In this document: positions 1 to 64,000 of the stretch, in pieces
Numbering within the stretch: position 1 is the stretch's first letter
Layout of the letters: each line of letters starts with the position of its first letter
From: Phaeospirillum sp.
GTDB lineage: Bacteria; Pseudomonadota; Alphaproteobacteria; Rhodospirillales; Magnetospirillaceae
NCBI GenBank assembly: GCA_030651575.1
Contig: JAUSFB010000029.1
Location: 62,001-126,000, forward strand
DNA: 64,000 nt
Direction: 5' to 3'
Position numbers and translations under genes: made by a program
The notes under the pieces: model-generated
Database searches by the model: none
What the model saw: the letters and a program-made list of their open reading frames with translations, nothing else
What the model was told of the DNA's origin: nothing

Positions 1-72
1 TTTGACTATATCGAGACCGCGGTGGCGGCCTGGTACGCCGAACGCTTTGGCGTCCAAGCCGAAACCGCCTGA
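1..72 (+). CDS. C-terminal end of a nif protein, probably NifB (partial)
   Basis: Only the last 23 codons are in the window, read in frame from base 1 to a TGA. The peptide (FDYIETAVAAWYAERFG, then five residues) is helical and fits the tail of the NifX-like domain that ends many NifB proteins. The assignment leans on position: the next genes are an FdxN-type ferredoxin, nifZ and nifT, and nifB is commonly followed by such a ferredoxin. NifB is the radical-SAM enzyme that builds the NifB-co precursor of the nitrogenase cofactor. NifX or another nif protein is possible. Confidence 0.45.
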   Translation, partial: FDYIETAVAAWYAERFGVQAETA

Positions 73-93
73 CCCAAAAAAGGAGATATCACC

Positions 94-282
94 ATGGCTC
101 TCAAGATCGTTGCCGAAGAATGCACCTCGTGCGGCGCCTGCGAATTCGAATGCCCCAACGCCGCCATCAGCATCAAGAACGACGTCTACGCCATCAAGGC
201 TTCGGGCTGCACCGAATGCGATGGCGACGCGCCCAAATGCCAGGCGGTCTGTCCGGTCGAAGGCTGCATCATCCAGGGATAA
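94..282 (+). CDS. fdxN: 2[4Fe-4S] ferredoxin of the FdxN/nif type
   Basis: A 62-residue ferredoxin. Cluster I is bound by [12 protein letters not shown] (Cys10, 13, 16, 20). The second half carries Cys39, 42, 49, 53 and 58, the longer spacing seen in nif-linked bacterial ferredoxins with nine cysteines. Such proteins pass electrons toward nitrogenase or to NifB chemistry in the cytoplasm. It lies 21 bases after the upstream gene and has a strong ribosome site (AAGGAG, 8 bases before the ATG), which fits high expression. The match to the FdxN class is good; which nif partner it serves is inferred. Confidence 0.85.
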
Positions 283-299
283 GGCGAAAACATCCCGAC

Positions 300-462
300 G
301 CGCGGCCCATGCCGAGTAGCCCAGGGGCCGGATCGCCCCGCCCGGCGATTGAGGGACAGAAATACCGACGCGCCACCCGGCGCGGAGTTGTGGCCAAAGG
401 CCGGCGCGGCTCATGCCGCGAGAGCCAAGCGAACGGAGTTCGCGCCCGGCGATTGAGGGACA
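300..462 (+). repeat. Duplicated hairpin-bearing unit between fdxN and nifZ
   Basis: Two imperfect copies of a unit of about 60 bases fill this gap. Each ends in the identical 19-mer GCCCGGCGATTGAGGGACA (340-358 and 444-462). Each copy begins with a GCGCGGC-CATGCCG palindrome; copy two also has GCGAAC-GGA-GTTCGC. The second copy supplies the nifZ ribosome site (GAGGGACA). The first copy looks like a duplicated leader without a start codon. Confidence 0.6.
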
Positions 463-468
463 AAAAAT

Positions 469-729
469 ATGACCGAGGAGCACTTCGAACTGTGGGACCG
501 TCCCGCCTTTGAACGAGGCACCGAGGTGATCTCGCAAAAGGACGTCCGCAACGACGGCACCTATCCCGGCGCGAAGATGGGGGAGGTTCTGATTCGCAAG
601 GGCGAGGTCGGCTATGTCCACTCGGTCGGCACCTATCTCAACCGCTTTTATATCTACGGTGTCGAATTCATCGACAGCGGCCGGCTGGTGGGAATGCGAG
701 CCCACGAACTCGAAGGAACGGCGTCATGA
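469..729 (+). CDS. nifZ: NifZ domain protein
   Basis: An 86-residue protein with the compact NifZ fold: a GTEVIS start, the VRNDGTYPG turn, a GEVGYV strand pair and a final VEFIDSGRLVGMR segment. NifZ assists maturation of the P-cluster of the MoFe nitrogenase protein in the cytoplasm. The ATG at 469 follows GAGGGACA in the repeated leader, and the stop overlaps the nifT start as ATGA (726-729), so the two are translationally coupled. Length and motifs fit the short single-domain NifZ family. Confidence 0.88.
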   Translation: MTEEHFELWDRPAFERGTEVISQKDVRNDGTYPGAKMGEVLIRKGEVGYVHSVGTYLNRFYIYGVEFIDSGRLVGMRAHELEGTAS

Positions 730-944
730 AAGTCATGCTGCGCAAGCTTGGGCAAACCTACGAAATCTATGTCCCCAAGAAGGACTTGGAGGAAAAGGTG
801 ATCGAGATGGAAAAGGACACCCCCTGGGGCGGCTGGATCAGGCTGGCCAATGGCTGGACCTTCGCCATGCCCGACATGCCGGCGGACACCAAGCTGCCGA
901 TCACGGTGGAAGCCCGCAAGATCAGCGGCGGAGAGGAGGACTAG
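726..944 (+). CDS. nifT: NifT/FixU family protein
   Basis: A 72-residue protein with the family signature: MKVMLRK at the start, YVPKKDLEEKVIEMEK in the middle, then WGGWIRLANGW and the LPITVEARK end. NifT/FixU is a small conserved nif-cluster protein whose biochemical role is still unclear. It overlaps nifZ by four bases and is followed two bases later by the SIR2-like gene, so it is in the middle of one transcript. Confidence 0.9.
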   Translation: MKVMLRKLGQTYEIYVPKKDLEEKVIEMEKDTPWGGWIRLANGWTFAMPDMPADTKLPITVEARKISGGEED

Positions 945-946
945 CC

Positions 947-1786
947 ATGCTCGACTCCCCCGCAACCCTGCTGGCCGGACTCGGTGGTGAAATCGCCGCC
1001 GGTACCCTGATCCCGTTCCTCGGGCCGGACGTCCTGACCATGGACGGTCCGTCGACCGTGCCGACCGGCGCCCGCGATCTGGCCCTGCTGCTGGCCTCCA
1101 AGGTTGGAGTACCCGGCCGGATCAAACAGAACCTCTGGCACGCCGCCCAGTATATCGAGACTCACAAGCACCGCGTCACCGTCGACAAGATGATGGCCGA
1201 CATCTTCAAGGTCGCGCCCGAACCCACCGCCCTGCATCTGTGGCTGGCCGGGTTGGAGCGGCTGCCCCTGGTGGTCGACACCTGGTATGACGGCACCATG
1301 CGCGCCGCCTTCACCGCCCGTGGCCGCACCGATTGGGGTATCGTCCAGGGCGTCTCCAAGGCGAGGCGGCTGGATGGCGGGGTATGGACGCGGGCGGTCG
1401 ATCCCCAGGGCGTTCCCACGGAGGAGCCCGAGACCTGGACCACCATTCTTTACAAACCCCATGGCGCGGCCCAACCCACCGGAGACGTGCTGGTCTCCGA
1501 CGCCGATTATGTGGAGGTGCTGACCGATATCGACATCCAGACCCCCATTCCGGAAACGGTCAAATCCCGCCGGGCCAGCCGTGGGTTCGTGTTCCTGGGC
1601 TGTCGCTTTTACGACCAGATCCTGCGCACCTTCGCCCGCCAGATCTGCAAACGCTCGGGCGGGCCGCGCTATGCCGTGGTCCCCGACGAACTGACCCGCA
1701 ACGAAATCAGGTTCCTGGAGATCGAGGGTATTCAGCCCCTGACCATGCCGCTGGCCAAAGCCGTGGCGATCATGAGCGGTGGGTAA
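947..1786 (+). CDS. SIR2-like family protein in the nif operon
   Basis: A 279-residue cytoplasmic protein starting two bases after nifT. The N-terminal stretch GTLIPFLGPDVL followed by GARDLALLLASKVGV resembles the nucleotide-binding start of SIR2-like (SIR2_2) proteins, and RGFVFLGCRFYDQILRTFARQI near residue 220 resembles the second conserved block with a GxxxxD-type turn. SIR2-like domains usually bind or hydrolyse NAD. The start at 947 is chosen because the larger frame runs back over nifT and nifZ. Operon position suggests a nitrogen-fixation role, perhaps sensing NAD or redox state, but no function can be read directly. The converging gene ends 24 bases away. Confidence 0.7.
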   Translation: MLDSPATLLAGLGGEIAAGTLIPFLGPDVLTMDGPSTVPTGARDLALLLASKVGVPGRIKQNLWHAAQYIETHKHRVTVDKMMADIFKVAPEPTALHLWLAGLERLPLVVDTWYDGTMRAAFTARGRTDWGIVQGVSKARRLDGGVWTRAVDPQGVPTEEPETWTTILYKPHGAAQPTGDVLVSDADYVEVLTDIDIQTPIPETVKSRRASRGFVFLGCRFYDQILRTFARQICKRSGGPRYAVVPDELTRNEIRFLEIEGIQPLTMPLAKAVAIMSGG

Positions 1787-1810
1787 TCGCGACGGCCTTA
1801 ACGCCCAGCC

Positions 1811-3553
1811 TCAGAATCGGCCAGAGATCCGGACGCAGCCCTTGCCGCCCCGCTTGGCCTCGTACATGGCCCGGTCGGCGGCGCGGATGATGCTTTCGAT
1901 GTCGGAGGCGTGGCCGTCGAACACCGCGATCCCGATGCTGACCCCAACCTGGGCGGTGAAGTCGCCGTCGATGATGGGGTCCGAAAGGCGCGAGATGATC
2001 TTGGCCGCGAATTTCAGCAGCTCGGCCTCCGGCGGGGCGCTTTCGATCACCACCGCGAACTCGTCGCCGCCCAGTCTGGCGGCGATGTCGCCGCGTCGGA
2101 CGCAGGCTCGGAGACGATTGGCGACCTCTTCCAGGACCACGTCGCCCTTATCGTGGCCATGGGTGTCGTTGACCTGCTTGAAACCGTCCAGGTCGCAATA
2201 CAGCAGGGCGCAGGAATATTCGTTGCGGCGGGCGTGACTAAGCACCGTCGGCAGGGAATCCATGAAGCTGCGGCGATTGGCCAACCCGGTCAGGGTGTCG
2301 TGATAGGCCATGCTGGTCATCCGCTCGCGCGCTTCACGCAGATCGGTCACCTCGTAGATCCACAGCAGCATGGAGGGCTGCTCCTGGAACAAGATATGGC
2401 GGATGGTCAACAGCACCCACAACGCCTCGCCGCCGGTCTTGGAGAAGGCCACTTCCTCGTCCAAGATGTCCGAGCCGGCGTTGAACCGACTCTGGATCGC
2501 CTCCCACCGCTCGGGGTCGGCCAGGAAACCGGCGAATCGGGCTTCGACCAGTTCGTCCGGCCGCACCCCGAAAATCTGGGCCATCCGTTGATTGCAAAAG
2601 CGAATCCGGCCATCGTCCTGCCCGATGATGCAAATGCCGATGGGGCCAGCCTCCAGCACGCCGCGCAGCCGTTCCTCGCTTTCGCGCAAGGCCCGCTCCG
2701 CCTGCATGCGCTCGGTGATGTCGGTATAGGTGGTGACAAAGCCGCCTTCGGGCAGGGGGACGCCGATCACCTCTACCGCCGTGCCGTCGGGGCGCATTCG
2801 CTCGAACCGATGCGGCGTGATGGCGCGGACGCGCTCCATGCGATCACGCACCAGTGCTTCGATATCGCCCGGACCGTACTCTCCCCGCTCGGCGTTCAAG
2901 CGGATCAAGGCCTCGAACGGCGTTCCGACCTCCCCGAACTCGGGCGGCATGCGCAGCAGTTCCAGGAAGTGCTGGTTGCACATGGCCAGACGCAAGTCGG
3001 CCCCGAACACCGAAATTCCATGACGGACATGCTCGACCACCGTTTCCAGCACGCGGGTCTTGTCGGCCAGGGCCTGGCGGCTTTCGGCCAGTTCGCGGGT
3101 CCGTTCGTCGACTCTCCGCTCCAGGGTGCGGCGCGCTTCCTCCAACTCGGCCTGATGGCGTCGGCTGTCGGTGACGTCGGTGTAGATGGTGATCAGCCCG
3201 CCATCGGGCAGGGTGTTGCCCCGGACCTCGATGACCGTGCCATCCGGGCGGGCGCGTTCACTGCGATGAAGCTGGCCACGGCGGGCGACCTCCATGCGCG
3301 ATTCCACCATCTCGGCCACATCGCCAGGGCCATACTCGCCGCGCTCGGCATTGAAGCGAAAAAACTCGGAAAGATGGACGCCCGGCACGCACAGGCGCTC
3401 GGGAAAATCCAGCATCTGCCGGAATCGGTGATTGCTGGCGATCAGGGAGAACTGCGAATTGAATATCGTGATCCCGGCATCAAGGTGATGCAGGCTGTCG
3501 ATCAGGGTCGTATTGTCCTGGCTGAGCGTTTCGCTCACCCCATTGGTCGCCAT
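1811..3553 (-). CDS. PAS-PAS-PAS-GGDEF diguanylate cyclase
   Basis: A 580-residue protein with no clear membrane segment. Two related PAS-type modules (about residues 15-130 and 165-285) share the phrase FNAERGEYGPGD / LNAERGEYGPGD and are joined by a coiled coil. A third PAS (about 290-405) precedes a GGDEF domain (about 415-575) that begins MAYHDTLTGLANRR. The active site GGDEF is intact, and the RxxD inhibitory site five residues upstream (RRGD) is present, so it should make cyclic-di-GMP and be feedback-inhibited. What the PAS domains bind is unknown. Its 3' end faces the SIR2-like gene. Confidence 0.9.
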   Translation of the reverse strand: MATNGVSETLSQDNTTLIDSLHHLDAGITIFNSQFSLIASNHRFRQMLDFPERLCVPGVHLSEFFRFNAERGEYGPGDVAEMVESRMEVARRGQLHRSERARPDGTVIEVRGNTLPDGGLITIYTDVTDSRRHQAELEEARRTLERRVDERTRELAESRQALADKTRVLETVVEHVRHGISVFGADLRLAMCNQHFLELLRMPPEFGEVGTPFEALIRLNAERGEYGPGDIEALVRDRMERVRAITPHRFERMRPDGTAVEVIGVPLPEGGFVTTYTDITERMQAERALRESEERLRGVLEAGPIGICIIGQDDGRIRFCNQRMAQIFGVRPDELVEARFAGFLADPERWEAIQSRFNAGSDILDEEVAFSKTGGEALWVLLTIRHILFQEQPSMLLWIYEVTDLREARERMTSMAYHDTLTGLANRRSFMDSLPTVLSHARRNEYSCALLYCDLDGFKQVNDTHGHDKGDVVLEEVANRLRACVRRGDIAARLGGDEFAVVIESAPPEAELLKFAAKIISRLSDPIIDGDFTAQVGVSIGIAVFDGHASDIESIIRAADRAMYEAKRGGKGCVRISGRF

Positions 3554-3671
3554 GAAATTCTCTCTCCGACCGGATGCTGATCAACATATTACCTGACATT
3601 TCCCAGATGACCAGCCCAGCGAAAGAATTACGGCAACACAACTTGACGTTGATGCTGATGGCGGCGTCCGG

Positions 3672-4066
3672 TTAATGAACGACGGCGTTCGCCCTCACGT
3701 CGAGAAGCATCTCCTTGAATATTTTCATCATATTCGGGTCAAGCCCGGGCATCATTTCATTGGCCATGATCAGCAGGGCTTTCTCCGGCGAAAGCGCCTG
3801 CTTGTACGACCGGCTGTCCGTAAATGTGCCGAAGATGTCGACGATGGACGCCATCCTCGACAGTTCGCTTATCTTGCTTTTGCCGAGTCCGTCGGGCCAT
3901 CCAGTTTCTCGTGATGCTGCTTGGCGATGGTCAGAACGGCATGGGGGACGCAGGCATGCTCGTGCAGGTAATCCACCGTCTTCGGAACATGGGTCTTGAT
4001 CAGATTCCACTCTTGCGAGGAGAGGCGGCCGACCTTGTGTTTGAAAAGCCAATGCGTGCGCTTCAT
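3672..4066 (-). pseudogene. HD-GYP phosphodiesterase remnant, frameshifted at the GYP motif
   Basis: Two frames together read as the C-terminal half of an HD-GYP domain: KVGRLSSQEWNLIKTHV, then HHEKLDG, then after a frame change DGLGKSKISELSRM and SIVDIFGTFTDSRSYKQAL. At 3896/3897 the DNA reads GAT GG CCC GAC where HD-GYP genes have GAT GGN GGN TAY CCN, so seven bases are missing and the Gly-Tyr of GYP is gone. The N-terminal part with the HD metal pair is also absent. Such enzymes hydrolyse cyclic-di-GMP; this copy cannot. It sits directly upstream of the GGDEF gene on the same strand. Confidence 0.8.
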
Positions 4067-4243
4067 GGCATTCCCCCACGTTTTATATCCGATTGGATGG
4101 TTTTGTAATCAGGGCAACGCCCGGTCCCTCCCCAAGAAGACGGGGGCAAGCCGGCACGTCCGATGGGAAACCGGAAAGTCTCTCAGAGCCGGGTCCAAAG
4201 CCCGATCCGGTTGATCAGTCCGAGATGGCCAGAGCCCGCCATT

Positions 4244-5899
4244 TTATACCGCCTGGGTAAAGGCGTTGGTGATGGGGTAGCGGCGTTCGCGGCCAAAGGC
4301 GCGCGAGGTGACCTTGACGCCGGGGGGAGCCTGACGGCGCTTGTACTCGGCGCGGTCGAGCATGCGCCAGATCCGACGCACGGTCGCTTCGTCGAAGCCC
4401 TGGGCGCAGGTTTCGGCCAGACTCATCTCGCCCTCGATCAGGCATTCCAGGATGCCGTCCAGCATATCATAGGGCGGCAAGGTGTCCTGATCGGTCTGAT
4501 TGGGCTTCAACTCGGCCGAGGGCGGCTTGGTGATCACCCGGTCGGGCATCACCATGGCCGCAGGCCCCTGGCCGCCGGCCGGGCGATGGTGGTTGCGCCA
4601 GGACGACAGGGCGAACACCGTGGTCTTGTAGACGTCCTTCAGCACCGCGTAGCCGCCACACATATCGCCGTACAAGGTCGCGTAACCACACGACATCTCG
4701 CTCTTATTACCGGTGGACAGCACCATGGGGCCGAATTTGTTGGAGATGGCCATCAGGGCCATGCCGCGCGAGCGCGACTGAAGGTTCTCCTCGGTAATGT
4801 CGGGCTGGCGGTCGGCGAACAGCGGCGCCAGCATGGACTCATAGGCGGCCATGGCCGGGCCGATGCCGATAGTGTCCAGCCGGACGCCCAGCAAGCGGGC
4901 GACTTCGGCGGCGTCTTCCAGGCTTTCGTCCGAGGTATAGGGCGAAGGCATCATCACGCACCACACCTTGTCGGCTCCCAGGGCGTCCACCGCCACGGCG
5001 GCGCACAGGGCGCTGTCGATGCCGCCCGACAGGCCCAGCACCACACCGGGAAAGCGATTCTTGGCCACATAGTCGCGCAGGCCGACCACCATGGCCTGAT
5101 AGACCCCTTCCAGCCGGGACGTGGGGGCGGCCTTGGGACCTTCGCAGCGCCATCCGCTGGATTCCCGGCTCCAGCGGGTGGGGGCCAGACCGATGCTCCA
5201 GGCGGCCAGACTGGCCAGGACCTCGCCATCGCCGCCGACCACGAACGAAGCGCCGTCGAAGACCAGCTCATCCTGCCCGCCCACCTGATTGACATAGATC
5301 AGCGGCAGACCGGTCTCGGCAACGCGGGCGCGGGCGTGCTCGTTCCGGATGCCGGATTTATCGATCTCGTAGGGCGAGCCGTTGAGAACCACCAGAATCT
5401 CGGCGCCGCATTCCTCCAGGGTTTCGGCCACATCGGAGAACCACATATCCTCGCAGATCATGACGCCGAGGCGCACGCCGCGAAACGACAGCGGCCCCGG
5501 TACCGGCCCGGCCGCAAAGACGCGGGCTTCGTCGAACACACCGTAATTGGGCAGATGATGTTTGAGCCGCGTGGCGGTGACGCGGCCGTGATCCAGCAGC
5601 AGGGCGGCGTTGTGCAGCTTGCCCGCCACCCGCCACGGGGCTCCGATCAGCAGCGCCGGCCCCTGGGCCGTCTCGGTCGCCAGATCGTTGACGGCAGCCT
5701 CGCAGGCGTCGAGGAAGGCCCCTTTCAGCACCAGATCCTCGGGCGGATAGCCGCAGACGCACAACTCCCCGAACACCACCAGATCGGCACCGGCCTCGGC
5801 CGCCTTGGCGCGGGCCTCGCGGATCAGGCGGATATTGCCGGCGACATCGCCCACCACGGGATTGATCTGGGCCAGAGCGATAATGAGGGCGTCGGACAT
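4244..5899 (-). CDS. nadE: Glutamine-dependent NAD+ synthetase
   Basis: A 551-residue two-domain enzyme making NAD+ from deamido-NAD+, ATP and glutamine. The N-terminal nitrilase-type glutaminase shows its triad: Glu in FGELCVCGYPPEDL, Lys in LKHHLPNYGVFDE and Cys in MICEDMWF. The C-terminal synthetase has the pyrophosphatase P-loop GLSGGIDSAL and the SNKFGPMVLSTGNKSE segment. The ATG at 5899 (MSDALIIALAQINP) fits the family start; a TTG five codons upstream would add only five residues. The gene stands alone, with no nad operon. Confidence 0.95.
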   Translation of the reverse strand: MSDALIIALAQINPVVGDVAGNIRLIREARAKAAEAGADLVVFGELCVCGYPPEDLVLKGAFLDACEAAVNDLATETAQGPALLIGAPWRVAGKLHNAALLLDHGRVTATRLKHHLPNYGVFDEARVFAAGPVPGPLSFRGVRLGVMICEDMWFSDVAETLEECGAEILVVLNGSPYEIDKSGIRNEHARARVAETGLPLIYVNQVGGQDELVFDGASFVVGGDGEVLASLAAWSIGLAPTRWSRESSGWRCEGPKAAPTSRLEGVYQAMVVGLRDYVAKNRFPGVVLGLSGGIDSALCAAVAVDALGADKVWCVMMPSPYTSDESLEDAAEVARLLGVRLDTIGIGPAMAAYESMLAPLFADRQPDITEENLQSRSRGMALMAISNKFGPMVLSTGNKSEMSCGYATLYGDMCGGYAVLKDVYKTTVFALSSWRNHHRPAGGQGPAAMVMPDRVITKPPSAELKPNQTDQDTLPPYDMLDGILECLIEGEMSLAETCAQGFDEATVRRIWRMLDRAEYKRRQAPPGVKVTSRAFGRERRYPITNAFTQAV

Positions 5900-6044
5900 G
5901 GGGAAAATGACCAAAATGAAAGGGATACAGGCACACTATGGAGCGCTGTCCCTCCTGTCAAACGCTTGAATGACGGCCGTTCTGGCGATGACGGGCGGGA
6001 CGGGCTATCCTTGGGGCTTCAACTCCCCCCAGCCCAAGGTCGCG

Positions 6045-6845
6045 ATGCCCACCAGCAAGCCTCCATCCAAGCCCCCCGAGCAAGGGCCACGCTGCTGCCA
6101 GACGGTTGGCTCGGCCATGGTGGGGCACTTCGCCACCCGGCTGGAGGTCGAGGCGGGCAAGGCCGGCGGCAGCCTGACCGCCGTCCAGATCCGCACCCTG
6201 GCCCAACGCTTCGTCGAGTCCGAGCAGGCGCGGTTCAGCGGCTTTTATCAACGGGCCTGGGACGAATGCACCCTGGCGCGCGAGGCTCATCTACTGGAAA
6301 GCGCACGTCGAATGCCGTTCGACCGCATATTGATGCGCCGCTTCGCCCACCTGTTCCCGCCACGCACCGGCGATGACGGCGGCGCCGACATCTTGTCGCG
6401 CCGGATTATTCCCGGCTTCAACATGGCCATCGACAAGATGATCGGGCCGATGCTCTATCAACAGTGCCAGCAAAAATGCGAAGCCATCGTCGAGCGGCAC
6501 GCCCTGGGCAATGACGGGTGGGACTGGGAAGGCGTCCATGCCGACCCCGATGCGAAGGCCCTGGTCAACGACGTGCTGGTGGTGGTGGCGCATTACTTCT
6601 CCAGCTTCGAAAAGCGCCGCGCGTGGTTCATGGAAATGGTGAACAGCCAGCTCACCCCGGTTCGCCGCAGCGCGTCGGACGAGCATTTTCGCCTGGGGGA
6701 AAGCGCCTTCTCGGCGCTGATGCGCGCCCTGTTCGATGATCTGGCGGCAACCATGCGCGCCGATCCCCTTTCTGTGCGGTCCCGCTGGGGAGACCATACC
6801 TTCGAGGCGCTAAACGTGTTCTTTCATCGGCTGGAGCGGGGATAA
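6045..6845 (+). CDS. Conserved-looking hypothetical protein
   Basis: A protein of about 266 residues that I do not recognise. It is mostly helical and charged, with no signal peptide or membrane segment. Features that stand out are a proline-rich start, two cysteine pairs in the first 170 residues (RCCQT and QQCQQKCEAI) and conserved-looking segments LLESARRMPFDRILMRRF and FNMAIDKMIGPMLYQQ. An alternative start at 5970 adds 25 residues of poor coding quality. It converges on the ChaC-like gene with only two bases between the stops. Codon use matches the surrounding genome. Confidence 0.6.
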   Translation: MPTSKPPSKPPEQGPRCCQTVGSAMVGHFATRLEVEAGKAGGSLTAVQIRTLAQRFVESEQARFSGFYQRAWDECTLAREAHLLESARRMPFDRILMRRFAHLFPPRTGDDGGADILSRRIIPGFNMAIDKMIGPMLYQQCQQKCEAIVERHALGNDGWDWEGVHADPDAKALVNDVLVVVAHYFSSFEKRRAWFMEMVNSQLTPVRRSASDEHFRLGESAFSALMRALFDDLAATMRADPLSVRSRWGDHTFEALNVFFHRLERG

Positions 6846-6847
6846 GC

Positions 6848-7408
6848 CTAAATCCCGGACCCGGCCTCGATGATGCCGGTCTGACGCTCGACCTCGACCA
6901 GCAGGGCGTGCAGGCCTGGTTCGGCGAAGCCGTCTTTTTCCAGGTGCCGGATGGTGTTGATCAGATAGTCGCGGTTAAGGCCGGCGCGGCCCTCGGCATC
7001 CATGATGATGGCGGCCGCCCGCTCCAGGGGCAAGGACCCGGCGTAATGGCGGTGGACGGTGTCGGCGACGAAGGTATAGGCGTCGACCACGCGACCATCG
7101 TCAAAGCGGACGCCCAGCGTGCATGCCACATAGGCGTAGCCGATCAGTTCGCGCTCGCCGAGATAGTCGATCACCTCTTGCACCCGCGCGCCCGGCACCC
7201 GAAAGGCCAAGCCCCGGCACGAGCCTCCCGCATCGAGCCCCAGCACCAGACCGGGGCGTTCGGGAGTCCCGCGCCAGTGGCGGGAATAGATGCAGAAATC
7301 GCGATGCCAGCCGTCCAGCACGGCCGGACGGACCTCATCGCACTCGAAACCGGGACGCCACATCAGCGAACCGTAGCCGAATACCCAAAGATCGCGCTGT
7401 GTGGTCAT
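6848..7408 (-). CDS. ChaC-like gamma-glutamylcyclotransferase
   Basis: A 186-residue protein with the ChaC hallmark VFGYGSLMW near the start and the glutamate-bearing YLGERELIGYAY block expected to supply the catalytic acid. ChaC enzymes cleave glutathione to 5-oxoproline and Cys-Gly in the cytoplasm. The length is typical of bacterial ChaC. It is divergent from bluB, sharing a 59-base intergenic region. Confidence 0.88.
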   Translation of the reverse strand: MTTQRDLWVFGYGSLMWRPGFECDEVRPAVLDGWHRDFCIYSRHWRGTPERPGLVLGLDAGGSCRGLAFRVPGARVQEVIDYLGERELIGYAYVACTLGVRFDDGRVVDAYTFVADTVHRHYAGSLPLERAAAIIMDAEGRAGLNRDYLINTIRHLEKDGFAEPGLHALLVEVERQTGIIEAGSGI

Positions 7409-7467
7409 GGGCCTGAGATATGTTTACTGTGACGCCCGCCAGGGGGCCGAGCGGAAGGAAGCGAAGA

Positions 7468-8214
7468 ATGACAGAACAAACAGCCGGCATCCAGAGCGAC
7501 GATATTCTGAGCGACGCCGACCGCCGGGGACTTTACCGCGTCTTGCTGTCACGGCGCGATGTGCGCGGCCAGTTCCTGCCCGACGCCGTTCCCGACGATG
7601 CGCTGGCCCGCGTCCTGACGGCGGCGCATTACGCCCCCTCGGTGGGGTTCATGCAGCCCTGGAGCTTCATCCTGGTGCGCTCGCCCGAGGTGCGCGGCCG
7701 CATCAAGACCGCATTCGAAAAGGCCAATGCCGAGGCCGCCGTCATGTTCGAGGGCGACAAGCAGGCCACTTACCGCTCACTGAAGCTGGAAGGCATCCTG
7801 GAAGCGCCGGTCAATATCTGCGTCACCTGCGACCGCGACCGGGTCGGACCGGTGGTGCTGGGCCGCACCCATATTCCCACCATGGACCTTTACTCCACCG
7901 TCTGCGCCGTGGAGAACCTATGGCTGGCGGCCCGCGCCGAGGGCCTGGGCCTGGGCTGGGTCAGCATCATCTCCGAGCCGGCGTTGAAGGATATCCTCGG
8001 TCTGCCGGAACGGGTGGTGCCGGTGGCTTACCTGTGTATCGGCAAGGTCAGCCACTTCTTCGCCCAGCCTGAACTGGAAACCCGCGGCTGGCGCAAACGC
8101 CTGAGGCTGGCGGAGTTGGTCACGCTGGACCGTTGGCAGGGCGACCACGACGCCGCCCTCGGCCTCGAACTGGACCGCACCCAGGCCATGGCCGAGGATG
8201 GGGAGCTGGTTTGA
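7468..8214 (+). CDS. bluB: 5,6-dimethylbenzimidazole synthase BluB
   Basis: A 248-residue nitroreductase-fold enzyme that fragments FMNH2 with oxygen to make dimethylbenzimidazole, the lower ligand of vitamin B12. BluB-specific segments include the SRRDVRGQFLP start, the AAHYAPSVGFMQPW flavin region and the WLAARAEGLGLGWVSI helix. The start at 7468 follows a purine-rich site (AAGGAAGCGAAGA); an upstream GTG-like start would overlap the promoter region. No other cobalamin genes are nearby, but the window also holds a B12-dependent ribonucleotide reductase (nrdJ), which gives the product an obvious use. Confidence 0.92.
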   Translation: MTEQTAGIQSDDILSDADRRGLYRVLLSRRDVRGQFLPDAVPDDALARVLTAAHYAPSVGFMQPWSFILVRSPEVRGRIKTAFEKANAEAAVMFEGDKQATYRSLKLEGILEAPVNICVTCDRDRVGPVVLGRTHIPTMDLYSTVCAVENLWLAARAEGLGLGWVSIISEPALKDILGLPERVVPVAYLCIGKVSHFFAQPELETRGWRKRLRLAELVTLDRWQGDHDAALGLELDRTQAMAEDGELV

Positions 8215-8217
8215 CGC

Positions 8218-9426
8218 CTACCCCTTGGCCACCCACTGAGCCGCGCCCAATCCGGCGCGACGGCCGGTGGCAAAGCTGCCGGTCAGCAGATAACCACCGG
8301 TGGGGGCTTCCCAGTCCAGCATTTCGCCGGCGACAAACAATCCGGGCAGCACCTTCAGCATCAAATGCTCGTCCAGATCCTCGAAGCGGACCCCGCCCGC
8401 GGTCGAGATGGCTTCCTCCAGCGGCCGGGTCTGCAACAGCGGCAGCGGCAGGCCCTTGATCTCGGCAGCCAGCAGAATGGGGTTGTCGAGGACATCGCGC
8501 GGCAGCAATTCACGCAGCAGCCCCATGGCCGGCGGCGACAACGGCAGCACCTTCTTGAGGAAGGTGGAAACCGAGCGCGAGCCACGCGGCTTGGACAGCG
8601 CGTCGAGCACCCTGTCCTCGCTCCAGTCGGGCATCAGGTCCAAGGTCGCCATGGCGATGCCCTGAGCGGCGATGGCGTCGCGCAGACCGCTCGACAGGGC
8701 ATAGACACAGCCGCCCTCGATCCCGGTTTCGGTCAGCACCACCTCGCCACGCACCGCGCGGCCTTCGAATGACAGCGTCACCGTCTCCAGCCGTTGGCCG
8801 GCGAAGCGCCCGGCGAACCGGGGAGTCCAACCCAGGTCGAAACCGCAATTGGCCGGTTGCATGGGAGCGACATCGACGCCGCGCGCCGCCAGCAATTCAG
8901 CCCAGGCCCCGTCCGAGCCCAGATGCGGCCACGAGCCGCCCCCCAGCGCCAGGACTGTCGTCTCGGCTTCGACCACCACGTCTCCGGCGGGCGAGCGAAA
9001 GCGCAAGGTGCGCCCGTCGGCGGCCCAGCCCAGCCAGCGATGGCGGACATTGATGGAGACCCCCATGCCCTTCAGTCGTCGCAGCCAGGCCCGCAGCAGC
9101 GGCGCCGCCTTCATCTCGGCGGGGAACACCCGGCCCGAACTGCCGACGAAGGTGTCGATGCCCAACCCCTTGGCCCAGTTGCGCAGATCGGCCGGACCGA
9201 ATTCGGACAGCAGCGACTGGAACAGCCCGGCCCGCGCGCCATAGCGAGGGATGAAGCCGCCCATGGATTCGGAATGGGTGAGGTTGAGTCCCCCCTTGCC
9301 GGCCAGCAGAAACTTGCGCCCCGGCGACGGCATGGCGTCGTAAAGCGCCACGGCGATTCCCCGCTCGGCCAGCACTTCGGCCGCCATCAGCCCCGCCGGG
9401 CCGCCGCCGATGACGATCACGGTCAT
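8218..9426 (-). CDS. HI0933/YhiN-type FAD-dependent flavoprotein (TIGR03862-like)
   Basis: A 402-residue flavoprotein with an N-terminal dinucleotide-binding motif VIGGGPAGLMAAE, the GRKFLLAGKGGLNLTHSE segment typical of the HI0933-like family, and a second glycine-rich block LALGGGSWPHLGSDG. The C-terminal GLFVAGEMLDWEAPTGGYLL is the usual FAD-closing motif. Members are cytoplasmic oxidoreductases with few defined substrates. It ends three bases from the bluB stop (convergent). Confidence 0.85.
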   Translation of the reverse strand: MTVIVIGGGPAGLMAAEVLAERGIAVALYDAMPSPGRKFLLAGKGGLNLTHSESMGGFIPRYGARAGLFQSLLSEFGPADLRNWAKGLGIDTFVGSSGRVFPAEMKAAPLLRAWLRRLKGMGVSINVRHRWLGWAADGRTLRFRSPAGDVVVEAETTVLALGGGSWPHLGSDGAWAELLAARGVDVAPMQPANCGFDLGWTPRFAGRFAGQRLETVTLSFEGRAVRGEVVLTETGIEGGCVYALSSGLRDAIAAQGIAMATLDLMPDWSEDRVLDALSKPRGSRSVSTFLKKVLPLSPPAMGLLRELLPRDVLDNPILLAAEIKGLPLPLLQTRPLEEAISTAGGVRFEDLDEHLMLKVLPGLFVAGEMLDWEAPTGGYLLTGSFATGRRAGLGAAQWVAKG

Positions 9427-9535
9427 GGATGTCCTCCGCAGTTCGGCACGCCGAATGGGGCGACCGAGGGGCGCGATATCAAACTCGCGCTTGATGCTAG
9501 CACGGGAGCGGGACTCCCGCCATGACGGGCAAGAA

Positions 9536-11134
9536 TCAGCCGCTCCAGGCCAGGATATCGCTGGTATGGCCCGGCGCGGTCCTCCATTGCAGGGCGGGCA
9601 GCACGATGACGCGCTGACCGTTCAGCTCTTCGTAAAGCTCGACCACGCCCAATTGCTGCATCCGGGTCAGAACCGCCAGGGCGCGACGCGGCGAGTGGCT
9701 GCCGCAGGCCTGGGTGATCATGGCGTCGGTCGGACAGGCCAGCCCCTGGATCGCGGCGCAGGCAAGATGCAGGAACAGCCCCTGGAACTGCTCTTCGAGG
9801 CCGTTGGCGATGGTCACCGCCTCCTCCCATCCCGGAAGGGCGGCGATAGTCGGCGTGACTCCGGCCTGGGCCAGGACCAGCCGGCGACGGAAATGCACGA
9901 TATCGAGCACCCGGCCGGACAGCCGGCGGGTCCGGCAGCGCGATAGAAAATCCTCGTAAAGACTGGAGACGGTTCGCCCGACCGCGCCATCCTCGCCGAA
10001 CAGCTGCCACAGAACCGCGTCGATGCCGCCATGCGGATCGGCCTCCGGCGGCGTCGGCGCTTCCATTCGTGAAGGGGGGACGGGGGCGGGCTCGCCCCCG
10101 ATGGGCGGCGGGCTGGCGACGGAGGCGGGTTGAAGCGCGACCACCTTTACCGAGCTGTCGCCCAGGGTGGCCAGCAGCGCCTCGGTCCCCATCGCCTTTT
10201 CCGGCACATAACGGGGAGTTGGCTGCGGGGTGCTCGCCTGGAACAGCAACCCCCTGGCCTCCTCCTGCGTCCGCTCGGGCAGTGGCAGCAGCTTGGCCCC
10301 GCTGGCGTTGGTCCGGGTCCGCACCTCGCCGATGCGGATGGTCAGGGGCCGCCGCGACAGGGCGGGTCCAAGGCCGACAAAGCGGCCGCATTCGAGATCA
10401 CGGAACATCTCGGCCTGACGCCGGTCGATGCCCAGGAGGTCGGCGGCCCGCTGCATGTCGATATCGAGGAAGGTGCGGCCCATCAGAAAGTTGCTCGCCT
10501 CGGCGGCGACATTCTTGGCCAGCTTGGCGAGGCGTTGGGTGGCGATGATTCCGGCCAGTCCACGCTTGCGTCCCCGGCACATCAGATTGGTCATGGCTTC
10601 CAGGGAGGCCTTGCGGGCGTCGTCGGCGACTTCGCCGGCCACCGCCGGCGCGAACAGCTGCGCCTCGTCGACCACCACCAGCACCGGAGTCCAGAACTGC
10701 CGGTCGATATCGAACAGCCCGTTGAGGAAGGCCCCGGCATAGCGCATCTGGCGCTCGGTATCGAGATGTTCGAGGGTGACCACCACCGAAACCCGCGACT
10801 GCCGGGTCCGGCTGGCGATCAGCCGCATCCCGTTCTCGCTCTGAGCCGCCGCGTCGATGACGATATGACCGAACGCATGCGCCAAGGTCGCGAAGTCGCC
10901 CTCGGGATCGACCACGACCTGCTGCACGGCATGGGCGCTCTGCTCGATCAGGCGACGCAACAGATGAGACTTGCCCGAACCCGAATTGCCTTGGACCAGC
11001 AAACGGGTGGCAAGCAACTCTTCGAGCGACATAAAGGCGGGGGTGCCGGAGGAAGCCGTACCGAGTTCGATATTCACGTCAAAAGGCTCTGCAATGGATC
11101 GGGCCGCGATGATAGACGATTCTGGGCGAATCAT
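9536..11134 (-). CDS. HerA/VirB4-like ATPase (DUF87-type)
   Basis: A 532-residue P-loop ATPase. The N-terminal half has Walker A GNSGSGKS (about residue 50), Walker B VLVVVDEAQ (about 155) and IIATQRLAKL, a sensor motif, in the order expected of HerA-type motor proteins. A proline-rich linker (about 300-375) leads to a C-terminal helical region with winged-helix character (ITQACGSHSPRRALAVLTRMQQLGVVELYEE). Such ATPases pump or process DNA. No nuclease partner (NurA) lies next to it, so the role is open. Confidence 0.75.
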   Translation of the reverse strand: MIRPESSIIAARSIAEPFDVNIELGTASSGTPAFMSLEELLATRLLVQGNSGSGKSHLLRRLIEQSAHAVQQVVVDPEGDFATLAHAFGHIVIDAAAQSENGMRLIASRTRQSRVSVVVTLEHLDTERQMRYAGAFLNGLFDIDRQFWTPVLVVVDEAQLFAPAVAGEVADDARKASLEAMTNLMCRGRKRGLAGIIATQRLAKLAKNVAAEASNFLMGRTFLDIDMQRAADLLGIDRRQAEMFRDLECGRFVGLGPALSRRPLTIRIGEVRTRTNASGAKLLPLPERTQEEARGLLFQASTPQPTPRYVPEKAMGTEALLATLGDSSVKVVALQPASVASPPPIGGEPAPVPPSRMEAPTPPEADPHGGIDAVLWQLFGEDGAVGRTVSSLYEDFLSRCRTRRLSGRVLDIVHFRRRLVLAQAGVTPTIAALPGWEEAVTIANGLEEQFQGLFLHLACAAIQGLACPTDAMITQACGSHSPRRALAVLTRMQQLGVVELYEELNGQRVIVLPALQWRTAPGHTSDILAWSG

Positions 11135-11204
11135 TCCATGCCATCGACTCCCCGGTGCCGATTGACGGGCCGAACCGCAAAAACCCGAACGTCCGGAGAT
11201 AGGG

Positions 11205-13232
11205 TTAACGGTACAGGTCGCGCGCCGTCTGGAACATCTCGTCGGCCGTGGTGAAGACCTTGGAGTTCATGGAATACGCCTTCTGGGTGATGATCATCTT
11301 GGTGAATTCATCGGCCAGATCGACGTTGGAGGTCTCCACCGCCGAGGCCACGATCTGGGCGCCGCTGCCCTGGTCGGCGATGGTGCCGACGGTCACCTTG
11401 CCCGCCTGCTGGGTATAGCGGAACACGGTGCCCGACAGAGGATCGAGCGAATCCGGCGCGACGAAGCTCGCCACCGACAGCATGGCCAGCGTGCGGGTGC
11501 GGCCATTACTGAAATGGGCGATCAGTTCGCCGGTATTGGCGAAGCTGCTGCTGTCCATGATGCCCGACTCATAGCCGTCCTGTTCGATATTCTTGATCTC
11601 GACCACGGTCGGAGACGTCCCCACGAACTGGGTCAGCTTGGAAGTGTCCAACGCGACCGTATTGGTGCCGGCCTTCGTTGCCGCTGTCGCCATGGCGGCG
11701 GAGGTCGCCGTCGAGGCGGTGGTCAGCGCCGTCACCAAATTCGTCCCATAGGTATTCAAGTCCGCCACAAGCACAGGGTCCGCCGCGAAGACCGGATTTG
11801 CCGCCAAATACGCGTTACCGGCATTAATCAAACCGGTCCCATACGCAGTCAACTGCGCCGCCGTCGCCGGCAGGCTGGGAGCCGTCACCGTAGCCACCGC
11901 CGTGGCGATGCTCGTGGCATAGGGGGCCAATGACGCGGGGACCGGCACCACCGCCGGCTTGGTGGCCGTCACCGATGGTGTCCACTTCACGCCGAAATCC
12001 AGGCTGGTCGGCGAGATGATGCTGCCGCTGCCGTCGAAGGTGATGGGAATCGAACTGGGGACCGCAGCGCCGCCAGCGGCGGCGCTCCCCGAACTGAGGG
12101 CGGTGACCGTTCCGGCCGTCGAAGGCACCTTCAGCCGCATATACCACTTGTCGTTGCCGTAACGCTCGAAAGCGACCGGCAGGGTCTCCGCGTTGAAGGC
12201 GTTGTCGTAGACGGTCAGGGTGACCGAAACCTCCTTGAGGACCGGCTTTTGAGTGTTGAGATCGACGCTGGGCGTGGTGGTGCTCGCAGGGATGCCGCCG
12301 ACCGACCAGTCAATCACCAGATCGCCATACCCGGTTCCCGAAACCGAGGTGTTGGGCGAGGTGATCGCGCCGAAGGCGTCCATGGTCACGGTCATGGGCG
12401 AGCCGGTGATGGCGCCGATGCTGCCCGAAGCCGGGGTGGTGGGCAGGGAAAAGCCCACGCTCCAATTATCGCCATCGACCCGCGTCCAGGTCATGGTCAG
12501 ATCCTGAGTCCCGCCGGTGCTATCGGTGATGGCGGTGGTGTTGACGAAGGTCTGTGGACTGGCGGTGGCAACCGCGTCAGCCGGTAGATTCATTCCCGTC
12601 CGCATGGCGGTGGTGGCGATGCCGTCGATGAGCTGGCCCGGCTGGGTATAGATGGCGGTTAGCGATGAACTGCCGCCGGCCGCCGATGCGGCGCCGGTCG
12701 AGCTGCTGATCGTCGAATGGGCGGAGGTGGCCACGCCGGGAATATTGCCCTGGGCGTCCGCCATCATTCCCATCAGATAATTGCCGTCGGCGGTGGTGAA
12801 ATAGCTTTTGGTGCCGACCGCCTTCTGCTGAAAGGCGCCGGCGCGGGTGAACAGGGTGCTGGCGTCGGTGATGGACTTGCTCTGCGGCAAGCCGGCGTCG
12901 TCGGGGTGACTGACGACGAAAAAGCCCCGACCATTGATGGCCAGATCGGTCCAGTTGTCGGACGTGGCGATGGTACCCTGCTTGCTGATCAGATTGCGGG
13001 AAGCCGCCATCACGCTGAAGATGTTGAGGCCCGAGGACGCCGAGGCGTTCGTGACGCTGTTCTGGGCCACACCGCCCGAACGGATGCTTTCGGACAGGAC
13101 CGTCTTGAACTGCGTATCGACCTTTTTGTAGCCGGTCGTGTTGACGTTGGCGACATTATCGGAGATCCCGCCCATGGCTACGCTCATGGTCTGCATCGCC
13201 TGACCGGCGTTCGTGAGTGCGCCCCATAACAT
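11205..13232 (-). CDS. flgE: Flagellar hook protein FlgE
   Basis: A 675-residue flagellar rod/hook family protein. The N-terminus carries the family box ISDNVANVNTTGYKK, and the C-terminus ends VDLADEFTKMIITQKAYSMNSK...ARDLYR, the coiled-coil ends that polymerise in the hook. At 675 residues it is much longer than the roughly 400-residue enteric FlgE; residues of about 420-520 are an alanine/threonine-rich insertion. The ATG at 13232 is preceded by GGAGG at a good distance, while the upstream MSVAMEAI extension has no such site. A sigma-54 promoter lies 40 bases upstream. No other flagellar genes are adjacent. Confidence 0.88.
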   Translation of the reverse strand: MLWGALTNAGQAMQTMSVAMGGISDNVANVNTTGYKKVDTQFKTVLSESIRSGGVAQNSVTNASASSGLNIFSVMAASRNLISKQGTIATSDNWTDLAINGRGFFVVSHPDDAGLPQSKSITDASTLFTRAGAFQQKAVGTKSYFTTADGNYLMGMMADAQGNIPGVATSAHSTISSSTGAASAAGGSSSLTAIYTQPGQLIDGIATTAMRTGMNLPADAVATASPQTFVNTTAITDSTGGTQDLTMTWTRVDGDNWSVGFSLPTTPASGSIGAITGSPMTVTMDAFGAITSPNTSVSGTGYGDLVIDWSVGGIPASTTTPSVDLNTQKPVLKEVSVTLTVYDNAFNAETLPVAFERYGNDKWYMRLKVPSTAGTVTALSSGSAAAGGAAVPSSIPITFDGSGSIISPTSLDFGVKWTPSVTATKPAVVPVPASLAPYATSIATAVATVTAPSLPATAAQLTAYGTGLINAGNAYLAANPVFAADPVLVADLNTYGTNLVTALTTASTATSAAMATAATKAGTNTVALDTSKLTQFVGTSPTVVEIKNIEQDGYESGIMDSSSFANTGELIAHFSNGRTRTLAMLSVASFVAPDSLDPLSGTVFRYTQQAGKVTVGTIADQGSGAQIVASAVETSNVDLADEFTKMIITQKAYSMNSKVFTTADEMFQTARDLYR

Positions 13233-13273
13233 AATCGCCTCCATCGCGACGGACATCTATCCGACAGAGGCGA

Positions 13274-13289
13274 TGCAAGCCTGGGGCCA
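13274..13289 (-). promoter_or_regulatory. Sigma-54 (RpoN) promoter of flgE
   Basis: On the minus strand the bases read TGGCCCCAGGCTTGCA, with the invariant GG and GC separated by exactly ten bases as in the -24/-12 consensus TGGCAC-N5-TTGCW. The -12 element is about 42 bases before the flgE ATG, giving a leader of about 30 bases. Hook genes of alphaproteobacteria such as Caulobacter are known sigma-54 targets. Confidence 0.8.
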
Positions 13290-13387
13290 GTCAGGAATGC
13301 ATTTAAAATCAATCAGTTGGGAATTGTTCGGGCCGGCACGAATTACCCATGACCCCTTTTGTCCCCACCCGGTCGGGCAAATCCTGC

Positions 13388-13744
13388 CTACTTGTCCAAG
13401 AAAGAGTCCCGCTCGGGGCCGACATTGGTGCAATCGGCGACGAATTTCACCAGCCGATAGGTGGCGGGCTCGAAGCGCATGGCGATGCAGTCGCCATCCT
13501 CGCGGACCAGCCGGCAGGTTCCGCCGATGCCGTTGTTGATATCGACCTTGCCGCCATCGATGGGATAAAGGGTAAAGCGCATGACGTCGGGAATCAGCTT
13601 GAAGCCCTTTTCAAGCTTCATGCCCCCCGCCGACACGCCGGTCACCCGGACCAGCTTGCCGCCGATGTTGGCCATCAGGCCGAATCCCTGAAAGCGGGGA
13701 TAGCGGCGGCGGTCCTTGGCGGTGGCGGCGGTCTCGTCGGGCAT
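13388..13744 (-). CDS. PilZ-type protein with degenerate second motif
   Basis: A small protein of about 118 residues (128 if started at 13774). The first cyclic-di-GMP motif RRRYPRF (RxxxR) is present, but the second, usually (D/N)xSxxG, reads GVSAGG, so the acidic/amide residue is missing. The remaining strands (MRFTLYP, GTCRLVRED, IAMRFEP) fit the PilZ barrel. PilZ domains bind cyclic-di-GMP and control motility or polysaccharide. It is next to flgE, so a motility link is plausible. Ligand binding may be weak. Confidence 0.7.
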   Translation of the reverse strand: MPDETAATAKDRRRYPRFQGFGLMANIGGKLVRVTGVSAGGMKLEKGFKLIPDVMRFTLYPIDGGKVDINNGIGGTCRLVREDGDCIAMRFEPATYRLVKFVADCTNVGPERDSFLDK

Positions 13745-13831
13745 GCGGCACCTGTCCCAATCAACTTGAGTCAAACAGACATTAACATAGGGACCGACGA
13801 CCGGAATGATAAGGGTCGCTCCGGCCAGCCC

Positions 13832-14134
13832 CTACTCGACGATAAAATACTTATCCAGCTTGCCGATATTGATCAGGGTCTGCACCTGGCCGGACGCGCC
13901 CCTCAGCACCACATCGCGCTTATCTTGCACCACCGCGTCCCGGATGATCAGCAGCATGCCGAGCGCCGAGGAATCGATGAACGACACTTTTTGAAGGTTG
14001 AACAGCACCCGACCCGGCTTGTCCGCATTGATTCGGGCGAGGATCTCGCGGAACCCCTTATAATCGCCATGGGTCATCCGACCTTCCAACTGAATGGAAA
14101 GGCTCCCGCTTCCCACGTCAAAGGCATAATCCAT
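13832..14134 (-). CDS. STAS-domain anti-sigma factor antagonist
   Basis: A 100-residue single STAS domain. The phosphorylation loop is VSFIDSSALGMLL, with serine in the position phosphorylated by anti-sigma kinases in SpoIIAA/RsbV proteins. It is divergent from a HATPase protein and a receiver-PP2C phosphatase (14221-16073), which completes a partner-switching set: kinase, antagonist and phosphatase. The target of the switch is not visible. Confidence 0.9.
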   Translation of the reverse strand: MDYAFDVGSGSLSIQLEGRMTHGDYKGFREILARINADKPGRVLFNLQKVSFIDSSALGMLLIIRDAVVQDKRDVVLRGASGQVQTLINIGKLDKYFIVE

Positions 14135-14220
14135 CGTGGTCCCCTATATTTTCAACGTAACGTCAGTGTTCCCCATTCCATATGTCACAGCTTTGATCCA
14201 AAATCGATGGGGAGCAAGCA

Positions 14221-14927
14221 ATGATGACCCCAATGATGATCCAAGCCGTATCCGACGATCTCCCGGCGCGAGACATAGAGCTGGCTGCCCGCCTCTGTGG
14301 TTGGACCGCGACGCCCGGAACACAGCGGCTAGTTCTGACCCGTTGTTTCGGCGTCGACTCGATCAAGGCCTGTCTGATCGGCCCCTTCATCGGCGGTTGC
14401 GAAGTGGACGAAACCGGGTGGATCGGACCCGGCCGCCGCTTTCTCCACCACCTCCAGGCTGGGGGCATGGGGCTGTCGGTCAGCACCGGCACCGCCTACC
14501 AGTACGACCTTGCCCTGACCTTCACCACCGCCCTGTGCCGCCGCTATCCTGAATTGGCGCACATGGCCGAGGATATCGACCGCTCGGTTCACGAACTGGT
14601 GGCCAACGCCCTGGTTCACGGCAATCTCGGCGTCTCCAGCCCCAAGCCGGGCATGGAGGGGTTCGACGCCTATTGCAGGGCGCTGGACGCCGCCCTGGCC
14701 GACCCCGAACGCCTTGGCCGCCGGGTGGAGATTTCCGCCACCCGCGACGATGTCGCCGTCGAGATCGCCGTTCTCGACCACGGCGCCGGCTATGACATCG
14801 CCGAAACGACCAGAATCGCTCCACCCTCGCCGCGCGAACATGGCTTGGCCATCATTACCGCCGTGGCGGACCTCCAAGTCGAGGATGGCGGCCGCTGTGC
14901 GATCCTGCGCTTTGCCATCGTCCCCCC

Positions 14928-14931
<4 letters not shown>
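14221..14931 (+). CDS. HATPase-domain protein, probable anti-sigma/switch kinase
   Basis: A 236-residue protein. The N-terminal 100 residues are not recognised. The C-terminal part is an RsbW/SpoIIAB-like ATPase: the N-box is SVHELVANALVHGN (about residue 120), the G1 box DHGAGYD and a late REHGLAII glycine region. Such proteins phosphorylate STAS antagonists on serine and hold a partner protein. It ends ATGA with the next gene (14928-14931) and lies divergent to the STAS gene, 86 bases away. Confidence 0.8.
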
Positions 14932-16069
<1,138 letters not shown>

Positions 16070-16073
<4 letters not shown>

Positions 16074-16366
16074 TATCGCTGCAACCAGCCGACGCCCAGG
16101 GCGAGAAAGGCCAGAATTCCGACCGGAATCAACGGGATGCCCAGGTGCAGCGTCAATTCGGCGCGACGATCCAGCGCCGCTTCCATCCGCTCCTGATAAC
16201 AACCGACCAGTTCCGCCGAACTGGGGGAAAATTGCAGCGTGCAATCCTCCGGCGCCATGACCGGGTGGCGTTGCGACCAGTCATCCCAATGAAGGGCCGA
16301 AGCGACGCCGGTGGCCAGCAGCCAGACCAGCGCGATCGCCCAAATTTTCACCATGCCACGGATCAT
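16070..16366 (-). CDS. Small membrane/secreted protein coupled to rarD
   Basis: A 98-residue protein whose start overlaps the rarD stop as ATGA (16363-16366). It has a signal-like segment (VKIWAIALVWLLATGVASA), a soluble part with two cysteines (EDCTLQF and VGCYQERM) that could form a disulfide, and a C-terminal membrane helix (IPLIPVGILAFLALGVGW). I do not know the family. The overlap with rarD implies co-translation. Confidence 0.65.
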
Positions 16367-17277
16367 CTCGGCACTCCCCCGGATTCCCGCCGGTATCCCA
16401 CCACGACCGAGTCCACAGTATATAACGCGATGGCGGCCCAGATGCAGGCGAAAGTGATCATATGGGCTGCCCCCGCCACCTCGCCATACACCAGCACCGC
16501 CAGCAGGAAATGCCCGGTGGGAGCCATGTACTGGAAAAACCCCAGCGTGGCGTAGCGCATACGGGACGCCGCCGCCGCGAACCAGATCAGCGGCAAGGCG
16601 GTGACGGGGCCGCAGGCCACCAGCGCCACCGCCACGGTTCCGCCGCCGCCCATGAACGCCGCCCCGTCCATCAGCCGCCATCCCAGATAGACCAGGGCGA
16701 AGGGCAGCATCAGCGCCGTCTCCACCGTCAACCCGGTCAGCGGCGCCACCGGCAACCGCTTGCGCAGCAAGCCATAGACCCCGAAGGTGACGGCCAGGAT
16801 CAGCGCCACCCAGGGCGGCGAGCCGGTGACGATGGCCAACTGCGCCACCCCCGCCACCGCCAGTCCCACCGCCAGCCATTGCAGCGGCCGCAGCCGCTCC
16901 TTCAGCACCAGCACCCCCAGCGCCACATTGACCAGCGGATTGAGAAAGTAGCCCATGCTGGCTTCCAGCACATTGCCGCGCCCGACCGCCGCGATGAAGA
17001 CCAGCCAATTGACGCTGATGCACAAGGTGGAAGCGGCCAGCACGGCCACATGCCGCCGGATGGCCAGCAGGGCCAGCACCTCGCCCCAGCGGCGGTCCCA
17101 ACTGACCAGCGCCAGCACGACGACCACCGTCCACACCACCCGGTAGGCCAGAATCTCCGGCGGCGGCAGCTCGGCCATCAGCTTCCAGAACGCCGGAAAC
17201 AATCCCCAGACGCCATAGGCGGCCAGGGCGAACAAGACGCCCTTGCGCGCCTCGACGGGGGAAGATCCAGTGGTCAT
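16363..17277 (-). CDS. rarD: RarD-type EamA-family transporter
   Basis: A 304-residue inner-membrane protein with about ten hydrophobic helices and the RarD start KGVLFALAAYGVWGLFPAFWK. Segments INWLVFIA-type (SVNWLVFIAAVG), SMGYFLNPLVNV and FFQYMAPTGHFLLAV match the RarD subfamily. Members are drug/metabolite-superfamily exporters; the chloramphenicol link of the name is not a proven substrate. The ATG at 17277 is used because the larger frame runs into the next gene's 3' end. It is followed by the coupled 98-residue protein. Confidence 0.85.
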   Translation of the reverse strand: MTTGSSPVEARKGVLFALAAYGVWGLFPAFWKLMAELPPPEILAYRVVWTVVVVLALVSWDRRWGEVLALLAIRRHVAVLAASTLCISVNWLVFIAAVGRGNVLEASMGYFLNPLVNVALGVLVLKERLRPLQWLAVGLAVAGVAQLAIVTGSPPWVALILAVTFGVYGLLRKRLPVAPLTGLTVETALMLPFALVYLGWRLMDGAAFMGGGGTVAVALVACGPVTALPLIWFAAAASRMRYATLGFFQYMAPTGHFLLAVLVYGEVAGAAHMITFACIWAAIALYTVDSVVVGYRRESGGVPR

Positions 17278-17320
17278 ACCACGACCATGCCCGAGCTTGT
17301 CCGGCGGGGCAACCCTGCCA

Positions 17321-18706
17321 TTAGCCCCCCGGCAGACCGACCGTGACCCGCAGACCGCCTTCGGGGCGGTTGGCCAGGGCGATATCGCCGCCATGGGCGC
17401 GGATGGCGGCGCGGGCGACCGCGAGGCCCAGGCCGCTGCCGCCGGTATCGCGAGAGCGCGAGGCTTCCAGGCGGACGAAGGGAGCGAACACCCGCTCGAA
17501 ATCTGCCGCCGGGATGCCGGGGCCGTCGTCATCGATGATCAGATGAATATCGTCACCCGAGGGCGACAGGGTCAACCGCGCGCCACCGCCATACTTGACC
17601 GCGTTATCCAGCAGGTTGGCGATGGCGCGTTTCAGGGCCGCCGGCCGAGCCTCGATCACCAGGGATTGCGGGCCGTCATAGGCGCAGTCCGCCCCCAGAT
17701 CCTCCACGTCCTCGACCATGCCCTGCACCATGGCGGCGAAGTCCAGGCGCAGGCGCGGCTCGCTGGTGGCGTCGTCGCGGGCGAAGGCCAGGGTCGAGGC
17801 GATCATCGCCTCCATCTCCTCCAGATCGGCCAGCATCTTGGCGCGCTGTTCGTCGTCCTCGACGAATTCGGCGCGCAGCCGCAGCCGGGTGATGGGAGTC
17901 TTGAGGTCGTGGCTGATAGCCGCCAGCATCTGGGTCCGGTCCTGGACAAAGCGGCTGATTCGGCCCTGCATGATGTTGAAGGCCTGGGCTGCCCGGCGCA
18001 CCTCGCGCGGGCCGGTCTCGGCCATGGGCGGAGCAGCCACGTCAACGCCCAGCCGCTCGGCGGCTGCGGCAAAGCGGGCAAAGGGCAGCGTCGCCTTGCG
18101 CACCGCGTACAGCGCGACGCCGGTCACCAGCACCAGCGCCAGCAACAGGGGCAGCACGAACCGCGGCCGCCACAAGGAATCGCCCAGTTCGAACGGGGCC
18201 AGCACGTTGAGCCACGAACCGTCGCTCAACCGCACCGAGATGCGCAGCGCCGGGCCGATGCCATGGGGCGCCCCCATATGCATGCCGCGCCCACCGCCGC
18301 CGCCACCGCCGCCCAAGCCGGTGGAGCCGCCGCCGATGGGACCGGGACGGGTGGAGATCAGCACTTCCCGCCCCTCCAGCCCTTTCTCCAGGGCGTTGCG
18401 CACATAGGCCGCCAGGCCGAACGACTCGTTCTCGGCCACCACCGGAGCCATGCCCCAGCCGACCCGAAACCGGGGAGTATCCAGGCTGCGCAGCGTCTGT
18501 TGCCGGACTTCCGGCCGCGTCTGCTCGGCGATGCCCACCAGCCCACCGACCCGCTCCGCGGCGTTGCGGCCGCCGATGGCGGTCAAGGCCTCCTCGCGCT
18601 GGACGGTGAACAGCAGCAGCGCCGCCACCGCCGACAACAGCAGCGCCGCCACCAGAACCAGGGCAGTCCGGCCCAGCACCGAGTCGGGTATCAGGCGGAG
18701 TTTCAT
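17321..18706 (-). CDS. EnvZ-type sensor histidine kinase with Gly/His/Met-rich sensor loop
   Basis: A 461-residue inner-membrane kinase. A transmembrane segment near residue 15-35, a periplasmic region and a second helix near 165 frame the sensor, followed by HAMP, the phospho-acceptor box AAISHDLKTPITRLRLRAEF, an N-box (ANLLDNAVKYGG) and G-boxes DDGPGIP and GGSGLGLAVA. The periplasmic part includes an unbroken glycine run followed by RGMHMGAPHG, which could bind metal. It overlaps its regulator by four bases (18703-18706). Confidence 0.9.
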   Translation of the reverse strand: MKLRLIPDSVLGRTALVLVAALLLSAVAALLLFTVQREEALTAIGGRNAAERVGGLVGIAEQTRPEVRQQTLRSLDTPRFRVGWGMAPVVAENESFGLAAYVRNALEKGLEGREVLISTRPGPIGGGSTGLGGGGGGGGRGMHMGAPHGIGPALRISVRLSDGSWLNVLAPFELGDSLWRPRFVLPLLLALVLVTGVALYAVRKATLPFARFAAAAERLGVDVAAPPMAETGPREVRRAAQAFNIMQGRISRFVQDRTQMLAAISHDLKTPITRLRLRAEFVEDDEQRAKMLADLEEMEAMIASTLAFARDDATSEPRLRLDFAAMVQGMVEDVEDLGADCAYDGPQSLVIEARPAALKRAIANLLDNAVKYGGGARLTLSPSGDDIHLIIDDDGPGIPAADFERVFAPFVRLEASRSRDTGGSGLGLAVARAAIRAHGGDIALANRPEGGLRVTVGLPGG

Positions 18707-19428
18707 GCTTTTTCCACCTCGGCGGTGAACAGATAGCCACCGCCCCGCACCGTCTTGATCAACTGCGGGTCCTTGGCGTCGTCGCCCAGCCGGCGGCGCA
18801 GGCGGCTGACCTGGATGTCGATGCTGCGATCGAACGGGATCGCCGAACGCCCCCGCGCGAAGTCCAGCAACTGGTCGCGGGACAGCACCCGCCGAGGGTG
18901 CTCGACGAAGACCTGAAGCAGGCTGAACTCGCCGGCCGACAGGCTGACCATGATTCCATCGGGCGAGGTGAGGTCGCGGGTGGCAAGATCGAGACTCCAG
19001 CCCTGAAACTTCAGCCTAGCCCCATGCGGCGCGGCGGCGACGCCATCGGCAACCGACTGCACCCGGCGCAGCACCGCCTTGATCCGGGCCAACAGCTCGC
19101 GCGGGTTGAACGGCTTGGGGACATAATCGTCGGCCCCCATCTCCAACCCGACAATGCGATCGGTATCCTCGCCCATGGCGGTCAGCATGACGATGGGAAT
19201 GTTGGAACGGGCCTCGCGCAGCCGGCGGGTCAGGCTGAGTCCGTCCTCACCCGGCAGCATCAGGTCCAGCACCACCAGATCGATCCGCTTTTCGTCCAGC
19301 AGTTTCATCATCTCGGCCCCGTCGCGGGCCGTGGTGACCCGCAGGCCGTGCCGCGCCAGGAACCGCGCCAGGAGGTCGCGGATTTCACGGTCGTCGTCGA
19401 CCACCAGGATATGAGCGTTGGCGTCCAT
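18703..19428 (-). CDS. OmpR-family response regulator
   Basis: A 241-residue regulator. The receiver has acidic residues in VVDDDREI, phospho-acceptor Asp in LVVLDLMLPGEDG and the conserved Lys in VPKPFNP. The C-terminal winged helix includes the OmpR-type FDRSIDIQVSRLRRRLGDD and TVRGGGYLF. The start at 19428 (MDANAHILVVDDD) is preferred over an upstream GTG-type start that would add 32 unrelated residues. It is the first gene of an operon with the histidine kinase and is divergent from hisG. Confidence 0.92.
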   Translation of the reverse strand: MDANAHILVVDDDREIRDLLARFLARHGLRVTTARDGAEMMKLLDEKRIDLVVLDLMLPGEDGLSLTRRLREARSNIPIVMLTAMGEDTDRIVGLEMGADDYVPKPFNPRELLARIKAVLRRVQSVADGVAAAPHGARLKFQGWSLDLATRDLTSPDGIMVSLSAGEFSLLQVFVEHPRRVLSRDQLLDFARGRSAIPFDRSIDIQVSRLRRRLGDDAKDPQLIKTVRGGGYLFTAEVEKA

Positions 19429-19580
19429 GAAACCGTTATAACCCGACCGCCGCCCGACGTCGGTCGCTTTTCGGTAACCGATGGTAACAGCCGGACGGAC
19501 AGAGCTTGAACCATACGCTGGCATGCGAACGCGAAACCTTGTAGATAGTGCTGCCCCCGCAGGAATGAGTTTATAAGACC

Positions 19581-20240
19581 GTGCGACCTGAAGACAAACT
19601 GGTGATCGCCCTTCCCAAGGGCCGAATTCTCGAAGAGGCCATGCCGTTGGTGCGTGCCGCCGGTATCGAGCCCGAACCCGCCTTCGATGATCCGAAGAGC
19701 CGGCTGTTGCGCTTTGCCACCAACCATCCCCATATCGATATCATTCGGGTGCGCTCGTTCGACGTCGCGACCTTTGTCGCGTTCGGCGCCGCCCATCTCG
19801 GCATCGCAGGAAATGACGTGTTGATGGAATTCGATTATCCGGAAATCTACGCCCCGCTGGATCTGGGAATCGGCAAGTGCCGCCTGTCGGTGGCCGAGCC
19901 CGACGACGTCGCCGCCGGCGACGACCCCCGGCGCTGGAGCCATGTGCGCATCGCCACCAAGTATCCCGAGGTGACGCGCCGCCACTTCGCCGCCCGTGGC
20001 GTCCAGGCCGAATGCGTCAAGCTGAACGGCGCCATGGAACTGGCCCCGTCGCTGGGCCTGTGCTCGCGCATCGTCGATCTGGTCTCGTCCGGGGCCACCC
20101 TGGTGGCCAACGGCCTGAAGGAGGTCGAGGTGATCGCCGAGGTGACGTCGCGCCTGATCGTCAACCGCGCCGCCTTGAAAACCCGCTCCGACGAAATGAC
20201 CGGCTGGATCGAAAACTTCCGCAAGGCCTGTCAGGCATGA
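19581..20240 (+). CDS. hisG: ATP phosphoribosyltransferase, short form
   Basis: A 219-residue enzyme catalysing the first step of histidine synthesis. The start [14 protein letters not shown] and the [14 protein letters not shown] block are typical, and the length is that of the short HisG, which needs the regulatory subunit HisZ; no hisZ is in the window. The start is a GTG at 19581. It overlaps hisD as ATGA (20237-20240). Confidence 0.95.
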
Positions 20241-21535
20241 AAGAGCTGCTATCGACCGATGCCGGCTTCGAGGCCGACTTCGCCGCCCTGCTGGATATGA
20301 AGCGAGAAACCAGCGAAGACGTCGATTCCCTGGTCGCCGCCATCCTGGCCGATGTCAAACGCCAGGGCGACGCTGCGCTGATCAGCTATACCGCCCGCTT
20401 TGACCGGTTGGAACTGACCCCCGCCACCTTGCGCGTCACCGCCCAGGAAGTGGACGAGGCCGCCGAGGCCTGCGCCCCTGACCTGATCGCGGCACTGGAG
20501 TTGGCCGCCAAGCGGATTCAGGCCTTCCACGCGAGGCAACTGCCCAAGGACCATGCCTTCACCGATCGGACCGGCGTCAGGCTGGGACTGCGCTGGACGG
20601 CGGTACAGTCCGCCGGCCTTTACGTTCCCGGCGGCACCGCCGCCTACCCGTCCTCGGTACTGATGAACGCCATCCCCGCCAAGGTCGCGGGAGTCGAGCG
20701 GCTGGTGATGGTGGTCCCCACCCCCGGCGGGCGCCTCAACCCGCTGGTGCTGGCGGCCGCCAGGATCGTCGGCATCGACGAGATCTATCGGGTCGGCGGT
20801 GCCCAGGCGGTGGGTGCGCTGGCCTATGGCACCCAGACCATCCGGCCGGTGGACAAGATCGTCGGCCCCGGAAACGCCTATGTGGCCGCCGCCAAGCGCC
20901 GGGTCTTCGGCACGGTCGGCATCGACATGATCGCGGGACCATCGGAAATCCTGGTGGTGGCCGACGGCGGCAACGATCCCGCCTGGATCGCCGCCGACCT
21001 GCTCAGTCAGGCCGAACACGACACCGCCGCCCAAAGCATCCTGATCACCGATGACCGCGCCTTTGGCCAACGGGTGGCCGAGGCGGTGGAATCCCTGCTC
21101 AAGACCCTGCCGCGGGCCGCCATCGCCCGCGAAAGCTGGGACCGCTTTGGCGCCATCATCGTGGTGCACGATATCGAGGACACGGTGGCGCTGATCGACC
21201 GCATCGCCCCCGAACATCTGGAACTGGCGGTGACCGACCCGGACGCTATCGCAGCCAAGGTCCGCAACGCCGGCGCCATCTTCCTGGGCCGCTACACCCC
21301 GGAAGCCGTCGGCGACTATGTGGGCGGCCCCAACCATGTGCTTCCCACCGCACGCTCGGCCCGGTTCTCGTCGGGCCTGGGCGTGCTGGACTTCATGAAG
21401 CGCACCACCTTGCTGGGCTGCGACGCCCAATCCCTGCGGGCCATCGGGCCGGCGGCGGTGACCCTGGCCGAGGCCGAGGGATTGGGAGCGCATGGCCTGT
21501 CGGTCTCCATGCGGCTTAATCCGGGGGCGGACTGA
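20237..21535 (+). CDS. hisD: Histidinol dehydrogenase
   Basis: A 432-residue NAD-dependent enzyme that oxidises histidinol to histidine, the last step of the pathway. Visible family blocks are [60 protein letters not shown] and the zinc/active-site regions [10 protein letters not shown] and APEHLEL. The ATG at 20237 overlaps hisG; the stop overlaps the next start (TGATG at 21533-21537). Confidence 0.96.
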
Positions 21536-22008
21536 TGCCCCACCGGCAGAAGCTGATCCACGTTCAGCTCGATGAAAAGACCATGGTGCGCCGCGCCGCC
21601 GAGGTCGAACACGAGCGCGCCGTGGCCATCTACGATCTGCTGGAAGAAAACTACTTCGCCCTCAACGGCGAGTTCATCGGCCCCTACCACCTGCATCTGC
21701 GCCTGGAAGACAACCGGCTGATCTTCGACATCCGGGCCGAGGGCGGCGACCCGCTGACCCTGGTGCCGCTGCCGCTCAAGACCTTCCAGTCGGTGGTCAA
21801 AGACTATTTCATGATCTGCGAAAGCTATTTCAGCGCCATCAAGAAGTCGACGCCATCGCAGATCGAGGCCATCGACATGGGCCGCCGAGGCCTGCACAAC
21901 GAAGGCTCCGAACTCCTGCGCGAGCGTCTGCACGGCAAGATCGACATCGACTTCGACACCGCGCGGCGGCTGTTCACCCTCATCTGTGTCCTGCATATCA
22001 GGGGGTAG
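21535..22008 (+). CDS. UPF0262 family protein
   Basis: A 157-residue protein with the UPF0262 pattern: an RKL-type start ([11 protein letters not shown]), [17 protein letters not shown] and the [15 protein letters not shown] helix. It is a small cytoplasmic family found beside hisD in alphaproteobacteria; function is not known. The start overlaps the hisD stop (TGATG). Confidence 0.9.
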
Positions 22009-22010
22009 GG

Positions 22011-22454
22011 TTGGGCGATCTTCCGTCCGCCGTTCTGTTCTGCTGCACCATGAACGCCGTGCGCTCCCCCATGGCCGAGGGGCTGATGAAGCGCTTCCAC
22101 GGCAAAAGCATCTATGTCTATTCGGTGGGGGTGCGCCGGGGCGAGCCCGACCCCTTCGTGGTCCAGGTGATGGACGAGGTCGGCATCGACGTCTCCAAAC
22201 ACCGCCCCCGCCTGTTCGAGGAATTGGAGGATGACAGCTTCGACGTGGTGATCTCGCTGTCGCCGGAAGCCCAGCACAAGGCGGTGGACCTGACCCGGCA
22301 CAACGCCTGCGAGGTCGAGTACTGGCCCACTTTCGACCCCACCCTGGTGGAGGGAAACCGGGAGGTCATGCTGGACGCCTACCGCAAGGTCCGCGACGAG
22401 TTGGAGCGCCACATCCTCAAACGCTTCCCCATCCACGGCATGGCGCGGGAGTAA
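22011..22454 (+). CDS. Low-molecular-weight protein tyrosine phosphatase/arsenate-reductase-like protein
   Basis: A 147-residue protein beginning with TTG two bases after the UPF0262 stop. The P-loop CTMNAVRS (C-x5-R-S) near residue 12 is that of LMW phosphatases, and the C-terminal WPTFDPT replaces the more common acid loop DPxG, a difference that recurs in this alphaproteobacterial neighbourhood. Substrate unknown; it belongs to the hisG-hisD-UPF0262-infA gene string. Confidence 0.82.
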   Translation: MGDLPSAVLFCCTMNAVRSPMAEGLMKRFHGKSIYVYSVGVRRGEPDPFVVQVMDEVGIDVSKHRPRLFEELEDDSFDVVISLSPEAQHKAVDLTRHNACEVEYWPTFDPTLVEGNREVMLDAYRKVRDELERHILKRFPIHGMARE

Positions 22455-22566
22455 TGTCGGCAAGCCAATAAAGTGACCCGCCTCATGGTCCCTCCGTCGC
22501 CGGGCGGGCGCATCCACGCCCTTGTCTTTCGCGGCATGGGCCGTGCCGGCCCTCGGCCGCAACTCC

Positions 22567-22603
22567 GAGCCAATGAATAATTTCATTGGCTCGTCGGTAT
22601 AAT
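22567..22603 (+). promoter_or_regulatory. Perfect inverted repeat overlapping the infA promoter
   Basis: A perfect 11-base inverted repeat (GAGCCAATGAA, loop TAAT, TTCATTGGCTC; 22567-22592) is followed five bases later by a perfect -10 box TATAAT (22598-22603). The right arm occupies the spacer and the left arm covers the -35 area. It could be an operator for a repressor, or the terminator hairpin of the upstream operon (no T-run follows). Confidence 0.55.
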
Positions 22604-22692
22604 CCTATTGCTGCATCGCGAAAAAGCTTGACCAAACACCGTCCAGCGCTCACTTATCTTTCCGCGCGGAAGTAGATCTGTATGGAGGACCA

Positions 22693-22911
22693 ATGGCGAA
22701 AGAGGATGTGATCGAGTTTTCGGGCACAGTCACCGAACTGCTCCCCAATGCCATGTTCAGGGTTAAACTCGACAACGAACACGAAATCCTTGCCCACACC
22801 TCCGGCAAGATGCGCAAGAACCGCATTCGCGTGCTGGCCGGTGATCGGGTCAACGTGGAAATGACGCCCTACGACTTGACCAAGGGCCGCATCACGTTCC
22901 GTTACAAGTAA
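22693..22911 (+). CDS. infA: Translation initiation factor IF-1
   Basis: A 72-residue OB-fold protein with the IF-1 sequence [22 protein letters not shown] and the C-terminal [12 protein letters not shown]. It binds the 30S A site during initiation. GGAGGACC stands five bases before the ATG. The maf gene follows four bases after the stop. Confidence 0.98.
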
Positions 22912-22915
22912 CGCC

Positions 22916-23512
22916 ATGAGTGGCCTTGTCGAGAGTCCGACGCTGGTTCTGGCGTCGGCTTCGCCCCGGCGTCTCGACCTGCTGCGCCAGATCGCCATCG
23001 TGCCCGGCGCCGTCGATCCCGCCCATATTGATGAAGCGCCCGCCAAGGGTGAGCTCCCCGTTCCCCATGCCCGCCGTCTGGCGGAGGAAAAGGCCCGCGC
23101 CGTCGCCCTGCGCCATCCCGGCCGGTTCATCCTGGCCGCCGACACGGTGGTGGCCTGTGGACGCCGGATCCTGCCCAAGGCCGAGGACGCCGCCACCGCC
23201 CGCAAATGCCTGACCCTGCTGTCGGGCCGCCGTCATCGCGTTCATGGCGGCGTCTGCCTGATCTCGCCCGATGGAAAACTGCGTCAACGGCTGGTATCGA
23301 CCATCGTCACCTTCAAGCGCCTGACCCCCGCCGAAATCGACGCCTATATGGCCTCGGGCGAATGGGACGGCAAGGCCGGCGGCTACGCCATCCAGGGCTA
23401 TGCCGCCCGCTTCGTGCGCGCCGTCTCGGGCTCCTACTCCAACATCGTCGGCCTGCCGCTGTTCGAGACCACCGCCCTGCTGGAGGGCTCGGGATTTTTC
23501 AGCACATCTTGA
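22916..23512 (+). CDS. maf: Maf-like nucleotide pyrophosphatase
   Basis: A 198-residue Maf protein. The family marks are SASPRRLDLL near residue 13, ILAADTVVACG (catalytic Asp) and the GKAGGYAIQGYAARFV C-terminal block. Maf proteins hydrolyse nucleoside triphosphates including modified ones. It follows infA closely; its 3' end overlaps the converging DUF47 gene by 14 bases. Confidence 0.93.
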   Translation: MSGLVESPTLVLASASPRRLDLLRQIAIVPGAVDPAHIDEAPAKGELPVPHARRLAEEKARAVALRHPGRFILAADTVVACGRRILPKAEDAATARKCLTLLSGRRHRVHGGVCLISPDGKLRQRLVSTIVTFKRLTPAEIDAYMASGEWDGKAGGYAIQGYAARFVRAVSGSYSNIVGLPLFETTALLEGSGFFSTS

Positions 23513-24140
23513 CCACGATGTCGTGCAGCGTGTTGGCGCAATAGGCCAACCGGTCGGCGGCATTGGCGAGGTGGCGATAGATCTCGCGCCGCTTGAACAT
23601 GGAAATATAATCCTCGCCCTGAAACAGCTCCGCCAAGGCGAGGCGGTAGATTTTTTCCACCCGCCGCTCGGACTTGCGAGCCCGGTCGGCGTCCTCGGCC
23701 GCCGCCGCCGGCTGGGTCGCCAACCGGCCAAAGCCGGCGATCAGCGCCTCCGCCCCTTCCCGCAGCCGCAGCGCCATGTCGAGGCAACGCTGGTCCGGCG
23801 CCAGCCCCAACGCATCCATCTCGCTGACCGTGCTTTTGCAATAATTGACGATCTCGTCGAGGCCGGTGATGGCGCGGTAGATATCCTCGCGGTCGATGGG
23901 GGTTGAAAACGCCTCGTTCAGGATATGGGTATTGCGGGCCTTGACCTTGTCGGCCTCGTGCTCGTCCAGCTTGATCAGCTTGCCGATCTCGGGATCGCCG
24001 GTCTCCATGAAGTCAACCAGCAGCCTGACGGTATGACCGACCTGAACGCATTGCTCGGACAGCAGGCCGAAGAAGTCCGGCGTCTTGGGGAAGACCCGGT
24101 CGAACAGCCGGCGAAAGATCGATGGTGGGTCGGTGGTCAT
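23499..24140 (-). CDS. DUF47 (PhoU-like) protein
   Basis: A 213-residue all-helical protein of the DUF47 family: VFPKTPDFFGLLSEQC at the start and the helix EHEADKVKARNTHILNEAFSTPIDREDIYRAI, which carries the family's conserved acid/His pairs. DUF47 proteins accompany Pit phosphate carriers and are thought to regulate them. It lies ten bases downstream of such a carrier gene. Confidence 0.9.
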   Translation of the reverse strand: MTTDPPSIFRRLFDRVFPKTPDFFGLLSEQCVQVGHTVRLLVDFMETGDPEIGKLIKLDEHEADKVKARNTHILNEAFSTPIDREDIYRAITGLDEIVNYCKSTVSEMDALGLAPDQRCLDMALRLREGAEALIAGFGRLATQPAAAAEDADRARKSERRVEKIYRLALAELFQGEDYISMFKRREIYRHLANAADRLAYCANTLHDIVVKMC

Positions 24141-24150
24141 GGCATCTCCC

Positions 24151-25182
24151 TCAAAACACGGCCCGCTGGACCGCGAACAAGATAGCGCCCATCAGGGCAG
24201 AGCAAGGAATGGTGACGACCCAGGTGGTGGTGATCTCCTTCGCCTTGCCCCAGCGCACCGCGCGCGGATGCTCGGACGCGCCGATCCCCATGATGGAGGT
24301 CGCCACCACATGGGTGGTCGAGACCGGCGCGCCCAACATGGAGGCGGCGAAGATCACCGTCGCCGAGGTGACCTGGGAGTCCAGCGCGTGAATCGGCCGC
24401 ACCCGGTAGATGGCGAAGCCCAAGGTGCGCACGATCCGCCAGCCGCCCGACAAAATCCCGGCGGTCAGGGCCAGCGAGCAGGCCAGCATCACCCAGAACG
24501 GTACCTGAAAGGCCGGGATATAGCCGCCCAGATACAGGGCCAGGGTCAGGATGCCCATGCTCTTCTGGGCGTCGTTGGCGCCGTGGGAGAAAGCCAGACC
24601 GGCCGAGGTCAGGAACTGGGCATGACGCAACTGGTGATTGGCCGCCGGTTTGGCGGCACGCAGGACGGCCTGCATGATCCGGTGAACCAGAAAGCCGACG
24701 CCAAAGCCGAATACCGGCGACAACACCAGCGCCAGCAGCACCTTGGCAACCCCGGTCAGACGCCCTTGCCCCAGTTCGGCGAAGCCCCACGCCACATGAT
24801 CGGCCCCGGCCGATACCGCCACCGCCCCCACCAGCCCCCCGACCAGGGCATGGGAGGACGAGGAGGGAATCCCCTTCCACCAAGTGACGAAGTTCCAGAC
24901 AATCGCCCCCAGCAGGCCGCACAACAAGGTAACGACCGCCAGATGGCTGCCCAGATCATCCAGATGGATAAACGAACCGATGGTGTTGGCGACCGCCGTC
25001 CCCCCCAACAGGGGGCCGAGAAACTCGAACACGCCGACCACCATCACCGCCTGGGCGGGGGTCATGGCGCGGGACGCGATCACCGTGGCGACGATATTGG
25101 CGGCATCGTGGAAGCCGTTGGTGTAGTCGAACAGCAGCACGATCACCACCGCCGCCACCGTCATCGCCAGGATCGGATCCAT
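24151..25182 (-). CDS. pit: Low-affinity inorganic phosphate transporter (Pit family)
   Basis: A 343-residue inner-membrane protein. The two PiT signatures are visible: DYTNGFHDAANIVATVIAS near the N-terminus and FSHGANDAQKSMGILTLAL in the second half. Pit carriers co-transport metal-phosphate with protons. The ATG at 25182 (MDPILAMT) removes 39 N-terminal residues of the long open frame that show no family resemblance. It is co-transcribed with the DUF47 gene. Confidence 0.9.
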   Translation of the reverse strand: MDPILAMTVAAVVIVLLFDYTNGFHDAANIVATVIASRAMTPAQAVMVVGVFEFLGPLLGGTAVANTIGSFIHLDDLGSHLAVVTLLCGLLGAIVWNFVTWWKGIPSSSSHALVGGLVGAVAVSAGADHVAWGFAELGQGRLTGVAKVLLALVLSPVFGFGVGFLVHRIMQAVLRAAKPAANHQLRHAQFLTSAGLAFSHGANDAQKSMGILTLALYLGGYIPAFQVPFWVMLACSLALTAGILSGGWRIVRTLGFAIYRVRPIHALDSQVTSATVIFAASMLGAPVSTTHVVATSIMGIGASEHPRAVRWGKAKEITTTWVVTIPCSALMGAILFAVQRAVF

Positions 25183-25317
25183 GCACCCACCCGTGTCTCG
25201 ACACTCCGTCACGCTAACACGGAGAACCCCGAAACATATGGCCTTTTGACATGACGGCGAGCCGGCGTTAAACCTGCTGGCCTTGATCACCGCCCCCATC
25301 GAAGGGATCTCGAACCC

Positions 25318-26781
25318 GTGAGCCGAGCCGATCCCTACCGCGTCACGGTCATCGGTCTCGCCGTGCTGACCGTGGTCATGTTCGCCTATCCCTGCCTGCG
25401 CATCGACGCCGAGTTCGAGATCGACTATAACGAGGGCTGGAACGCCTTCCTCCAGGGTCTGGCCGTCTCCGGCGTCTCGCCCTATTCGGGGGGGGGGGCG
25501 CTGTTCTTCAACAATTATCCGCCGCTGTCCTTTTACCTTGTCGGGCTGCTGGGCCTGGCGGTGGGAGACCCGGTGCTGGCCGGACGCCTACTTTCCGTCC
25601 TGGCCATGGGCGTCATCGCGGTCAGCGCGGGAGTGGTGACGCGCGCCAATGGCGGCTCGCGCCCGGATGCCGGGCTGGCGGCGGCGACCTGTTGCGCCAT
25701 GTTCTGCGCCTTCGCCACCGATTATGTCGGCGTCGATGATCCGCAGCTGCTGGCCCAGGGACTGCTCTGCGCCGGCTTTGCCCTTTATGTAAGCGGACGG
25801 CCGACACCAGCGCGGATGGCGGCGGTGGCGCTGCTGTTCGCCCTCGGCCTGTTGACCAAGCACAATGTCCTGGTCCTGCCGCTGGTGGTCACCGTCCATG
25901 CCCTGTGGCGGGCGCCGGCCGCCGGGCGCTGGACCTTCCTGACGGTCGGGCTGACCCTGATCGCCATCGCCACCGCGACCATCGCCATGCTGTTCGGCGC
26001 GGACTTTTTCCGCCTGCTGCTGGCGCCGCGCATCTATGACGCCACCCGAGGCTTCCTCCTGACCATGGAGGTGCTGGGGCGCATCCAGGCGCCGCTGGCC
26101 ATCGCCGGACTTTACCTGTTACTGGCCCGCGACGGCGCCATCGGCGGTATGGTCGCCGCCTATCTGGCCGGCAGCCTGCTGTTGGGCATAGGCTTTTCCG
26201 GCGGGGCCGGCGTCGATATCAATATCTTCTTCGACGCCATGATCGCATCGGCCATGGGCATCGGGCTGACGGCCACATGGTTGCGAAGCCGCCAGGGCCT
26301 TCCCCGCTCCGCCCCGGCGATGCTGGCGGTGCTGGCGAATATCGGAGTGTTGCTGCTGACGCCGCAGGTGCTGGGCCGGATGGTTGTCGAAGCCCTGGGC
26401 GACTACGCCGAGCGTGAGACGCTGTTCCGCGCCGACGTGGACTATCTGGGCCAGATCCCCGGCCCGGCGGTGTGCGAATCCATGCTGCTGTGCCTGCGCG
26501 CCGGCAAGGAAATAACCATCGACCCCTATAATGTGCTTCAGGCCAGCCTGACCGGGCGGCTGCCGCCAGAGTATTTGGAAGGGATGCTGCGCCGGCACGC
26601 ATTCGCCATCGTCCAGATCAGCAGCATGCGCGAGCATCCGCTGGACGAAGCCAAGGGGCTTCAGGTGATTCCACCACGCTTCGTCAATTTCAGCGATGGC
26701 GTCTTCGACGAATTGGCCCGCTCCTACACGGTCGATCGCGTCGGATTGACAGGGCGGTTTCACCGGCCAAAGCCGCCGTGA
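25318..26781 (+). CDS. Polytopic membrane glycosyltransferase-like protein (GT39/ArnT type)
   Basis: A 487-residue protein with about ten membrane helices. An acidic motif DYNEGWNAF in the first periplasmic loop, followed by NNYPPLSFYLVG, recalls the GT39/ArnT-type lipid-sugar transferases, whose catalytic acid lies in that loop. The start is a GTG at 25318. The tract of 11 guanines at codons 57-60 makes the reading frame prone to slippage. A soluble C-terminal domain of about 120 residues follows the last helix. Substrate unknown. Confidence 0.7.
   Translation: MSRADPYRVTVIGLAVLTVVMFAYPCLRIDAEFEIDYNEGWNAFLQGLAVSGVSPYSGGGALFFNNYPPLSFYLVGLLGLAVGDPVLAGRLLSVLAMGVIAVSAGVVTRANGGSRPDAGLAAATCCAMFCAFATDYVGVDDPQLLAQGLLCAGFALYVSGRPTPARMAAVALLFALGLLTKHNVLVLPLVVTVHALWRAPAAGRWTFLTVGLTLIAIATATIAMLFGADFFRLLLAPRIYDATRGFLLTMEVLGRIQAPLAIAGLYLLLARDGAIGGMVAAYLAGSLLLGIGFSGGAGVDINIFFDAMIASAMGIGLTATWLRSRQGLPRSAPAMLAVLANIGVLLLTPQVLGRMVVEALGDYAERETLFRADVDYLGQIPGPAVCESMLLCLRAGKEITIDPYNVLQASLTGRLPPEYLEGMLRRHAFAIVQISSMREHPLDEAKGLQVIPPRFVNFSDGVFDELARSYTVDRVGLTGRFHRPKPP
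25488..25498 (+). repeat. Poly-G tract of 11 inside a coding region
   Basis: Eleven uninterrupted guanines encode SGGGA. With 11 the frame is open to the stop at 26781; a change of one base would truncate the protein shortly after. Tracts of this length mediate phase variation in surface-sugar genes of other bacteria. Confidence 0.85.
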
Positions 26782-26825
26782 CACCGGCGAGCCAATAAAC
26801 CAAAGTGGTCCGATGGAGTGTAAAT

Positions 26826-27461
26826 ATGGGGCCTCTGACATCCGACCTGTTGGTCCGGGCCTATTCCATGGGCGTATTTCCCATGGCGCGCAGCCGAGAC
26901 GACCCCCGACTGTACTGGATCGATCCGGAACAGCGGGGAATCCTGCCGCTGGAAACATTTCACGTCTCGAAGCGGTTACGCCGGACCCTGCGCAAGGGCG
27001 GCTTCGAGATTCGCTGCGATACGGCGTTCGAGGCGGTGATGCGAGCCTGCGGCGAGCCGACCGACGACCGTCCCGATTCATGGATCAACGAAGAAATCGT
27101 GCGGCTGTTCGTCGAGCTGTTCCGGCTTGGTCTGGCCCATTCGGTGGAGACCTGGCGGGACGGGCGGCTGGTGGGCGGGCTCTACGGCCTGGGGCTGGGA
27201 GCGGCCTTTTTCGGCGAAAGCATGTTCTCGCGCGAGACCGACGCCTCGAAAGTGGCGCTGGTCCATCTGGTGGCACGGCTGAAGCTGGGCGGGTTCCGCC
27301 TGCTGGACACCCAGTTCGTCACCGCCCATCTCCAGCAGTTCGGCGCCGTCGAAATTCCCCGTCACGCCTATCAGGATCTGCTGGCCGCCGCCATCGGGCA
27401 AAACGCCTATTTCGACCGCCGGCCCGGCCTGGACTGGCAAGCCGCGCTCTTGCCCCGATGA
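26826..27461 (+). CDS. aat: Leucyl/phenylalanyl-tRNA-protein transferase
   Basis: A 211-residue enzyme that adds Leu or Phe to N-terminal Lys/Arg, marking proteins for ClpAP. Hallmarks are LLVRAYSMGVFPMA, the YWIDPEQRGILPLETFHVSKRLRR block, WINEEIV and GGLYGLGLGAAFFGESMFSR. The ATG at 26826 puts MGPLTSDLLVRAYS at the expected family start. It sits next to the DUF2155/MCE cluster, a neighbourhood seen in related alphaproteobacteria. Confidence 0.95.
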   Translation: MGPLTSDLLVRAYSMGVFPMARSRDDPRLYWIDPEQRGILPLETFHVSKRLRRTLRKGGFEIRCDTAFEAVMRACGEPTDDRPDSWINEEIVRLFVELFRLGLAHSVETWRDGRLVGGLYGLGLGAAFFGESMFSRETDASKVALVHLVARLKLGGFRLLDTQFVTAHLQQFGAVEIPRHAYQDLLAAAIGQNAYFDRRPGLDWQAALLPR

Positions 27462-27500
27462 TGATTGCCTCATACGGGGCTCCCGCCCCGGATGGCGCCC

Positions 27501-27893
27501 TTAGCGAGACTTGCCGTTGCGGCAGTCCAGCACCCAGATATCGTAAACCGGATGCTCCATGGCCGACAGGGCCGGGCTGGAGGCGAACATCCAACCCCGG
27601 AACAGGCCGGTGGCGGGGAAGTTGGGACGCAGCTCCCAGATATCAAGGAAAGCGGCGCTTTCCGGCTGATCCTCGGGACGACGCTTCTTGCAGGCCCTGG
27701 CGATGATCTCCAGAGCGCCGAAATGCACCGGGGTTCCCACCGGCACCTCGATATTGACCACCCGGGCGGAAACCTTGTCGAGACCCTGAAGAATAGCGGT
27801 ATCGAAAGCCAGATCCATTCCGGCCGCCTGCGCCCAGGCGGTTGCCGGCAACCCGGCCACCATCACCGCCGCCAGGATCGATGAGGTTCTCAT
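27501..27893 (-). CDS. DUF2155 periplasmic protein
   Basis: A 130-residue exported protein: signal peptide to about residue 22 (cleavage near AWA-QA), then the DUF2155 core with FGALEIIARACKKRRPED, AAFLDIWEL and FRGWMFASSPALSAMEHPVYDIWVLDC. Two cysteines remain. Function unknown; its start overlaps the upstream MlaD-like stop (27890-27893), so both belong to one operon. Confidence 0.9.
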   Translation of the reverse strand: MRTSSILAAVMVAGLPATAWAQAAGMDLAFDTAILQGLDKVSARVVNIEVPVGTPVHFGALEIIARACKKRRPEDQPESAAFLDIWELRPNFPATGLFRGWMFASSPALSAMEHPVYDIWVLDCRNGKSR

Positions 27894-28393
27894 TGCGGTG
27901 CGGAAGCCTCGGGCGCCTTGACGGCCGGCTGCCCCGCCGGCGGTTGGTTCTCGGCGGTGGCGAGGAAGATCAGATTGCCGACCATCTCCTCGATGGACTT
28001 GAAGTTCTTGGTCGGGCCGAGGGCGCCGTCAACGGCCAGCATGGTCTTGGACTTGCCGGGGGCCAGCTTGATGAACTTGCCGCCCAGCAACCCTTCGCTG
28101 GAAACGCTGGCGACGGTGTCGTCGGGCAGTTGGATGCCGTGGGCGATGGACAGCCTGACCACCGCGTCATAGCTGACCGGGTCCAGCGACTGCGACAGCA
28201 CTGTGCCGATCTTGATGCCGTTGATCTTCACATCGGCCCCGGTATCGAGGCCGCCGACGCTGGTGAAGGTCGCGGTCAGGGTGTACCCCTCGATCTTCTT
28301 GATATTGGCGTGGGTGTAGGCGAACACCAGGAAAAAACCCGCCACCGCCAGAACCACGGCGCCCATGATGGTCTCGATCAGATTGCGTCCCAT
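27890..28393 (-). CDS. MlaD-like MCE protein, second of pair
   Basis: A 167-residue membrane-anchored MCE protein. An N-terminal helix (IMGAVVLAVAGFFLVFAYT) is followed by the MCE barrel: YTLTATFTSVGGLDTGADVKINGIKIGTV and VSSEGLLGGKFIKLAPG. MlaD-type proteins form periplasmic rings that move phospholipids between membranes. The C-terminal tail is proline/alanine-rich and short. It lies 12 bases after the other MCE gene; the ATPase and permease parts of an Mla transporter are not in the window. Confidence 0.85.
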   Translation of the reverse strand: MGRNLIETIMGAVVLAVAGFFLVFAYTHANIKKIEGYTLTATFTSVGGLDTGADVKINGIKIGTVLSQSLDPVSYDAVVRLSIAHGIQLPDDTVASVSSEGLLGGKFIKLAPGKSKTMLAVDGALGPTKNFKSIEEMVGNLIFLATAENQPPAGQPAVKAPEASAPQ

Positions 28394-28405
28394 GGGGTCA
28401 CCTGT

Positions 28406-28897
28406 TCAGTTGGTCGCGGACGGCAGGGGCTTGTCCAGGTAACCGCGTTTGGCCCTGGCCTGCTGGATGATCATGTCGAGAAGATCCTCGATCACCACCG
28501 CGTCCTGGGTGTACTGGATTTCCTGGCCGGGCTTCAGCATCTGGTCGTCGCCGCCCAGCTTCAGCTCGATGAATTTGGCGCCAAGCAATCCGTCGGTATA
28601 GATCACCGCCGCCGTATCGCTGGCCAGCTTGATGTCGGACCGCACCTGAAAGGTGAGAACCGCCCGATAGCGGTCATCCAGCCCCTGATCGACCACGCGG
28701 CCGATCACGGCGCCCGACAGGCGCACCGGGCTGCCGACAGAAATGCCGTCGGCACGGTTGAAGCGGGCGCTCAGGGTGTAGCCATCCGCCGACTCGGTGG
28801 ACTTGCCGCCGATGGAAAAGGCCAGGGTCAGCAGCAACGCCCCAAACACGACGACAGCGCCGCCGGTCACGGTGTCGCGGTCGTTGCGGCTCGCCAT
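28406..28897 (-). CDS. MlaD-like MCE protein, first of pair
   Basis: A 163-residue protein with one N-terminal membrane helix (GGAVVVFGALLLTLAFSIGG) and an MCE barrel (YTLSARFNRADGISVGSPVRLSGAVIGRV, IYTDGLLGAKFIELKLGG). The ATG at 28897 is chosen because the longer frame overlaps the NDUFA12 gene. It is a paralogue of the next gene; two MCE proteins in tandem suggest a mixed ring or a duplicated function in lipid transport. Confidence 0.85.
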   Translation of the reverse strand: MASRNDRDTVTGGAVVVFGALLLTLAFSIGGKSTESADGYTLSARFNRADGISVGSPVRLSGAVIGRVVDQGLDDRYRAVLTFQVRSDIKLASDTAAVIYTDGLLGAKFIELKLGGDDQMLKPGQEIQYTQDAVVIEDLLDMIIQQARAKRGYLDKPLPSATN

Positions 28898-28916
28898 CAC
28901 GCCCCCTTCCTGTCGT

Positions 28917-29270
28917 TTAAGGCCGCCAGGCCTCGTAATCGCCGGTGGCGCGCTCGCGCACGCCGCCCGCCAGATCATGACCGGGCGGAAGATAGGCCTC
29001 GGCCGAACCGGTCTTGTTGGACTGGTGCGGCTTTTGCCACGGCTGCGGCTGGGCGGCGGTCAGCGGCGTATCGCTGGTGTAGTGAATCCAGGCATGCCAT
29101 TCCGGCGGAATCTCCGACGCTTCCGGCTTGCCGGCGAACAGCACCCAACGCTTGGTCCGCCGCCCCTTGGCGACCGAGCGTTCGGTGTAATAGCGGTTGC
29201 CGGCAGTATCGGTGCCGACCAGCTTGCCCTTGGTCCAGGTGTAAAGCAGGGTGCCCAGCGTAGCCATCAT
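28917..29270 (-). CDS. NADH:ubiquinone oxidoreductase subunit NDUFA12 family protein
   Basis: A protein of about 117 residues with the family block YTWTKGKLVGTDTAGNRYYTER, then RRWV-type RTKRWVLFAG and the HAWIHYTSDTPL stretch. NDUFA12/B17.2 is an accessory subunit of complex I in mitochondria and alphaproteobacteria. The start is one of two adjacent ATGs (29270 or 29267). It heads the cluster running into the two MCE genes and the DUF2155 gene. Confidence 0.92.
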   Translation of the reverse strand: MMATLGTLLYTWTKGKLVGTDTAGNRYYTERSVAKGRRTKRWVLFAGKPEASEIPPEWHAWIHYTSDTPLTAAQPQPWQKPHQSNKTGSAEAYLPPGHDLAGGVRERATGDYEAWRP

Positions 29271-29487
29271 CGTCCTCGCGAAGCAAAATGTCGGGCGGAC
29301 TATAGGCAAAAGCCCCCCTCCCCGTCCAGAGGGGTTCACACCCCTTCGTCATCATACTGCATTTTGTATTTTTCATTAAATTTCAACACAATATCCACAG
29401 AACCCACTGCATCTCGTGGTTAACCTTTGTAAATGGGCCATATCTTGTATTGTAAACGAGTTATGTCTTGACGGCCTCCGACTGGCT
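29271..29487. other. AT-rich promoter region between NDUFA12 and nrdJ
   Basis: No gene is seen. The stretch 29341-29470 is far richer in A and T than the surrounding DNA and holds the divergent promoters. TTGACG at 29468-29473 with ATAGGC 17 bases later is one possible nrdJ promoter; TTAACC at 29420 with ATATCT is another. Neither is certain. Confidence 0.5.
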
Positions 29488-29589
29488 GGCATAGGCTGCG
29501 TCCTCGTCGAGGGAGAGCCACTAGATGTAGTGGATCAGTGCGGGAGAGGGAACGCGCCATCAAGGCGCCGACCGCTCTAACCGCATGCC
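29488..29589 (+). promoter_or_regulatory. Candidate structured RNA leader of nrdJ
   Basis: About 100 bases just upstream of nrdJ can fold into nested helices. The ends pair (GGCAT 29488-29492 with ATGCC 29585-29589, then GCG with CGC). Inside are CCTC-gtc-GAGG (29502-29512), a perfect CCACTA-gatg-TAGTGG (29518-29533), and AGtGCGG with CCGCtCT (29537-29543 with 29572-29578) enclosing GCGCC-atcaa-GGCGC (29554-29568). It has no recognisable B12 box in the expected 3' position, so it is not an ordinary cobalamin riboswitch. A regulatory leader is inferred. Confidence 0.5.
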
Positions 29590-29635
29590 TTCGGCCCAGA
29601 GTCGAGCAAGACTAGTCGAGCCATGAGGGGGAACC

Positions 29636-32600
29636 ATGCGGGTCCAGCGTCACTACACCAAGGCCGGTGAATCAGCCTATACCGGAATCGAATTCCGCAA
29701 GGCCGTCAGCGAAATCCGCAATCCCGATGGATCGGTGGTGTTCTCCGCCAACGACCTCGAAGTCCCGGCGGAGTGGTCCCAGGTGGCGTGCGACGTGCTC
29801 GCCCAGAAGTATTTCCGCAAGGCCGGCGTGCCGGCCAAGCTGAAGCGCGCCTCTGAAAAAGGCATCCCCGAATGGCTGGCCCGTCACGAGCCCGATTCGG
29901 AGGCCCTGGCCAAGCTGCCGGAAAAGGCCCGGATTATCGGCGAAAAGAGCGCCAAGCAGGTCTTCGACCGCCTGGCCGGCACCTGGACCTATTGGGGCTG
30001 GAAAGGCGGCTATTTCGACGGCGAGACCGACGCCTTGGCCTTCCGCGACGAGATGGCCCATATGCTGGCCCGCCAGATGGGCGCCCCCAATTCGCCGCAA
30101 TGGTTCAACACCGGCCTGCACTGGGCCTATGGCATCGACGGCCCCGGCCAGGGCCACTCCTATGTGGATCATAAGACCGGCAAGCTGGTGCGTTCGAAGT
30201 CCGCTTACGAGCACCCGCAGCCCCATGCCTGCTTCATCCAGTCCATCGAGGATGATCTGGTGAACGAGGGCGGCATCATGGACCTGTGGGTCCGCGAGGC
30301 CCGCCTGTTCAAGTACGGCTCGGGCACCGGCACCAATTTCTCCAAGCTGCGCGGCGAGGGTGAGAAGCTGTCCGGCGGCGGACGCTCCTCCGGCCTGATG
30401 AGCTTCCTCAAGATCGGCGACCGCGCCGCCGGCGCCATCAAGTCGGGCGGCACCACGCGGCGCGCCGCCAAGATGGTGGTGGTCGACGTCGATCACCCCG
30501 ACGTGGAAAAGTTCATCTCGTGGAAGGTCCGCGAGGAACAGAAGGTCGCCGCCCTGGTGGCCGGCTCGCGCCTCGCCGCCCGCACCCTGACCGAGGTCAT
30601 GGCCGCCTGCCGCGAATGGGACGGCGCCGACGGCGAGGCCCGCTTCGACCCCAAGCTCAACGCCCGCCTGAAAAAAGCCATCATCGACGGCCGCAAGTGC
30701 GAGATTCCCGAGAACTACATCCAGCGGGTGATCCAGTTCGCGCGTCAGGGCTACACCCAGATCGATTTCCCGGTGTTGGACACCGACTGGGACTCCGAGG
30801 CGTATCTGACCGTGTCCGGCCAGAACTCCAACAACTCGGTGCGCGTCGACAACGCCTTCCTCAACGCCGTGATCCATGACGGCGACTGGAACCTGACCCA
30901 TCGCAAGAACGGCAAGGTCGCCAAGACCTTGAAGGCCCGCGAGCTGTGGGAACAGATCGGCGACGCCGCCTGGGCCTGCGCCGATCCGGGAATCCAGTTC
31001 GACAGCACCATCAACGAGTGGCACACCTGCCCCGAATCCGGCCGCATCAATGCGTCCAATCCGTGCTCGGAATACATGTTCCTGGACGACACCGCCTGCA
31101 ATCTGGCGTCCTTGAACCTGTTGTGCTTCCGCAAGGCCGATAACAGCTTCGACGTCGAGGGCTATCGCCACGCCGTCCGGCTGTGGACCATGGTTCTCGA
31201 AATCTCGGTGCTGATGGCCCAGTTCCCCTCGCCCCGCATCGCCGAACTGTCCTACGAGTTCCGCACCCTGGGCCTGGGCTACGCCAATGTGGGCGGTCTG
31301 CTGATGGCATCGGGCATCCCCTATGACAGCGAGACCGGCCGCGCCATGATCGCCGCCATCACCGCGCTGACCACCGGTGAATCCTACGCCACCTCCGCCG
31401 ACATGGCCGAGGAGCTGGGCGCGTTCGAGGGCTTTGAGAAGAACCGCGCCGCCATGCTGCGCGTCATCCGCAACCACCGCCGCGCCGCCCATGGCATGGG
31501 CACCGGCTATGAGGGGCTGTCCATCACCCCCGTGCCGCTGGACGCCGCCAACTGCCCCGACGCCCCCCTGCTGGCCGCCTCGCGCCAAGCCTGGGACGAG
31601 GCGCTGGCCAAGGGCGAGAAGCACGGCTTCCGCAACGCGCAGGTCTCCGTGGTCGCCCCCACCGGCACCATCGGCCTGGTGATGGATTGCGACACCACCG
31701 GCATCGAGCCCGACTTCGCCCTGGTGAAGTTCAAGAAGCTGGCCGGCGGCGGCTATTTCAAGATCATCAACCGCATGGTGCCCGAGGCGCTGCGCACCCT
31801 CGGCTATACCGAGAACAACATCTCGGAAACCATCCGCTACGCGGTCGGCCATGGCTCGCTGCGGGGCGCGCCGCACGTCAACCACGACTCGCTGCGCGCC
31901 AAGGGCTTCGACGACGAGACCATCGACAAGATCGAGGCGCAGCTTGAAGCCGCCTTCGACATCAAATTCGTCTTCAACAAATACGCCCTGGGCGAGCAGT
32001 TCTGCACCGACGTCCTGGGCATCCCGGCGGCCCGCCTGAACGACTACACCTTCGACATGCTGGCCTTCCTGGGCTTCACGCGGGAACAGATCGACGCCGC
32101 CAACACCCACTGCACCGGCGCCATGACCCTGGAGGGAGCCCCCCACCTCAAGGCCGAGCACCTGCCGGTGTTCGATTGCGCCAGCCCCTGCGGCCGCATC
32201 GGCAAGCGCTCGCTCTCGGTCGAAGGCCATATCCGCATGATGGCCGCCGCCCAATCCTTCATCTCCGGCGCCATTTCCAAGACCATCAATATGTCCAACT
32301 CGGCCACCGTCGAGGACTGCAAGCAGGCCTACATGCTGTCCTGGCGCCTGGGGGTCAAGGCCAATGCCCTGTACCGCGACGGCTCCAAGCTCAGTCAGCC
32401 GCTTCAGGCCTCCCTGCTCGACGACGTGGGCGAGTTGGCCGACCAGCTGGCCGACGCCACCGCGTCGTCGCGGACCGAAATCGTCGCCGAGCGCATGGTC
32501 GAGCGGATCGTTCAGCAGGCGCAACGCCGCGCCAAGCTGCCCGACCGCCGCAAGGGCTATACCCAAAAGGCCATCGTCGGCGGCCACAAGGTCTACCTGC

Positions 32601-33310
32601 GCACCGGCGAGTACGAGGACGGTAAGCTGGGCGAGATTTTCATCGACATGCACAAGGAAGGCGCCGCCTTCCGCGCCATGATGAACAACTTCGCCATCGC
32701 CATCTCGGTGGGCCTGCAATACGGCGTGCCGCTGGAGGAATTCGTCGAAGCCTTCACCTTCACCCGGTTCGAGCCCTCAGGGATGGTCGAAGGCAATGAG
32801 ACCATCAAGATGTCCAGCTCGATCATCGACTACATCTTCCGCGAGCTGGCGATCTCGTATCTCGGCCGCAACGATCTGGCCCATGTGGAACCGGCCGACC
32901 TGACCCCCGACGCCATGGGTCGTGGCGCCGCCGAAAGCCAATTGGAGCCCCAGTCCATCGCCGCCCAGAATCTGGCGGCCCAGCATATGGCGGTGGTGGA
33001 ACGGGTCGCCTCGAAGGGCTATGTCCGCTCCAACCTGATGTTCCACACCCGCGGCGCCGGCCCGACCTCCATGTCGACCGACATCTCCGGCGGCATGCAG
33101 ATGACGGCGGTGGCCCAGACGGTGGTCAGCGTCGGCGGCGACACCGAGGCCCTGATCCAGGAGTTCGACGCCCGCGCCGACCAGATCCGCAACGCCCGCA
33201 TGAAGGGCTATGAGGGCGACGCCTGCCCCGAATGCGGCAACTTCACCCTGGTCCGCAACGGCACCTGCCTGAAATGCGACACCTGCGGCGGCACCACCGG
33301 TTGCAGCTGA
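29636..33310 (+). CDS. nrdJ: Vitamin B12-dependent (class II) ribonucleotide reductase
   Basis: A 1224-residue enzyme reducing ribonucleotides to deoxyribonucleotides with adenosylcobalamin as radical source, so it works with or without oxygen. Visible parts are the N-terminal FRKAVSEI region, the substrate/active-site stretch [28 protein letters not shown] (Cys residues near 460-490), [25 protein letters not shown] in the barrel, a TSCPD domain (about residues 985-1060) and a C-terminal cysteine-rich tail [23 protein letters not shown] that probably binds zinc or shuttles reducing equivalents. GAGGGGG precedes the ATG. It is followed by a strong terminator and stands alone. Confidence 0.97.
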
Positions 33311-33364
33311 CCCCAAACCAACACGATCGCGGGTTCGAACTTAATCTCCTCGACCCGCGAATCG

Positions 33365-33400
33365 AAGGGCCGGCCCCGGAACGAGGGTCGGCCCTTTTTT
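33365..33400 (+). terminator. Intrinsic terminator of nrdJ
   Basis: A 12-base-pair stem (AAGGGCCGGCCC with GGGTCGGCCCTT, one G-T pair, 8-base loop) is followed by a run of six thymines. It also serves the gap before the converging binding-protein gene. Confidence 0.92.
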
Positions 33401-33418
33401 GGTTGGCGGAAAGATCGG

Positions 33419-34180
33419 TTAGCGGATTCCCCGCTCGGCCCCGGTTCTGGCGATAATCTCGGCCACCCGTTTGTGGTTCCTGGCCAACCATTCGTCGAAT
33501 TCGGCGATAACCTCCGGAGCCGTGCCCGAAGACAGCCGATACGACTCCGCCACATGGGGCAGACCGGGGGCGAAGGCCAGGGCGCCCGGACTGTCCAGCA
33601 CCGTCTCGGCGGTGGTCAGCGCCACCGCCACATTCGCGTAGACAGCATCAACCCGGCCGGTACGGAGCTGCCGCAGCAATTGCTCGAATCCAGGATTTTC
33701 CGTCAGCACGACCTTGCCGGACTGAATGCGGTCCAGCCATGCAAAGGGGGTAAAGCCGGAGACGGTGCCCAGAGTGTGGATCGCGTCGATGCCCAGGCCG
33801 GCATTCTCGCGGCGCATCAGGGTTCCGTCGATATAGGCGATCACCGGCCTGGAATAGGTAATGGCGCGGCCCTGGCGGGCGGCGGCGTGCCAGTCGGGAC
33901 TGTCGGGAAATTTCAGATCGATGCTGCCGTGCAACAGCTCGGCCAGTAGGCGCTTGACGGGAAAGGCCACGTAAGTCAGCCGGTGGCCTCTGGCTTCGGC
34001 GAAGGCGTCGAGGATCGGCCGCGCCGCCCCCACAAACTGCCCGTCGCGATAGCCATAGACCGGGGAATAATCGATCGCCTCGACACCAACCACCAGATCG
34101 CGGGCCAGAGCCCCCGAAATGGGCGTCCCCGTCGCCACCGCCATCACGACCGACAAGCCCAGCCATCGGGCCAAATCCAT
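33419..34180 (-). CDS. Periplasmic amino-acid-type substrate-binding protein (SBP_bac_3-like)
   Basis: A protein of about 253 residues with a signal peptide (LSVVMAVATGTPISGALA) and the bilobed fold of family 3 binding proteins: DLVVGVEAIDYSPVYGY at the start and LLRQLRTGRVDAVYANVAVAL in the second half. Family 3 proteins deliver small polar solutes or act as sensor modules. No permease or ATPase is adjacent, so a stand-alone sensor-like role is possible. The ATG at 34180 is preferred over an upstream start because the signal peptide begins there. Confidence 0.75.
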   Translation of the reverse strand: MDLARWLGLSVVMAVATGTPISGALARDLVVGVEAIDYSPVYGYRDGQFVGAARPILDAFAEARGHRLTYVAFPVKRLLAELLHGSIDLKFPDSPDWHAAARQGRAITYSRPVIAYIDGTLMRRENAGLGIDAIHTLGTVSGFTPFAWLDRIQSGKVVLTENPGFEQLLRQLRTGRVDAVYANVAVALTTAETVLDSPGALAFAPGLPHVAESYRLSSGTAPEVIAEFDEWLARNHKRVAEIIARTGAERGIR

Positions 34181-34264
34181 CACGCCCCCCTTTGCGATCC
34201 ATTCGGGGCGGATTGAACCATGGCCGAACAGCCCGATCAACCGCGATAACTAGTTAGAAATGGG

Positions 34265-34495
34265 TCAGCGCGTCCGGCTTGGCCGCCAGGTCGAAACAAA
34301 GCCATCGACGGCCGCCTCATTGATTCCCAGATCCCGCAACTCACGATGATCAAGTCCGTCCAACTCGGCACGCAAGGCGCGGCGGGCGGCGACGATCTCC
34401 AGCGGGTGGACGATCCGATCCATGACAAAACCGACGACAGCCTGACCCAGGCCGAGATGCTGGGCGCGGAGACCGAAAGTGGGAGAAAGCGACAT
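34265..34495 (-). CDS. DUF1127 small protein
   Basis: A protein of about 76 residues. The C-terminal half has the DUF1127 pattern: ARRALRAELDGLDHRELRDLGINEAAVDGFVSTW. These small arginine-rich proteins are common in alphaproteobacteria, and some take part in phosphate and RNA metabolism. A GTG three codons upstream is an alternative start. Confidence 0.82.
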   Translation of the reverse strand: MSLSPTFGLRAQHLGLGQAVVGFVMDRIVHPLEIVAARRALRAELDGLDHRELRDLGINEAAVDGFVSTWRPSRTR

Positions 34496-34838
34496 GGCGG
34501 GCACCCATTCTGTTTGGAATTAGTTTAATATTCATATGGAAAGCTGCCCTCCGTCACAAGCCTCGCTTCCGCATGGCTTGCCTGCATAATCGCAAGGCTT
34601 TATTCCCGGGCGGCGGCGGGCTAGGGTTAGGTTGTATCCACATTCAGGGAATTTCTGCTGATTTCGGCCCAGACCGTCTTTCAGGCAGGGATTTCAGCCA
34701 CAGATGAATTGAGAATGCTTCCATCTGTGTCCCTCGCAGCGGGAATCTGTGTTTATCTGTGGCCCATTTTTCGTCCTGCCCACCTGAATGTCGATTGACC
34801 CTAGCCCGATTCATCGCCCAGCCCCGGAGAGCACGCAC
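34496..34838. other. Intergenic region with a repeated ATCTGTG motif
   Basis: No coding sequence is visible. It holds the promoter side of the DUF1127 gene (AT-rich at 34515-34535), a purine-poor middle part, and the repeat cluster described at 34699-34763. The RidA start follows at 34839. Confidence 0.6.
34699..34763. repeat. Cluster of CACAGAT/ATCTGTG repeats
   Basis: CCACAGATG at 34699-34707 is answered by CATCTGTG (34723-34730) as an inverted repeat, then AATCTGTG (34745-34752) and TATCTGTGG (34755-34763) follow as direct copies of the second arm. The outer copies are also complementary. It looks like an intergenic repeat of the CCACAGAT type that is scattered in many genomes. Confidence 0.6.
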
Positions 34839-35306
34839 ATGACCCAGACCATCGCCGCACGCCTCGAAGACCTCGGCATCAAACTGCCGCAGCCGGCGGC
34901 TGCCGTGGCCAATTACGTGCCCTTCGTCATCGTCGGATCGCTGGTGTTCGTCTCTGGTCAACTGCCGCTGGAGAACGGCAAGCTGGCGGTCAGCGGCAAG
35001 CTGGGCGACACCGTAACCGTGGAGGACGGAGTCCGCGCCGCCCGCCTCTGCGCTCTCAACCTGCTGGCCCAGGCCCGCGCCGCCGCCGGTGGCGACCTGG
35101 ACCGGGTCCGGCGGCTGGTACGCCTGACCGCCTTCGTCGCCTGCACCGCCTCCTTCACCGACCAGCCCAAGGTCATCAACGGCGCCTCGGACCTGATGGT
35201 GCAGGTGCTGGGCGAGGCCGGCCGCCACGCCCGCGTCGCGGTGGGCGCACCATCACTGCCGCTGGACGCGGCGGTGGAGATCGAGGGAATTTTCGAACTG
35301 GCCTGA
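34839..35306 (+). CDS. RidA (YjgF/YER057c/UK114) family protein
   Basis: A 155-residue RidA-fold protein: LEDLGIKLPQPAAAVANYVPFVIVGSLVFVSGQLP, then the LVRLTAFVACTASFTDQPKVINGASDLM block and HARVAVGAPSLPLDAAVEIEG with the conserved Arg/Glu pattern. This subgroup (longer start, VANYVPF) differs from the imine-hydrolysing RidA. Its substrate is unknown. The ATG at 34839 is chosen from family alignment by eye. Confidence 0.85.
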   Translation: MTQTIAARLEDLGIKLPQPAAAVANYVPFVIVGSLVFVSGQLPLENGKLAVSGKLGDTVTVEDGVRAARLCALNLLAQARAAAGGDLDRVRRLVRLTAFVACTASFTDQPKVINGASDLMVQVLGEAGRHARVAVGAPSLPLDAAVEIEGIFELA

Positions 35307-35333
35307 AACGGCCCGACACGCCATGGCGAGGGA

Positions 35334-36470
35334 TCAGACCGCCACGGCCTCGGTCTTGGCGATCAGGATATCGCCGCAGCCGATGGCGCGGTCCCTGCCG
35401 CCCTGCTTGGCGGCGTACATGCGCTGGTCGGCCTTTTCCACCAGCTCGGTCCAGCTCTTGATGTCATCGACCACCCGCTCGGCGACGCCGATGGAGGCGG
35501 TCAGCGGCTTGCCATCGGGCCGCATGCCAAGGCCCGCCGCCCGCATGCGGCTGACGGCGATCATGGCGCCGGAGGGATCGGTGTTGGGCATGACCGTCAG
35601 GAACTCTTCCCCGCCCCACCGGATCAGGATGTCGCCACGCCGCAAGATCTTGCGCAGGCTGGTCGAGGCGGCCCGCAACGCGGCGTCGCCTTCCTCGTGA
35701 CCGTATTTGTCGTTGATGGACTTGAAATGGTCGAGATCGACGAAAGCCAGCGCCAGCGGCGATTGCGAGCGCGCGGCGGTGACGAATTGCTGGACCAGCA
35801 TCTCCTCGCCGACCCGGCGGTTATAGGCGCGGGTCAAGCCGTCATGGGATGACTGATCGACCAGTTGGCTCATGAAGTGCAGCTGACTCATGCCCGCCAG
35901 GGTCGAAACCATGGCCAGCAAAAGCAAGAGCCACTGCGCCCCCAGATGCGACGCGAAGGGCAGCATCTGATAGCCCAGCACGCCGGTCAGGAAATACGCG
36001 CCCAGCAGGGGCAGACTCAGCACCACCCCTTCCAGCGCGGTGATGGGAAACACCGACAGGCCGGCGACCATGACGAAGGGCAGGAAGGCGTAGCCGGCGG
36101 CGATGACCTGCTGCGCCGGATCGCTGATGGCGAACTGCCCCAACAACGGGTGGCTGATCAGAAAGAACACCGTCGGAATCACCAGCAGCCACACCAAGGC
36201 CCACCGCGCCACCACCACGCTGTCCGAGCCCCGATAGGACAGGGCCAGCAGGGCAAAGGCGATACTGGCCAGGGCGCGCAGGGCAGCCAGATACAAAGCC
36301 AGGGAGGTCTCGAAGATGATCAGGTCGATGGGAATCCACAGCGGCGTCAGAACCGCGAAGGTCGCCGCCACCAATCGCACGCGCGAAAGTATCAGCAGTG
36401 CCCGCCGACGTTGAACGAAAGCCGACTGCCGGGTGGGCAAAAACAGGTCGAAAATCTCCGCCATCGTCAT
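35334..36470 (-). CDS. Membrane-bound GGDEF diguanylate cyclase
   Basis: A protein of about 378 residues. Six or so membrane helices occupy the first 200 residues, followed by a coiled segment and a GGDEF domain starting SSHDGLTRAYNRR. The signature is GGEEF and the RxxD inhibitory site (RRGD) stands five residues upstream. It should synthesise cyclic-di-GMP in response to a membrane signal. The start at 36470 (MTMAEIFDLF) is likelier than an upstream GTG. Two acidic substrate positions (DLDHFKSINDKYGH) are conserved. Confidence 0.88.
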   Translation of the reverse strand: MTMAEIFDLFLPTRQSAFVQRRRALLILSRVRLVAATFAVLTPLWIPIDLIIFETSLALYLAALRALASIAFALLALSYRGSDSVVVARWALVWLLVIPTVFFLISHPLLGQFAISDPAQQVIAAGYAFLPFVMVAGLSVFPITALEGVVLSLPLLGAYFLTGVLGYQMLPFASHLGAQWLLLLLAMVSTLAGMSQLHFMSQLVDQSSHDGLTRAYNRRVGEEMLVQQFVTAARSQSPLALAFVDLDHFKSINDKYGHEEGDAALRAASTSLRKILRRGDILIRWGGEEFLTVMPNTDPSGAMIAVSRMRAAGLGMRPDGKPLTASIGVAERVVDDIKSWTELVEKADQRMYAAKQGGRDRAIGCGDILIAKTEAVAV

Positions 36471-36693
36471 TCCGAAGAAAACGATGCCGAGAATTCTTTT
36501 TATAAACGCTTTAATAACAAGCAACTGGCGGCTTCCTTTTGTCCGGACCACCGAGCTAGACCGTAATGCCGGATTGGAATCGGTGCAAGGAAAAGCGCCC
36601 GTCGAAAGTATAATTGCCCCCCTCCCCCGCCAATCCGAGGATTGACGGGGCCACCGGTAATTCGGTATTAGAATACCTAATTAAGCGCGGAGA

Positions 36694-37143
36694 ATGACCA
36701 TGCCCGATCGGCGCAAAGCCCAGGCCCTGGCGGAACGGGTCGCCGCCGTCATCGGCGAGCGCGACGCCGTATCGCGCTTCCTTGGCATCACGGTCGATCA
36801 AGTCGGCCCCGGCCATGCCCGCCTGTCCCTGACGGTGACCCCGGACATGCTGAACGGCGTCGGCACCTGCCACGGCGGCATCAGCTATACCCTGGCCGAC
36901 ACCGCCTTTGCCTATGCCTGCAACTCCCACAACCGGGTGGGGGTCGCCCTGTCTTGCACCATCACCTATCCGGCCGCGGCCAAGCTGGGCGACCGCCTGA
37001 CCGCCGACTGCCGCGAAATCCACAGTCAAGGCCGCAACGGCACCTATGACTGCACCGTCACCAGCCAGGAAGGCCTCGTCGTGGCGCTGTTCCGCGGCCA
37101 ATGCCGGATCATCAAGGGCCATTTCGTCGAAGGAATTGAATGA
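36694..37143 (+). CDS. paaI: PaaI-type hotdog thioesterase
   Basis: A 149-residue hotdog-fold thioesterase. The helix segment [30 protein letters not shown] holds the GxCHGG-type active site of PaaI. It hydrolyses aromatic or dead-end acyl-CoA in phenylacetate breakdown. It overlaps the thiolase start (ATGA at 37140-37143) and lies upstream of the CoA ligase, making a compact paaI-paaJ-paaK cluster. The ring-oxidation genes are absent from the window. Confidence 0.88.
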
Positions 37144-38345
37144 TGTTCGAAGCGTTGATCTGCGATGCCGTCCGTACCCCCGTCGGCCGTTACGGCGGCG
37201 TCTTGGCCGGCGTCCGCACCGATGACCTCGCGGCCCATCCCATCAAGGCGCTGATGGCGCGCAATCCGGGCCTGGACTGGGCTCTGCTGGACGAGGTGGT
37301 CTACGGCTGCGCCAATCAGGCCGGCGAGGACAATCGCAACGTCGCCCGCATGGCGGGTTTGCTGGCCGGTCTGCCCCTGGAAACCGCCGCCACCACCTTG
37401 AACCGGCTGTGCGGCTCGGGAATGGACGCGGTGGGCTACGCCGCCCGCACCCTGATGACCGGCGAGGCCGGGCTGATGATCGCCGGCGGCGTGGAGAGCA
37501 TGAGCCGCGCCCCCTTCGTCATGCCCAAGGCCGACAGCGCCTTTTCCCGCGATGCCCGCGTCTATGACAGCACCATCGGCTGGCGCTTCGTCAACGCCCT
37601 GATGGAAAAGCAGTACGGCATCGATTCCATGCCCGAGACCGCCGAGAACGTCGCCGCCGAGTTCGCTATCTCGCGCGAGGATCAGGACGCCTTCGCCCTG
37701 CGCAGCCAGGCCAAGGCCTCGGCCGCCCAGGCCAACGGCCGGCTGGCCAAGGAAATCGCCCCGGTCACCATCCCCGGCCGCAAGGGTGAAAGCACCATCG
37801 TCGACAGGGACGAGCACCCGCGCGCCACCACCATCGAGGCGCTGGCCAAGCTGCGCGCGCCGTTCCGCGCCGGCGGCTCCGTCACCGCCGGCAACGCCAG
37901 CGGCGTCAATGACGGCGCGGCGGCCCTGCTGCTGGCCTCAAGGGAAATGGCCGACAAGCTGGGCCTTACCCCCCTGGCCCGCGTGGTCGGCATGGCCACC
38001 GCCGGCGTCCCGCCGCGCATCATGGGTATCGGCCCGGTGCCGGCGACCAAAAAGCTGCTGACCCGCCTCGGCCTGACCATGGCCGACATGGATGTGATCG
38101 AGTTCAACGAAGCCTTCGCCGCCCAGGCGCTGGCCTGCACCCGCCAACTGGGCCTTGCCGACGACGATTCCCGCGTCAACCCCAATGGCGGCGCCATCGC
38201 GCTGGGCCATCCCCTGGGCATGACCGGGGCGCGCCTGATCGGCACCGCCGCCATCCAGCTGCGCGAGACCGGCGGCCGGCGGGCGCTGGCCTCCATGTGC
38301 ATCGGCGTCGGCCAGGGCATCGCCATGGTTATCGAGAGAGTCTGA
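37140..38345 (+). CDS. paaJ: Acetyl-CoA acyltransferase (3-oxoadipyl-CoA thiolase type)
   Basis: A 401-residue thiolase. The active cysteine lies in [14 protein letters not shown], and the C-terminal blocks [19 protein letters not shown] and [12 protein letters not shown] carry the His and second Cys. The [15 protein letters not shown] segment is the other thiolase mark. It cleaves 3-oxoadipyl-CoA to succinyl-CoA and acetyl-CoA in phenylacetate or beta-ketoadipate breakdown. The assignment to PaaJ/PcaF rests on neighbours as well as sequence. Confidence 0.9.
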
Positions 38346-38419
38346 CGTCAACGCCGCGCAACGCCCCACAGAGGGCCGGCGGCTTTCCAACAAGAACAAG
38401 ATCATTCCGGGAGGTTTCC

Positions 38420-39748
38420 GTGAGCACCAACATCAATCGCCGTACGCCGCCGTCCAAGGATCTGCTCGATCCCATCGAATACGCCAGCCGGGACGAAATC
38501 TCCGCGCTGCAAACCAGCCGCATGAAATGGTCGCTGACCCACGCCTATAACAATGTCGAGCACTATCGCAAGAAGTGCCAGGACAAGGGGGTGCATCCCG
38601 ACGACTTCAAGGAGTTGAAGGACCTCGCGAAGTTCCCCTTCACCACCAAGTCCGACCTGCGCGACACCTACCCCTTCGGCATGTTCGCCGTGCCCATGGA
38701 GGACGTGGTCCGCGTCCATGCCAGCTCGGGCACCACCGGCAAGCCCACCGTGGTCGGCTATACCCAAAACGACATCAACATGTGGGCCAACGTGGTCGCC
38801 CGCTCGATCCGCGCCGCTGGCGGCCGCAAGAAGGACAAGTGCCACATCTCTTACGGCTACGGCCTGTTCACCGGCGGCCTGGGCGCCCATTACGGGGCCG
38901 AGCGGCTGGGCTGCACCGTCATTCCCATGTCGGGCGGCCAGACCGAAAAGCAGATCCAGCTGATCATGGACTTCAAGCCCGAGATCATGATGGTGACCCC
39001 CAGCTACATGCTGGCCATCGCCGATGAAATGGACCGCCTGGGCATCGACGCCAAGAACACCTCGCTGGAAGTCGGCATCTTCGGGGCCGAGCCGTGGACC
39101 GGCGCCATGCGTGAGGAAATCGAGGCCCGCATGGGCATCGAGGCGGTGGACATCTACGGCCTGTCGGAAGTGATCGGCCCCGGCGTCGCCTGCGAATGCG
39201 TCGAGACCAAGGACGGCCTGCATCTGTGGGAGGATCACTTCTACCCGGAGATCATCGATCCCCAGACCGGCGAAGTGCTGCCCGATGGCTCCATGGGCGA
39301 ACTGGTGTTCACCAGCCTGTCCAAGGAGGCGCTGCCCATCATCCGCTATCGCACCCGCGACCTGACCCAGCTGCTGCCTGGCACCGCGCGCAGCATGCGC
39401 CGCATGGGCAAGATCACCGGCCGCTCCGACGACATGCTGATCATCCGTGGCGTCAACGTCTTCCCGACCCAGGTCGAGGAGCTGATCTTGAAGGATTTCC
39501 GGCTGGCGCCGCATTACCAGCTGGAAGTCACCCGCGACGGCCACCTTGACTCGGTGACGGTCAATGTGGAGGTTCGCGCCGACCAGCCCTACGACGACTC
39601 GGCCCTGGCCAGCGCGTCGAAAGACCTGCAACACCACATCAAGAGCTATATCGGCATCAGCACCAGGGTCAACGTCCTGGCCCCCAACTCCATCGAACGC
39701 TCCATGGGCAAGGCGCGCCGCGTGATCGACAAGCGCCCCAAGGCGTAA
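38420..39748 (+). CDS. paaK: Phenylacetate-CoA ligase
   Basis: A 442-residue adenylate-forming enzyme activating phenylacetate to its CoA ester. The ATP-binding P-loop is HASSGTTGKPTVVGYT; further motifs are IYGLSEVIGPGVACE, the YRTRDL hinge Asp and GKITGRSDDMLIIRGVNVFPTQVE. The start is a GTG at 38420 with GGGAGG nine bases upstream. It follows the thiolase by 74 bases and ends near a two-sided terminator. Confidence 0.95.
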   Translation: MSTNINRRTPPSKDLLDPIEYASRDEISALQTSRMKWSLTHAYNNVEHYRKKCQDKGVHPDDFKELKDLAKFPFTTKSDLRDTYPFGMFAVPMEDVVRVHASSGTTGKPTVVGYTQNDINMWANVVARSIRAAGGRKKDKCHISYGYGLFTGGLGAHYGAERLGCTVIPMSGGQTEKQIQLIMDFKPEIMMVTPSYMLAIADEMDRLGIDAKNTSLEVGIFGAEPWTGAMREEIEARMGIEAVDIYGLSEVIGPGVACECVETKDGLHLWEDHFYPEIIDPQTGEVLPDGSMGELVFTSLSKEALPIIRYRTRDLTQLLPGTARSMRRMGKITGRSDDMLIIRGVNVFPTQVEELILKDFRLAPHYQLEVTRDGHLDSVTVNVEVRADQPYDDSALASASKDLQHHIKSYIGISTRVNVLAPNSIERSMGKARRVIDKRPKA

Positions 39749-39756
39749 TGCCAAGT

Positions 39757-39808
39757 CCCAGGCCGGCGGGGCAATGAGTGATGTCATTGACCCGCCAACC
39801 TGGGGCTT
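39757..39808. terminator. Two-sided terminator between paaK and hrpB
   Basis: A long interrupted stem lies between the converging genes: CCCAGG (39757-39762) with CCTGGG (39799-39804), GGCGGG with CCCGCC, and CAATGA with TCATTG around a GTGATG loop. Four thymines follow on the plus side, so the plus-strand terminator for paaK is the clearer one. Confidence 0.8.
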
Positions 39809-39814
39809 TTCCGC

Positions 39815-42325
39815 CTATTTCCGCGGCTTGATCCGGGCGGTGGGTTCGGCCTGCATGGGATCGTCGGGCCACCAGTGCTTGGGGTACTGCCCCTTGAGGT
39901 CGGCCTTGACCTGCCGGTAAGTATTGGCCCAAAAGCTGGCAAGGTCGCGGGTCACCTGCACTGGACGGCGGGCCGGCGACAACAGGTGCAGCAGCAGCGC
40001 CACCTTGCCTTGGGCGATGCGCGGCGTGTCGGCGCAGCCGAACATCTCCTGCAACCGCACCGCCAGCACCGGCATGTCGCCGGAATAATCGATGGCGACC
40101 CGTGACCCCGAGGGCACGTCCATGTGGGTCGGCGCCAACTCGTCCAGGCGGCGGCGCTGCTCCCAACTCAACAATCCGCCCAGGGCGGCGGCAAGGTCCA
40201 GCCGGGTCAGATGGGCGCGCCGCGTGATCCCAGTCAGATACGGCGCCAGCCACTGCTCCAACGTCCCGGCCAGGGCGGCATCCGACAGATCGGGCCATTC
40301 GGCCTCGGGCTCGATGGCGGCGATAAAGGCGACGCGCCGGCGCAGACGGTCCAGATCGGGAGTCCAGGGCAGGCAGGCCAGCCCCATGGCGCGGATGCCG
40401 GCGGCCATGGCGGCGGCCAGCGCCGCCGGGTCGGCGTCGCGCAACGGCCGATCCTCCAGCGCCAGCCCCCAGAGCAGCCTTTGCCGCCGCGCCAGCACCA
40501 CCTCCTCCCGCCCATCCCATTGGCAGCGGGTCACCGTCTCGATCTCAGCGGCGAAATGCTCCTCAATCGCGGCGCGGTCCAGTGGCGCGGCCATGAAGAT
40601 CCGGGCCTCGCGGCGGTCGCCGTCCAACTCGGCCAGGGCCAGCCACTCCTCGGCCGCCAGCGGCTCGTGATCGGCGAACACCGCGCCGCGCCCGCTGGTC
40701 ATGGCGTAACGCGGCTCTGCCCCCGGCCGGCGGCGGGCGATGCGGTCGGGATAGGCGAAGGCCAGCAGCAGGCCGGCATCGTTGGCGGCGCCCTGCTGCT
40801 CTCCCGCGCGCAGGCCCAGGCGACGCCGCCACTCCTTGGCCGACTGCCGCGCTCGCGCCAGGGTCCCCCGATCCAGGCTGAGGCCGTGACGGGGGTCAAA
40901 GCCCTCGCCGGTGCGCAACGCCTCGATCCGCAGGCGGATATCGCCGTCGCGGCAACCCCGCCCCGCCCGCAGGACATCGCGTTCCTCCAGCAGGGCGGCA
41001 AGGTCCGAGGCCAGCCCCGCCAGCCCTAACGCCTTGGCCTTCAGCACCATATGGGCGAGGCGGGGATGCATGGGCAGCCGCGCCATGGCGCGGCCATGGC
41101 CGGTGATCCGGGCGTCGCCGGCCAGCGCCCCCATCTCCCCCAGCAGGTCGCGGGCCTGGGCCAGATGAGCGGCGGGCGGTGGATCGAGCCAGGCCAGGGT
41201 GGTCGGGTCGCTCACGCCCCACTGCGCCAGATCCAGGGCCAGCGGCGCCAGATCGGCCTCCATGATTTCCGGCGCGGTCCAAGGCTGCAAGGCCCGGTCC
41301 TCCGCCTCGGACCACAGGCGATAGCACACCCCCGGCCCCTGACGGCCGGCGCGACCCCGCCGCTGATCGGCGCTGGCCCGCGAGGCCGCCAGCGTCGCCA
41401 GCCGGGTCATGCCCGAGCCCGGATCGAACCGGGCCACCCGCATCTGACCGCCATCGACCACCACCCGGACACCGTCGATGGTCAGCGAGGTCTCGGCGAT
41501 GGCGGTGGCCAGCACCACCTTGCGGCGACCGTCCGGCGACGGCCGGATCGCCTGGTCCTGGGCCTCCTGGCCGAGATCGCCGTAAAGCGGCGCCACCAGC
41601 ACCCCCTTGGCGGCGGGATGCTCGGCCAGCAGGGTGGCGACCCGGCGGATTTCGCCGGCTCCAGGCAGGAAGACCAGCACGTCGCCCTCCTCCTCGTCCA
41701 AGGCGCGCGCCGTCGCCGCCACGACCCCATCGGCGAAGCGCCGGGGCTCGGGCCGCGTCAGGAAACGGGTTTCCACCGGAAAAGCGCGGCCCTCGCTGGT
41801 GATAAGCGGGACATCGCCCATCAGCCGCGCAATGGGCGCGCCGTCCAGCGTCGCCGACATCACCAGCAGTTTCAGGTCGTCGCGCAGCCCCTGCTGGCTC
41901 TCCAGCGCCAGGGCCAGACCAAGGTCGGCGTGCAGCGAGCGTTCATGGAACTCGTCGAAGATTACCAGCCCGACCCCCGGCAGCGACGGGTCATCTTGCA
42001 GCATGCGCCCCAGGATTCCCTCGGTCACCACCTCGATCCGGGTATCAGGGCCGACGCGGGAGTCGAAGCGGATGCGCCATCCCACCGTCTCCCCCGGCTG
42101 CTGGCCCAGGCTGGACGCCATGCGGCTAGCGGCGGCGCGGGCCGCCAGCCGGCGGGGCTCCAACATCAAAATCTGCTGCCCCGCCAGCCAATCGGCCTCC
42201 AGCAAGGCCAGCGGAACCCGCGTGGTCTTGCCGGCGCCGGGAGGAGCCTGCAACACCAGACCGGGGGCCAGAGCCAGCGCGGCCCGGATTTCGGGAAGAA
42301 GGGGATCGATGGGCAGGGACGACAT
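39815..42325 (-). CDS. hrpB: ATP-dependent RNA helicase HrpB
   Basis: An 836-residue DEAH-box helicase. Motif I is QAPPGAGKTTRVPLALL, motif II reads DEFH (VIFDEFHERSL), motif III MSATLDG, and motif VI QRRGRAGRQGPG. The HrpB C-terminal extension follows (LSWEQRRRLDELAPTHMDVPSGS, then LAVRLQEMFG). The ATG at 42325 (MSSLPIDPLLPEI) is used because the 66-residue extension of the open frame overlaps the cytochrome gene's promoter. Its exact RNA role in bacteria is poorly defined. Confidence 0.93.
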   Translation of the reverse strand: MSSLPIDPLLPEIRAALALAPGLVLQAPPGAGKTTRVPLALLEADWLAGQQILMLEPRRLAARAAASRMASSLGQQPGETVGWRIRFDSRVGPDTRIEVVTEGILGRMLQDDPSLPGVGLVIFDEFHERSLHADLGLALALESQQGLRDDLKLLVMSATLDGAPIARLMGDVPLITSEGRAFPVETRFLTRPEPRRFADGVVAATARALDEEEGDVLVFLPGAGEIRRVATLLAEHPAAKGVLVAPLYGDLGQEAQDQAIRPSPDGRRKVVLATAIAETSLTIDGVRVVVDGGQMRVARFDPGSGMTRLATLAASRASADQRRGRAGRQGPGVCYRLWSEAEDRALQPWTAPEIMEADLAPLALDLAQWGVSDPTTLAWLDPPPAAHLAQARDLLGEMGALAGDARITGHGRAMARLPMHPRLAHMVLKAKALGLAGLASDLAALLEERDVLRAGRGCRDGDIRLRIEALRTGEGFDPRHGLSLDRGTLARARQSAKEWRRRLGLRAGEQQGAANDAGLLLAFAYPDRIARRRPGAEPRYAMTSGRGAVFADHEPLAAEEWLALAELDGDRREARIFMAAPLDRAAIEEHFAAEIETVTRCQWDGREEVVLARRQRLLWGLALEDRPLRDADPAALAAAMAAGIRAMGLACLPWTPDLDRLRRRVAFIAAIEPEAEWPDLSDAALAGTLEQWLAPYLTGITRRAHLTRLDLAAALGGLLSWEQRRRLDELAPTHMDVPSGSRVAIDYSGDMPVLAVRLQEMFGCADTPRIAQGKVALLLHLLSPARRPVQVTRDLASFWANTYRQVKADLKGQYPKHWWPDDPMQAEPTARIKPRK

Positions 42326-42425
42326 CGCCTTATTTATAACCAGACCCCTCTTGAAATCGACACAATCCTGGGAGATAAGAGACAGATCGCGCCAACATTC
42401 CATCCCGCGCAATTGGAGATTCCCG

Positions 42426-42785
42426 ATGCTGACCACCAAGAAGCTGGGCCTGGTCCTTGCCGCCGCCCTCCTCGCCGCCCCCTTCGCCGCTTCCGCCCAG
42501 GAGGCCGCCCCGGCCGCCTTCAATCAGTGCAAGGCCTGCCATGTGATCGGCAAGAACGGCGTCGGCCCGAATCTGGCCGGTGTGTTCGGTCGCAAGGCCG
42601 GCTCCTTCGACGGCTTCAAGTATTCCGACGCCATGAAGGCCGCCCCGGCCTGGGACGAAGCCACCCTGACCAAGTACCTGACCGACCCCAAGGGCACCAT
42701 TCCCGGCAACAAGATGGTCTTCGCCGGCATCAAGAAGCCCGAGGATCTGGCCGCCGTGATCGCCTATCTGAAGGTCGTGAAGTAA
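42426..42785 (+). CDS. Periplasmic class I cytochrome c (c2-like)
   Basis: A 119-residue exported cytochrome: signal peptide to about residue 24, heme box CKACH just after it, and the distal methionine in GNKMVFAGIKKPED near the C-terminus. The size and layout fit small soluble cytochrome c2/c552-type electron carriers. It is divergent from hrpB with a 100-base gap and is followed by a strong terminator. Confidence 0.93.
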   Translation: MLTTKKLGLVLAAALLAAPFAASAQEAAPAAFNQCKACHVIGKNGVGPNLAGVFGRKAGSFDGFKYSDAMKAAPAWDEATLTKYLTDPKGTIPGNKMVFAGIKKPEDLAAVIAYLKVVK

Positions 42786-42812
42786 GACTTCACCGACAGT
42801 CGATCCAAAACG

Positions 42813-42851
42813 CGCCGCCGCCCTTGACCGAGGGCGGCGGCGTTGTTTTTT
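42813..42851 (+). terminator. Intrinsic terminator of the cytochrome c gene
   Basis: A perfect 12-base-pair GC stem (CGCCGCCGCCCT with AGGGCGGCGGCG, six-base loop) is followed by TTGTTTTTT. Confidence 0.93.
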
Positions 42852-42875
42852 CACCCCAAGGCCGCCAATGGCGGT

Positions 42876-43847
42876 TCAGCGCGCCCCGCCCTCGCCATGG
42901 ACCTTCCCGGCGGCCCCCTCGTGCATGCGGATCGGGATACCGTCCTTGGTGGCGTCGGCCTTGCCGAGCCCCTTCAGCACCGGATGCAATCTGGTGAACG
43001 CGCCGAAATTGCTCCAGACCGCCTTGACCACCTCCGCGACCTCGTCGTCGGACAGCCGGTTGGCGACCAGGAGGGTCTTGAGGCCGATGGCCGCGACCTC
43101 CTCCTTCTGACCGTCATAGGTGCCGCTCTTGATGGCAAAGCGCGCGACCGCCGGCGCCTTCCTCAGAAAAGAGTCCATGGACTTGCTGCGAATGGACACC
43201 AAGGTGGCGCCGCACTCCTCCATGGCCACCTGCACCTCGGACATGGGGTGAACGCCGGTGAACACCGCCGCGTCGATATTGCCCTGGCACAATTCAACGA
43301 CCTGCTCGCTCAGGTCCAGTTCGACCAGCACCGACAGATCGCCCTGGGACAAACCCGAGGAATCGATCACCGTCTCGGCCATGGCGCGCTGAAACGAGCC
43401 GGGGCGGCCGAGATTGACCCGCTTGCCTTTCAGGTCGCCCAGTTGTTCGATGCCCGAGCCCGGACGCGTCACCACCACCGCCACCTCACCGTGCAGCGCC
43501 ATCACGGCGCGCAGGTCGGGCATGGGGCCGGCTTCCTTGAACCCCTCCTCGCCCGCGACCGCCTGCTGGGCGGCGCGGGACTGCACCAGGGCAAGATCGG
43601 CCTCGCCGCTTCGCAGCAGCGCCAGATTGGCGGCCGACCCCGATGACGGCATCACCGAGCAGGTCATGCCGTGGGGGTGGTCCTTGTTGATGATCCGGCA
43701 GATGGCGCCGGCCACCGGGAAATAATACCCCGTGACCTCGCCCCCGGCGATCACCAGGGGCCGCCGCTCCGCCGCCTCGGCCATCGGGCCGGTCATCGCC
43801 ATGACGGCCAGACAGGCCCCCATCCCCAGGGTCGCGATCCGTCTCAC
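42876..43847 (-). CDS. TAXI-family TRAP transporter binding protein
   Basis: A 323-residue exported protein. After a signal peptide (cleavage near AEA-AE) come the TAXI landmarks: a GGEVTGYYFPVAGAICR start, PSSGSAANLALLRSGEADLALVQS and the LGRPGSFQRAMAETVI loop. TAXI proteins capture dicarboxylates or glutamate for a tripartite carrier. No TRAP membrane subunits are in the window, so this is an orphan binding protein or the carrier lies elsewhere. Confidence 0.85.
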   Translation of the reverse strand: MRRIATLGMGACLAVMAMTGPMAEAAERRPLVIAGGEVTGYYFPVAGAICRIINKDHPHGMTCSVMPSSGSAANLALLRSGEADLALVQSRAAQQAVAGEEGFKEAGPMPDLRAVMALHGEVAVVVTRPGSGIEQLGDLKGKRVNLGRPGSFQRAMAETVIDSSGLSQGDLSVLVELDLSEQVVELCQGNIDAAVFTGVHPMSEVQVAMEECGATLVSIRSKSMDSFLRKAPAVARFAIKSGTYDGQKEEVAAIGLKTLLVANRLSDDEVAEVVKAVWSNFGAFTRLHPVLKGLGKADATKDGIPIRMHEGAAGKVHGEGGAR

Positions 43848-44019
43848 TCAATCATCCTCCAGACTGCGGCGGCAAGCCGGCGATCATAGCCAACCCACGC
43901 CGGAACCGAAAGAGCGGGCTGATTTAGAGCGAATTTACATCGAATTCTACGAATCAGGTTGCCATCGGCTTTTCGGATCGACACAATCGGCTGAACCAAT
44001 AACCGGAGGGGAGAGACCG

Positions 44020-44679
44020 GTGCGGAAAGTGATAATCCTGGTCGTGGCGGCACTTGCCCTGGCGATGCCGTTCGATGCGAAAGCCGCCCTGCAATGCGTG
44101 ACCTACGCCCGCGATGTCACCGGTATGAACCTGAAAGGCGACGCCTGGAAGTGGTGGGAAGCCGCCAGCGGTCTTTACGACCGGGGTAACGCCCCCCGCG
44201 ACGGCGCCGTGCTGGTGTTCAAGCGCCAGGGCAGCATGTCCCACGGCCATGTCGCGGTCGTGCGCAAGACCTCCAGCGCCCGGATCGTCCTGGTCGACCA
44301 CGCCAACTGGGCGCCCCATCGCAGCGCCGGCCGCGGCAAGGTCACCGAAGCGGTTCCGGTGATGGATGTCTCCCCCAACAATGACTGGAGCCAGGTTCGC
44401 GTCTGGTACCGCCCCAGCGCCGAATATGGCAGCCGGGTCTACAAGACTCAGGGCTTCGTCTACCGTCCGGGCAAATCCAACCATGTCGTGCAGGCCTCAC
44501 TGCGCGGCGAACCGGTCGCCGCCGCCGTCGCGAAGGCCCCCGCCCCGACTGTAACGCCCGCTCCGACCGTAACAATCGAGGTTTCCGCCCCCGCCGCCAA
44601 GCCGGTGGACGAGCCGGTCACCGCCAACGCGACCGAGGCCGAGGCGTTCGATGCGGGAGCCTGGGCCGAACAGGCCTGA
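44020..44679 (+). CDS. Secreted CHAP-domain protein (probable peptidoglycan amidase)
   Basis: A 219-residue exported protein starting with GTG at 44020, behind GGAGGGG. Signal peptide to about residue 22. The CHAP domain shows the catalytic Cys in ALQCVTYARDVTG and His in SMSHGHVAVV, plus the DHANW turn. The C-terminal 60 residues are a proline/alanine/threonine-rich linker. CHAP enzymes cut peptide cross-links of the cell wall. The larger open frame upstream is not coding. Confidence 0.85.
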   Translation: MRKVIILVVAALALAMPFDAKAALQCVTYARDVTGMNLKGDAWKWWEAASGLYDRGNAPRDGAVLVFKRQGSMSHGHVAVVRKTSSARIVLVDHANWAPHRSAGRGKVTEAVPVMDVSPNNDWSQVRVWYRPSAEYGSRVYKTQGFVYRPGKSNHVVQASLRGEPVAAAVAKAPAPTVTPAPTVTIEVSAPAAKPVDEPVTANATEAEAFDAGAWAEQA

Positions 44680-44709
44680 TCCATCCTTCCCCGATTTTAT
44701 CGCCGCCAC

Positions 44710-44741
44710 GGGCCGACATCCCCATCATGGGGTGTCGGCCC
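44710..44741 (+). terminator. Terminator-like hairpin after the CHAP gene
   Basis: GGGCCGACA and CCCC pair with GGGG and TGTCGGCCC around an ATCAT loop with one bulged base. There is no T-run, so release may need Rho. Confidence 0.5.
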
Positions 44742-44929
44742 GATGGCTGTCGCCCCCCCGGAAACCGCCAGGGATTCGGGATAGGGCAAGCGTAGTATTC
44801 AGCCCCCGCCGCAGTGTAGGAAAAGTGTGGGCCGGCCATGATCATCGTTTGCTTAATGCCCCGTAAACGGTAAGAATACGGCCCCAAGGGGTAGAGGCCG
44901 AATTGGCCCTGGGGAGGGATCAAGATCAA

Positions 44930-45559
44930 ATGGCCGCACAACAAAGCCGACAGATCGCAATCGTCATCGCCGAAAAAAACCCACTGCTTCAAAGCAGTCT
45001 GGTTAAGCTGTTCGCTGGCGACAGCCGGTTTGTCGTCGCCGCCGTGGCGAACGATGGCGAACGCTTTCTTGAAGTGGTGGAGAAGACTCCGTTCGATGTC
45101 GGCATTATTGGTTGGGAGATGCCCTACCTTGATGGCCGCGGCGTTCTCCAGGCCCTTCGCGGCCGCGTCGACGCGCCGCGTCTGATCGTCTATACCGGCA
45201 GCCCCAATCCCGACGTGCCGCGTCAGGCCATGACCCTTGGCGCCGCCGGCTTCTGCTCCAAGCGCGAGCCCCCGGAACAGTTGCTCGACACCATCGTCGC
45301 CGTCGCCGCCGGCCGCATGGTCTTCCCGTTCATCGATGTGTCCAGCCTCGCCAGCGACCCGTTGGCCGGCCTGACCCCGCGTGAGCGTGAGTTACTGGCC
45401 GCCCTTGCCGGTGGACTGACCAACCAGCAGATGGCGACCCAGCTGGATATCTCGCTGAACACCGTCAAGTTCCACCTGAAGAATCTGTACGACAAGCTGG
45501 GCGTCGGCAATCGCGCCCAGGCGGTGGCCTTCTACCTCAAGGGGCGGGAATCGCGCTAG
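44930..45559 (+). CDS. LuxR/NarL-type regulator with a degenerate receiver
   Basis: A 209-residue two-domain regulator. The receiver-like part lacks the phospho-acceptor: where an Asp is expected before xMP the sequence reads GIIGWEMP, and the acidic pair is EK (VIAEKNP). The conserved Lys (CSKREPP) and the T of VYTGSP are kept. The C-terminal helix-turn-helix is intact (LTPRERELLAALAGGLTNQQMATQLDISLNTVKFHLKNLYDKLGV). It therefore likely works without phosphorylation, perhaps by ligand or constitutively. The start at 44930 follows GGGAGGG. Confidence 0.88.
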   Translation: MAAQQSRQIAIVIAEKNPLLQSSLVKLFAGDSRFVVAAVANDGERFLEVVEKTPFDVGIIGWEMPYLDGRGVLQALRGRVDAPRLIVYTGSPNPDVPRQAMTLGAAGFCSKREPPEQLLDTIVAVAAGRMVFPFIDVSSLASDPLAGLTPRERELLAALAGGLTNQQMATQLDISLNTVKFHLKNLYDKLGVGNRAQAVAFYLKGRESR

Positions 45560-45673
45560 AACTCCCCCCTCCGCGACGGGGTAGCCGAGCCCACATCCTT
45601 GGGAGCATACTGTCTCCTCGTTCGCGACGACGCCGCCCGTCGTCTCGAAGCTCCAGAAGAGGATGCCAGGACG

Positions 45674-46180
45674 ATGACCACCAAGGTTGCCATATTCCTC
45701 GCACATGCGCTGGCGATGGAACAAGAAGCAGCGGATCGTTACGACGAGCTTGCCGACACCATGGAAGTCCACAACAACCAGGACGTTGCCGAACTGTTTC
45801 GACAGATGGCGAAGTTCTCGCGCCTGCATGGGGCGTCGGTGGCCCAGAGGGCCTCTCCTCACGAATTGCCACGGCTGAAGTCATGGCAATACCGCTGGAA
45901 CACGCCCGAGCCGCCGGAAGTCGGCGAGCCCGAGGGCAGTCACTACATGATGACGCCCTATCACGCGCTGATCTTCGCCTTGGAAAATGAGAAGCGCGGC
46001 CACCAGTTCTACGCCACCGAAGCCTCGGGCAGCGACGATAACGCCGTCCGCGAAATGGCGGCGGAGATGGCCGAGGAGGAGGCGGAACACGTCGCCGAAC
46101 TGGAATCCTGGATCTCCCGCACCCCCAAGCCGCCCGCCGACTGGGCCGACGACGACGATGACGCGGTCGTGGTCGATTAA
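45674..46180 (+). CDS. Ferritin-like/rubrerythrin-type protein
   Basis: A 168-residue four-helix protein. Iron-ligand candidates are Glu in AMEQEAADRYDELAD, Glu in FALENEKRGHQFY and the ExxH of EEEAEHVAELESW. It lacks the C-terminal rubredoxin domain; the tail is acidic (DDDDDAVVVD). Such proteins store iron or reduce peroxide in the cytoplasm. The start at 45674 is preceded by a weak AGGA. Confidence 0.82.
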   Translation: MTTKVAIFLAHALAMEQEAADRYDELADTMEVHNNQDVAELFRQMAKFSRLHGASVAQRASPHELPRLKSWQYRWNTPEPPEVGEPEGSHYMMTPYHALIFALENEKRGHQFYATEASGSDDNAVREMAAEMAEEEAEHVAELESWISRTPKPPADWADDDDDAVVVD

Positions 46181-46187
46181 GCCTTAT

Positions 46188-46216
46188 CCCCCATCTCCTC
46201 GGCCGGAAGATGGGGG
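46188..46216. terminator. Hairpin after the ferritin-like gene
   Basis: CCCCCATCT pairs perfectly with AGATGGGGG over an 11-base loop just after the stop codon. No thymine run follows. Confidence 0.45.
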
Positions 46217-46313
46217 CCGGGGGGATGGGGATTGACCGGCGTCAATCCCCTTGGGATATCAGCAAAACATAATGTCCCTGACGCCATGATCGGCGGCAAG
46301 GAAGGGGTATGTC

Positions 46314-46628
46314 ATGCCTGAATCGTTGCGCCTGGATGCCGAGGGCTACCTGATCGATCCCGCCGACTGGACCGAGGCCATCGCCGAGGAACTCGCCGGC
46401 CGTGAAGGTGTCCAGCTGGGGGCCGAGCATTGGAGCGCCATCGCCTTCATGCGAACCTGGCTGGAGGAGCGACAGGCCGCCCCCGATGTCCGCCATGTCA
46501 TCAAGCACCTGACCCAGACCTTTGGAACCGACCGCAACCGATTGTTCGAGCTGTTCCCCTACGGCTACGTTCAACAGACCTGCAAGATCGCCGGCATGCG
46601 CCGCCCGCGCTCGTGGAGCACGGGCTGA
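46314..46628 (+). CDS. DsrC/TusE-family protein lacking the C-terminal cysteine
   Basis: A 104-residue protein with the DsrC/TusE fold: the start LDAEGYLIDPADWTEAIAEELA and RHVIKHLTQTFGTDRNRLFELFPYG. The only cysteine is Cys90 (QQTCKIAGM), matching CysB of DsrC. The penultimate cysteine that normally carries sulfur (CysA, eleven residues on) is replaced by Trp in PRSWSTG. It cannot therefore act as a normal persulfide carrier; a regulatory role is possible. GGAAGGGG precedes the ATG. Confidence 0.85.
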   Translation: MPESLRLDAEGYLIDPADWTEAIAEELAGREGVQLGAEHWSAIAFMRTWLEERQAAPDVRHVIKHLTQTFGTDRNRLFELFPYGYVQQTCKIAGMRRPRSWSTG

Positions 46629-46667
46629 CCCGCGATTCGTGGGCAGAGCCACCAGCCCCCCTCCCCA

Positions 46668-47408
46668 TCAATGCCCGATGATCTTGCCGAGGAACCGCTT
46701 GGTGCGTTCATTGGCGGGATGATCGAAAAAGCGGGCCGGCGGCGCGATCTCGACGATACGGCCCTCATCCATGAACACCATGGTGTCGGCAACCGCGCGG
46801 GCGAAGCCCATTTCGTGGGTGACGCAGATCATGGTCATGCCCTCTGCCGCCAATCCGCTCATGACGTCCAGCACTTCTCCGACCATTTCGGGGTCGAGCG
46901 CCGAGGTCGGCTCATCGAACAGCATCACCGCCGGCTTCAGGCACAAGGCCCGCGCGATGGCGACACGCTGCTGTTGACCGCCGGACAACTGGCCGGGAAA
47001 CTTTCCCGCCTGTTCGGGAATGCGCACCCGTTCCAGCAGAGCCATGGCGGTGGCCTCGGCATCGCGCGGAGCCATGCCGGCCACCCGCACCGGCGCCAGG
47101 GTCAAATTCTCCAGTACGGTGAGGTGGGGAAACAGGTTGAAGCTTTGAAACACCATGCCGACCCGGCGGCGAACAGCGTCGATGGCCTTGATGTCGTCGG
47201 CCAGTTCGACGCCATCGACGACGATACGCCCGCTCTGATGCTCCTCCAACCGGTTGATGCAGCGGATCATGGTCGACTTGCCCGAGCCGGATGGGCCGCA
47301 CACCACCACCTTCTCACCCTTGGCCACCTCCAAGGTGATGTCCTTGAGCACATGAAAAGCGCCAAACCACTTGTTGACGTCGCACAGTTCGACAATGGGC
47401 GCCGCCAT
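46668..47408 (-). CDS. aapP: General L-amino acid ABC transporter ATPase
   Basis: A 246-residue ABC ATPase: Walker [11 protein letters not shown]-loop [10 protein letters not shown], signature LSGGQQQR, Walker [15 protein letters not shown] and the H-loop VTHEM. It is closest to the GlnQ/AapP polar amino-acid group. It is the last gene of aapJQMP, two bases after aapM. It powers uptake at the inner membrane. Confidence 0.93.
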
Positions 47409-47410
47409 GA

Positions 47411-48472
47411 CTACCTCCGGTCGCGGTTCAGCTCCCGCTCCAGCCATTGACTGTAGCGGGACATAAAGAAGCAAAAGCAGAAATACACCAGCGCCGCCGC
47501 CAGATAGCCTTCGACGAAAAATGGCCGCCAGCCGGGATCGTTCAACGCCGCCTTGGTCGCCGCCAGCAGGTCGTAAAGGCCGACGATGGTGACCAGCGAG
47601 GTGTCCTTGAAGCAGGTGATGAACTGGTTGACGATGGGCGGAATCACCAACCGCAGCGCCTGGGGCAGGATGATCAGCCGCATGGCCTGCCAATAGGACA
47701 GGCCCAGGACGTCGGCGGCCTCGAACTGGCCCCTCGGGATCGCCTGAAGGCCGCCGCGCACCGCCTCGGCCAGATAGGCGGCGGTGAACAGGGTCATGCC
47801 CACCAGGGCGCGCAACGCCTTGTCGATGGTGACCCCCTCGGGCAGGAACAGCGGGAACATCACCGAGGCCATGAACAACACGCTGACCAGCGGAACACCG
47901 CGCACCAGCTCGATATAGCCCACCGACAGCGCCTTGATCGCCGGCAAATCCGAACGCCGCCCCAGGGCCAGCAGGATGGAAAATGGAAAGGCCATGGCTA
48001 TGGCCAATACCGCGATCACCAGGGTCAGCGGCAGGCCGCCCCACTGCGCGGTCTCGACCGGAACCAGCCCCAGCACGCCGCCCCACATCAAAATGCCGAT
48101 GCCGAGGACCGTCAGCAGCCAGAGCGCCGCCAGCCAGGGACGCCAGAACCGCCGGTTGGCGCTGGTCGCCAGCAGCGCCACGAACAGCGCCATGGCCAGC
48201 AGCGGCCGCCAGTGCTGCTCGTAGGGATAGACGCCGAACAGCATCAGCCGATGCTTTTCGGTCAGCAGGGTCCAGCAGGCGCCGCCGGCCTGCCGGCAGG
48301 TCTCGGGGTCACCCGCGCCCCAACTGGCGCGCAGCACCCCCCAGCCCACCAGCGGCGGCGCCAATTGCCACAACAGCGCCAAGGCCAGCACGGTCAGCAG
48401 CGAATTGGCCGGCGAGCTGAACAGATTGGCCCGCCCCCAGTCCAACGGGCGATGGCGGAAAGAAGGCTTCAT
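47411..48472 (-). CDS. aapM: General L-amino acid ABC transporter permease AapM
   Basis: A 353-residue permease. The C-terminal half holds the ABC coupling loop [24 protein letters not shown] and conserved [18 protein letters not shown]; the N-terminal half is the long extension with periplasmic loop typical of AapM. It overlaps aapQ by four bases (48469-48472). Confidence 0.93.
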
Positions 48473-49464
48473 CGCGACACCAGGGCGACACGCTTGTTAT
48501 ACCAGTTCATCAGGCCGGACAGCGCCAGACTGAGGGCCAGAAACACCACCATTACCACCGTCACGCCCTCGACCGCCTGCCCGGTCTGGTTGATGGCGGT
48601 ATTGGACACCGCCACCAGATCAGGGTAGCCGATGGCGATGGCCAGCGGCGAGTTCTTGCAGATGTTGAGATACTGACTGGTCAGGGGCGGCACGATCACC
48701 CGCAGCGCCTGGGGCAACACCACCAGACGCAGAATCTGACCGGGCGACAGCCCCAGCGACAGCGCCGCCTCGGTCTGGCCCTTGGGCACAGCCAGGATGC
48801 CGGCGCGAACGATCTCGGCGATAAACGCGGCGGTATAGATGGTCAACCCCGCCAGCAGGGCGGCGAATTCCGGCGACAGGGTCAGCCCGCCGACGAAGTT
48901 GAAGCCCACCAGACTGGGAATCTCCAGAACAGGCAGCCAGCCCTGACTCCAATCCAGCGAGGGAATGACCAGTCCACGATTGCTGAGATAAAGACCCGGC
49001 AACGGATGCAGCGCCTGACGCGCCCCCGGCAACGCGGTCAGCACCCCGTACCAGACGAACAGCTGCAACAGCAGCGGCACGTTGCGGACCGCCTCCACAT
49101 AGACGGAGGCCAACCGCCCCACCAGCCAGTTCCCCGACAACCGCGCCACCCCCAGCACGGTTCCCAGCAGGGTCGCCAACACGATGCCGATGGCCGAAAC
49201 CACCAGGGTATTCAGCAAGCCCACGGTCAAGGCGCGGGCATAGCTGTCGGCGGGGGTGTAGGAAATCAGATTTTCCGAAATCCCGAAGCCGGCCTCGCGC
49301 TCCAGGAAGCCGAAGCCGGTGGCAATGCCGCGAACCTCCAGATTGACCAGGGTGTTGTGAACCAGCCAGCCACCCAGCGCCACCACCACGGCGACGACCA
49401 GCACCTGATACACCAGCCCGCGAAAGCGGGTGCTGCCCCAGATGCTGGCCCGGCCCCCCGTCAT
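48469..49464 (-). CDS. aapQ: General L-amino acid ABC transporter permease AapQ
   Basis: A 331-residue permease with the coupling motif EIVRAGILAVPKGQTEAALSLGLS and LPQALRVIVPPLTSQYLN, plus the ENLISYTPADSYARALTVG start of the AapQ transmembrane core. It pairs with AapM. It begins four bases after the aapJ stop. Confidence 0.93.
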   Translation of the reverse strand: MTGGRASIWGSTRFRGLVYQVLVVAVVVALGGWLVHNTLVNLEVRGIATGFGFLEREAGFGISENLISYTPADSYARALTVGLLNTLVVSAIGIVLATLLGTVLGVARLSGNWLVGRLASVYVEAVRNVPLLLQLFVWYGVLTALPGARQALHPLPGLYLSNRGLVIPSLDWSQGWLPVLEIPSLVGFNFVGGLTLSPEFAALLAGLTIYTAAFIAEIVRAGILAVPKGQTEAALSLGLSPGQILRLVVLPQALRVIVPPLTSQYLNICKNSPLAIAIGYPDLVAVSNTAINQTGQAVEGVTVVMVVFLALSLALSGLMNWYNKRVALVSR

Positions 49465-49468
49465 GGCG

Positions 49469-50488
49469 TCAGCGCGGCGGCATGGCGTACATCAATCCGC
49501 CATTGGTGTAGAGAGCGTTAAGGCCGCGTTCCAGCTTGAGGCGCGAGTCCTTGCCCAGGTTGCGCTCGAAACTTTCGCCGTAATTGCCCACCTGCATGAT
49601 GATGTTGAAAGCCCATTTTTCATCGACGCCCAACGCCTTGCCATTGCCGGCGGTGACGCCCAGCAGCCGCTGGAGATCGGGGTCCGGCGACTTCAAGGCC
49701 GTCGAGACGGTCTTGGAGGTGACGCCCTTCTCCTCGGCGTAGACCATGGCGTATTGCGACCAGCGCACCAGATCGGTCCATTGCGGATCGCCCTGACGCA
49801 CCGCCGGACTCAGCGGCTCCTTGGAAATCAGATCGGGCAGGATCACCCATTCGTCGGGATTGGAGGCCTGCCCGGCGCGCACGCCGGCCAGTTGCGAGGC
49901 GTCCGAGCTGAGAGCGTCGCAGCGGCCGGAGAAGAAGGCGCTGTTCAACTCCTCGTTCTTTTCGATCACCACCAGCTTGAAGCTCATCTTGTTGGCGCGG
50001 AAATAGTCGGCCAGATTCTGCTCGGTGGTGGTGCCGGGCAGGACGCAGATGGTGGCGCCGTTCAGATCCTTGGCCGACGTCACCCCCAGCTTCCGGGACA
50101 CCATGAAGCCCTGGCCGTCGAAATAACCCGGCGTGGTGAAGTCCAGCCCGTTGGCGGTGTCACGCGTCAGAGTCCAGGTGGTGTTGCGCGCCAGCAGATC
50201 GACCTCGCCGGCCTGTAGGGCGGGCAGACGCTGCTGCGCCGACAGGGGGGTGTACTTCACCTTGTTGGCGTCGCCGAACAGGGCCGCCGCGACGGCGCGG
50301 CAGACATCCACGTCCAGCCCGGTCCAGTTCCCCTTGTCATCGGGCGACGAAAAGCCATACAACCCCAGATTGACGCCGCATTGCACGAATCCCTTGGCCT
50401 TGACGGCGTCAAAGGTGGCTCCCGCCATGACCGGCAAGGCCAGCACCGATCCAACGATGGCCGTGACGAGTGTTTGCGCGATCTTCAT
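49469..50488 (-). CDS. aapJ: General L-amino acid-binding protein AapJ
   Basis: A 339-residue periplasmic binding protein: signal peptide to about residue 23, then VKAKGFVQCGVNLGLYGFSSPDDKGNWTGLDVDVCRAVAAALFG, the AapJ/BztA pattern. LLARNTTWTLTRDTANGLDF and the DALSSDASQLAG segment are family blocks. It is the first gene of aapJQMP. The ATG at 50488 begins the signal peptide. Confidence 0.93.
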   Translation of the reverse strand: MKIAQTLVTAIVGSVLALPVMAGATFDAVKAKGFVQCGVNLGLYGFSSPDDKGNWTGLDVDVCRAVAAALFGDANKVKYTPLSAQQRLPALQAGEVDLLARNTTWTLTRDTANGLDFTTPGYFDGQGFMVSRKLGVTSAKDLNGATICVLPGTTTEQNLADYFRANKMSFKLVVIEKNEELNSAFFSGRCDALSSDASQLAGVRAGQASNPDEWVILPDLISKEPLSPAVRQGDPQWTDLVRWSQYAMVYAEEKGVTSKTVSTALKSPDPDLQRLLGVTAGNGKALGVDEKWAFNIIMQVGNYGESFERNLGKDSRLKLERGLNALYTNGGLMYAMPPR

Positions 50489-50566
50489 CCGATGGATTCC
50501 CCTTGTTGCAAATCCCAGGGGAACGAGCATGGCACCACGGCGCCATAACAGCAATCACGGATGAAA

Positions 50567-50965
50567 TCAGTGGCGGAACATGTGGCTACGCCCCAGCACC
50601 AGCCGTCCGATATGACGGCCAACCACCTTCATCAGCGAGAAGGTCGGGCGGGCGAACTCGATCGCCACCCAATCGTCCTTGGAGGCCCGGACAACCGCGA
50701 CGCCCTTGGCCAGCGGATTGGGGTCCTCATAGGCCGAGCGCAACTCGAAGGTAAAGCGACGCCCGTTCTCAAGCTTGAACGGCGGGCGCTTGAACTTCAG
50801 CCCTCCGATGGAGATGTCGACAACCTCGACCAGATTTCCCTCGAACAGCATGAACAGGCCTTCGCCCTCATGCCGGTCATCGACCCGACGATCATTGTTG
50901 GAAACTTTGCGTCCCGTCACGTGACGATCCTCTGCCGATGATTGGTGGAGACAGTCTATGCGCAA
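50567..50965 (-). CDS. PilZ domain protein
   Basis: A protein of about 132 residues (or 117 from a GTG at 50920). Both cyclic-di-GMP motifs are present: DRRVDDRHE (RxxxR) and VVDISIGG (DxSxGG). The remaining strands are typical PilZ. It could bind cyclic-di-GMP made by the two GGDEF enzymes in the window. It lies upstream of aapJ on the same strand. Confidence 0.82.
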   Translation of the reverse strand: MRIDCLHQSSAEDRHVTGRKVSNNDRRVDDRHEGEGLFMLFEGNLVEVVDISIGGLKFKRPPFKLENGRRFTFELRSAYEDPNPLAKGVAVVRASKDDWVAIEFARPTFSLMKVVGRHIGRLVLGRSHMFRH

Positions 50966-51084
50966 CCCCCACTAAAACCAAGCCCCGCTTGGCACGAACT
51001 CCGTCACCGGCCAAGGGCGCGGATGCGCCCGCCCGACGGGGCGGCATGGCCGCCGCACAGTGACCGTATGCCGACCTCCGGGCC

Positions 51085-51489
51085 TCAGCCCTCGGCCGGG
51101 ACCTGGCGCTTTTTGCCGTCGGGGCCGATGGCCACATAGGTAAAGGTGGCGCTGGTCACCTTGACCAGGGAGTCGCTGCCGCCATGACGACGGACCCAGG
51201 CCTGGACCTGGATGGCGATGGATGTGCGTCCCACCCGCGTGATCTCGGTGTAGCAGCTGACCTCGTCGCCCACATAGACCGGCTGGTGAAACTCCATGCC
51301 CTCGACCGCGACGGTGGGGCAATGGCCCTTGGCGCAGCGATAGGCATGCGTGCCGCCGGCCAGATCCATCTGACTGAGCAGCCAGCCGCCGAACACATGA
51401 CCGAACGGATTGGTGTCGGCCGGCATGGCGATGGCCCGGGTCGACAGCCGCCCCCGCGGCGCGCTGCTGATTTCAATACTCTCGGTCAT
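51085..51489 (-). CDS. yciA: YciA-type acyl-CoA thioesterase
   Basis: A 134-residue hotdog thioesterase. The segments TRAIAMPADTNPFGHVFGGWLLSQMDLAGG and VAVEGMEFHQPVYVGDEV match YciA. It hydrolyses acyl-CoA thioesters broadly in the cytoplasm. It is divergent from parE. Confidence 0.9.
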   Translation of the reverse strand: MTESIEISSAPRGRLSTRAIAMPADTNPFGHVFGGWLLSQMDLAGGTHAYRCAKGHCPTVAVEGMEFHQPVYVGDEVSCYTEITRVGRTSIAIQVQAWVRRHGGSDSLVKVTSATFTYVAIGPDGKKRQVPAEG

Positions 51490-51575
51490 CGGCCTGTCTC
51501 CGCCTTTACAATATATTGGGGTTAACTGCGGCGACGCTACAGCATGCGCTTGCGCCCCGCCACCGCCTTTCTATA

Positions 51576-53576
<2,001 letters not shown>

Positions 53577-53773
53577 ATTTGTAGGTTTGTCCATAATGGC
53601 CATAAGATTGAGAACGGCCTTTGGAAGGCCTGCCCCGAGCTCAAGGAGAGGTCACGGACCTAGGCTACAACACGCAAATACTCGGAGCAGCTAAGATGAG
53701 GATCACTTAAGCGGAGGTCTTCAATTCAATCAGGTCCAGTCTGAGCATCTCGTCTACGATCAACGGACTAAGC
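53577..53773. other. Gap after parE
   Basis: No gene is recognised. GGCCTT-tgg-AAGGCC (about 53615-53632) may be a terminator-like hairpin for parE. The sequence is lower in GC than parE. It leads into a gene fragment on the opposite strand. Confidence 0.5.
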
Positions 53774-53980
53774 TCAAGTTGAGCTTACATCCAATTCTCG
53801 CAACCAATTCCGAGCATTTTTCACGCTCAGGTCCGAGTTAGGGAAATAAGACTCGAGCGCAGCAGCTGCGATCCGGGAGAGGCCGAGTTCCATGAAAGAC
53901 CACCCGGATCGGGTAGATATCCCGAGCTCAAGCGCAAGGGAAAAGTCAAAGATCTGGCCTGCTGCCGGTTCGGTGGACAG
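53774..53980 (-). pseudogene. 3' fragment of an unknown gene beside the IS
   Basis: An open stretch of about 68 codons ends at a TGA (53774-53776) but has no start; a stop precedes it eight bases from the IS. The sequence FDFSLALELGISTRSGWSF, then MELGLSRIAAAALESYF and NARNWLREL, looks like a real protein C-terminus with helical regularity. I could not name the family with confidence; it recalls the tail of a helicase-type protein. It is the left-hand partner of the DNA where the IS sits. Confidence 0.45.
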
Positions 53981-54001
53981 TCAGTTTAGAGCAATTCGCG
54001 A

Positions 54002-54607
54002 TCATACTGGCTCATATCCGGCAGCCTTGAAGAAATTCCGGCACTCTTCGGGTTCGTAGAGATCGCAGATTCGGCCGATGGCGTCCCATAGGTCCTGAAT
54101 AGTCCTGGCCTCCCTTTTTCTGAGGTGGGCCTTGAGCTTCGAGAACGCCATTTCGATTGGATTGAGGTCGGGAGAGTACGGCGGCAGGAACAGCATGAAG
54201 GCGCCATGATCTCGGATGATCCGTTCTGCCCGAGGACTTTTGTGAGCTGAGAGATTGTCGAGGATCACGACGTCGCCCGGCTCCAGGGTTGGGGCCAGTT
54301 GGGTCTCGATATAGGCCTCGAACATCTTCCGGTTCATCGGGCAATTGATGACAAAGGGGGCCGCCAGGCCATCATGACGCAGCCCAGCGATGAATGTTTC
54401 CGTCTTCCAATGCCCGAAGGGCACGGAGGCTTTCAGCCGCGTCCCTTTGGGTGAGCGGCCCCGCAAACGGGTCATTTTGGTATTGGTTCCGGTTTCGTCG
54501 AGAAATACCAGACGATGGGCCTGACGCCGCATCAGCGGTTGGCGGCCCTTAATCCACTCCTCGCGCAGCAACCGGACATCCGGCCTCATCTGCTCGGAAG
54601 CGACCAA
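54002..54607 (-). CDS. IS630 transposase, DDE catalytic part (orfB)
   Basis: A 201-residue frame with the DDE triad: Asp in [12 protein letters not shown], Asp in [12 protein letters not shown] and Glu in [18 protein letters not shown]. The natural product is probably a fusion made by -1 slippage on six adenines (complement of 54610-54615), giving [14 protein letters not shown] after orfA, which restores the usual IS630 linker. The apparent TTG start is therefore likely not used. Confidence 0.9.
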
Positions 54608-54951
54608 AGTTTTTTATAGGTCAGCCCCTGTGCCCGTAGAAACCGGGCAAGGTTGGAAAGATGGATTTGAACGCCCCGCGCGGCCAGTTCTTTGGTTAAA
54701 TCGGCCAGGGAGATATCCGGAACCTGCTCAACACGCAGCAACACATAGGCCCGATGATCGCCCAATTTACTGCGCCGATCACCGCCTTGCCGCTTTGGCG
54801 CCACCGTCCCACTCGACAGATATTGTGCCACATAGCGTACCGCCGAGCTCACCGAGATATTGAAGACACTGGCCGCCTGTCGGCGCGAATGGCCAGCCAG
54901 AACATATCGCGCAACACGATCGCGCAGATCTACGGATAAAGGTCGAGTCAT
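54586..54951 (-). CDS. IS630 transposase, DNA-binding part (orfA)
   Basis: A 121-residue helix-turn-helix protein ([33 protein letters not shown], then a second HTH with [14 protein letters not shown]). It binds the terminal repeats. It ends in the shifted frame after LTYKK; orfB follows by frameshift. ATG at 54951 fits. Confidence 0.88.
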
Positions 54952-55035
54952 CGTGGATCACCTCCACAGGAAGTGAATCACGATTAGCCTCACCTGTGAA
55001 TCCCCTACGATTCAGTATGATCGCGAATTGCTCTA

Positions 55036-55388
55036 GATTGCGCTCGAACTCGGCCAGGGCGCCGAACAGGTGGAACACCAACGGCCGCCGCTCGACGTGG
55101 TGTCGATCACCTCCTGGAGGCTGCGCAAGCCGACCCCCTTGGCTTCAAGGATCTCGACCAAGCGGATGAGATCCTTTTCAGAGAGCGGCCCAGGCGGTCC
55201 AGCCGCCAGACCACCACGGTGTCGCCGTGGCGTGCCATCTCAAGGACGGTCGACAGGCCGGGCCGGTCGGCCTGGGCCCCGCTCTTGCGGTCGTCATAAA
55301 TTTTCTCGCAGCCGACGCCACGCAACGCGTCATGCTGCAGATCGAGGTTCTGATCATCGGTCGAAACACGGGCATAGCCGACCAGCAC
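55036..55388 (-). pseudogene. Serine recombinase (Tn3-type resolvase) pseudogene interrupted by the IS
   Basis: Read from a GTG at 55388 behind GAGGAGGT: VLVGYARVSTDDQNLDLQ, the catalytic serine in ARVST, then DRKSGAQADRPGL and VWRLDRLGRSLK. The frame shifts near 55174 (two extra bases) and again near 55081 (one base lost), after which the correct frame reads DLIRLVEILEAKGVGL...EVIDTTS and VFHLFGALAEFERNL. The IS630 element sits right after ERNL. The C-terminal DNA-binding part is not found on the far side. Confidence 0.85.
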
Positions 55389-55891
55389 GGCACACCTCCT
55401 CGCGGGCAGAAAACCCGCCACCGTCTGTCAAAACTTGACGATGATATCCTAACCGACTTTCTTTACCACGAAAGCCGCAGCGGTGCGAGCGGACTCGACT
55501 CTTCCAGGAGGCGTCAAGAAAACGTCCGTTTTCTTGACGGTATATTCTAAACCGGAGTTTCTGTTCAACGGCCCCCTCAAATTCCCTACTTCGCCCGCCC
55601 TTAACGCCCTTTGCGGGTCCCGGCCAGAAGCTTGGCGAAAACATTGCCCACGCTGAAGCGAAAAATCTATTCCGGCGTGTTGGCCGAACCGTGAATGGCT
55701 GAGCCTTCCACTATCCCGGACCGTTGCTCTGCTTGATGGTCCGCCAAATGGTAGGTCGGGGGGAGGAAGTGATCAGCGGACTGATCAAACAAAGGGATAT
55801 TCAGCCACAGGCAAGTGACCCGGTTGCGCCAAAACTCCCCGGTTTCGACGTCCCGCATCGAAGCGGCGCAAATTCTGACACGCGCCCCTTC
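55389..55891. other. Gap between resolvase remnant and receiver gene
   Basis: Besides the res-like palindromes I see no gene. A palindrome GATCAG-cgga-CTGATC lies at about 55768-55783. Short open frames here lack ribosome sites and homology. The stretch may be decayed transposon DNA. Confidence 0.5.
55427..55539. promoter_or_regulatory. Res-like palindromes upstream of the resolvase remnant
   Basis: GTCAA-aac-TTGAC (55427-55439) and a perfect palindrome with 13-base arms (CGTCAAGAAAACG and its complement, centre TC; 55512-55539) lie in the 150 bases before the resolvase start. Tn3-family resolvase genes usually lie beside such a recombination site. The match is by position and symmetry only. 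Confidence 0.5.
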
Positions 55892-56272
55892 TCAAGGCCC
55901 TTGCGCGGCTGCCCCCAGAGCGGCGCCGACCTCGTCGAGGAAGCTCCGGTGGTGGATCGGCTTGGCGATATAGCCGTCGCAGCCATGGGCGAGAATCTGT
56001 TCGGCATCCCCCTTCATCGCCAAGGCGGTTAACGCCAGCACCTTGATGTCCTGGGTCGCGGGGTCCTGCTTCAGAATCCGGGTCGCCGTCAGACCGTCCA
56101 TGCCCGGCAACTGGATGTCCATGAGAATCAGGTCCGGTCTTTCCCTGCGCGCCAGCACCAGCCCCGCCTCGGCATCAATGGCCTGGAGCACGTCATGGCC
56201 GGTGCCGCGCAGCAGGAAATCGAACAGCACCATGTTCGACGGGTTGTCCTCGATGATCAGGATTCGGGCCAT
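55892..56272 (-). CDS. Single-domain response regulator (CheY/DivK-like)
   Basis: A 126-residue receiver. Acidic pair in IIEDNPSNM, phospho-acceptor Asp in DLILMDIQLPGMDGL, conserved Lys in YIAKPIHHR. No output domain is present. No kinase is next to it, so it may serve a kinase elsewhere. It stands in the mosaic zone but looks intact and GC-rich like the core genome. Confidence 0.85.
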   Translation of the reverse strand: MARILIIEDNPSNMVLFDFLLRGTGHDVLQAIDAEAGLVLARRERPDLILMDIQLPGMDGLTATRILKQDPATQDIKVLALTALAMKGDAEQILAHGCDGYIAKPIHHRSFLDEVGAALGAAAQGP

Positions 56273-56300
56273 GACGACGTCTACTCCGGCTTATACGGTA

Positions 56301-56618
56301 ATGGTCCGCCACGGCAGCCAGACCGAGAAGGTCGATCGTCATGCCCTGATGCAACCTAACACCGCCCCCATTGGCATCCCGGTGGGAATGGCGGAGATGA
56401 TCGACGGTATCACCTATCTGGCCGATTTCACCGCCGATGGATTGGCCAAGGCCACCCGCGGCGATGCCAAGGTGTTTGAGGAATTCGGCTTTCAGTCTGG
56501 AAAGACCGCCCGGGCCTTTGTTTACGCCAAGCGGCTGAATTCCAGCGGAAAGCGGGTGATCATCGCCGATGGCCTTTTGGTCGAAGGAATCGGCGGCGTC
56601 CGGGTTTACGCCCGATGA
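56301..56618 (+). CDS. Hypothetical protein in small-gene run
   Basis: A 105-residue product that I do not recognise. Conserved-looking segments are GMAEMIDGITYLADFTADGLAKATRG and AFVYAKRLNSSGKRVIIADGLLVEG. It overlaps the TSCPD gene as ATGA (56615-56618), so the two are coupled. The start at 56301 is the first ATG not lying opposite the receiver gene; an upstream remainder may be missing. Confidence 0.5.
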   Translation: MVRHGSQTEKVDRHALMQPNTAPIGIPVGMAEMIDGITYLADFTADGLAKATRGDAKVFEEFGFQSGKTARAFVYAKRLNSSGKRVIIADGLLVEGIGGVRVYAR

Positions 56619-56977
56619 ACCGCCAGCGTCTGCCGCCCCGCCGCCCCAGCGAAACCCGCAAGATCGACGCCTTCGGACGCTCGCTGTTCGTGTCGGCTGG
56701 GTTCGATCCGGCCACCGGCGTGGTCCGTGAAGTGTTCTTCGGCGGCTCCAAGGATGGCTCGGCCATGGATTCCATCATGGGCGACGTGGCGGTGGTGATC
56801 TCGGTGGCGCTGCAATATGGCGTCCCGGTCGAGGCCCTGGCCCGCTCCATCGCTCGCATCCCCCTGGCGCCGCTGCGCCCCCAGGATCTGGACGGCAGGC
56901 CAGTGGACACCATCCCGGCCTCGCCGGTGGGAACCACGCTCGACTGGATCATGGAGATTGAAGGGACCAGCGCATGA
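56615..56977 (+). CDS. Stand-alone TSCPD-domain protein
   Basis: A 120-residue protein resembling the C-terminal module of NrdJ in this same window: VVREVFFGGSKDGSAMDSIMGDVAVVISVALQYGVPVEALA corresponds to Nrd[16 protein letters not shown]...[21 protein letters not shown] domains occur in ribonucleotide reductases and as small phage or island proteins. What it does alone is unknown. It is coupled to both neighbours by ATGA overlaps. Confidence 0.75.
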   Translation: MNRQRLPPRRPSETRKIDAFGRSLFVSAGFDPATGVVREVFFGGSKDGSAMDSIMGDVAVVISVALQYGVPVEALARSIARIPLAPLRPQDLDGRPVDTIPASPVGTTLDWIMEIEGTSA

Positions 56978-57237
56978 TCATCCCGCCCAACACTCCCGCC
57001 ATCAGCATCCGCCAACCGTGGTGCCACCATATCCTGTTCGACGGCAAGGACGTGGAGAACCGGTCCTGGCCCACCAAGTTCCGGGGGCTGGTCCTGATCC
57101 ATGCCAGCCGGACGGTGGATAGCTGTGACCGTGGCTTTGTGAGTGCCATGTTCATGCCGCGGGGCGGCATCGTCGGCGTGATGCGTATCACCGATTGCGT
57201 TCGTGAGATGGACAGCCAGTGGTTCTTCGGCCCCTAG
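56974..57237 (+). pseudogene. Truncated ASCH-domain protein
   Basis: An 87-residue frame with the ASCH start ISIRQPWCHHILFDGKDVENRSWPTKFRGLVLIHASR and GGIVGVMRITDCV. ASCH proteins (about 130 residues) bind RNA or modified nucleotides. The frame ends at SQWFFGP then TAG, where the domain should continue with one or two strands. A new gene fragment begins on the same bases, so the end was probably lost at a recombination junction near 57232. Confidence 0.65.
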
Positions 57238-57928
57238 CTTCTTCGAAGGCCAGCCTGACGATTACGTCGAAGGAAACAAGGTCCCTCGTCGCTATCGCAA
57301 TCCGTTCCTGGCGCAGGCCATGTCCGAGCTGAACATGATCGATCAGATGGGCTATGGCATTCACGAGATGCATAAGGGACAGGCTCGTCGCTACTTTCCC
57401 ATGCCTGACTACGACCTTGGCGAAGCCGGAGCGGTCAGGATGACCATCTACGGCAGCGTCGTGGACACCGCCTATACACGGATGCTAATGCAAAAAGCGG
57501 ACTTGCCCTTGATCGACGCCTTGGCGCTGGATCGGGTGCAGAAGAGGTTGCCCATTCCCGACGAAGCGATAGCCCGGCTCAAACGCGCCAAGCTGATCGA
57601 GGGCCGGAAACCAAATATGCACGTCTCCGCCAAGGTGGCGGCAGTGACCGCCACCAAGGCCGACTATATCCGCACGCGCGCCCAGGATGACGAGTTCTAC
57701 ACCAAGCTGGTCACCGATTTTCTGCGCAAGTTTGGCAGCGCGAGCCGCGCTGATATCAACGCTCTCCTGATGGGGAAGCTGAGCGAGGCCCTGGACGAAC
57801 CGCAAAAAGTCAACAAGGTCAATAATCTCATCACGAAAATGCGGCGGCATGACACCATCGTCAATCAGGGGTCGGATCGAACACCGCGATGGGTACTTGC
57901 AGAGAAAATTGCAGAGAAAAAAGAGTAG
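57236..57928 (+). pseudogene. 3' fragment of a RecG-like/AlbA-type ATP-binding protein
   Basis: About 230 codons without a plausible start, matching the C-terminal part of COG2865-type proteins (RNA-binding AlbA_2 proteins with a GHKL-like core): RRYRNPFLAQAMSELNMIDQMGYGIHEMHKGQARRYFPMPDYDL, then ALDRVQKRLPI, KLIEGRKPN and TPRWVLAEK. The N-terminal AlbA/Schlafen-like part is missing. It ends 13 bases before the type III Res gene and likely was its operon partner. Confidence 0.7.
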
Positions 57929-57941
57929 GGTGCAGAGAACC

Positions 57942-60900
57942 ATGAAGCTCAAGTTCAAGAAGCAGCCCTACCAGACCGACGCGGTCGAAGCGGTGGCCGA
58001 CTGCCTGGTTGGCCAGCCGTTCGGCGCCGGCCTCAAATACCGCGTCGATCCCGGCCGCACGGCCGAAGCCAGCGGTCAGGCCCGCGCCGCCCTGGAGGTG
58101 GAAGGCTTTCGCAACCCGGATATTGTACTGCCGCCCACCCGGCTGCTGGAAAACATCCACGCCGTGCAGCGCCGTCAGAACCTGCCGCTGTCGGCGTCCC
58201 TGGTGGCAAGCCGCGCCTGCCCGCTCAATCTCGATATCGAGATGGAAACCGGTACTGGCAAAACCTATTGCTACATCAAGACGATGTTCGAGCTGAACCG
58301 GCAATACGGTTTCTCCAAGTTCATCGTCGTCGTGCCCTCCATCGCCATTCGGGAGGGCGTGCACAAGTCCTTCGAGATCACCGCCGAGCATTTCCTGGAG
58401 GAGTACGGCAAGCGCGCCCGCTTCTTCATCTACAGCTCGCGCGAGCTGCACAACTTGGAGAGCTTCTCCTCGGATGCCGGGCTGAACGTGATGATCATCA
58501 ACGTCCAAGCCTTCAACGCCACCGGCAAGGATGCCCGCCGCATTTACGAGGAATTGGACGATTTCCAGTCCCGCAAACCCATCGACGTGATTGCCGCCAA
58601 CCGGCCCATCCTCATTCTTGATGAGCCGCAGAAGATGGAAGGGGCAAAGACCCTCGACGGGATGGCCAAGTTCCGGCCGTCCCTGCTGCTGCGCTATTCC
58701 GCCACCCACAAGACCGAGCACAACAAGGTCTATCGCCTCGATGCCATCGATGCCTACAATCAAAGGCTCGTCAAGAAGATCGCCGTGCGTGGCATTACGG
58801 TTCGCGGCCTGTCGGGCACCAATGCCTACCTGTACCTGGAATCCATTGAGATTTCCAAGACCAAGCCGCCGGTGGCACGGGTGGAGATGGAAATCCGCAC
58901 CCAGTCGGGCATCAAGCGCGAGATGCGCAAGCTGACGGTGCGGGACAATCTCCATGATCGGTCCGGCGGCCTGGACCAGTACGACGGCTTCGTCGTCAGC
59001 GAGATCGACGCGGTCAGGAACACGGTCAGCTTCCTCAACGGCGTGGAAATCGAAGGTGGCCAAGCCGTGGGCGACGTCAACGAGGCCTCGTTGCGCCGCA
59101 TTCAGATTCGAGAAGCCATCAAAGCCCACTTCGAGAAGGAACGGACGCTGTTCGCCCAGGGCATCAAGGTTCTGTCCCTGTTCTTCATCGACGAGGTGGC
59201 CAAATACCGGGACTACACCCAGGCCGATGAAAAAGGCGAATACGCCAGGGTGTTTGAGGAGGAATACGAGGCGGTAAAGGCCGAGATCTTGGGTGAACTG
59301 CCCCTCGAAGGAGACGCGTGGCGGAATCACCTCGACCGGATCCAGGCGGGCAGAACCCACCAGGGCTATTTCGCCATCGACAAGAAATCCAAGCGCCTTA
59401 TCGACCCCGATGTCATTGCTCGGGGCGAGGACAAGGGGCTGTCCGACGACGTGGACGCCTACGACCTGATCCTCAAGGACAAGGAACGCTTGCTGTCATT
59501 TGAGGAGCCCGTCCGCTTTATCTTCTCGCACTCGGCCCTGCGCGAGGGCTGGGACAACCCCAACGTCTTCGTCATCTGTGCCCTGAAGTACAGCGACAAC
59601 ACCATCTCGCGCCGCCAGGAGGTGGGGCGCGGCCTGCGGCTGTCCGTCAACCAGGACGGCGACCGCATGGACAATCCCGTCACGGTCCATCACGTCAACG
59701 TGCTGACCGTGGTGGCGAGCGAGAGCTACAAGGAATTCGTCAGCGCCTTGCAGGCCGACATCGGCAAGACCCTGTCGGCCCGGCCTCGGCTGGCCGACGA
59801 AGCCTATTTCACCGGCAAGGTGCTGAAGACCGAGCATGGCGATGTGGCGGTCACCGCGCAATTGGCGAAGCTGATCCAGCGCTACCTGATCAAGAACGAC
59901 TACACCGACGACGGAGACCGGATCACCCCGGCGTACCACGACGCGGTGAAGGACGGCAGCCTGGCCCCGCTACCCCCGGAACTGGCCCCCCATGCCGCCG
60001 CCGTCCACCAACTGATCGGCACCGTTTTCAGCGACGCGCAGTTGCCGCAGATCGAGGACGACCGGAAAGCCAAGTCCAACCCCCTCAACGCCAACTTCCA
60101 CAAGAAGGAGTTCCAGGAGTTGTGGGGGCGGATCAACCACAAGGCCATCTACGCGGTCCAGTTCGATACTGCGGAGCTTGTCGGCAAGTGCATCCGGACC
60201 CTGGATAGCGAGCTGAAGGTCAGTCCGCTCCAGTACCACATCGTTGCCGGGGAACAGGAAGACCAGGCCACCTACGACTCGATTCGGAACGGCGAAGCCT
60301 TCCGCGTGCGGGAAACCACCACGCAGACGCACAACGCCTCAATTCATTCCGCAGTTACCTACGACCTTGTCGGCAAGTTGGCGGAGGCGACAACCCTGAC
60401 CCGCGCCACTATGGCGGCCATCCTTCAGGGCATTTCGCCCGTGGTTTTCGCCCAATACCGAACCAACCCCGAGGACTTCATCCAGCAGGCCGGACGCCTG
60501 ATCAACGAGCAGAAGGCCACGGTGATCGTCGAGCACCTGACCTATGATCCGACCGGCGATACCTACGGCGCCGACATCTTCACCCAGGACAAGAACCGCG
60601 ACGACTTTTCCAAGGCGATCAAGACCGACCGACACGTCTTCGACTACGTGTTCACCGACTCAAAGATCGAACGCGATTTCGTCGCCGAGCTTGATGCCAG
60701 CCAGGAGGTGGTCGTCTACGCCAAGCTCCCTCGCGGATTCGCCATCCCCACCCCGGTCGGCAACTACAACCCCGATTGGGCAATTGCTTTCAAGCAGGGG
60801 ACGGTCAAGCACATCTACTTCGTGGCGGAGACCAAAGGCTCCATGTCATCGATGGAACTGAAGCTCATAGAGAACAGCAAGATCGCCTGCGCCAGGAAGT

Positions 60901-60983
60901 TTTTCGCCAAGATCACGTCGGATCAGGTGAAGTACGACGTGGTGAACAGCTTTGGGAAGTTAATGGAAGTCGTGCAGGGGTAA
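57942..60983 (+). CDS. Type III restriction enzyme, Res subunit
   Basis: A 1013-residue protein. The helicase part has motif [12 protein letters not shown]-like [18 protein letters not shown], motif II DEPQ ([12 protein letters not shown]), motif III YSATHK, and motif [19 protein letters not shown]. The C-terminal PD-(D/E)XK nuclease shows [10 protein letters not shown] and [10 protein letters not shown]. Type III Res translocates and cuts DNA only together with a Mod methyltransferase, which is not in the window, so it may be an orphan. The frame appears intact over its full length. The start at 57942 follows GCAGAGAACC. Confidence 0.9.
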
Positions 60984-60989
60984 AATACT

Positions 60990-61365
60990 GTGCGACACTC
61001 TGGAAAAACCGCCCGGGCAACACGCAACGCGCCAATAGAGCCGGCCTTGGGATGGACCTATCTATCACGCGAAGCGCTGGCGCGCGCCAAGGCGCAGATG
61101 GACGAAGAATCCATGGGCGTGCGCGATGAGATCGGCTTCCTGACGATCCATCAGCGTTATGCTGACCTCTTCTTTCCAGGCACATCGGTGCTGCACACCC
61201 GCGCCCGCTACGCGCTTTTCGTACCTTGGCTGTTCGAGGATCTGGCGGGCCTGACGGGGCCGGCCGCCGTGCGTGCTTTGCGCGAGCGCGAAAGGCTACT
61301 TGCAGGTCGTCTCAAGGATGCAGGCGAATCTCAGGTGATTGGGGGGCGCGTCTTCCCCAAAGCCG
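60990..61365 (+). pseudogene. 5' fragment of a DUF6361-like gene
   Basis: From a GTG at 60990 about 125 codons read LGWTYLSREALARAKAQ, then GVRDEIGFLTIHQRYADLFFPGTSVLHTRARYALFVPWLFEDL, which matches the N-terminal part of DUF6361 proteins. The match stops near VIGGRVFPKA, around a third of the expected length. Beyond this the frame continues in noncoding-like residues to a stop at 61460, while the next gene's coding frame takes over. A deletion has joined two genes. Confidence 0.7.
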
Positions 61366-62472
61366 GCGCGGCGCGTGCTGCTGACGACAATGCACGAGAT
61401 CGAGCGGATCGGCCCATCACTGGCGGGGTTCGACGATCTGCTCGCGCTGGACGCGCCTGATTATCTGATCGGCGATCCCGAGCGTGGCCAGCAGCCCGCA
61501 GCGGCGGACGTCGGCCCGACCGACGATGAGGAAGAAGAGGTAGGCCGCGGACTGCATGCCAAGCTGCTGTTCATGCGGTCCGGGCGCAAGCGGACGCTGT
61601 GGTTGGGAAGCGCAAACGCGACCTTGCGCGCCTGGACTGGACGCAACGCCGAGGTCACCGCTGAGCTGCTCGTGACCGAGTTGGTCGAAAAAGGGCTGAA
61701 GGCGCTTCTCGGTTCTGCCCGGCTCGTTGAGCCGCCCAGCATGGAACATTCGCCCGATGCAGCGGCTCAGGAAGAGGAAGCACTCGAACGGGCGCGCGCC
61801 CAGGTGGCGGCGCGATGGGCGGCGGAGCTTAGCATCGACGACGAAGGTGTGCGCCTCACCCATCAGTCCGATCACCACCCTCGCGGGCCACATCCCGATG
61901 AGCCTGACATTGCGCTGGAAGTGGGCGCGCTTCACGGCGAGCTCGTGGCTTGGCCAGTGCAGCAAGCGATTGTGCATCTGGGACAAGTCGTCCCAGCAGA
62001 GCGAAGCGAGTTCGTGCGCTTGCGAGTCAGCCGTGGGGACAAAGGCCTCTCATGGCTGCAACGAGCGCCGGCAGAGCCGCCATTCGGGGAGGATCGCGAC
62101 CGTGCCGCATTCGTGCGCTTTCTCGGTGCCAGAGGGTTCCTCCTTTGGCTGGCCGGATTGCTGGCGGATGATGATCGGCAGGGTGAAGGAGACTGGACGA
62201 ACGACGAAATGCAGGAACGGACCAGCTTGGAACGGAACCCGACGCTCGATACCTCGCTGCCGACCCTGGAGGAAATGTTGGCGGCATGGGCGCGCGATCC
62301 GGACAAGTTCCGCGAGATCGAGCGAAGGGTTTCCCAATATCTGCCGGCCGTACTTGAGCAGGCCGGGCGGGAGGATCCACAAACCGCAGAGATGCTGAGA
62401 CGCTTTGACAAGTTGTGGGGCAAGCTCCGGAGCGGGCTCGGCAACGCCGAAATAAAGGGCAAACGCCGATGA
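61339..62472 (+). pseudogene. 3' fragment of a phospholipase-D-like protein
   Basis: About 375 codons in the second frame, from ARRVLLTTMHEIERIGPSL on. The PLD nuclease motif is GLHAKLLFMRSGRKRTLWLGSANATLRAW, an HxK...GSxN form. The usual N-terminal half with a second HKD site is absent. An open TTG at 61339 is probably not the original start. It ends ATGA-like four bases into the helicase gene (62469-62472), so the cassette was one operon. Confidence 0.72.
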
Positions 62473-64000
62473 GCACGCCCAAGCCGTTCCAGGAAGCCGC
62501 CATCAATGCTGCGCTCGCGACCTTCGGCGACCTGGCGGGTCGCCGCCGCTTTCTGGTCGCCGATGAGGTCGGTCTCGGGAAGACCGTCGTGGCGAAGGAA
62601 CTGGCTCGCCACATGTCCGAAGATGGCCGCCGGCCTTTGGTGATCTACTATATCGCCAACGGTCATGCGGTCTCGCACCAGAACAAGGGCCGCGTCGTTG
62701 GTTTCCTCAATGATGCACAACGTAAGGCCGCAATCGCCACACCGGATCGACTTTCGTTGATTGCGATCGCAAAGCGGCCCGATAATCCCGTTCTTATCTA
62801 TGCACTGTCTCCCGCGACGTCCTTTCCGGGTGCGCGTGCACGCCTCACGGGAGGGCGAAAGGAAGAGCGAGCTTTCCTGAAGGTGTTGCTCGAGCAGACC
62901 TATCCCGCTTTCTCCCGCGATCTTGATCCGGACATATTGCGGCTGAGTGCCCGAGGGTCGTGGGACGGGGCCATCAAGTGCGCGGAGACCAAATTCGCGG
63001 ATTCGCCGCCCCATCTGCGCCAGCGGTTTCGCGAAGCCCTGGCGGCCGAATTCGGCGCGCCGGTACGCACGATGCTCGATCTGGCAGTACATGGTGATGC
63101 GGGCAGAAAAATAAAGCCCCTCAAGCCAACCACCTTCGTTGGCCGCCTCCGGCGCGCCTTGGCACTGGCGACGCTCCACCACCAGCCGCCCGATCTGGTC
63201 GTTCTTGATGAGTTTCAGCGCTACCGCCAGATTCTCGACGAGAAGGACGCCGATCCGCTTCTTAAGGCGCTTTTGGAACCTGAAGGCTCGGGTGTCCCAC
63301 CAGCGACCTTACTGCTCAGCGCAACGCCTTATCGCCTTCTGAGCACTCGGTGGGAGGAGGCGCGCGGCGCACTTGCTCACGCGGAACTCTTGGAACTGAT
63401 CGAGTTTCTTGCCGGCCCCGATGTTCGCGAGCGCGCGAAGACGCTTTTTTCCGATTTCGGTGACAAGCTGCGTGACATTGTGGCGCATGCCGACGCGAGC
63501 CATCCCGAGTTGAGGGGCGAGGTTGCAGAAGCCGCCAGGCTTCGAGATGAGCTTCGCGGCCTGCTGACGCCCGTCATGTCGCGTACAGAGCGGGACAGCG
63601 TGGCGTCTGCCGATCCGCTCGCAGCAACCCGATTCCTTGATGCGGACCCATCGCCCGATGGATTTTCTGGTCTATCGGCATCTCGTGGAGAGTTTCACCG
63701 AGCAGATGCGTTATGAGGCGCTGCCATATTGGTCCTCGGTTCCGCTGCCAGCCCAGTCCCTCGGTCCCCGCTATGCAGCTTGGAAGCGCGCAAAAATCAA
63801 GGGAGCGCCGAAGCTCACTCGGATGACGCGCGAGCGTCGCAACAAACTCGATGCGCCAACGGCATGGCCTGACGCGAAGCTTCGCGCGCTCAGCAGCGTC
63901 GCTCCTCCCAAGCTGCTGTCGCTTCCTTGGGTCGCCCCCTCATTCCCCTGGTGGCCGCTTGGCGGAGGTTGGAAAAGCCAGGCAGCGGATCCCAAACTCC
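62469..64000 (+). pseudogene. SNF2/superfamily II helicase, frameshifted and cut by the window end
   Basis: The ATG at 62469 opens a helicase with motif I ADEVGLGKTVVAKELARHM, motif II DEFQ (VVLDEFQRY) and motif III LLSATPYRLL. The frame breaks near 63655: the original frame closes at 63716, while the +1 frame continues as MDFLVYRHLVESFTEQMRYEALPYWSSVPLPAQSL to the window end. Codon use is less GC-biased than in the core. It is the third gene of a DUF6361/PLD/helicase cassette. Frameshift is likely a mutation, though a sequencing error cannot be excluded. Confidence 0.75.

Follow-up and report, generated by a model that had tools for sequence, protein, structure and literature searches.

A probably conserved three-armed RNA and an array of NrdR-like sites upstream of nrdJ in Magnetospirillum-like bacteria

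We have found that in Magnetospirillum-like bacteria the nrdJ mRNA probably begins with a conserved RNA fold of three arms, and that the DNA upstream of the gene carries sites resembling the operator of NrdR, which by their sequence form an array at intervals of about three helical turns. As a consensus over leaders of two genera the fold has good support; its closing stem, P1, is less certain in the genome that supplied the window, by which we mean the whole 64-kb stretch of DNA analysed. The explanation that we tentatively prefer, at a little under an even chance, is that nrdJ has an NrdR-repressed promoter and, after it, a conserved leader that folds so as to pair its own 5' end and would in this way protect the mRNA, with no ligand involved. 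Coordinates of all features are collected in the table.

The product of nrdJ scored 2191.7 bits against NF005736 (cut-off 1737), which bears out its first identification as a B12-dependent ribonucleotide reductase (RNR). The RNR large-chain domain occurs at three loci in the window's genome, and neither the class I small subunit nor NrdD gave a match there. In such a genome a structured leader that belongs to no Rfam family, on the gene of the B12-dependent enzyme, is of interest as a possible further level of dNTP control in addition to NrdR, and one that can be tested. Among the matches listed, the nearest named relatives by NrdJ were a Rhodospirillales MAG (89%), M. fulvum (84%) and a Magnetospirillum MAG (84%). 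The nrdJ loci collected were the best 80 of 591 candidates. The family set comprised 53 genomes with nrdJ, from which 50 upstream regions were used (G039, G040 and G046 were left out).

Table. Predicted and annotated features around the start of nrdJ; positions are those of the window
Feature	Position	Strand	Sequence or pairing	Remark
NrdR-like box	29404..29419	.	CCACTGCATCTCGTGG	12/16; offset -114 from box C, against -94 in the family
Weak NrdR-like box	29435..29450	.	GGGCCATATCTTGTAT	11/16; offset -83 from box C
Predicted -35	29468..29473	+	TTGACG	overlaps degenerate NrdR-like site at offsets -62/-60 (29456-29473)
Predicted -10 region	29490..29497	+	CATAGGCT; hexamer TAGGCT 29492-29497	overlaps degenerate NrdR-like site at offset -32
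Expected transcription start	29504 +/- about 2 nt	+		predicted; 6-nt spacer after -10
P1, closing stem	29506..29595	+	29506-29513 GTCGAGGG / 29588-29595 CCTTCGGC	8 pairs
Box C	29518..29533	.	CCACTAGATGTAGTGG	NrdR-type operator in DNA, hairpin P2 in RNA; 14/16
P3	29538..29586	+	29538-29543/29581-29586, 29545-29550/29572-29578, 29554-29558/29564-29568	from folding and paired changes
Alternative helix	29590..29620	+	29590-29595/29615-29620	excludes P1; only part of genus
Ribosome-binding site	29625..29630	+	GAGGGG	
nrdJ	29636..33310	+		adenosylcobalamin-dependent (class II) RNR, 1224 aa; NF005736 match

The predicted -35 and -10 elements, whose hexamers lie 18 nt apart, are argued from conservation among relatives; a stringent promoter scan gave no match for them upstream of nrdJ. 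The start was placed with a spacer like the 6 bp reported for one promoter of M. gryphiswaldense (PMC9549626), a relative for which mapped transcription starts exist (PMC9549626); nrdJ does not occur in the main text of that 2022 transcriptome report, which suggests that the regulators of that species' long leaders are mostly unidentified. In 41 of the 50 family upstream regions a -10-like motif of the CATAnnnT type stands 27-30 nt before a box C scoring at least 10/16 (27-31 allowed), the spacing being 28 nt in 32 of the 41, and box C lies 75 to 127 nt from the ATG. The nine regions in which the box-motif pair is missing are G004, G006, G015, L144, L145, L148, L149 and the contig-end-cut L146 and L152. 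The predicted start lies upstream of 29540, the position that the original prediction had named as the limit for a start compatible with its folded leader.

Box C was recognised by its agreement with acaCwAtATaTwGtgt, the NrdR box consensus, a 16-bp palindrome with central AT. It has both properties and is the sole site of its score in the 64-kb window, where the next best are seven sites at 12. An internal check on this consensus is offered by another class II-type RNR gene of the assembly, at which boxes of 13/16 and 16/16 lie 32 bp apart. That gene (G000:C42:4044-5933, L241) is of the long form, and the contig that carries the 16/16 box is possibly a contaminant (contamination 3.3%). Among 24 family representatives the mean NrdR-box score was 13.5 at offset 0, 8.3 at -62, 8.1 at -94 and 7.6 at -32, against a background of 5.3, shadow peaks up to 3 bases from 0 being disregarded. 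The -32 peak (z 2.7) corresponds to a spacer of 16, as does the -94/-62 pair; the -32 site coincides with the -10 and the -62 site with the -35, and both are degenerate in the window, whose better upstream pair (29404 and 29435) is 31 bp apart with a spacer of 15. The criterion applied for a second box, a spacer of 14-17 or 24-27 bp, is a rule from PMC12051234, and spacers of 14-17 bp agree with the NrdR binding measured there. NrdR is encoded in the window's genome (PF22811 at G000:C71:53082-53207, above cut-off) and in all 20 genomes searched. Its zinc ribbon was seen at two to five places in G003, G007, G009, G010 and G011, all of the window's genus.

Within the window, the RNA is likely to extend from about 29504 to 29595, with P1 beginning 2 nt after the predicted transcription start and its 3' arm ending 40 nt before the ATG. 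P1 is present in the minimum-energy fold of the predicted leader, and a structured model (R1) aligns positions 29503-29595 at 21.5 bits. The 102 nt of the original prediction gave a more stable fold than 196 of 200 dinucleotide shuffles did (z -2.45); for a 201-nt stretch around them z was -1.14, and 26 of 200 shuffles were as good. The five helices first proposed can all be drawn in the sequence (the small hairpin, CCTC/GAGG, by eye). Two of these elements, the hairpin at 29518-29533 and the two-part stem at 29538-29586, are supported by our comparisons, and what had been missed at the former is the operator. The end-to-end closing stem GGCAT/ATGCC (29488-29492/29585-29589) is unsupported: its 5' arm uses bases of the predicted -10 and would be untranscribed, since the start is expected near 29504, and swapping its arms gave p 0.05 when 16 representatives were used and 0.28 when 25 were. 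The small hairpin (29502-29512) would have half its 5' side before the expected start; the 5' arm of the leader folds in this way in one of two alignments of the window's genus, and the two-genus consensus has P1.

The conserved fold was examined by consensus folding of structure-blind alignments, each compared with 200 column shuffles, for 13 leaders of the window's genus, 13 of a second genus, and 13 of these 26 drawn from both. P1, P2 and P3 all emerged for the second genus and for the two-genus set. Over the whole leader z was -6.6 in the window's genus, -4.8 in the second genus and -6.9 for both (0 of 200 shuffles as good). Masking box C gave -4.9, -2.9 and -5.3 (0, 2 and 0 shuffles as good), and all eight masked runs went beyond their shuffles, with z between -2.7 and -5.4 and no more than 2 of 200 shuffles reaching the same level. 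The control, the stretch upstream of the -10, gave z -0.7, -0.5 and 0.2. An operator palindrome in a transcribed leader can look like a hairpin of the RNA, and it is wise to mask such sites before proposing a riboswitch.

Paired changes were counted among relatives as well. A model of the second genus was used to align 26 matches; 83.6% of cells were then paired, as against 38-57% when the partners were slid, and two-sided changes were found in 14 of 24 pairs. This alignment leans towards structure, includes one match from outside the family (L046), and misses L116 and L119 of the window's genus, which fell short of its E 0.1 cut. In the second genus alone, whose alignment was trimmed at its 3' ends at the presumed P1 arm, 85.9% of cells were paired (40-52% slid), and 13 two-sided cells in 6 pairs compare with 4.2 in shuffles. 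Partners slid by -1 or -2 gave 14 and 21 two-sided cells, in 8 pairs each, with far fewer cells pairing. In the window's genus the 5' arm of P1 hardly varies, and the changes in its 3' arm mostly keep the pairs (by eye, except G002 and G010). The nrdJ leader is the top-scoring place for R1 in all but one of the 13 leader-bearing genomes of the window's genus (12 genomes) and comes second in G008, with weak E-values (0.003-5.5). Against a sequence-only model R1 gave more bits for 8 of 13 leaders and fewer for 5, and the E-values of the sequence-only model were smaller. A 29-bp second match in the window's own genome (L002), inside long open frames of which one is lysozyme-like by eye, was taken as chance.

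Arm swaps among family representatives gave a clear signal for P1 under the tighter geometry (p 0.0007 with 14 representatives; 0.0002-0.003 with 16 or 25) and a near-neutral result under the loose one (mean fraction 0.44 and 0.41). The lower part of P3 also gave a signal (p 0.006 and 0.0006); its upper part gave none (p 0.39, 0.58). The two upstream control stretches had p 0.30 and 0.46 with 16 representatives but 0.03 and 0.04 with 25, so that part of the family signal for P1 may reflect relatedness or composition; a promoter-spacer arm, also a control, had p 0.08 and 0.06. Within subgroups the P1 swap was marginal (p 0.05-0.13) and inside single genera not significant (p 0.12-0.68). Outside the family, where 21 and 37 of 60 upstream regions were usable, it was null (p 0.33-0.81), with one control deviating the opposite way (z 2.9). 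Taken with the consensus folds and paired changes, the swaps support the folded nrdJ leader of the original prediction, and as a conserved one.

It could be argued that the constraint acts on DNA only, the palindromes and a G+C-rich leader being kept for the promoter and NrdR while the RNA fold is functionless. A palindromic operator such as box C is necessarily able to form a hairpin as RNA, the sequence-only model does nearly as well as R1, swaps within genera are not significant, and three genomes of the window's genus lack the leader. These three (G004, G006 and G015, with loci L140, L141 and L142, of the M. fulvum group) retain 44-47 nt and keep NrdR-like boxes further upstream. The upstream sequence of L004 is the same as that of G015. 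We consider a DNA-only constraint rather doubtful, as the fold with box C masked exceeds its shuffles in every one of the eight runs while the upstream controls are null, and P1 and P3 join segments that lie far apart and show two-sided changes.

The position of P1 in the window's own genus is the weaker part of the model. The whole-leader consensus of that genus contains P2 and P3 and lacks P1: the 3' arm of P1 is taken up by a GTCGA segment further downstream, and the 5' arm folds on itself into a small hairpin similar to the one first proposed. With the start assumed 4 nt earlier, one of two alignments has the 5' arm paired to the ribosome-site region instead. P1 reappears when the alignment ends at box C plus 85. 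The missing P1 counts somewhat against a protective leader and in favour of both the DNA-only explanation and a riboswitch. When predicted leaders were folded singly (z -3.5 to 1.4), the start of the RNA closed the junction in many relatives and not in all; those not favouring P1 include G003, G052 and G014 (mean pairing 0.02, 0.11 and 0.19). The downstream arm of the helix competing with P1, GTCGAG, repeats the start of the 5' arm of P1.

The original prediction had read the fold as a riboswitch aptamer, of which the conserved fold stands, together with a competing helix in part of the genus, and for which there is little positive evidence of switching. Such a riboswitch, a new class or variant binding adenosylcobalamin, dATP or another nucleotide, would set P1 against the alternative helix beside the ribosome site. 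The gene context suits it, as does a three-way junction closed by P1, and the helix exclusive with P1 is found both in the window and in the whole-leader consensus of its genus. When the 5' arm of P1 was blocked in the window, predicted accessibility of the ribosome site fell from 0.35 to 0.12; this modelled drop and the competing helix together are the best remaining argument for a switch. Over 27 leaders, however, no consistent effect was seen (0.43 with P1 against 0.38 with its 5' arm blocked), and 6 of the 13 leaders of the genus, as judged by eye, lack the competing arm GTCGA. Furthermore, no terminator-like site was found at the leader, the invariant columns fall almost solely in the NrdR box and P1 (two lie elsewhere in one genus and three in the other), and the leader is absent from the three genomes mentioned above. 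Our sequence and fold comparisons gave no sign of small-molecule sensing by the leader RNA, of B12 or otherwise, and we regard a new riboswitch as unlikely.

Known RNA families were searched for at the leader. The leader had been suggested as a member of the nrdJ-upstream RNA motif; no Rfam model matched in the window at gathering score, nor at E up to 10 within 29430-29650, and neither the cobalamin nor the nrdJ motif model matches at the leader. A scan of 20 genomes for the nrdJ motif (RF03034) was negative, the controls of that scan being silent as well. A cobalamin riboswitch of the known class (RF00174) was considered and rejected, since its model has no match at nrdJ and matches two places elsewhere in the genome. 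At gathering scores, the 40 nrdJ loci searched, out of the 80 kept from 591 candidates, yielded one tRNA and nothing else. No alphaproteobacterial nrdJ leader RNA is described in the titles or abstract openings that our searches of open-licence papers listed.

Two further explanations were weighed. A protein or a small RNA may bind the leader and control translation or decay of nrdJ from there, and a varying sequence on a kept architecture would suit a partner that recognises structure. No loop sequence besides the NrdR box is common to the leaders and the partner is hypothetical; we hold this to be quite unlikely. Least probable, and very unlikely in our estimation, is a dual code in which one palindrome is an NrdR operator in DNA and, in RNA, the P2 arm of a regulated three-way junction. 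If that were true, NrdR would sense nucleotides at transcription, and afterwards the RNA would use P1 and the helix that competes with it to sense adenosylcobalamin or a nucleotide, as a riboswitch class not in Rfam 15.

Under the preferred explanation, an NrdR-repressed promoter followed by a ligand-free protective leader, control would begin in the DNA, where NrdR-like sites about three helical turns apart begin upstream of the -35, cover the -35 and the -10, and end with box C inside the predicted transcript. With ATP and dATP bound, NrdR would, by analogy with its family, close the nrdJ promoter when dATP is plentiful. Once transcribed, the leader would form a three-way junction of P1 as closing stem, P2 as the box C palindrome and P3 as a long hairpin, with the 5' side of P1 comprising about the first ten nucleotides of the mRNA and thereby hiding its 5' end. 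The leader may thus serve to protect the message from 5'-end-dependent decay (RppH/RNase E) and to insulate the ribosome site. In vitro, RNase E is slower by a factor of more than ten on RNA whose 5' end is base-paired than on RNA that exposes a 5' monophosphate (PMC3997798), and this preference makes protection the most economical role for P1.

Other nrdJ leaders deserve mention in their own right. Those of the Rhizobiaceae and relatives (L011, L029, L030, L038, L040, L045, L050, L051, L062, L063, L065, L066 and L081) may share a different fold: directly after an NrdR-type box, TTGCAGCC can pair by eye with GGCTGC further on, GCAGCAA with TTGCTGC in L051 being a paired change, and the alignment fold pairs GGCTGC otherwise. 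In another family of the order (L193, L206, L214, L225, L233, L235 and L237), several members keep CCGnCCTGGGA and later GTCGGT within the 120 nt that precede nrdJ, and these blocks may belong to a separate leader RNA.

The nrdJ region can be set beside several known systems. The 5' stem-loops of ompA and papA stabilise mRNA. In these, to go by the titles of the works referenced in PMC3997798, the mRNA 5' end is base-paired, as is predicted for nrdJ; unlike them, the nrdJ 5' end would close a three-way junction, and its stabilising effect is putative. The nrdJ motif RF03034, reported in Streptomyces, is likewise an RNA upstream of a class II RNR gene, but unlike members of that motif the window's leader is not matched by its covariance model. 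RF00174 would suit the cofactor of nrdJ, but its matches in this genome lie elsewhere than at the gene. NrdR box pairs in Streptomyces, E. coli and Listeria are likewise 16-bp palindromes with AT at the centre; they lie about 31-32 bp apart and overlap the RNA polymerase site (PMC12176259, PMC12051234), and a multi-site promoter such as the one proposed for nrdJ has parallels in nrdAB of E. coli, with three boxes, and of Listeria, with four (PMC12176259, PMC12051234). In contrast to those pairs, the last box at nrdJ falls within the predicted transcript, where it also serves as one hairpin of the conserved fold, and the site that would pair with it at the canonical distance, over the -10, is degenerate. 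We would class the nrdJ region as an NrdR promoter with a structured leader, a variant on the NrdR promoters already known.
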